Positions 1 through 21,859 of a stretch of 21,859 bases of DNA are shown one piece after another. Both the position numbers and the translations under genes were made by a program. This stretch comes from a virus, in IMG/VR virus record IMGVR_UViG_3300010373_000459, positions 1 to 21,859 of that record. One strand, given 5' to 3'. The notes under the pieces are model-generated. The model did no database searches, was not told the origin of the DNA, and worked only from the letters and a program-made list of their open reading frames with translations. Numbering within the stretch: position 1 is the stretch's first letter; each line of letters begins with the position of its first letter.

Positions 1-70
1 CCAGCAGGAAAGCAGAGGAGATTTTAAGCAGTGATTAGCGGTACCACATTGCCCGGATATCAAGAGTACG

Positions 71-93
71 TGCTAGCGTGTGGCTATATGAAC
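71..93 (+). repeat. Leader-like repeat, copy 1, at the likely start of the first zinc-finger gene
   Basis: This stretch begins with TGCTAGCGT and ends with GCTAT, then ATGAAC. A very similar stretch lies at 575-596, directly at the start codon of the paralogous gene at 591. The two copies share the first nine bases, GCTAT and GAAC, with small insertions between. They sit in the same place relative to the two start codons, so they are either remnants of the gene duplication or a shared expression signal. No good Shine-Dalgarno sequence precedes either ATG. Confidence 0.45.
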
Positions 94-390
94 TCGAACG
101 GGAGTGCCAGGCGCAGATTGAACAGGTTCCTGCAATACCACAAATTCAAGAAGCCACCGTGCGAGATCTGCGGGCTGGCTGACCCAGCATTTATCAACGC
201 GCACCACGAAGATTACAGTAAGCCATTTCATGTCAGGTGGCTATGTATAAAGCACCATCGGATGGTCCATGCTGGGACGCTGTGCCTGATACCAATAGAG
301 ATTGTTCCAGCCTACGATCTTGTGTCGGCCCAAGAGTCAATGGAAATTGTCGCCAGATTGAAAGCCCAAGGAGATTGGAAATGGGCGTAG
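88..390 (+). CDS. Small HNH/treble-clef-like zinc-finger protein (N-terminal half of a split pair)
   Basis: This is a 100-residue protein if started at the ATG at 88. It carries CxxC (C25, C28), a HHEDY motif (H39, H40) and WLCxxHHxxxH (C53, H56, H57, H61). This resembles the small phage zinc-finger proteins related to HNH nucleases, but the usual catalytic Asn spacing is not evident and the second CxxC has become CxxH, so nuclease activity is doubtful. The ATG at 88 is chosen because the distance from Met to CxxC then matches the paralogue at 591 and the upstream sequence is similar. A longer GTG start at 31 is possible: it has AGAGGAG at 14-20, about ten bases away. The stop overlaps the next gene, whose product matches the C-terminal half of the 591 protein. 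Confidence 0.65.
   Translation: MNSNGSARRRLNRFLQYHKFKKPPCEICGLADPAFINAHHEDYSKPFHVRWLCIKHHRMVHAGTLCLIPIEIVPAYDLVSAQESMEIVARLKAQGDWKWA
368..373 (+). promoter_or_regulatory. Ribosome binding site setting the start at 381
   Basis: AAGGAG lies seven bases before the ATG at 381. It supports this internal start over the longer open frame that begins at 237, whose extra residues are only a shadow of the overlapping gene. Confidence 0.65.
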
Positions 391-569
391 TTGTGCGTCG
401 ATCAGAAGTATGTTCCGCGTGCAAGATCCGGCCAGTGCGTGGTCCCAAGCAACGCTACTGCAAAGAGTGCCACAATGAAGCGTGCCGGAAACACAGGCGG
501 TCCATCGGCGACAAAATAGCCGCCCTTTTGATGATGTTCCACGTGGAACAAAATGCGAATAAGTTGTAA
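381..569 (+). CDS. Small double-CxxC zinc-ribbon protein (C-terminal half of a split pair)
   Basis: The 62-residue product has CSAC (C11, C14) and CKEC (C27, C30), spaced as a zinc ribbon, followed by a basic stretch. The segment from about residue 11 to 40 closely matches the second half of the protein at 591, sharing the pattern CxxCK...VRG...QRYCKxCHxEA. The ATG at 381 is preferred over longer in-frame starts (from 237) because AAGGAG at 368-373 lies seven bases upstream and the start slightly overlaps the upstream stop. Together with the 88-390 gene it therefore corresponds to a split form of the single gene at 591. Its last codons contain a 16-bp palindrome, which encodes MFHVEQ. Function is unknown; binding to DNA, RNA or protein through zinc is plausible. 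Confidence 0.7.
   Translation: MGVVVRRSEVCSACKIRPVRGPKQRYCKECHNEACRKHRRSIGDKIAALLMMFHVEQNANKL
535..550. promoter_or_regulatory. Perfect 16-bp palindrome, parS-like (ParB-binding type)
   Basis: TGTTCCACGTGGAACA is a perfect 8+8 inverted repeat with no loop. It differs from the well-known chromosomal parS sequence TGTTTCACGTGAAACA only at two symmetric positions (C for T, G for A), and the central CACGTG is intact. It lies inside the end of the 381-569 gene, where it reads MFHVEQ in frame. A loop-free palindrome is a poor terminator stem, so a protein-binding site is more likely: either host or phage ParB, or a phage repressor. No parA or parB gene is in the window. Confidence 0.6.
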
Positions 570-574
570 ATCTA

Positions 575-596
575 TGCTAGCGTTATAGCTATGAAC
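575..596 (+). repeat. Leader-like repeat, copy 2, at the start of the 591 gene
   Basis: TGCTAGCGT, then GCTAT and GAAC, occupy the 16 bases before and the first codons of the gene at 591, matching copy 1 at 71-93. There is no Shine-Dalgarno sequence here. TATGCT at 573-578 resembles a -10 box, but I cannot pair it with a -35 box at normal spacing, so a promoter is not claimed. Confidence 0.45.
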
Positions 597-953
597 AAGC
601 AACGAGCCAGAGACTTAGCGAACCTCGCGCAACGCAAGGGCGTATTGATTCCGCAGCCGTGCGCAGACTGCGGCGCTCCAGCGGATCAGACCCAGAAGCA
701 CCACGAAGACTACGACAGACCGCTAGACGTTATCTGGCTGTGCAGCAAATGCCACGGTGTCAGGCACCGAGAAGCCGATCCGGGGATATGCAGCAAGTGC
801 AAAACCGAAAAGGTGAGAGGCCAAGGCCAGCGCTATTGCAAAAAGTGCCACAGCGAAGCGGCTAGGCGGAGCCGGGCAAAGCTGCGCGACTTGGTTCTAG
901 AGTTGGAGCTAAAGGTCGCCATGATGGAACAAGGTTCCACGCGAAATACGTAA
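591..953 (+). CDS. Two-part zinc-finger protein (HNH-like finger plus zinc ribbon)
   Basis: This 120-residue protein has two zinc modules. The first (about residues 24-59) has C24/C27, HHEDY at H37-H38, and WLCSKCH with a later His (C51, C54, H55, H59). The second (67-86) has CSKC and CKKC. A basic helix and a Glu/Leu-rich helical tail follow. It is the fused equivalent of the two preceding genes together. The first module resembles small phage HNH-type zinc fingers, although I cannot point to a complete HNH active site. The start is the ATG at 591, within the leader-like repeat. Its final codons contain GGTTCCACGCGAAATA (933-948), a degenerate relative of the palindrome at 535-550. Function is unknown. 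Confidence 0.75.
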   Translation: MNKQRARDLANLAQRKGVLIPQPCADCGAPADQTQKHHEDYDRPLDVIWLCSKCHGVRHREADPGICSKCKTEKVRGQGQRYCKKCHSEAARRSRAKLRDLVLELELKVAMMEQGSTRNT

Positions 954-1010
954 TTGCTTTCTACTTAACACTGCCATACCTTGTACTCAGGTTATCCCAC
1001 ACACAACATA

Positions 1011-1547
1011 ATGGCGACTTCGGCAGTTTCTAACCTCCCGGAATACGCACCGTGCGGGAGCTCTGCCCGCGATCCGTGGTACCTGGTGCAGTCTAAACCT
1101 TGTCAGGAAATGCGCGCAGAGCAGACGCTTACTCGATTCTGCAGCGATGTCTTCGTTCCCCGCTACGCTCCCATCAAAGCTAAACCCCTTCAGCGCAAGC
1201 CTTTCTTCCCTGGATACCTGTTTGCCCGATTCCCCATGGAACTGTTTACGACCGTGGGAAACTCCTTCGGCGTAAGCAGGATCGTGCGCTTTGGGGCAGA
1301 AGTGGCCAAGGTGCCTCATCAGGTTGTGCGGGAGATTGAATCCCGGCTGGCAGTGGGAGATCTGGCAATTGAGCGCGAAACCAAGTTCCACGCCGGCGAC
1401 CGGGTAAAGGTGATTGAAGGCCCGATGCGAGGATTCTATGCCGTCTTCGATTATTCGCTATCAGATGGTGATCGTGTGCGGATCCTGCTCGATACCGTCA
1501 GCCGGATGCCGGTGGAAGTCGGCCGCGACGACCTGATGCTGCTGTGA
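1011..1547 (+). CDS. NusG/RfaH-family transcription antiterminator, UpxY-like
   Basis: The 178-residue protein has the two-domain layout of specialised NusG paralogues. The N-terminal NGN domain covers about residues 20-115, with PWYLVQSKP near 22-30 and the hallmark FFPGYLFARF at 65-74. The C-terminal KOW domain (about 125-178) contains AGDRVKVIEGPMRGF. Such proteins bind RNA polymerase and suppress pausing or termination in particular operons. The ATG at 1011 is preferred because it keeps the NGN domain whole; a TTG at 981 would add ten residues. Neither start has a clear Shine-Dalgarno. The gene opens a co-directional unit of more than 20 kb, so action on the phage's own late transcription is a reasonable inference. 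The end overlaps the next gene by GTGA. Confidence 0.88.
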   Translation: MATSAVSNLPEYAPCGSSARDPWYLVQSKPCQEMRAEQTLTRFCSDVFVPRYAPIKAKPLQRKPFFPGYLFARFPMELFTTVGNSFGVSRIVRFGAEVAKVPHQVVREIESRLAVGDLAIERETKFHAGDRVKVIEGPMRGFYAVFDYSLSDGDRVRILLDTVSRMPVEVGRDDLMLL

Positions 1548-1720
1548 GCGAAACAGTCATTCCTCCGTATCACGAAAGAATACTCGACCCCAAAGAGCAG
1601 GAAGCCTACGAGCTTTATGCAGAGTGGTGCCGAAGTATGAAGATTCCCGCTGGACCGCCGGAGACATGGCGCCGAACCACAATGCAGATCAAGGGTGGCG
1701 GCGGAGTAGATGCACCATGA
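1544..1720 (+). CDS. Small hypothetical protein, 58 aa
   Basis: A GTG start at 1544 overlaps the stop of the NusG-like gene by four bases (GTGA), and the frame closes with a second four-base overlap (ATGA) into the next gene. The product is hydrophilic and rich in Glu, Tyr and Pro at its start (MSETVIPPYHERILDPKEQ), with no membrane segment or recognisable motif. Its support comes mainly from the coupled junctions at both ends. No function can be proposed. Confidence 0.6.
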   Translation: MSETVIPPYHERILDPKEQEAYELYAEWCRSMKIPAGPPETWRRTTMQIKGGGGVDAP

Positions 1721-1965
1721 GGCATGCTTCCTGGGTATCGGCGGCGCTGCTGGGATTCGTTGCTGGATCGCTTGTCCTTGTCCTGATCATGCTGGCGACC
1801 AGTTGTTCCGGCAGAAAGCGTCACGAAGCGCATATCCCGCCAGGCGTACGGCTGAAGATATCCTACGACCCGCGTGATTGCTGGACGGAGCCAAACGGTT
1901 CAGTGAGCTGCAAAACAAAGCACAGGCTCATCAACTTCGACCCGCAGGAGATACATGCGCGGTGA
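1717..1965 (+). CDS. Small membrane-anchored or exported protein, 82 aa
   Basis: The start ATG overlaps the preceding stop (ATGA). This start is better than the in-frame GTG at 1624, which adds a poorly protein-like extension. Residues about 5-30 form one strongly hydrophobic segment (VSAALLGFVAGSLVLVLIML), ending at ATSCSGRKR. This could be a signal anchor or, less likely, a lipoprotein signal with Cys as acceptor. The remaining roughly 50 residues are polar, with two further Cys, and probably face the periplasm. It lies some 1.6 kb upstream of the endolysin, so a lysis-associated or envelope role is possible but unproven. The end overlaps the next gene by GTGA. Confidence 0.65.
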   Translation: MRHASWVSAALLGFVAGSLVLVLIMLATSCSGRKRHEAHIPPGVRLKISYDPRDCWTEPNGSVSCKTKHRLINFDPQEIHAR

Positions 1966-2057
1966 CCTGGCTTCTGGCTCTCTGGTTCCACCTGACGTTC
2001 TGGAGAACGAAGAATAAGAAATCAGATGATGGCGGAATCTACGAAGGGAACACGTGA
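1962..2057 (+). CDS. Tiny membrane protein, 31 aa
   Basis: The GTG at 1962 overlaps the upstream stop by four bases (GTGA). The product begins MTWLLALWFHLTFWRTKNKK: one short Trp/Leu-rich hydrophobic segment, then a basic and polar tail. This is the layout of a small single-pass membrane peptide. A competing 20-residue frame starts at the ATG at 1955, which has a good AGGAG at 1946-1950, but it has no protein-like character. That AGGAG may serve either start. Small phage membrane peptides often modulate holins or membrane complexes, but there is no direct evidence here. Confidence 0.45.
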   Translation: MTWLLALWFHLTFWRTKNKKSDDGGIYEGNT

Positions 2058-2232
2058 AAGTGCTCCGCTCTCAACCAAGCTGCCGGAAAGATTCTGGGAA
2101 CTCTCTATGGCAGAGCAGGACAAATTCATTGACAACTGGATCCGCAAAGCCTGGCGCGAAAGACGAGAGCTATCAGGAAAGCCTGGAACGAGCCGAGCAG
2201 ATGGCCAGCAAGTTGAAAAGATTGGAGCCTAG
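2026..2232 (+). CDS. Small hypothetical protein, 68 aa, overlapping another frame
   Basis: Starting at the ATG at 2026, the first two thirds look like a real soluble protein (for example LPERFWELSMAEQDKFIDNW), with amphipathic helices. After about residue 46 the codon use becomes poor and the sequence turns Gly/Arg/Ser-rich, while the +1 frame becomes strongly protein-like. Either this gene ends with a low-complexity tail overlapping a second gene, or a frameshift (programmed, mutational or sequencing error) joins the two frames into one product. The Shine-Dalgarno before 2026 is weak. Function is unknown. Confidence 0.5.
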   Translation: MMAESTKGTRESAPLSTKLPERFWELSMAEQDKFIDNWIRKAWRERRELSGKPGTSRADGQQVEKIGA

Positions 2233-2245
2233 AAGAATACCTTGA
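2129..2245 (+). CDS. Overlapping short coiled-coil-like ORF, 38 aa (or frameshifted tail of the 2026 gene)
   Basis: This frame reads DESYQESLERAEQMASKLKR, a good charged helix with higher third-position GC than the competing frame over the same bases. The TTG at 2129 is a possible start. The frame is open back to a GTG at 2054 that itself overlaps the 1962 gene's stop (GTGA). The stop overlaps the TTG start of the AAA+ ATPase by four bases (TTGA), the same coupled arrangement seen throughout the operon. This supports ribosomes arriving at the ATPase gene in this frame. Confidence 0.45.
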   Translation: MTTGSAKPGAKDESYQESLERAEQMASKLKRLEPRRIP

Positions 2246-3582
2246 TTCAGCATTTGTCAGAAGCAATTCATCAGCAGTTGTCCAACCCGTTCATGTCTGG
2301 CGGTTTGCTGCTCATGTTTACGGGAAGCATAATCGCTTTCGCGCGTAATCTCCCGATGCGTGCATGGGGCCGCATCCGCGAGCAGTTCATTGTGGAAGTT
2401 TCCGTCCAGAACACAGACCCGCTGTTTGACTGGATATCGCTTTGGTTGAACGACCAGCCGTACAGCAAGAAGACCAGACGGCTCTCTGCAACTACGATTG
2501 CCAATTACGAAGGTGGCTACGGGAATAGTGAATGCCAGGAGACTCCGATTGGATACAACGATGAGCGGCCGCGTCCTAAGTTGATCCTCACGCCAGCCAA
2601 AGGCATGCACCTGCTGCGGTATCGTGGAACGCTGCTGTGGCTTTCCCGGGGAGCCGGAGACTCGCCCACCGACAATAGCGGCGGAAGCAAAGGTATTAGC
2701 ACCAATCGTTTCCAATTAGAGACATGGAACCTTCGCATTTTTGGACGCTCTCAATCCCTCTTGCGCGATCTGCTCAACGAAGTCATTGACCGCGCCGTAA
2801 GCTTTCAGGAAAAGAAGATCAGCGCCTTTGTTGGAATCTACAGCAACTGGCGCAGGCTGAGAACCTTCACGCCCCGCAAACTTGACAGTGTGATTGTTCC
2901 GGAAGCCGACCTGAGTAAGATTACCAAGACCCTCGAAGAGTTCATCCAGCAGGAATCCTGGTACACGGATATGGGCATTCCCTACCACCTTGGGATGCTC
3001 TTCCACGGAACCGCCGGAAGCGGCAAAACGTCTCTCATCGGCGCTTTGGCTGGCCATTTCAAGATGAATCTCTACCTGCTGAATCTGGCCAGCGAGGACA
3101 TTGACGACGAGCGTTTCGCCTCATTGATAAGCGAGATTCCACCCCGCAGCTTCATGGTGCTTGAAGACATCGACGGAGCGCTCGGAGCGCATAAGCGGAG
3201 CGCCGATAAAGAAGGCCACAAAGGTCTGACGCTTACGGGTTTACTCAACTCTCTGGATGGCTTCATGGCTAAGGATGGTTCGATTGTCTTTATGACGACG
3301 AATCATCGGGAACTGCTCGACCCGGCATTGCTGCGGCCGGGGCGGGTGGATGTGGAGATCGAATTCAAGCCCGCTACCAGCGACCAGCGGGAACGGCTGT
3401 TCAAGAGGTTCTTCCCAGAGGCCAGCGAGTTGCTGGCGATTGGTTTCGGCGCGCGTGAGGATCTGCGGACAATGGCCGAGGCCCAGCAGGTGCTGTTGGC
3501 GCACAAGGACGATCCACGGTCAGCAGCTTTACTGAGCAGCCGCGAAGAGTACGACCGGGTTGAATTGGGTGGAAAAGCGTAA
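2242..3582 (+). CDS. Membrane-anchored AAA+ ATPase of the BCS1 type
   Basis: The 446-residue protein has a hydrophobic N-terminal anchor (about residues 17-36), a middle region resembling the BCS1-specific N-domain, and a C-terminal AAA+ module. Walker A is HGTAGSGKTS (K262, T263) and Walker B is MVLEDID (306-311, acidic pair E308-D309). A sensor-1-like TTNH and the second-region motif LLRPGRVD (arginines at 365 and 368) follow. The spacing, the phrase LLNSLDG and the RPGRVDVEIEF region are typical of mitochondrial BCS1, a heptameric translocase that moves a folded iron-sulfur protein through the inner membrane. Here it lies directly upstream of the endolysin with no gap. A TTG start overlapping the previous stop (TTGA) is assumed. 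Its phage substrate is unknown; membrane remodelling, translocation of a folded protein or virion assembly are possible. Confidence 0.85.
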   Translation: MIQHLSEAIHQQLSNPFMSGGLLLMFTGSIIAFARNLPMRAWGRIREQFIVEVSVQNTDPLFDWISLWLNDQPYSKKTRRLSATTIANYEGGYGNSECQETPIGYNDERPRPKLILTPAKGMHLLRYRGTLLWLSRGAGDSPTDNSGGSKGISTNRFQLETWNLRIFGRSQSLLRDLLNEVIDRAVSFQEKKISAFVGIYSNWRRLRTFTPRKLDSVIVPEADLSKITKTLEEFIQQESWYTDMGIPYHLGMLFHGTAGSGKTSLIGALAGHFKMNLYLLNLASEDIDDERFASLISEIPPRSFMVLEDIDGALGAHKRSADKEGHKGLTLTGLLNSLDGFMAKDGSIVFMTTNHRELLDPALLRPGRVDVEIEFKPATSDQRERLFKRFFPEASELLAIGFGAREDLRTMAEAQQVLLAHKDDPRSAALLSSREEYDRVELGGKA

Positions 3583-4110
3583 ATGAACAGTGCATCACAA
3601 GCACGCCTCGCCCAGGTGTATCCGCGTCTCGCTGACAAGATCGAGAAGCTGTCCACGCGCTGCATTCAGGAAGGTTTCTATATCACCGTTCCGGAAGGGC
3701 TGAGAGATTGGGACTACCAGCACGGGCTCTGGCTCAAAGGCCGCAACCCAGACGGAACCTTCATTGACTCGGTGCACCACAAAGGCGTGGTCACGAATGC
3801 AGACGCCGGGCATAGCTGGCACAACTTCGGGCTTGCCGTTGACTGCGATCCGGAAGACAAGAACGGAGTCATTGACTGGAATGCGGACCATCCACAGTGG
3901 AAGACCATGGAGCGGATCGGTGTCTCATTGGGTCTGACCAGTGGCGCGAACTGGGTGCGCCTCGTGGATGCGCCGCACTTCCAGATCACAGGACGATTCC
4001 CGGTAGGTGCACCGGACGACGAAGTGCGAGAGCTGTATAAGGCCGGAGGGCTCAAGGCTGTTTGGGATGCAGTCGAAGCGAGCCTGCCGCCGGAGATCAC
4101 TCAGCAGTGA
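3583..4110 (+). CDS. M15-family peptidase endolysin (L-Ala-D-Glu / D,D-peptidase type)
   Basis: This 175-residue protein is a single catalytic domain that cuts peptidoglycan cross-bridge or stem peptides. The zinc site is clear: SWHNFGLAVD carries the SxHxxGxAxD signature (H80, D87), and APHFQ supplies the third ligand (H132). The length and lack of a cell-wall-binding module are typical of endolysins from phages of Gram-negative hosts, such as the T5 enzyme. There is no signal peptide, so release probably depends on a holin. The ATG directly follows the ATPase stop (TAAATG). The stop overlaps the next gene (GTGA). The choice between endopeptidase and carboxypeptidase activity cannot be settled from sequence alone. 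Confidence 0.88.
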   Translation: MNSASQARLAQVYPRLADKIEKLSTRCIQEGFYITVPEGLRDWDYQHGLWLKGRNPDGTFIDSVHHKGVVTNADAGHSWHNFGLAVDCDPEDKNGVIDWNADHPQWKTMERIGVSLGLTSGANWVRLVDAPHFQITGRFPVGAPDDEVRELYKAGGLKAVWDAVEASLPPEITQQ

Positions 4111-4454
4111 GCGCTTCCGTTGACGTTCTAACCTGTCCGCACTGCCATCAGCCGGTACAGGAGTCAGTAAAGATCGGAAACCTGGAAGTCTTTCTTAGTG
4201 GAGACGTGTTCCGCGATTCGCAGCCAATCAAGCTGACGCGGCGAGAGTTTCAGGTTCTCTGGTTCATGGCCAAGAAAGCAGGCCAGAGTTTAACCCGTAC
4301 CCAGATTGTAGAAGCAGTCTGGGGCTATGAGTTTCAAGGGCTGACCAACATTGTGGATGTGTACGTGAGATACCTGCGCGAGAAGCTAGGTCATCCCTGG
4401 CTGATTCAGACGGTGCGCGGAGTTGGCTACACGCTGGCGGAGAACAAGCAATGA
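4107..4454 (+). CDS. Free-standing OmpR/PhoB-type winged-helix DNA-binding protein
   Basis: The 115-residue product has an N-terminal CPHC (C10, C13) that may be half of a zinc site, then a complete OmpR/PhoB-type effector domain (about 24-112). Its hallmarks are LTRREFQVLWFM (43-54), the recognition-helix region TNIVDVYVRYLREKLG (80-95) and the wing TVRGVGYTL (102-110). The phosphoacceptor receiver domain that normally precedes this module is absent, so control must differ from a classical two-component regulator. The GTG at 4107 overlaps the endolysin stop; a longer in-frame start at 4062 would lie inside the endolysin gene. A role as a phage transcription regulator is inferred; its targets are not visible. 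Confidence 0.85.
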   Translation: MSASVDVLTCPHCHQPVQESVKIGNLEVFLSGDVFRDSQPIKLTRREFQVLWFMAKKAGQSLTRTQIVEAVWGYEFQGLTNIVDVYVRYLREKLGHPWLIQTVRGVGYTLAENKQ

Positions 4455-4828
4455 AGGTGCTGATCATCATGGCCATGCTGCTGGCCGGACGCGCCTACCA
4501 TCCGACCACGATTACGGAACTGACCGCGGAGAACCCGGCAAACTGGAAACACCCACTCACGCACATCGAAGTCTCAGGATTCGTAACGTACACCCTGGTT
4601 GAAGGTGACGGCGACTGGCACATCAGAGTGTGCGATTCAGCCAAGCTGAAGGCCATGGACGCAAAGCACTGCATCGTGGCCGAGATCACACCGGAGTACC
4701 AGAAGAAGCTTTCGAAGCCGCACGTAGGACAGCAGATCATCGTCCGCGGAATCGGGCGCTACGACGGAGAGAACCCAGGACACCATTTTTGGGAAGTTCA
4801 TCCGGTCGAGGAGATGGAAACGAAATGA
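4451..4828 (+). CDS. Probable exported OB-fold-like protein
   Basis: The start ATG overlaps the regulator's stop (ATGA). Residues 1-15 (MKVLIIMAMLLAGRA) look like a short signal peptide. The mature part has alternating beta strands, including IEVSGFVTYTL (39-49), DWHIRVCDS (55-63), QQIIVRGIGRYD (94-105) and HHFWEVHPV (111-119), the pattern of small OB-fold domains. The pair of Cys (C61, C74) could form a disulfide after export. The specific ligand is unknown. It could be a virus-encoded envelope protein; similar small OB-like proteins ending in a 'W-E-[IV]-H-P-V' stretch also occur in bacterial genomes. Confidence 0.65.
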   Translation: MKVLIIMAMLLAGRAYHPTTITELTAENPANWKHPLTHIEVSGFVTYTLVEGDGDWHIRVCDSAKLKAMDAKHCIVAEITPEYQKKLSKPHVGQQIIVRGIGRYDGENPGHHFWEVHPVEEMETK

Positions 4829-5043
4829 ATTTCTGGAAAGACCACTTTGATCACATTCTGCTGGCGACCCTGGGCGTTATCGGCGCCGCAGCAGGCATCT
4901 GGTGTTCCGCCCACAAGTTCGACGATGCAAGCAAATGGCTCTTCGCCCAGGCGGCAGCTTCACTGGCTGCTCTGCTGATGAGAATGAACGGACAGAGGCC
5001 ATCATCGCCGGATGCCCGATTTCCCCAGCAAGATTCCAAGTAA
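4825..5043 (+). CDS. Small two-helix membrane protein, holin candidate
   Basis: The start ATG overlaps the preceding stop (ATGA). The 72-residue product has two hydrophobic segments, about residues 11-27 (ILLATLGVIGAAAGIWC) and 37-53 (WLFAQAAASLAALLMRM), joined by a short polar turn. A hydrophilic tail with basic residues follows. Size, topology and location two genes after an endolysin lacking its own export signal all fit a class II holin. There is no sequence-specific holin motif, so this is a contextual call. The alternative is an unrelated small membrane protein. Confidence 0.6.
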   Translation: MNFWKDHFDHILLATLGVIGAAAGIWCSAHKFDDASKWLFAQAAASLAALLMRMNGQRPSSPDARFPQQDSK

Positions 5044-5055
5044 CGATTCAGAAAC

Positions 5056-5060
5056 AGGAG
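5056..5060 (+). promoter_or_regulatory. Ribosome binding site setting the start at 5069
   Basis: AGGAG lies eight bases before the ATG at 5069 and downstream of the previous gene's stop. It supports this start over an in-frame ATG at 5012, which would sit inside the preceding gene. Confidence 0.7.
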
Positions 5061-5068
5061 ATTTTCAC

Positions 5069-5587
5069 ATGGCAGGAAAATTTGTAACGTTTCTTCAGAA
5101 GGTAGGCCAGGACTTCAAGAAGGGCCTGAGCGTCATTCTTCCGATTGCAGAAGCCGCGGTACCGGTGATTGCAGTGGGCAATCCAGCACTTGCAGGCATC
5201 CTGCAAACCTCCATCGCTACAGTCATTGGCGTAGAGCAGAAGTTCGCCGCGATGGGACAGCAGACGGGAACCGGAACACAGAAATCGGCCGAAGCTCTGA
5301 CAATCCTTTACCCGGCGTTTGAGCAGATCTTCGCGCAATACGGCGTCCAGATCGACAAAGGCAACGTCGAAGCGTACATCGATGCGATCGTGGCAGCGCT
5401 GAACGCATTCCCGGCATTGCCGCAGCCGACCGATAAGCCGGCGCCCGCTGTGACTTCCCAGCAGTCCACGGCAACCATTCTGGACAACGTCACGGTTCCG
5501 GTCCAGGCGTCCAGCGTTCCGCCTCCGCCGCGTCCGAACGCAGCACCGGTTGCCGACGCAGACACAACCAACCAGGCGGCCGGGTAG
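5069..5587 (+). CDS. Hypothetical phage protein with hydrophobic core and Pro/Ala-rich tail, 172 aa
   Basis: The first 20 residues form a basic amphipathic helix (MAGKFVTFLQKVGQDFKKG). A long moderately hydrophobic stretch follows (about 21-60, including VIAVGNPALAGILQTSIATV), which might associate with the membrane. A helical region comes next. From about residue 117 a low-complexity tail rich in Pro, Ala, Thr and Val runs to the end, as in flexible linkers. No enzyme motif is visible. Placed just after the holin candidate, it may be a second membrane-active lysis component or a structural protein, but this is only positional. Confidence 0.65.
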   Translation: MAGKFVTFLQKVGQDFKKGLSVILPIAEAAVPVIAVGNPALAGILQTSIATVIGVEQKFAAMGQQTGTGTQKSAEALTILYPAFEQIFAQYGVQIDKGNVEAYIDAIVAALNAFPALPQPTDKPAPAVTSQQSTATILDNVTVPVQASSVPPPPRPNAAPVADADTTNQAAG

Positions 5588-5590
5588 AAC

Positions 5591-5797
5591 ATGAACAACG
5601 AACTCAAAACCAAGCTACTCGCCTTTATTGGCGCAATCGACGAGAACATTACCTCAAGCTCCATCGGATGGACCAAAGATGGAGTAAATTACGGGCTTAA
5701 CTTCAACCTGTACGCCGGAAATCTGACGATCAACGGCTCTTCCTACCGACCCGATCCACCGCCGGTAATAGTAGACGTCGCGCCAGAGGAAAAGTGA
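5591..5797 (+). CDS. Small hypothetical protein, 68 aa
   Basis: The start ATG is three bases after the preceding stop, with no strong Shine-Dalgarno. The product has an N-terminal helix, then a Gly/Asn/Tyr-rich segment suggesting beta strands (GVNYGLNFNLYAGNLTING), and a Pro- and Val-rich acidic end. There are no Cys and no membrane segment. The stop overlaps the lipoprotein gene's start (GTGA), so the two are probably translated together. I do not recognise the family. Confidence 0.6.
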   Translation: MNNELKTKLLAFIGAIDENITSSSIGWTKDGVNYGLNFNLYAGNLTINGSSYRPDPPPVIVDVAPEEK

Positions 5798-6054
5798 AAC
5801 GCCTTCTTCTCTGCTCCATCATCTTCCTCACGGGCTGCGCTACCAAGCATCCTCCGATAGTCGTTCTGCCCGGCGGAGGACTCGAGTACGCCTGTCCCAA
5901 AGGCGAGGATTGCAGCAAATATCCCGCGCCTCACTGGGAAGACGGCGGAACAAAGCCGGACCAGCTCACTCCTGCAGGTTGCCTGCTTCACAAGGTTGTA
6001 ACGCTGGGGCATACCGCGCAAGAGTGCAGGAAAACGAAAAGGAGTAAGCCATGA
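5794..6054 (+). CDS. Probable lipoprotein, 86 aa, cysteine-rich
   Basis: A GTG start overlaps the upstream stop. The N-terminus MKRLLLCSIIFLTGCATK is a textbook lipoprotein signal with lipobox LTGC and acceptor C15. The mature chain carries four more Cys and a Gly/Pro-rich stretch, with no transmembrane helix, so it should sit on the inner or outer membrane facing the periplasm. In phage lysis regions a small lipoprotein can be the outer-membrane spanin subunit. I see no matching inner-membrane coiled-coil partner, however, so a spanin role is only a possibility. It overlaps the next gene by ATGA. Confidence 0.7.
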   Translation: MKRLLLCSIIFLTGCATKHPPIVVLPGGGLEYACPKGEDCSKYPAPHWEDGGTKPDQLTPAGCLLHKVVTLGHTAQECRKTKRSKP

Positions 6055-6269
6055 ATCGAATCTCTGTCTTAGCTGTTCTGATGTTGTCCTTTGCCATGGT
6101 CAGCGAAGCAGGTGTGTTCTCCGGTGCAAAAGAAGTGGTCAAGGGGGCGGCGAAAGATACGGCCGTGGCCGTGAAGACCGTCAGCTATCCAGCCCGGCAC
6201 CCAAAGAAAGCAGCCAAGGCCACCGGTAAGGGAGTGAAAGCGTCTGCCAAGGCGGTAGCGAAGCTGTAA
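6051..6269 (+). CDS. Secreted Lys/Ala-rich basic peptide, histone H1-like tail
   Basis: The start has a strong AAAAGGAG upstream and overlaps the lipoprotein stop (ATGA). Residues 1-20 are a clear signal peptide ending SEA. The mature roughly 52 residues are almost only Lys, Ala, Val and Gly with repeating KxxAKxxx units (for example HPKKAAKATGKGVKASAKAV), as in histone H1 tails or cationic peptides. There are no acidic clusters and no Cys. An exported polycation could bind lipopolysaccharide, peptidoglycan or DNA and might help destabilise the outer membrane during lysis. This is inference from composition and context. Confidence 0.7.
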   Translation: MNRISVLAVLMLSFAMVSEAGVFSGAKEVVKGAAKDTAVAVKTVSYPARHPKKAAKATGKGVKASAKAVAKL

Positions 6270-6273
6270 TTCG

Positions 6274-6684
6274 ATGCGTGTAATCCTCGGTCTGACCTTT
6301 CTCGTCTCGTTTGCAAGCTGGAATGCAGCAGAGAACCGTCCAGACGTTCCCAAGCATCTCGTTTTGAACGGTGGAGAGTGGAATGTGTACCAAGTCCAGA
6401 AAGTTCAGGACACCGATAGCTGGCTTGGATATGCAGACTGCAAGACGCATTCAATCGAGGTAAAGAGCGACGAGACGGATTGGGATAAGGCTGACACCAT
6501 CGTTCACGAAGCCCTGCACGGATTCACCTGTGACGAAAAGGGCGACGTCCACAACGAAAAGTACGACAATGACGACCCCGACGAGCACCCAGGAATCTAC
6601 TTTGCCGCGGGAAGGATTGCCGACTTTATAGCTGACAATCCCCAGGCAGTTGAGTACATCCGGTGGGCGAGGACAAAGAAGTGA
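6274..6684 (+). CDS. Exported zincin-like metalloprotease candidate
   Basis: The 136-residue protein starts with a signal peptide (MRVILGLTFLVSFASWNAAE). Its core has DTIVHEALHGF with an intact HExxH zinc motif (H78, E79, H82) and downstream acidic and His residues (for example E104, H105) that could give the third ligand. A helical end follows. This is the minimal layout of small zincins; the substrate could be an envelope protein or peptidoglycan-linked protein. The Shine-Dalgarno is weak. Its stop overlaps the terminase small-subunit candidate by GTGA, so it ends the lysis-like cluster and leads into packaging. Proteolytic activity is predicted from the motif only. Confidence 0.7.
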   Translation: MRVILGLTFLVSFASWNAAENRPDVPKHLVLNGGEWNVYQVQKVQDTDSWLGYADCKTHSIEVKSDETDWDKADTIVHEALHGFTCDEKGDVHNEKYDNDDPDEHPGIYFAAGRIADFIADNPQAVEYIRWARTKK

Positions 6685-7031
6685 GTAACCAGCCGGAAGG
6701 CGTAAAGAAAACGTTGCGTGGTGGCCATTCGCCCGAAATAGGCAAGGACACGCGCATCAAGAAGGGCGAAGTCCGAAACCCTACAGGCAAGAACGGGCAG
6801 GACTTCATCACCAGGGCGTTCAGGGAAGTATTCGGCGATGTGGAGGCGACCGCAAAGGCCGTAAAGCAGATTATGAAGGGCAAAAGCGCGATTGCCAAAG
6901 TAATGCTTCTGGAGAAGGCGGCCGAAAGGCTCGAGGGAAAAGTGGCGCAGCCGGTCAAGGTTTCCGGTGAGTTGAATATCAGTTTAGCCGATGAGATCCG
7001 GAAGGCGCGGCAAAGGGCAGAAGAAGAGTGA
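6681..7031 (+). CDS. Candidate terminase small subunit (DUF5681-like)
   Basis: Starting at the GTG at 6681, which overlaps the upstream stop (GTGA), the product has 116 residues. The N-terminal part has TRIKKGEVRNPTGKN, the basic Gly/Asn/Pro signature of DUF5681 proteins, which often lie directly before large terminases. Helical segments and a charged C-terminus follow. In this position a DNA-recognition subunit that brings genomic DNA to the large terminase is the natural assignment, though a dedicated helix-turn-helix is not obvious. A longer in-frame GTG at 6663 would lie within the upstream gene. It overlaps the large subunit by GTGA. Confidence 0.7.
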   Translation: MSNQPEGVKKTLRGGHSPEIGKDTRIKKGEVRNPTGKNGQDFITRAFREVFGDVEATAKAVKQIMKGKSAIAKVMLLEKAAERLEGKVAQPVKVSGELNISLADEIRKARQRAEEE

Positions 7032-8566
7032 TTTGCGATACGCCAGATCAGGCGTCTGTCCAGCGAGAGATGATTGCTGACCTGATGCGCTACCGCTATG
7101 AGCCACTGAAGGCCATCAAGTATGGATTCAAGTGGGGCGAAGGCGAACTGGCCAACGAGACCGGGCCTCGGGCATGGCAGCGGAGGCAATTAGAGGAGCT
7201 CGGCGCCCATCTTCGTAATCCGGAAACCAGGTATAAGCCTTTTCGCAAGGCCGACTCGAGCGGCCACGGCATTGGTAAATCAGCCTTCATTAGCTGGATC
7301 ATCTGGTGGGGCCTTAGCACGTTTGAGGACTGCAAGGTCATTGTCATGGCTGGCACTGGAGACCAGCTCAAGACAAAAACGCAGCCCGAGGTAGCGAAGT
7401 GGTTCCGCATGGCCATCAATGCGGCGTGGTTTGAGGTAAACGTCACCAGCATCAAGGTGTTAGAGCCTGGGCATGAGACCAACTGGCGCTGCGACTTCAA
7501 TACATGGAGCGAGGAAAACCCGCAAGCTTCTGCCGGCGCGCACAATAAAGACAAGCGGCTGATTATCATCTACGACGAAGCCAGCGGAATCCATAATGAA
7601 ATCTGGAAAACTCAACAGGGCGCGCTGACCGATGACAACACCGAGATTATCTGGATAGCGTGCAGCCAATGCACGCGGAAGGACGGCGCTTTCTACGATG
7701 CCGTATTCGGTGTGGAGCGGCACCGCTGGAACCCGGAGGTCATAGATTCTCGCGAAGTTGAAGGCATCAACCTCGAGGAAATCAATCAGACCGTTGAGTT
7801 GTATGGCGAGGAATCAGACCACGTAAGAGTGCGTTACCGCGGCCTCTATCCGGTTGTAGGCGAAGGCAGTTTCATTCATCAGGAACTCATCAACCAAGCG
7901 CAGGAGCGCACAGGGGCAGCGCTATTTGATGAACCATTGATTGCCGGGGTTGATTTTGCCTGGGGTGGAGCAGATGAGAACGTTATCCGCTTCCGCAAAG
8001 GATTTGACGCTAAAACAATCAAGCCAATACGGATACGCGGTGAATTGACCCGCGATCCCGCAGTAATGGCCGGCCGAATCGTGGACGTTCTGAACACGAC
8101 CTATAACGGCCAAAAGGTTGACATGCTGTTTGCTGACGGATCAGGCGTTGGCGGGAATGCCGGCGCAGTAATGGCGCGAGTAAGGATGCTGGGCTTCACG
8201 AATGTTATGGAGGTCAACTTCGGGCACGACGCCTTGGACAATCAGCATTACGTTCTGCGCCGCGATGAGATGTGGGGCAAGATGAAAGACTGGCTGCGCG
8301 ATGGAGGAGCAATCGACAGAGATCCGGGGCTGGCGGCCGATCTTTCCAAGCCGATCTTGATGGGCGATAAAAAGCAGCGCATCAAGCTGGAACCCAAAGA
8401 CGTAATGAAAAGGCGTCTCTCAAAAATGGGCATTGATTCAGCCAGCCCGGACGATGCTGATGCGCTGGCGCTTACGTTTGCAATGCCGGTCTCTCTACCC
8501 CAAAAACCAAAAGCCCACGTTTCAGGATGGGCAGCGCCGTCAGGTGACGGTGGATGGATGGCATAG
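7028..8566 (+). CDS. terL: Terminase large subunit (packaging ATPase and nuclease)
   Basis: The 512-residue protein has an N-terminal packaging ATPase and a C-terminal RNase H-like nuclease. The Walker A variant is SSGHGIGKSA (77-86, K84), typical of this terminase branch. Walker B is LIIIYDE (178-184, D183-E184). The nuclease begins with GVDFAW (D309), continues with FADGSGVGG, and closes near the SPDDADALALTF motif with conserved Asp residues. It pumps DNA into the procapsid and cuts concatemers. The GTG start is four-base coupled to the small-subunit candidate. Length is close to the P22 enzyme (about 500 residues), although the sequence is not obviously of the P22 gp2 branch. Confidence 0.93.
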   Translation: MICDTPDQASVQREMIADLMRYRYEPLKAIKYGFKWGEGELANETGPRAWQRRQLEELGAHLRNPETRYKPFRKADSSGHGIGKSAFISWIIWWGLSTFEDCKVIVMAGTGDQLKTKTQPEVAKWFRMAINAAWFEVNVTSIKVLEPGHETNWRCDFNTWSEENPQASAGAHNKDKRLIIIYDEASGIHNEIWKTQQGALTDDNTEIIWIACSQCTRKDGAFYDAVFGVERHRWNPEVIDSREVEGINLEEINQTVELYGEESDHVRVRYRGLYPVVGEGSFIHQELINQAQERTGAALFDEPLIAGVDFAWGGADENVIRFRKGFDAKTIKPIRIRGELTRDPAVMAGRIVDVLNTTYNGQKVDMLFADGSGVGGNAGAVMARVRMLGFTNVMEVNFGHDALDNQHYVLRRDEMWGKMKDWLRDGGAIDRDPGLAADLSKPILMGDKKQRIKLEPKDVMKRRLSKMGIDSASPDDADALALTFAMPVSLPQKPKAHVSGWAAPSGDGGWMA

Positions 8567-8575
8567 GAGGAAATC

Positions 8576-8848
8576 ATGGAACAAAAAATCACGTCTGTTG
8601 AATCAAGCGGCAAGCGGTCCGAGCGCTCAAAAAAGACTCTCGACCACATCGAGATTCACCCCCGGCTGGGAGGCGGGGCTATTATCCGCCATCAGTACGC
8701 GGGCTACGAACACAAACCGGAGGACCACAACTTCAAGCAGGATCAGGGCGAAAAGTTTGCTGCGCACCTGGCGAAGCATACCGGCTTCCCGCTGAGCTCT
8801 GCGGACAGATCCAAGGCGTCTGAGACGGAAGAAGAAATCGAAGCATAA
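8576..8848 (+). CDS. Conserved small phage protein, 90 aa
   Basis: A strong AGGAGG (8565-8570) precedes the ATG. The product has a basic N-terminus, a central conserved-looking stretch HIEIHPRLGGGAIIRHQYAG, several His, and an acidic C-terminus. It resembles small proteins that lie between terminase and portal in other phages, with the pattern 'EIHPxxxGGxxxRHxY', but their function is not known to me. There is no membrane segment, and the His residues could bind metal. It opens a string of very short genes leading to the GroES-like gene. Confidence 0.7.
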   Translation: MEQKITSVESSGKRSERSKKTLDHIEIHPRLGGGAIIRHQYAGYEHKPEDHNFKQDQGEKFAAHLAKHTGFPLSSADRSKASETEEEIEA

Positions 8849-8861
8849 GGAGAATAGGATC

Positions 8862-9026
8862 ATGGCAAAAGGACAGCAACCCAAGCGCGGTATCGGCGGC
8901 ACGCTGGCCAATGCACGCAGCATCGCATCGAGCGAAAAGACCCAGAAGAAGAACATCGGCAAGGGTCTGCCCAGTACCTACTTCGGCAACTCAAAAGCCT
9001 GCAACACGGAGAAAGGCACGAAGTAG
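8862..9026 (+). CDS. Tiny basic protein, 54 aa
   Basis: AAGGAG at 8847-8852, nine bases upstream, sets the start. The product is Gly/Lys/Ser-rich (MAKGQQPKRGIGGTLANAR...), strongly basic, with one Cys and no hydrophobic core. It may be disordered or nucleic-acid-binding. The reading frame closes with TAG then TAA in tandem. The protein-like start, good ribosome site and packing between neighbours support a real gene; its function is unknown. Confidence 0.6.
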   Translation: MAKGQQPKRGIGGTLANARSIASSEKTQKKNIGKGLPSTYFGNSKACNTEKGTK

Positions 9027-9056
9027 TAAATCGCTGCAATAAAGGAGGAACTGAAC

Positions 9057-9188
9057 ATGTCTTGTGACGATAAAAACCAGAATCACAACTTCGAACATGC
9101 GGTTACCAATGAAGGCAACGTCATGTTCTGCAAGCAGTGCGGTGAAGTTCGCCCCCTCACCCTTCCAGTGACAGTAAAAGCCAGCTAA
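9057..9188 (+). CDS. Tiny zinc-finger-like protein, 43 aa
   Basis: A strong AGGAGG at 9043-9048 lies eight bases before the ATG. The product contains CKQC (C25, C28) plus an upstream C3 and two His (H10, H14), enough for one small zinc site, as in short zinc-ribbon or knuckle proteins. Nothing else is recognisable. It may be a small nucleic-acid- or protein-binding factor expressed with the packaging and head genes. Confidence 0.6.
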   Translation: MSCDDKNQNHNFEHAVTNEGNVMFCKQCGEVRPLTLPVTVKAS

Positions 9189-9190
9189 CA

Positions 9191-9355
9191 ATGCCTAAAT
9201 TCATCGAAGACAAGCTCAAGGCCGAATATGGTGAGAACAGCAAAGTGCCGTACAAGGTCATGAACAAGCTGGGCTACATGCGCGGGAACAAAGAAACGGC
9301 CAAAGGGCGCAAGGCCCAGCAGAAGCACGATAGAAAGCTGAGCGATCTGGCATGA
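9191..9355 (+). CDS. Tiny basic conserved phage protein, 54 aa
   Basis: The product MPKFIEDKLKAEYGENSKVP... is highly charged and mostly helical, with KVMNKLGYMRGNKETAKG in the middle. Short proteins with a similar start and 'PYKVMNKLGxMRGNK' core occur among phage structural genes, but their role is unknown to me. The gene starts two bases after the previous stop with little Shine-Dalgarno, so it may depend on upstream translation. The stop overlaps the next gene by ATGA. Confidence 0.65.
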   Translation: MPKFIEDKLKAEYGENSKVPYKVMNKLGYMRGNKETAKGRKAQQKHDRKLSDLA

Positions 9356-9471
9356 ACATCAAGGTTAGAGTCTGGCAGCGGGTCTATGCGGATAACCGCG
9401 TGCTCGTCGGCTATGTGTCGCCTTTACTGCGTGATACATACAGCGGCGGAATGATAGTGAGGAAGCCATGA
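9352..9471 (+). CDS. Tiny hypothetical protein, 39 aa
   Basis: The start overlaps the upstream stop (ATGA) and the end overlaps the next start (ATGA). The product (MNIKVRVWQRVYADNRVLVG...) is basic, with short beta-like segments and no motif. Support comes from coupling at both ends and a sensible amino-acid content. Function is unknown. Confidence 0.5.
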   Translation: MNIKVRVWQRVYADNRVLVGYVSPLLRDTYSGGMIVRKP

Positions 9472-9644
9472 ACGTGTCGGGATTGATTATTCCCGGTAAT
9501 TGGTATGAACCCATCAAGGCGGAGCCGGGCATGACGTTTCGCGTCATAGCTGGGGTTACTAAAACGCAATACAGCGGCGACTGGTCGATTGAGCCTGAGG
9601 CGGTCATTGCCGTCATTACGAGAGTTCATGAAAACCCAAGCTGA
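9468..9644 (+). CDS. Small hypothetical protein, 58 aa
   Basis: The ATG overlaps the preceding stop (ATGA) and has AGTGAGGAAG just upstream. The product looks beta-rich (GLIIPGNWYEPIKAEPG, then MTFRVIAGV and AVIAVITRV), like a small barrel, with no Cys and no signal peptide. The last 17 bases overlap the GroES-like gene's start at 9628. Its function is unknown; a virion or assembly protein is possible. Confidence 0.55.
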   Translation: MNVSGLIIPGNWYEPIKAEPGMTFRVIAGVTKTQYSGDWSIEPEAVIAVITRVHENPS

Positions 9645-10323
9645 AATCAAAGCTACCAGCCGCAAGCTGGACACATGGAAAAGCCCTCACTTCGGCGACG
9701 GTGGCTGGCATACCACTCCTGGCACTCAGGAGCATGTAACCGAGTGGGAGCCGCTCGGCGACCGCCTGCTGGTGCGCATTCTTCCGGACAAGTGGACGTC
9801 AGTAATCATCCGCGTCAATTCAGATCAGCAGGAAGCATACCGGCGCGGAGTGGTGATGAAGCTCGGCACCGGCTATCGCTTGCCAGATGACAAATCCGAG
9901 CGCCAGCCCTTCACGGTGCAAGTCGGCGATGAGGTAATCATCGGCCAATGGCACGACTGGCAGAGCGCGGATGCTGGATTTGGAGAAAATGTGGTCCTTT
10001 GCCGCGAGCCAGATGTCCGAGCGTTCTTCAGAAAGGGAGAGATGATCCAGTTACTTTACGATCGCGTTCTTTTAGAGCGCATTGAGCACGATGAAACCAT
10101 ATCCGGGATCATCATTCCCGATGAGGCCAAAGAAAAACCGCGCGAGTGCCGCGTGGTTGCCGTGGGCCCGGGCCACTTCGCCGGCGGAAGATTTGTTCCG
10201 GTGGACGTGAAGGCTGGCGACAAGGTTCTGATTGGAGAGTATGCGGGTTCCGAGTTCCAGCACGAAGGCCGGGAATATCTGGTAGTCAGGGAAGAAGAGA
10301 TCCAGGCGCGCATACCCGCATGA
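9628..10323 (+). CDS. Tandem GroES-like co-chaperonin (two Cpn10 domains)
   Basis: With the ATG at 9628 the product has 231 residues: a short polar N-terminus, then two Cpn10 folds. Domain 1 (about 41-134) begins EPLGDRLLVRILP and contains VQVGDEVIIGQW, but its mobile-loop region is degenerate. Domain 2 (about 140-229) is nearer to classical GroES: LLYDRVLLERIE, mobile loop ETISGIIIPDEAKEKP, VVAVGPG, VKAGDKVLIGEYAG and YLVVREEEI. GroES forms a heptameric lid on GroEL; phage versions such as T4 gp31 help fold coat protein. A fused pair resembles the chloroplast Cpn20 layout. No GroEL gene is present, so the host GroEL is the likely partner. The longer frame from 9589 overlaps the upstream gene more and adds nothing domain-like. 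Confidence 0.88.
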   Translation: MKTQAEIKATSRKLDTWKSPHFGDGGWHTTPGTQEHVTEWEPLGDRLLVRILPDKWTSVIIRVNSDQQEAYRRGVVMKLGTGYRLPDDKSERQPFTVQVGDEVIIGQWHDWQSADAGFGENVVLCREPDVRAFFRKGEMIQLLYDRVLLERIEHDETISGIIIPDEAKEKPRECRVVAVGPGHFAGGRFVPVDVKAGDKVLIGEYAGSEFQHEGREYLVVREEEIQARIPA

Positions 10324-10544
10324 TAAGCAGTGAATCTCAGGCCAAAAGAAAAGCCACCTACCCGGCAGATCACCAGCCGGGGATGAAAGTGCCTGAAGGC
10401 GGCTCAAACTGTTCCAAGTGCGAATACCTCAAAGATCGCTCTAAAGGCTTGTGCGGCAATAAGTATTTTGTGAAGTGGAACGGATCAGACAAGATTCCCG
10501 GCGACATCAATTCTTACTGCTCAGACTGGTTTGAATCGGCGTAA
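10320..10544 (+). CDS. Small four-cysteine phage protein, 74 aa
   Basis: The start ATG overlaps the chaperonin stop (ATGA). The product has four Cys (C31, C34, C45, C67) in the pattern CxxC-x10-C-x21-C, with KYFVKWNGSDKIPGDINSYC between them. It resembles small phage proteins found just before portal genes. The Cys could hold zinc or an iron-sulfur cluster (the spacing is loosely like small high-potential iron-sulfur proteins), but nothing in the sequence decides. It ends directly at the portal start (TAAATG). Confidence 0.65.
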   Translation: MISSESQAKRKATYPADHQPGMKVPEGGSNCSKCEYLKDRSKGLCGNKYFVKWNGSDKIPGDINSYCSDWFESA

Positions 10545-12725
10545 ATGCCTCACATCCTCTCCTCTAAATCTAAAAAAACAAACAAGAAGCGCGATGAAGA
10601 CGAACCGCTTATTGCTCAGTCCTTCAAACGCTTCCTGCTGACCGCAGAAGCAGAGTCGGACAAGCGTAAAGCGAGCCTAGAAGACCTGAAATTCTCTATC
10701 GGCACTGGCCAATGGGATGAACAGGTCAAGGCCAACCGCGAGATTGAAGGCAAACCATGCCTTACGCTCAACCGCGCACCGGCATTCCTGCGGCAATACA
10801 CGGGAGAGGAGCGCCAGCACCGCCCGGCAATGATTGTCAACCCGGTAGGCAGTGGTGCGGACCAGCAAACGGCGTCCATTCACCAGGGCGTTCTGCGCCA
10901 CATCGAGAACGTCAGCGATGCCGAGAACGTTTATGACGATTCCTACGACATGATGATGCGCATTGGATGGTGCCCGTGGCGCGTTACCACTGAATACATC
11001 GACGAAATGTCATTCGACCAGGAGCCGCGCATTCGCTCCGGCCAGAACCCTTTTGCGTTTTACCTCTCCCCGGTGCGCGGAATCGACGGCAACGACCCAC
11101 TCTGGGCGCACATCGTTGAAGACTTGAGTAAAGAGCAGTATGAAGCACAGTTTGGCCAGACTGAACTGGTAAAGCTCCGCTTCCCTTCGCAGATGGGCAA
11201 TGCGCCGGCGGATTGGGTCAACAAAGAGGGCGTGAGAATCGCCGAATACTGGTGGATTGATCTGGTGCGCGATACCTTGTGCCTGCTTGAGGATGGAACA
11301 ACATGCCTCAAGCAGGATTTGGCGGGCCGCACAGTCGTTCAAGAGCGTGAGACCGTGCTGCGCAAAGTGAATTGCGTCAAGCATGACGCCATTCAGGTGC
11401 TCAAGCGCTATGAGTATCTCGGCAAATACATTCCGATCCCGGAAGTTTCTGGGGTAAAGATCAACGTAAACGGAAAGATTCACTGTTCTGGCATGGTCCG
11501 GGACTACCGCGATGCCCAAAGGATCTACGACTTCATGGTTACGCGCGCCGTGGAGCAGGTGGACATGACCACCAAGGACCCGTTGTGGGTCCCAAAGGAA
11601 AACTCGCAATGGGATGAAGACTACCGGCAGATGAACCGGAAGAACTTCAGCCATATGTACTTTGCTGCCTATGACGAGCAGGGCCGGCAGCTTCCCGTGC
11701 CGCAACGGGCAGGGCGCGATGCCCAGATCCAAGCAATGCAGGGACTGATCCAGCAGGCCGACTATGACATGAAGGCCATTGTGGGAATCTATGGCCAGAC
11801 GTTGGGCGATCCTGTTAACCCACAAGAGTCTGGAATCGCCATTCTGAGTCGTCAGGAGCAGGCGGATACTGGCGCCCTCACATGGCATGAGCAGTTGAAT
11901 CGCGCAATCAAGTACCAAGGCAAGATACTGCTGGATTTGTGGCCCAAGCTGATATCGCCGGCACGCCTGCAGCGCATTATCAAGCTCGACGATTCAGTGT
12001 CGCAGGTGGTGGTTTACAACGGGCAAGAGAACCAGGAAGCGGCCTCGAAACTCCTGAACCCACAGCAGAATGTTACCGAGGCCTATGACGTAAGCGTGGG
12101 CAGCTATGACGTGGCCTTGTCGGCTGGACCCATGTACAAATCAGCCCGCCAGGAAGCATTTAAAGCCCTCACCGCACTGATTACAGCCGAACCGCAGCTA
12201 ATCACCATGGTTGGCGATATTTGGGCTAAAAATGCCGATTTTGCGCAGTCTGATGTCCTCTCTGCGCGATTCAAAAAGATGCTTCCGCCGCAACTGCAGG
12301 ACGATGACGGAGGTAAGGACAAAGACGCTGCCCTCGCACAAAAGGATTCTCAGCTTCAGGCGCTCAGTGCGCAGCATGACCAGATGTTGCAGGAATTGAA
12401 CCGCGCGGCCGACACGATCAGAACCAAGCGCCTCGATATTGAGAGTAAAGAGCGCATGGCGCTTCTGAATGCTCAAGTCCAACTCACTCTGCAAGCCATG
12501 AAGGACCACAGCGCAGGGGCGCAGGCGCATTTAGAAGAGACCCTGCGCGCCATTTCAACACAACTGCAGGCCATGCACGCGGGAATGACGGTAGATCAAG
12601 ATGCTGGCGAAGCGCCGCCAACGCCGGAATTGCCTGGATCCGTTCAACCAAAAGTTCAGCCCGTAACCCCGGCTCCGCCTACTCCACCAAGGCCACAGCC
12701 CATCAATGGAGGTATTCCGGAATGA
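10545..12725 (+). CDS. P22-type portal protein
   Basis: The 726-residue length nearly equals that of the P22 portal (about 725). The N-terminal half has features of that family: the early CLTLNRAPAFLRQYTGEER stretch, RPAMIVNPVG, HQGVLRHIENVSDAENVYD and GWCPWRVTTEYIDE. The last roughly 140 residues are a long Gln/Leu/Lys coiled coil (from about 590) and a Pro-rich end, equivalent to the helical barrel region of P22-like portals. Twelve copies are expected at one capsid vertex, as the DNA channel and terminase dock. The ATG immediately follows the previous stop. The stop overlaps the next gene (ATGA). Confidence 0.92.
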   Translation: MPHILSSKSKKTNKKRDEDEPLIAQSFKRFLLTAEAESDKRKASLEDLKFSIGTGQWDEQVKANREIEGKPCLTLNRAPAFLRQYTGEERQHRPAMIVNPVGSGADQQTASIHQGVLRHIENVSDAENVYDDSYDMMMRIGWCPWRVTTEYIDEMSFDQEPRIRSGQNPFAFYLSPVRGIDGNDPLWAHIVEDLSKEQYEAQFGQTELVKLRFPSQMGNAPADWVNKEGVRIAEYWWIDLVRDTLCLLEDGTTCLKQDLAGRTVVQERETVLRKVNCVKHDAIQVLKRYEYLGKYIPIPEVSGVKINVNGKIHCSGMVRDYRDAQRIYDFMVTRAVEQVDMTTKDPLWVPKENSQWDEDYRQMNRKNFSHMYFAAYDEQGRQLPVPQRAGRDAQIQAMQGLIQQADYDMKAIVGIYGQTLGDPVNPQESGIAILSRQEQADTGALTWHEQLNRAIKYQGKILLDLWPKLISPARLQRIIKLDDSVSQVVVYNGQENQEAASKLLNPQQNVTEAYDVSVGSYDVALSAGPMYKSARQEAFKALTALITAEPQLITMVGDIWAKNADFAQSDVLSARFKKMLPPQLQDDDGGKDKDAALAQKDSQLQALSAQHDQMLQELNRAADTIRTKRLDIESKERMALLNAQVQLTLQAMKDHSAGAQAHLEETLRAISTQLQAMHAGMTVDQDAGEAPPTPELPGSVQPKVQPVTPAPPTPPRPQPINGGIPE

Positions 12726-13003
12726 AATCCCTTGAAATTCGCTTAGAAGTCAAAGCCGTCCATCACGAAAAAAATAACTCCTCGATTCTATTAACCAATA
12801 ACTACACGAATCGGAGCGTTTCTGTGGAGATTGCAGATTGTGATGCCAAGGAAATGGCGATAGGCGACGTGCTGTACCTCGTGAGTTTCGACCGAAGGGT
12901 TCCCCGGCAGGGAGATGCACGTAAAACTGCGTCGGGCGGCTATGAGGTCTTTGATGGTGCCTTGTGGAAGGAACGGAAATCATCTGAGGCGGTGGCGCAG
13001 TGA
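12722..13003 (+). CDS. Hypothetical protein, 93 aa
   Basis: The start ATG overlaps the portal stop (ATGA). The product looks like a small beta domain (MKSLEIRLEVKAVHH, NRSVSVEIADC, IGDVLYLVSFDRR) with a polar tail; there is no signal peptide or known motif. It sits between portal and an exported-looking protein and is coupled to the latter by GTGA. It could be a small virion or head-completion protein. The family is not recognised. Confidence 0.6.
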   Translation: MKSLEIRLEVKAVHHEKNNSSILLTNNYTNRSVSVEIADCDAKEMAIGDVLYLVSFDRRVPRQGDARKTASGGYEVFDGALWKERKSSEAVAQ

Positions 13004-13854
13004 AGAAACTTCTCTTGGTAGCGATGCTGGCAGGCGTGGGGATTATCTCGAATGCCCAACAGCCATTGCCGAACCTCACGTATAACGCGCTGCTTAACAG
13101 CACATGCTCTACTCCGAATTCCTTCTGCGCTAACACGGCCAATCCTCCAACTGGCCTGGTGCCCACAGGATTAAACGGCAGTGCACTGGACATCAACAGT
13201 TCAAATTACGCCGTTGCCACGGTGACGGTATCGGGAACGTATTCCGGAGCAGTCATCAATTTTGATTTCTCCGATCCGTCCGGCGGAACGAGCTACTTTC
13301 AGGAGCTTTGCACTCGAACCGATACCAACATCATTGAAATAAACGAGACCCTGCCAACGAACCAGACGCGAGCATGGACGTGCCCAATTTTTGCAACTAC
13401 CCGCTTTCGGGTAAGAATCTCCGCTCTTGGGGCAGGGGCACTGAATACCTGGATCACCGTCACCCAGACGGCCATTGATCCATCGCCCACGATTGCGCAG
13501 CAGGGCACCGGGAATGCTCAGTCTGCATTCATCACGCTCTCGAGCAACACGACCACGCAGATCATCGCGGCACCGGCGGCTGGCTATCGGTTCTATGTAA
13601 CCGGAGTTCAGCTTGCGACAACGGCAGCAGGGACAACCGAAACTGTCCAAATCGTGTATGGGACAGGTACTAACTGCGGAACAGGAACAACTGCCTTGAC
13701 TCCGACCATCCCGATTGCAGTGGGGCTCGCTGGATTCAGTCTGCACAGGGACGCGCCGCTTGTTCCCGTGGCGGCAAATGCAATCTGCGCAACACAGGCG
13801 GGAACCGCAGCCGGAACAGTTGGAGTTTTAATCACGGGCTATGTTGCTCCGTAA
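13000..13854 (+). CDS. Exported beta-rich protein of unknown function, in the head operon
   Basis: The GTG start overlaps the upstream stop. Residues 1-19 (MKKLLLVAMLAGVGIISNA) form a clear signal peptide, with cleavage likely near A19-Q20. The mature roughly 265 residues are rich in Thr, Ala, Ser, Asn and Gly, with strand-forming repeats and few charges. There are several Cys (for example near residues 36, 43, 104 and 127) that could pair after export. The second half (YRFYVTGVQLATTAAGTTETV, VYGTGTNCGTGT) resembles a beta-sandwich. An export signal is unusual for a gene lying between portal and scaffold. It might be a virion decoration protein with a signal-like N-terminus, or a secreted/cell-surface protein such as a receptor-masking factor. 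Confidence 0.72.
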   Translation: MKKLLLVAMLAGVGIISNAQQPLPNLTYNALLNSTCSTPNSFCANTANPPTGLVPTGLNGSALDINSSNYAVATVTVSGTYSGAVINFDFSDPSGGTSYFQELCTRTDTNIIEINETLPTNQTRAWTCPIFATTRFRVRISALGAGALNTWITVTQTAIDPSPTIAQQGTGNAQSAFITLSSNTTTQIIAAPAAGYRFYVTGVQLATTAAGTTETVQIVYGTGTNCGTGTTALTPTIPIAVGLAGFSLHRDAPLVPVAANAICATQAGTAAGTVGVLITGYVAP

Positions 13855-13892
13855 GTTCAGTAACAAAATCTCAAGCACAACCGCACCTTAAA

Positions 13893-13898
13893 AGGAGG
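13893..13898 (+). promoter_or_regulatory. Strong ribosome binding site for the scaffold gene
   Basis: AGGAGG five bases before the ATG at 13904, in the 49-base gap after the exported protein, is one of the best Shine-Dalgarno sequences in the window. Scaffold protein is needed in high amounts, so this fits. Confidence 0.7.
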
Positions 13899-13903
13899 AA
13901 GCG

Positions 13904-14791
13904 ATGCCATCAGGAATCATTCTGAGCAGTGGAAGTCAGGGAGCAACCAAAGAGGACGTAGAAGCCGTTCTGCGCAAAAACGGGTATGAGGTTGAAGTTC
14001 CCGAACCGACAGAAGAAGAGAAAGCGGCGGCAGCGGCAAAGGGCGCCGAGGAAAAAGAAAAAGAAGGCGAGAAGCCAGATGGCGAAGAAGAAACCGAGGC
14101 CCAGCATCTCAGCCGCCGACAAAAAGCCGTAAAGAAGGCCACCGAGCAGCTTCGCAAAGATTTAGCCGCGGCCAATCAGCGCATTGCCGATCTGGAAAAA
14201 GGCGGCAAAAAAAAGGAAGAAGAAGCCGAGCCGGAGTCCCAGGGCGCACCCAAGCGCGAGGACTTTGAGAGTGATGAAGAATTCCAGGAAGCGCTGTTCG
14301 ATTACCGCTACCAGGAGCGCAGCAAGAAGGAAAAACAATTAGCCGCCGAAAAAGAAGAAAACGACCGGCTGCAAAAGAATTGGAGCAGTTACAAAGAGAA
14401 AGTCTCTGCTTTCAAGGAAGATCACGACGATTGGGATGATGTGATGAGCTCCAATATCCCGATCCAGGAAAGCGTTTATCTCGCCGTGCATGAACTGGAG
14501 AATGGCCCAGAGGTGGCTTACTACCTCGGGAAGAACCCGGATTATGCCAAGAAACTACATGCAATGTCTCCGCTGTCCGCAATCATGGAAATTGGAAACC
14601 TCTCCGAGAGGTTGAAGCCCAAGACTACAAAACGGGAAGTAGTCGAGGAGCGCGGACCAGCAATCAGGAAAATTCCGGAACCCGTACAGCCGGTTTCTAC
14701 CGCCGCAACCGCGTCAACTTCGACGAGCAGGGATGCGGCTATCGCGCGCAATTTCAAGGCCTTCAAGGCCGCTCAGCGCCGACAAAAATAG
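13904..14791 (+). CDS. Head scaffolding protein
   Basis: The 295-residue product is very rich in Glu and Lys, with long coiled-coil-like helices (for example about 69-105 and 145-175), Ala-rich stretches and a basic C-terminal end (NFKAFKAAQRRQK). The gene lies between portal and coat, exactly where P22 has its scaffold (303 residues), which also binds coat through a basic C-terminal helix. It should guide coat assembly and then leave the procapsid. There is no protease domain. The call rests on position, length and composition rather than on detailed similarity. Confidence 0.8.
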   Translation: MPSGIILSSGSQGATKEDVEAVLRKNGYEVEVPEPTEEEKAAAAAKGAEEKEKEGEKPDGEEETEAQHLSRRQKAVKKATEQLRKDLAAANQRIADLEKGGKKKEEEAEPESQGAPKREDFESDEEFQEALFDYRYQERSKKEKQLAAEKEENDRLQKNWSSYKEKVSAFKEDHDDWDDVMSSNIPIQESVYLAVHELENGPEVAYYLGKNPDYAKKLHAMSPLSAIMEIGNLSERLKPKTTKREVVEERGPAIRKIPEPVQPVSTAATASTSTSRDAAIARNFKAFKAAQRRQK

Positions 14792-14799
14792 GAGCTTAA

Positions 14800-16068
14800 A
14801 TGCCAAATGAAATTCTCACACGCCAGGAGATCAGCTTTAAGAATCTCATGGTGCTCGAAAACTCAATCTCCTTCACGAAAAAGGTAGTGCGCCGCTACGA
14901 TGACAAGTTCGGCAAAGCCGGTGCCAAAATCGGCTATGTGCTGAATATCCGTAAGCCCGCGCGCTCCGTATCCACCGCCGGTCAAGGCATCCAGCTTCAG
15001 GACTACATTGAGCGGTCTGTTCCGCTGGTCCTGAACAAGCAGTACCAGCAGGCCTGCGCTTTCACTTCATCCGATCTCTCGCTGTCACTTGATGACTTCA
15101 CGAACCGAGTGACCAAACCCAAGATCGTGCAGCTCGCCAATGACATTGATTTTGACGGCTTGCAGCAGTTCGCCAATGTGCCAGCGGAAGTCGGCACTCC
15201 TGGCACCGTCCCCAACTCTGCCGACACCTACCTCAATGCTCTTCAGGTTCTCGCTGACGAAGGCATCCCGGTTGATCCGGAAGAAGGCCTCTCGGTGCAT
15301 ATCTCCCCGAGAATGCAGCGCTCAATTTTCCCGGCATTGCAAGGCTTGGTAGCGACCGGATCTGGAACCTCAAGCTTCGCGTTCCTGCGCAACATGGCAA
15401 AGGGTGAAGGCGGAGAGGAAGACTACTTCAAGGGCCTTGTGGCCGCCGGCCTGGGGTTTGACTGGTTTATGACCCAGAACGCTCCGGTATTCACCACGGG
15501 CACGCAGGGCGGTACTCCTGTCGTGAACGGAGCCGGGCAGACCGGATCAAGCATTGCCACTTCTGGCTGGTCAAACAACACTCAGGTGCTCAACCAGGGT
15601 GACGTGATCTTCTTTGCAGGCGTTCACAGGATCAATCCTCTGACCCGCCAGTCAACCGGCGATCTGCGCCCCTTTGTCGTAACTGCTAACGTGGTTTCAA
15701 ACGGATCAGGGCAGGCGAACATTCCAATCGCTTGCGTGGATGGTGATGGAATCACTCTGGCTGGTCCTTACCAGACAGTTGACGTATCGCCAGCTAATAA
15801 CGCGTCGGTAACTGTGCAGGGCGCCAGCGCCGTCCAAAGCGCTCGCGGCGTTGCCTTCCATCCTGAAGCCTTCGCCTTCGGCTGCGCCGACCTCGAAATG
15901 TACGACAACCAGCACATGATGGAGATGGCGGCCGATAAAGAGCTTGGTCTGGCCATCCGCATGTGGGCTCAGCCCGACATCAATACCGACCGCCTGCTGA
16001 TGCGCCTTGATGTGCTCGGCGGATGGTTGACCATGTATCCACAGGCTGCGGTGCGAATCGCCAGCTAA
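14800..16068 (+). CDS. Major capsid protein, P22 coat-like (HK97 fold)
   Basis: The 422-residue length is close to the P22 coat (430). Family features include the early GKAGAKIGYVLNIRKPAR segment, the SLDDFTNRVTKPKIVQLAND stretch, and a middle inserted domain. Later come GDVIFFAGVHRINPLTRQST and DLRPFVVTANVV, then AFHPEAFAFGCADLEM and a C-terminal LDVLGGWLTMYPQAAVRI. It builds the icosahedral shell on the scaffold. A Shine-Dalgarno-like GGAG lies at 14791-14794. It is probably a main client of the GroES-like protein. Confidence 0.92.
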   Translation: MPNEILTRQEISFKNLMVLENSISFTKKVVRRYDDKFGKAGAKIGYVLNIRKPARSVSTAGQGIQLQDYIERSVPLVLNKQYQQACAFTSSDLSLSLDDFTNRVTKPKIVQLANDIDFDGLQQFANVPAEVGTPGTVPNSADTYLNALQVLADEGIPVDPEEGLSVHISPRMQRSIFPALQGLVATGSGTSSFAFLRNMAKGEGGEEDYFKGLVAAGLGFDWFMTQNAPVFTTGTQGGTPVVNGAGQTGSSIATSGWSNNTQVLNQGDVIFFAGVHRINPLTRQSTGDLRPFVVTANVVSNGSGQANIPIACVDGDGITLAGPYQTVDVSPANNASVTVQGASAVQSARGVAFHPEAFAFGCADLEMYDNQHMMEMAADKELGLAIRMWAQPDINTDRLLMRLDVLGGWLTMYPQAAVRIAS

Positions 16069-16089
16069 AAGAAGGGAACAACAGACACA

Positions 16090-16929
16090 ATGAAAAAAAC
16101 ATTACTCGAAAGAGTATCAATCCTACTTCTGGTCTTGGTGGGTTGTGCTGGCCTCTCTTTTGGCCAGACCGCACTCACCCAGACTACGCTTTCAACCGCC
16201 GTCAACGGCCCTGCGTTCTACTCTGGAACCAGCCCCTCTATCTCCCAGACAGTAACTCTCGCATCCTGCTCTGGGCTTGCAGCCCCAATTCTCCCCGGAA
16301 CGCCGTCAAGCATTATCTATGTTGACCGGGAAGCAATGGGCATTTTCGCCATCAACACTTCAAGCTGTGTGGCCACGGTCAATCGCGGATACTTGGGCAC
16401 CCAGGCTGCTCCACACGCTTCTGGCGCCATGGTGCTGTTCGGTGCCAATTATGCCGTAACCATTGCACAGGGCGGCAACCCCGTTCCAACCGGATTGTTT
16501 CAGGCCGATCCGCCGACCGGAGCTTGCACACCTACCGGTACGCCCTCAACGCCGTGGGTGAATGTTCTCACTGGCGCTCAGTGGTTGTGCTCATCGGTAA
16601 CGAATACATGGGTGCCTGGATTCAATAACCCTCTGGTACCTGTGTCGTCCGTGCCTACGACTACGATTGCATCGGCGTCAACGATCACTCCGTCTGGCCC
16701 ACTGTTCCACATGACCGGCACAACCTCAGTAGCCACCATCAACACCCCTGTTGGGTGTAATGCGACTGCTGTTGGGAGTTGCCAATTCACCATCATCTGT
16801 GACGGTATCTGCGCTTGGGGAACGGGCGGAAACATTTCGACCGCCTCAGGCACCTTTGTTGCCGGCACAGCCGTGACGTTCATCTGGAATCCCGCGACGT
16901 CCAAGTGGATGCCCTCAACTGCCACATAA
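16090..16929 (+). CDS. Exported, possibly lipid-modified beta-rich protein after the coat gene
   Basis: The N-terminus MKKTLLERVSILLLVLVGCA is a strong export signal. LVGC at 16-19 fits a lipobox, while the later SFGQT (about 23-27) could instead be a standard cleavage site. The mature protein (about 255 residues) is Thr/Ser/Gly-rich and strand-forming. It contains SIIYVDREAMGIF and VNRGYLGTQAAPHASGAMV, a stretch similar to segments in phage minor head or fibre-like proteins. Several Cys occur near the end (VGCNATAVGSCQFTIICDG). It is the second export-signal gene in the head cluster. It could be a virion protein whose signal is vestigial or functional, or a secreted host-modifying protein. 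The ATG at 16090 has a weak AAGGGA upstream. Confidence 0.72.
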   Translation: MKKTLLERVSILLLVLVGCAGLSFGQTALTQTTLSTAVNGPAFYSGTSPSISQTVTLASCSGLAAPILPGTPSSIIYVDREAMGIFAINTSSCVATVNRGYLGTQAAPHASGAMVLFGANYAVTIAQGGNPVPTGLFQADPPTGACTPTGTPSTPWVNVLTGAQWLCSSVTNTWVPGFNNPLVPVSSVPTTTIASASTITPSGPLFHMTGTTSVATINTPVGCNATAVGSCQFTIICDGICAWGTGGNISTASGTFVAGTAVTFIWNPATSKWMPSTAT

Positions 16930-16931
16930 AC

Positions 16932-16936
16932 AGGAG
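16932..16936 (+). promoter_or_regulatory. Ribosome binding site setting the start at 16943
   Basis: AGGAG ends six bases before the ATG at 16943. The in-frame ATG at 16937 directly touches this site and so cannot be the main start. Confidence 0.7.
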
Positions 16937-16942
16937 ATGTTA

Positions 16943-17254
16943 ATGGCAATCGATAAGCAAGCAATCCTCAATGCTGGTCATAAGGCAGTTTTGGATGGAA
17001 ACGCGACCCATAAAGATCTGGTCACGCCATTCGACGCCCATGAGCAGCGCGTAAGGGGTCCACACGTTCCAAGTGGCCCCGATTCACCCGATCTCGTCAA
17101 TGTGCAAGAGTTTCCCAAAGCTGTTGCCCACGACGACAATGGCGAACCAATCATCGCCAAAGATGCGGAGCACGAAGCGAAGCTGCGCAGCGATCTGAAA
17201 CTCGACAAAAACCCCGGAGAACCCGCCGGCGACGAGAAAAAGGAAGGCGAGTAA
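16943..17254 (+). CDS. Hypothetical structural-region protein, 103 aa
   Basis: The start is fixed by the AGGAG at 16932-16936. The product is hydrophilic, with a short helical N-terminus (MAIDKQAILNAGHKAVLDG), a Pro/His-rich middle and an acidic/Lys-rich, probably disordered tail (KNPGEPAGDEKKEGE). There are no Cys and no membrane segment. It lies between the second exported protein and the neck genes and may be a minor virion or assembly factor. The family is not recognised. Confidence 0.65.
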   Translation: MAIDKQAILNAGHKAVLDGNATHKDLVTPFDAHEQRVRGPHVPSGPDSPDLVNVQEFPKAVAHDDNGEPIIAKDAEHEAKLRSDLKLDKNPGEPAGDEKKEGE

Positions 17255-17257
17255 CCC

Positions 17258-17566
17258 ATGGCAGTACTCAATGCCAATCGCAACATGGAAGATCCGGCGG
17301 TGCAGGAATCAATCCGCCGGGGTTCCCATGAATACGCTCCTAGTGAAGGACGGCACGGGCTTTACAAGCCCAAGCCATACGTTCACCAGGAATACCCCAA
17401 AATGATGTTCAAGGGGCCACGCCCAACCCTGAAGGACTTTCAGGGACAGCAGAACGCTCAGGAACTCTATGAGACTGCTGTAAAAGGGTGGGATTCAGCC
17501 TGCACCTCCTCGATCGTCCACAACAAGTCGCAAGAGACAGCGTGGCTGAAAGAGAATCAGGGATAA
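17258..17566 (+). CDS. Hypothetical structural-region protein, 102 aa
   Basis: The ATG at 17258 is preceded by AAGGAAGG. The product is soluble, rich in Pro, Tyr and His near the middle (YAPSEGRHGLYKPKPYVHQE, YPKMMFKGPRP), then helical, with WDSAC and a charged end. No motif identifies a function. Its place before the gp4-like neck gene suggests a minor head or head-completion protein. Confidence 0.62.
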   Translation: MAVLNANRNMEDPAVQESIRRGSHEYAPSEGRHGLYKPKPYVHQEYPKMMFKGPRPTLKDFQGQQNAQELYETAVKGWDSACTSSIVHNKSQETAWLKENQG

Positions 17567-17572
17567 ACCATC

Positions 17573-18367
17573 ATGCCTGACTTAGGACCACAGAGCACAC
17601 AAGCCCGCTCGGCTACAAGCTTCATTCTTTCCGCTTTGCGCCTGGTGGGTGCGCTGCGCTCTGGGCAGGACCTAAGTCAGGCAGAACTTAGAGATTGCCA
17701 GCAAGTATTGAACGATCTGCTCGATGCGTGGAGTTCTCAGAAGAGAACCGTTTTTGTCGTATCGCGCACGACGCTCGACCAGAACCAGAACGCCTTCAGC
17801 CTGAAGGCAAACCAGCAGACGTACACACTAGGAAATGCCACTGGCAATGAAGACTTCTTGATTCCCCGGCCGCCACGTCTCGAGCGTGTTTCGGTTATGT
17901 ACTCGGCCAGCCAATCAACCCCGGTTGAGCTGCCGATGGATATGTACGATGACGTGCAGTGGCAGGGCGTGGCGAATAAATCAATTACGTCGCTATTGCC
18001 GCAAGTGTGCTATCCAGAGACCGGCTTCCCTGACATCAGCCTGAGTTTTTGGCCGGTGCCGACTCAAGCCAATCCAGTCGTGCTTTATCTCTGGGGAGCG
18101 CTGGCGCAATTTCCCGACCTGACTTCGCAGTTCAGCTTCCCGCCGGGATATGCGCGCGCGCTGCGCTTCAATCTGGCCGTTGATCTGGCGGCAGAGTTTC
18201 CCGCGGATATGTCGAAGTTTCCCCTGGTCAAAGAGCGTGCAGCGGTCTATCGCTCAGAGATTGAAACTCTGAATGTGCGCGCCAAAGAAGCAGTATGCGA
18301 TGCGGCGCTGGTGGGCGGGAACGGAAGCGCCGGGAACATTTTCACCGGAAGCGCAAACAGGTCATAA
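17573..18367 (+). CDS. P22 gp4-like tail accessory / head-to-tail adaptor
   Basis: This 264-residue protein opens with a helical segment (ARSATSFILSALRLVGALRSGQ, then LSQAELRDCQQVLNDLLDAW), a typical start of gp4-type adaptors. Mixed strands and helices follow, with PGYARALRFNLAVDLAAEF (about residues 190-210), a stretch shared by this family, and a Gly/Ser-rich tail. P22 gp4 (166 residues) is the first protein added to the portal after packaging and stabilises packaged DNA. The longer version here has an extra middle and tail. It lies directly before the gp10-like gene, as in P22. Confidence 0.82.
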   Translation: MPDLGPQSTQARSATSFILSALRLVGALRSGQDLSQAELRDCQQVLNDLLDAWSSQKRTVFVVSRTTLDQNQNAFSLKANQQTYTLGNATGNEDFLIPRPPRLERVSVMYSASQSTPVELPMDMYDDVQWQGVANKSITSLLPQVCYPETGFPDISLSFWPVPTQANPVVLYLWGALAQFPDLTSQFSFPPGYARALRFNLAVDLAAEFPADMSKFPLVKERAAVYRSEIETLNVRAKEAVCDAALVGGNGSAGNIFTGSANRS

Positions 18368-18377
18368 AAGCTACCAA

Positions 18378-19922
18378 ATGAGATTTGGATTTGTAGGCCC
18401 AGCGTACGCCAGCCAGACGCCTTTAGCCGATGCGGAAGCTCTGATTAACTGGTATCCGGAGCAAATGGAATCGCCGAACGCGAGAACGCAGTTTGCTCTT
18501 TTGCCAACTCCAGGGCTTTCTCTCTACTGCAATTTTGGCAGTGCGGCCAATTTTCCTTCGGTGCGCGGGCTGTATACCATCAACAGCCGCACCTTTGCTG
18601 TTTCGGGGACGCATCTCCTGGAAATCACAGCACAGGGAGTATTCACCGATTACGGAGGGGTCGGCGGGAATAATTTCATTGTAGATGATGGTCTCCCCGC
18701 AACGATGGTAGCCGGCGGAACCACCGGCGGAGCATACCCCTCGCAACTGTTGATCGCCAGCGGAGGCACGATCACTGTTTTTAGCCTGGTTACAAATACG
18801 TTTTCTGCCATCACGGGCGCACCGACGAATGTTTTGATGGTCGAATTCCTTGCTGGCTTTTTTATCGCTCTCACCATTGGCAACACATGGCAGGTATCGA
18901 ACCCGGAAGACGCTACTACATGGTCAGGGCTTGCCATTTCCCAAGTACAGGTGTTTTCCGACCAATTGCTTTCGATCATTGAAACGAATCTTCTGCTCTG
19001 GGTGTTTGGAGCCAAGAGAGCAGTTGCCTATCAGCTCACAGGTGCACCTATTTTCCCGTTTGATACGGTCAATGGAGGGTTTGCCGAGGTAGGAATCTCG
19101 GCGCAATTCTCGGTTGCCAGGGTAGCGGCCAAGGCCGGGACAACAATCTGCTGGCTGGGCGGTGATGACCGCGGAGACAAGATCGTGTATGCGATGAATG
19201 GGTTCACTCCGACGCGCGTTTCGGATCATGGGCTGGAATATTTCATGTCCAAGAACGTGACTGCAGACGCCGTGGGATTTGCTCGACAGGATCAGGGCCA
19301 CAATTTTTATGATCTGTGGTTTCCGACAGCAAACGCGACATGGACGCTCGATGTAGACATGGGATGGTGGCACCAGAGAACATCGCTGGTAAATGGAACC
19401 CAGCAGGCGCACCGCGGAAGATGCCATACCTACAATTTCGGCACTCATCTGGTTGGAGACCGGCTCTCCGGGAATGTCTACTCCATGGACATCCGGTTTT
19501 TCAATGAAAACCTCGGCTCGGGCGTGTCCCAGCAGATCGTCAGGACAAGAATTGGCCCGACGATTCAAATAGAAGCCGGTCGCACCGTGGTGCCAATCAA
19601 TGAATTTCAGGTTGATTTTCAGGTGGGAGTAGGCCCGGAGCCGCCACTCATAGACGGTAACGGAAAGCCGCGTCCTCCATACGCTATGTTTTCCTATTCT
19701 GAGGATTTTGGGCAGACATTTGGAGCAGAACGGATGATTCCGTGCGGGAAGGCCGGGAATTTCAAGGCAGAAGCGGTTGACCGGCGACTCGGAAGTTGGC
19801 GCAGTTTCACGCCGAAGGTCGCGGTATCAGATCCGGTTGCATGGCGCATGGTGGATGCCTACACGAATTCGACTCAGGATTCCTCGCCGAGACTCTCCAA
19901 GTCATACGCCAAGATCACATAA
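18378..19922 (+). CDS. P22 gp10-like packaged-DNA stabilisation / tail hub protein
   Basis: The 514-residue product (P22 gp10 is 472) starts at the ATG at 18378; a longer in-frame start at 18273 would overlap the upstream gene by about 95 bases. The N-terminus ADAEALINWYPEQMESP, followed by FALLPTPGL, matches this family. The body is a series of short beta strands with Gly turns, suiting a propeller-like hub, with conserved-looking WLGGDDRGDKIVY and later strands. Gp10 binds gp4 in the tail and supports attachment of other tail parts. It ends with a one-base overlap (TAATG) into the next gene. Confidence 0.85.
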   Translation: MRFGFVGPAYASQTPLADAEALINWYPEQMESPNARTQFALLPTPGLSLYCNFGSAANFPSVRGLYTINSRTFAVSGTHLLEITAQGVFTDYGGVGGNNFIVDDGLPATMVAGGTTGGAYPSQLLIASGGTITVFSLVTNTFSAITGAPTNVLMVEFLAGFFIALTIGNTWQVSNPEDATTWSGLAISQVQVFSDQLLSIIETNLLLWVFGAKRAVAYQLTGAPIFPFDTVNGGFAEVGISAQFSVARVAAKAGTTICWLGGDDRGDKIVYAMNGFTPTRVSDHGLEYFMSKNVTADAVGFARQDQGHNFYDLWFPTANATWTLDVDMGWWHQRTSLVNGTQQAHRGRCHTYNFGTHLVGDRLSGNVYSMDIRFFNENLGSGVSQQIVRTRIGPTIQIEAGRTVVPINEFQVDFQVGVGPEPPLIDGNGKPRPPYAMFSYSEDFGQTFGAERMIPCGKAGNFKAEAVDRRLGSWRSFTPKVAVSDPVAWRMVDAYTNSTQDSSPRLSKSYAKIT

Positions 19923-20467
19923 TGAGCCGCAACGTAGTCAATAAAATCACGCCCCAGGACTGGGACAGCCAGAAGCCGGGTAATTCCGGCTATAACCGTA
20001 CCCGCTGGCTGCAAAGCGCGTCTGATTTGCTCAATGCCCCGGTATCGAATCGCGGCGTAGCGACAACAGTGGGCGTCACTGTGGCGGCCAATGGAACAAC
20101 GCAGTCCACCGGGATCGGGACAGCCAATGCTCAAAAACCAATTCGCTATGCGGAATTCACGATAAAAGCCAGAGTCACGTTCAATGTAAACAGCGCGGGC
20201 CCCGTATATATGACGGTATTCAGGACGCTGGGCAATGTTCCGGCCAATGGGGCCGCGCCGAATGTTGGAGATGTTGCTGTGGGGGGTGATGCTTTCTTTG
20301 GCGGCGCAACCGTCAACGGATCAAACACGGCAGCAAGCTTTTCATACCTCGATACCGGGTTGGATGTGACGAAATTGTATAAGTATTACCTCGCCGTCCA
20401 ATCGCCCAACGGAAGCGCCGTGGATGTTTTGAATACAAGTCAGATCATTGTGATGGAGCGATCATAA
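19922..20467 (+). CDS. Hypothetical beta-rich tail-region protein, 181 aa
   Basis: The ATG shares one base with the previous stop (TAATG). The N-terminus is polar (MSRNVVNKITPQDWDSQKPG). The main part, from about residue 50, looks like a beta-sandwich with strands YAEFTIKARVTFNV and VYMTVFRTL and a C-terminal LYKYYLAVQSP, with Gly/Asn-rich loops. There are no Cys and no signal peptide. It may be a small tail or decoration protein. I do not see the trimeric coiled coil of gp26 or any other named family. Confidence 0.65.
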   Translation: MSRNVVNKITPQDWDSQKPGNSGYNRTRWLQSASDLLNAPVSNRGVATTVGVTVAANGTTQSTGIGTANAQKPIRYAEFTIKARVTFNVNSAGPVYMTVFRTLGNVPANGAAPNVGDVAVGGDAFFGGATVNGSNTAASFSYLDTGLDVTKLYKYYLAVQSPNGSAVDVLNTSQIIVMERS

Positions 20468-20471
20468 AAGC

Positions 20472-20831
20472 ATGCGTGAAATCAGAATTGCTACTCCTGA
20501 GGAAATTGAACAGTTGAGTAAGCTTTCCGTGCGCATCGGCAATATCCCTCTCTTCAAGGGTAAGGCACATGCGGCCATTATGTGGGACGAGAAAGAGATT
20601 GTTGGCTTCGCTGCAGTGCAGCAAGCCTGGCATGCAGCGGGATCATGGGTAAAAGAAGACCTCAGGCGACACGGATTCAGCTACCAGATACGCAATGTTC
20701 TCGATAATCACCTGCGACGCCCAGTAGGCGCTCCGGTGTATTTTTCCATTCCCGGAAACGATTTCGAGAAAACGCTCTTTGCAAAGTATGGCCACGTAAT
20801 TGAGCAAATGACACAAGTGAGGCACCTATAA
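20472..20831 (+). CDS. GNAT-fold acetyltransferase-like phage protein, 119 aa
   Basis: The sequence has the strand-helix pattern of a small GNAT fold: REIRIATPEEIEQLSKL, then IVGFAAVQ, SWVKEDLRRHGFSYQIRNVL (about 58-77, in the place of the acetyl-CoA loop and helix), YFSIPGNDFEKTLFAKYGH and a final strand. The classical (R/Q)xxGx(G/A) loop is degenerate (RRHGFS). Short GNAT-like proteins occur among internal virion genes of podoviruses, such as T7 gp13, and this one directly precedes an ejection-like gene. It may therefore be a virion-assembly protein without enzyme activity. It overlaps the next gene by TAATG. Confidence 0.65.
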   Translation: MREIRIATPEEIEQLSKLSVRIGNIPLFKGKAHAAIMWDEKEIVGFAAVQQAWHAAGSWVKEDLRRHGFSYQIRNVLDNHLRRPVGAPVYFSIPGNDFEKTLFAKYGHVIEQMTQVRHL

Positions 20832-21856
20832 TGCCCTTTGGTGGCGCACTAACGGCAGGTATCGGCATGGCCGGTTCGTTGTTTGGCGGCCTCTTTGGGG
20901 CCAATCAAGCATCCAAGGCCTCCAAGCAGTATATTCAGGCTCTCCAACAGGCGCAGCAGTATCTCGGCGGCCAGGAACAGAAAGGGCTGGCGAACTATAG
21001 CCCTTATCTGAACACCGGAGCGAACGCATCCACCACGCTCAACAGCCTTCTGGGAACCCCAGGGCAGGGGTTGCTAACTCCATGGACGCAGCAATTCACC
21101 GCGCCCACGGCGGCAGAAGCCGCCGCTACTCCGGGCTATCAATTCCAGCTCCAGCAGGGATTGGACGCGGCTCAGAACTCAGCCGCCGGCAAAGGAAGTC
21201 TGCTTACCGGCAGAACCCTAGCAGACCTGAACAATTACGCCCAGGGAGCCGCTTCGACCAACTACCAGAACGCATTCAACAATGCCCAGACTCAGTACCA
21301 GTCTGCCTATAACACGTTCCTGAACAATCAGAACAATACCTACAACCGCCTGCTAGGGGCATCACAGCAGGGCTTGAGCGCGGCCGGAGGGGCCGGGAAT
21401 CTCATATCCGGCATCGGCGGGGATATTGCATCTCTCTATGGGCAGCAGGGAGCAGCACAGGCGGCGGGGACGCTGGGGGTCGGCAATTCTATCAACGGCA
21501 TGATACCGGGGCTGACCTCTGGATTTACTGGCTTACTGAGTGCGCTTAAAGGCGGCAACAGTGGAGGCATTACCAGCGACCCGAGTACATGGTTCTGCTG
21601 GATTGCCGAGGAACTGTACGGGACAACTTCCCCGAAGACTCATGCCATCCGCACCTGGCTGGATGGAACCTACCGCTACGATCCGATTGGGCGCCATTTC
21701 GTAGCGCTCTACCAGAAACACGGCAAGAGGGTGGCGGAAATGATTAAGCACGATCCCGATCTGCGATCCGATATGAAGCACCTATTCGATGCGTTTGCAG
21801 ATGAGGCCATGCCGAAACCACAGGAAGACTTTGCAAGCTTGAGGTATCAAATCTAA
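20831..21856 (+). CDS. DNA-ejection / pilot-like virion protein with C-terminal CFI-box-like domain
   Basis: The 341-residue protein starts with a Gly/Ala-rich hydrophobic segment (GALTAGIGMAGSLFGGLFG, about 4-22), as in many phage pilot and ejection proteins. A long Gln/Asn/Ala/Tyr-rich helical region follows (about 25-235), a composition suited to a coiled internal-virion protein. From about residue 255 there is a distinct domain: CWIAEELYG at 256-264, then AIRTWLDGTYRYDPIGRHFV and LYQKHGKRVAEMIKHDPDLR. This resembles the CFI-box domain seen at the ends of various exported and phage proteins. P22 gp7, gp16 and gp20 are ejected proteins in the equivalent place. It ends with TAATG into the next, cut-off gene. 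Confidence 0.78.
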   Translation: MPFGGALTAGIGMAGSLFGGLFGANQASKASKQYIQALQQAQQYLGGQEQKGLANYSPYLNTGANASTTLNSLLGTPGQGLLTPWTQQFTAPTAAEAAATPGYQFQLQQGLDAAQNSAAGKGSLLTGRTLADLNNYAQGAASTNYQNAFNNAQTQYQSAYNTFLNNQNNTYNRLLGASQQGLSAAGGAGNLISGIGGDIASLYGQQGAAQAAGTLGVGNSINGMIPGLTSGFTGLLSALKGGNSGGITSDPSTWFCWIAEELYGTTSPKTHAIRTWLDGTYRYDPIGRHFVALYQKHGKRVAEMIKHDPDLRSDMKHLFDAFADEAMPKPQEDFASLRYQI

Positions 21857-21859
21857 TGC
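21856..21859 (+). CDS. Start of a further gene, truncated by the window edge
   Basis: The TAA of the pilot-like gene shares its last base with an ATG (TAATG), the same junction as at 19922 and 20831. Only four bases are visible, so the product cannot be named; other ejection proteins are expected here in a P22-like order. Confidence 0.4.

Follow-up and report, generated by a model that had tools for sequence, protein, structure and literature searches.

Tandem co-chaperonins, in which two Cpn10 domains are joined head to tail in one chain, are represented by Cpn20 and Cpn23 of chloroplasts and apicoplasts (PDB 7ekq; PMC5780408, PMC3542282); apart from the protein described here, the arrangement is known, in this analysis, from chloroplast-type organelles only. 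How a seven-fold chaperonin can be served by an even number of lid domains, and what number of mobile loops this requires, are questions that have been studied with chloroplast Cpn20 and with engineered concatemers. GroEL works with hetero-oligomers that combine single-domain and double-domain chains, or with rings of six or eight domains (PMC5780408), and tandem Cpn20 substitutes for GroES in E. coli (PMC3542282). In apicomplexan Cpn20, the loop, roof and barrel have been reported in both domains (PMC3542282). Phages, in turn, are known to encode lids of their own for host GroEL. The Cpn10-fold protein gp31 of T4, which aids the folding of the coat protein, is a single-domain protein that forms a homoheptamer; it is ~14% identical to GroES, is devoid of the roof loops and has longer mobile loops (PMC6318259). 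Closer to the present locus are the portal-linked Cpn10 proteins of P22-like podoviruses, single-domain chains of 76-186 aa encoded between the terminase and the portal, and the bacterial GroES proteins themselves (PF00166).

Here we describe a 231-aa phage protein that can be compared with each of these systems. It belongs to a bacterial virus from soil and is encoded in a window that comprises a whole metagenomic contig, a 21.9-kb IMG/VR virus record (21,859 nucleotides), the one contig from which the tandem is known; all the features of the window given below lie on the plus strand. Like Cpn20 and Cpn23, the protein is a single chain with a head-to-tail pair of Cpn10 domains and presents the same mismatch between an even number of domains and seven GroEL sites. 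Unlike these organellar proteins, it joins two different Cpn10 lineages, and the linker is shorter, with 16 residues between equivalent Asp residues compared to 23 in CPN23. Moreover, P. falciparum Cpn20 has loops in both domains, whereas the loop of domain 1 of the phage protein is degenerate, and because of this degeneration, we do not classify the tandem as a Cpn20. The protein is encoded in a phage record, and its domains group with a phage family and with GroES, respectively, in a tree that included no plastid sequence. The preliminary description of this DNA had proposed that the viral tandem was independent of chloroplast Cpn20, and these groupings, 100/100 for the phage family of domain 1 and with bacterial and phage GroES for domain 2, agree with an independent origin.

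A tandem Cpn10 gene in a podovirus head operon

The tandem gene (9628-10323) extends from an ATG at 9628 to a stop codon at 10321-10323, with no internal stops. The two Cpn10 segments, originally recognized from the sequence alone, were recovered with Pfam, and the strand, coordinates and length first given for the gene are correct. Scored alone against Cpn10 (PF00166), for which the curated cut-off is 21.1 bits, residues 1-138 reach 33.9 bits (E 3e-8; match spanning residues 41-132) and the remaining 93 residues, at the C-terminus, 90.9 bits (E 5e-26; residues 140-228). PHROG 3188 (co-chaperonin GroES) matches each half of the protein, and a nucleotide-level search of the record recovers adjacent Cpn10 matches at 9748-10023 and 10045-10311 in a single open frame. 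The 231-aa chain thus carries both Cpn10 domains within a single open frame. Domain 1 (residues 41-135; 9748-10032) is preceded by an N-terminal extension (residues 1-38; 9628-9741) that is common to single-domain phage relatives and in which I7 and W17 are nearly invariant (alignments A4 and A5). Domain 2 (residues 139-231; 10042-10320) is a canonical GroES that starts at an internal ATG, so that its first residue, in the position where GroES proteins usually start, is a methionine.

Structure prediction for the two halves, which the preliminary description had named as a check, finds the Cpn10 fold in the first half as well as in the second. With AlphaFold2 models made from an alignment of relatives for each half, the top 16 entries in structural alignment were all Cpn10, GroES or gp31 in both cases; they include 1p3h (Z 10.2, 85 residues, 2.6 A) in the list for the first half and 1wnr (Z 14.4) in that for the second. 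T4 gp31 matches the first half with Z 6.4 and the second with Z 8.8, a purely structural match, given that gp31 was not found among the sequence-search matches of the tandem gene. The relative placement of the two domains is of low confidence in both AlphaFold2 models (pTM 0.52 and 0.49) because there is no alignment spanning both domains: MAFFT stacks the domain 1 rows and the GroES rows onto one half. A Foldseek whole-chain match to 7ekq was rejected as evidence of orientation (rmsd 17.5 A).

The window carries a P22-like podovirus head operon, in the order terminase, small ORFs, tandem, Cys-rich gene, portal, scaffold, coat and connector. The large terminase subunit (7028-8566; phrog_2, E 3.1e-29) lies upstream of the tandem; downstream are the P22-like portal protein of 726 aa (10545-12725; phrog_156, E 1.4e-90), the head scaffolding protein (13904-14791; phrog_8865, E 6.7e-35) and the major head protein of 422 aa (14800-16068; phrog_283), which corroborates the initial assignment of portal and coat genes as neighbors of the tandem. 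The major head protein is 75-90% conserved in 44 related contigs. The small Cys-rich protein (10320-10544), the ATG of which overlaps the stop codon of the tandem gene (ATGA), yielded 0 matches in Pfam and 0 in PHROG; it is conserved, and several relatives (L003, L004 and L013) likewise encode it between Cpn10 and portal.

Two Cpn10 lineages in one chain

When the full-length 231-aa protein was used to search IMG/VR directly, no relative was found, and relatives were instead gathered with portal, terminase, coat and domain 1 profiles. Portal identity was 54-71% in 15 of the 16 portal relatives, and wherever the contig reached far enough, a single Cpn10-like protein of ~145-185 aa, with the same N-terminal extension, was encoded upstream of the portal. 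A gene of the domain 1 type occupies this position in 27 of the 29 distinct contigs that extend 700 bases or more upstream of the portal, both exceptions being distant relatives. All 25 relatives in alignment A5, along with domain 1 of the window, match Pfam Cpn10. In the 50-row tree, domain 1 falls inside a phage-only Cpn10 family with 100/100 support, and it shares with this family the N-terminal extension, a conserved C-terminal motif and the site upstream of the portal, as well as the invariant residues G80, G82, G100, G106, D110, D129 and R131. Judging from these sequence comparisons, domain 1 with its extension is the co-chaperonin of this phage group itself, the direct orthologue of the single-domain genes of the soil group, which end a few to ~40 residues past the DVR motif. 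The window carries the only tandem among the domain 1-family contigs examined: the fetched loci contain no second Cpn10 ORF, a PF00166 search of 16 whole records gave at most one match in each, and the second GroES domain is absent from the domain 1-family records examined. An apparent double match in one contig (L112, which is the same contig as L308) proved to be a single domain that carries a Cys-rich insertion near the loop; in this domain 1 relative (L112:4776-5330), ~27 residues (CGIPDCPCNDGDTCNYL...) are inserted immediately ahead of the mobile loop. Matches of domain 1 to GTDB contigs were rejected as genes of this family, as they scored best as ordinary GroES genes.

The pattern extends beyond these close relatives, with co-chaperonin genes conserved beside the portal in a large podovirus group and the GroEL gene absent from the records searched. 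Among podoviruses related through TerL (mostly ~36% identity), 31 of 56 records have a shorter Cpn10-like gene between terminase and portal, and the four short proteins from this wider set that were tested in Pfam all score above the Cpn10 cut-off. In these 31 loci (L217-L288; for example, L234:7882-8127), the gene lies directly upstream of the portal, the products tested are 76-89 aa long, and the dome segment is missing in most. The portal-linked phage co-chaperonin is widespread and partly known, as in phage DSL-LC05, where a protein of close similarity already bears the annotation co-chaperonin GroES (WJZ48174.1), and the short family appears to be under-annotated. That more distant podoviruses, too, retain a Cpn10-like gene at this site, between terminase and portal, supports a role in head assembly. 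In Rhodoferax phage P26218 and EBPR podovirus 1, the hypothetical protein encoded upstream of the portal is not identified as Cpn10 by Pfam.

Domain 2 tells a different story. In the same tree, it lies outside the phage family of domain 1, among bacterial and phage GroES. Among the matches listed, the best bacterial GroES proteins, especially those of Acidobacteriota, are 55-61% identical to domain 2, with the mobile loop intact, the highest value being 61% in Acidobacteriota (297 genomes) compared to 54% in Pseudomonadota (120 genomes), in a comparison of two phyla only with unequal samples. Unlike these bacterial counterparts, domain 2 follows another Cpn10 domain in the same chain and is encoded in a phage head operon that lacks groEL. 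A recent internal duplication that would make the two domains sisters is rejected (p-AU 0.016), whereas placement of domain 2 beside the phage family is not (p-AU 0.225), and because of the latter result, a bacterial host is a probable rather than a proven donor. Thus, the protein initially described as a double GroES does contain two Cpn10 domains, but these are not copies of one another: domain 1 belongs to a phage-only family (100/100) and domain 2 is canonical GroES, so that the tandem is, on the evidence of the tree, a fusion of two distinct Cpn10 lineages rather than a doubled GroES.

The arrangement of the locus offers a glimpse of how such a fusion could have come about. Domain 2 occupies precisely the interval from domain 1 to the next gene, and of the seven junction codons (AFFRKGE; 10021-10041), four (AGA, AAG, GGA and GAG, read from the sequence) are one substitution away from a stop. 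In the simplest history, a host-type groES would have been inserted after the domain 1 gene and ahead of the Cys-rich gene, and the separating stop would then have been lost. Other phage tandems, for which the preliminary description had suggested a search, were found neither in the literature nor in the related records, with their at most one Cpn10 each. Among the matches listed from 417 bacterial genomes, no adjacent same-frame pair of Cpn10 genes was found, a weak result, as domain 2 alone served as the query. What is new is the tandem; single GroES genes beside phage portal genes have already been annotated.

Mobile loops, a possible internal start and ring architecture

The mobile loop of domain 2 (residues 154-171, HDETISGIIIPDEAKEKP; 10087-10140) is intact and aligns with the GroES rows, with the standard sequence GIIIPDEAKEKP (GIIIPD core). 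In every domain 1 relative, a proline follows the hydrophobic residues of the loop (IVAPD, IIRPE and similar), and even a truncated copy, L007, has it (IVAPD). The domain 1 loop of the window (residues 54-71, DKWTSVIIRVNSDQQEAY; 9787-9840) is degenerate: it reads IIRVN, with the family proline lost, and is three residues shorter than those of the relatives, leaving a shortened hydrophobic stretch, SVIIRV. The early statement that only domain 2 keeps a recognizable mobile loop is thus right as to the intact loop of domain 2 and the lost proline of domain 1, but too strong in that domain 1 retains SVIIRV. A second loop has been gained and the first one damaged in the same phage, and the sequences suggest that domain 2 took over GroEL binding from domain 1. 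In this single case, the loss of the domain 1 loop may be drift rather than specialization because the domain 1 branches are long across the whole subclade. The division of labor proposed at the outset, between a GroEL-binding domain and a phage-specific one, remains a reasonable reading of one intact loop and one lost proline.

The account that we favor, and consider moderately probable as a whole, is that of a phage lid fused to a captured GroES, with domain 2 docking and domain 1 phage-specific; in it, GroEL binding, client, ring stoichiometry, internal initiation and donor host are inferred, the function from family membership and position. In all the relatives sampled, such a lid would be single-domain and Cpn10-like, with the N-terminal extension, its gene lying immediately ahead of the portal. 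A GroES gene, probably from an Acidobacteriota host, would have been inserted directly behind the lid gene, and the two would have merged into one frame. The product would be a lid that the phage itself supplies to the GroEL chamber of its host and in which domain 2 would dock GroEL via its intact mobile loop and domain 1, its loop degenerated, would retain a phage-specific wall or dome. A virus would here be combining its own lid with a cellular-type lid. No Cpn60 gene was found in the window or in seven related records (eight records searched), and therefore, host GroEL would serve as the partner. The precedent of gp31 in coat folding (PMC6318259) suggests, by analogy, that the lid helps fold a head protein. 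The likeliest client would be the 422-residue coat protein because, by its length (~45 kDa), it should fit the GroEL chamber, which the 726-aa portal should not.

The junction itself, however, might be more than a linker. The internal ATG at 10042 (M139) is preceded by a Shine-Dalgarno-like sequence, AGAAAGGGAGAG, at 10030-10041, with a predicted anti-SD duplex of -7.7 kcal/mol, the second strongest among 80 in-frame internal ATGs, compared to -3.3 kcal/mol at the gene's own start; the spacing between this sequence and the ATG is short. A single-domain product from this ATG is plausible. One could go further and take the separate GroES made from ATG 10042, produced alongside the full tandem, as the main lid, with domain 1 reduced to a fading passenger. 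The location of the ATG at the native GroES start, the pairing that beats that of the gene's own start and the missing loop proline of domain 1 all speak for this scenario, but the short spacing does not, and the open frame, invariant residues and clear Cpn10 score of domain 1 suggest that selection on it persists; on balance, we consider it rather unlikely.

Around a GroES ring, the C-terminus of each subunit adjoins the N-terminus of its neighbor. Under the favored account of a fused lid, domains 1 and 2 are probably ring neighbors, as in Cpn20, because the domain ends are ~2 residues apart, the linker extending only that far past the canonical C-terminus of domain 1, and such ends meet between neighboring subunits in GroES rings; two different Cpn10 domains of one chain would then stand side by side in the ring. 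The preliminary description held that seven loops cannot simply be matched by a whole number of two-domain chains. The mismatch is real, but the puzzle has already been solved by mixed or six- and eight-domain rings (PMC5780408). In the phage, three tandem chains might be completed at the seventh site by one single domain, either host GroES or domain 2 initiated at ATG 10042; alternatively, a six- or eight-domain ring could form. A fully specified version, in which dead-loop phage domains and captured host GroES domains alternate, about half of the positions grip GroEL, and the seventh place is taken by internally initiated domain 2 or by host GroES, is doubtful in its entirety. A phage chain in which one loop is intact and the other degenerate nevertheless provides a natural test of the loop-number question.

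Domain 1 could also lie outside the ring altogether, with seven chains forming the ring through domain 2 and domain 1 serving as an outer appendage, for example, an adaptor for a client or for the capsid. This would accommodate the degenerate loop, and seven copies of domain 2 would fit GroEL without any symmetry problem; yet, the ~2 residues between the C-terminus of domain 1 and the N-terminus of domain 2 favor side-by-side packing, and the intact loop of the single-domain relatives implies that domain 1 was probably once a lid itself, which makes this arrangement distinctly improbable. Finally, it is very unlikely that the single frame is an accident, with two overlapping genes joined by a sequencing or assembly error or by a frameshift or stop loss in a single virus: frame +1 does carry the end of domain 1 into the TGA of an ATGA at 10042-10045 that overlaps the ATG of domain 2 (SSERER followed by the stop), the next junction (10320) has precisely this ATGA layout, domain 1 is a single gene in all relatives, and a one-base shift inside 21 bases would suffice to split the gene into two overlapping ones, but there is no sign of error, both domains share one frame without a stop, an ATGA is expected by chance after about 1/4 of all ATGs, and the indel would have to be confined to just those 21 bases.

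Other genes of the window

Several genes in the first part of the window merit mention in their own right. An AAA protein with a TTG start (2242-3582) contains a BCS1 N-terminal domain (E 1.5e-29), the AAA domain and a BCS1 lid; this relative of the mitochondrial chaperone/translocase Bcs1 seems unusual for a small podovirus. A phage NusG/RfaH-like transcription factor is encoded at 981-1547 (PF02357, E 1e-13). At 4062-4454, there is a lone OmpR-type DNA-binding domain without a receiver domain (PF00486, E 6e-26), the gene for which adjoins that of an M15/VanY peptidase (3583-4110), a probable endolysin.
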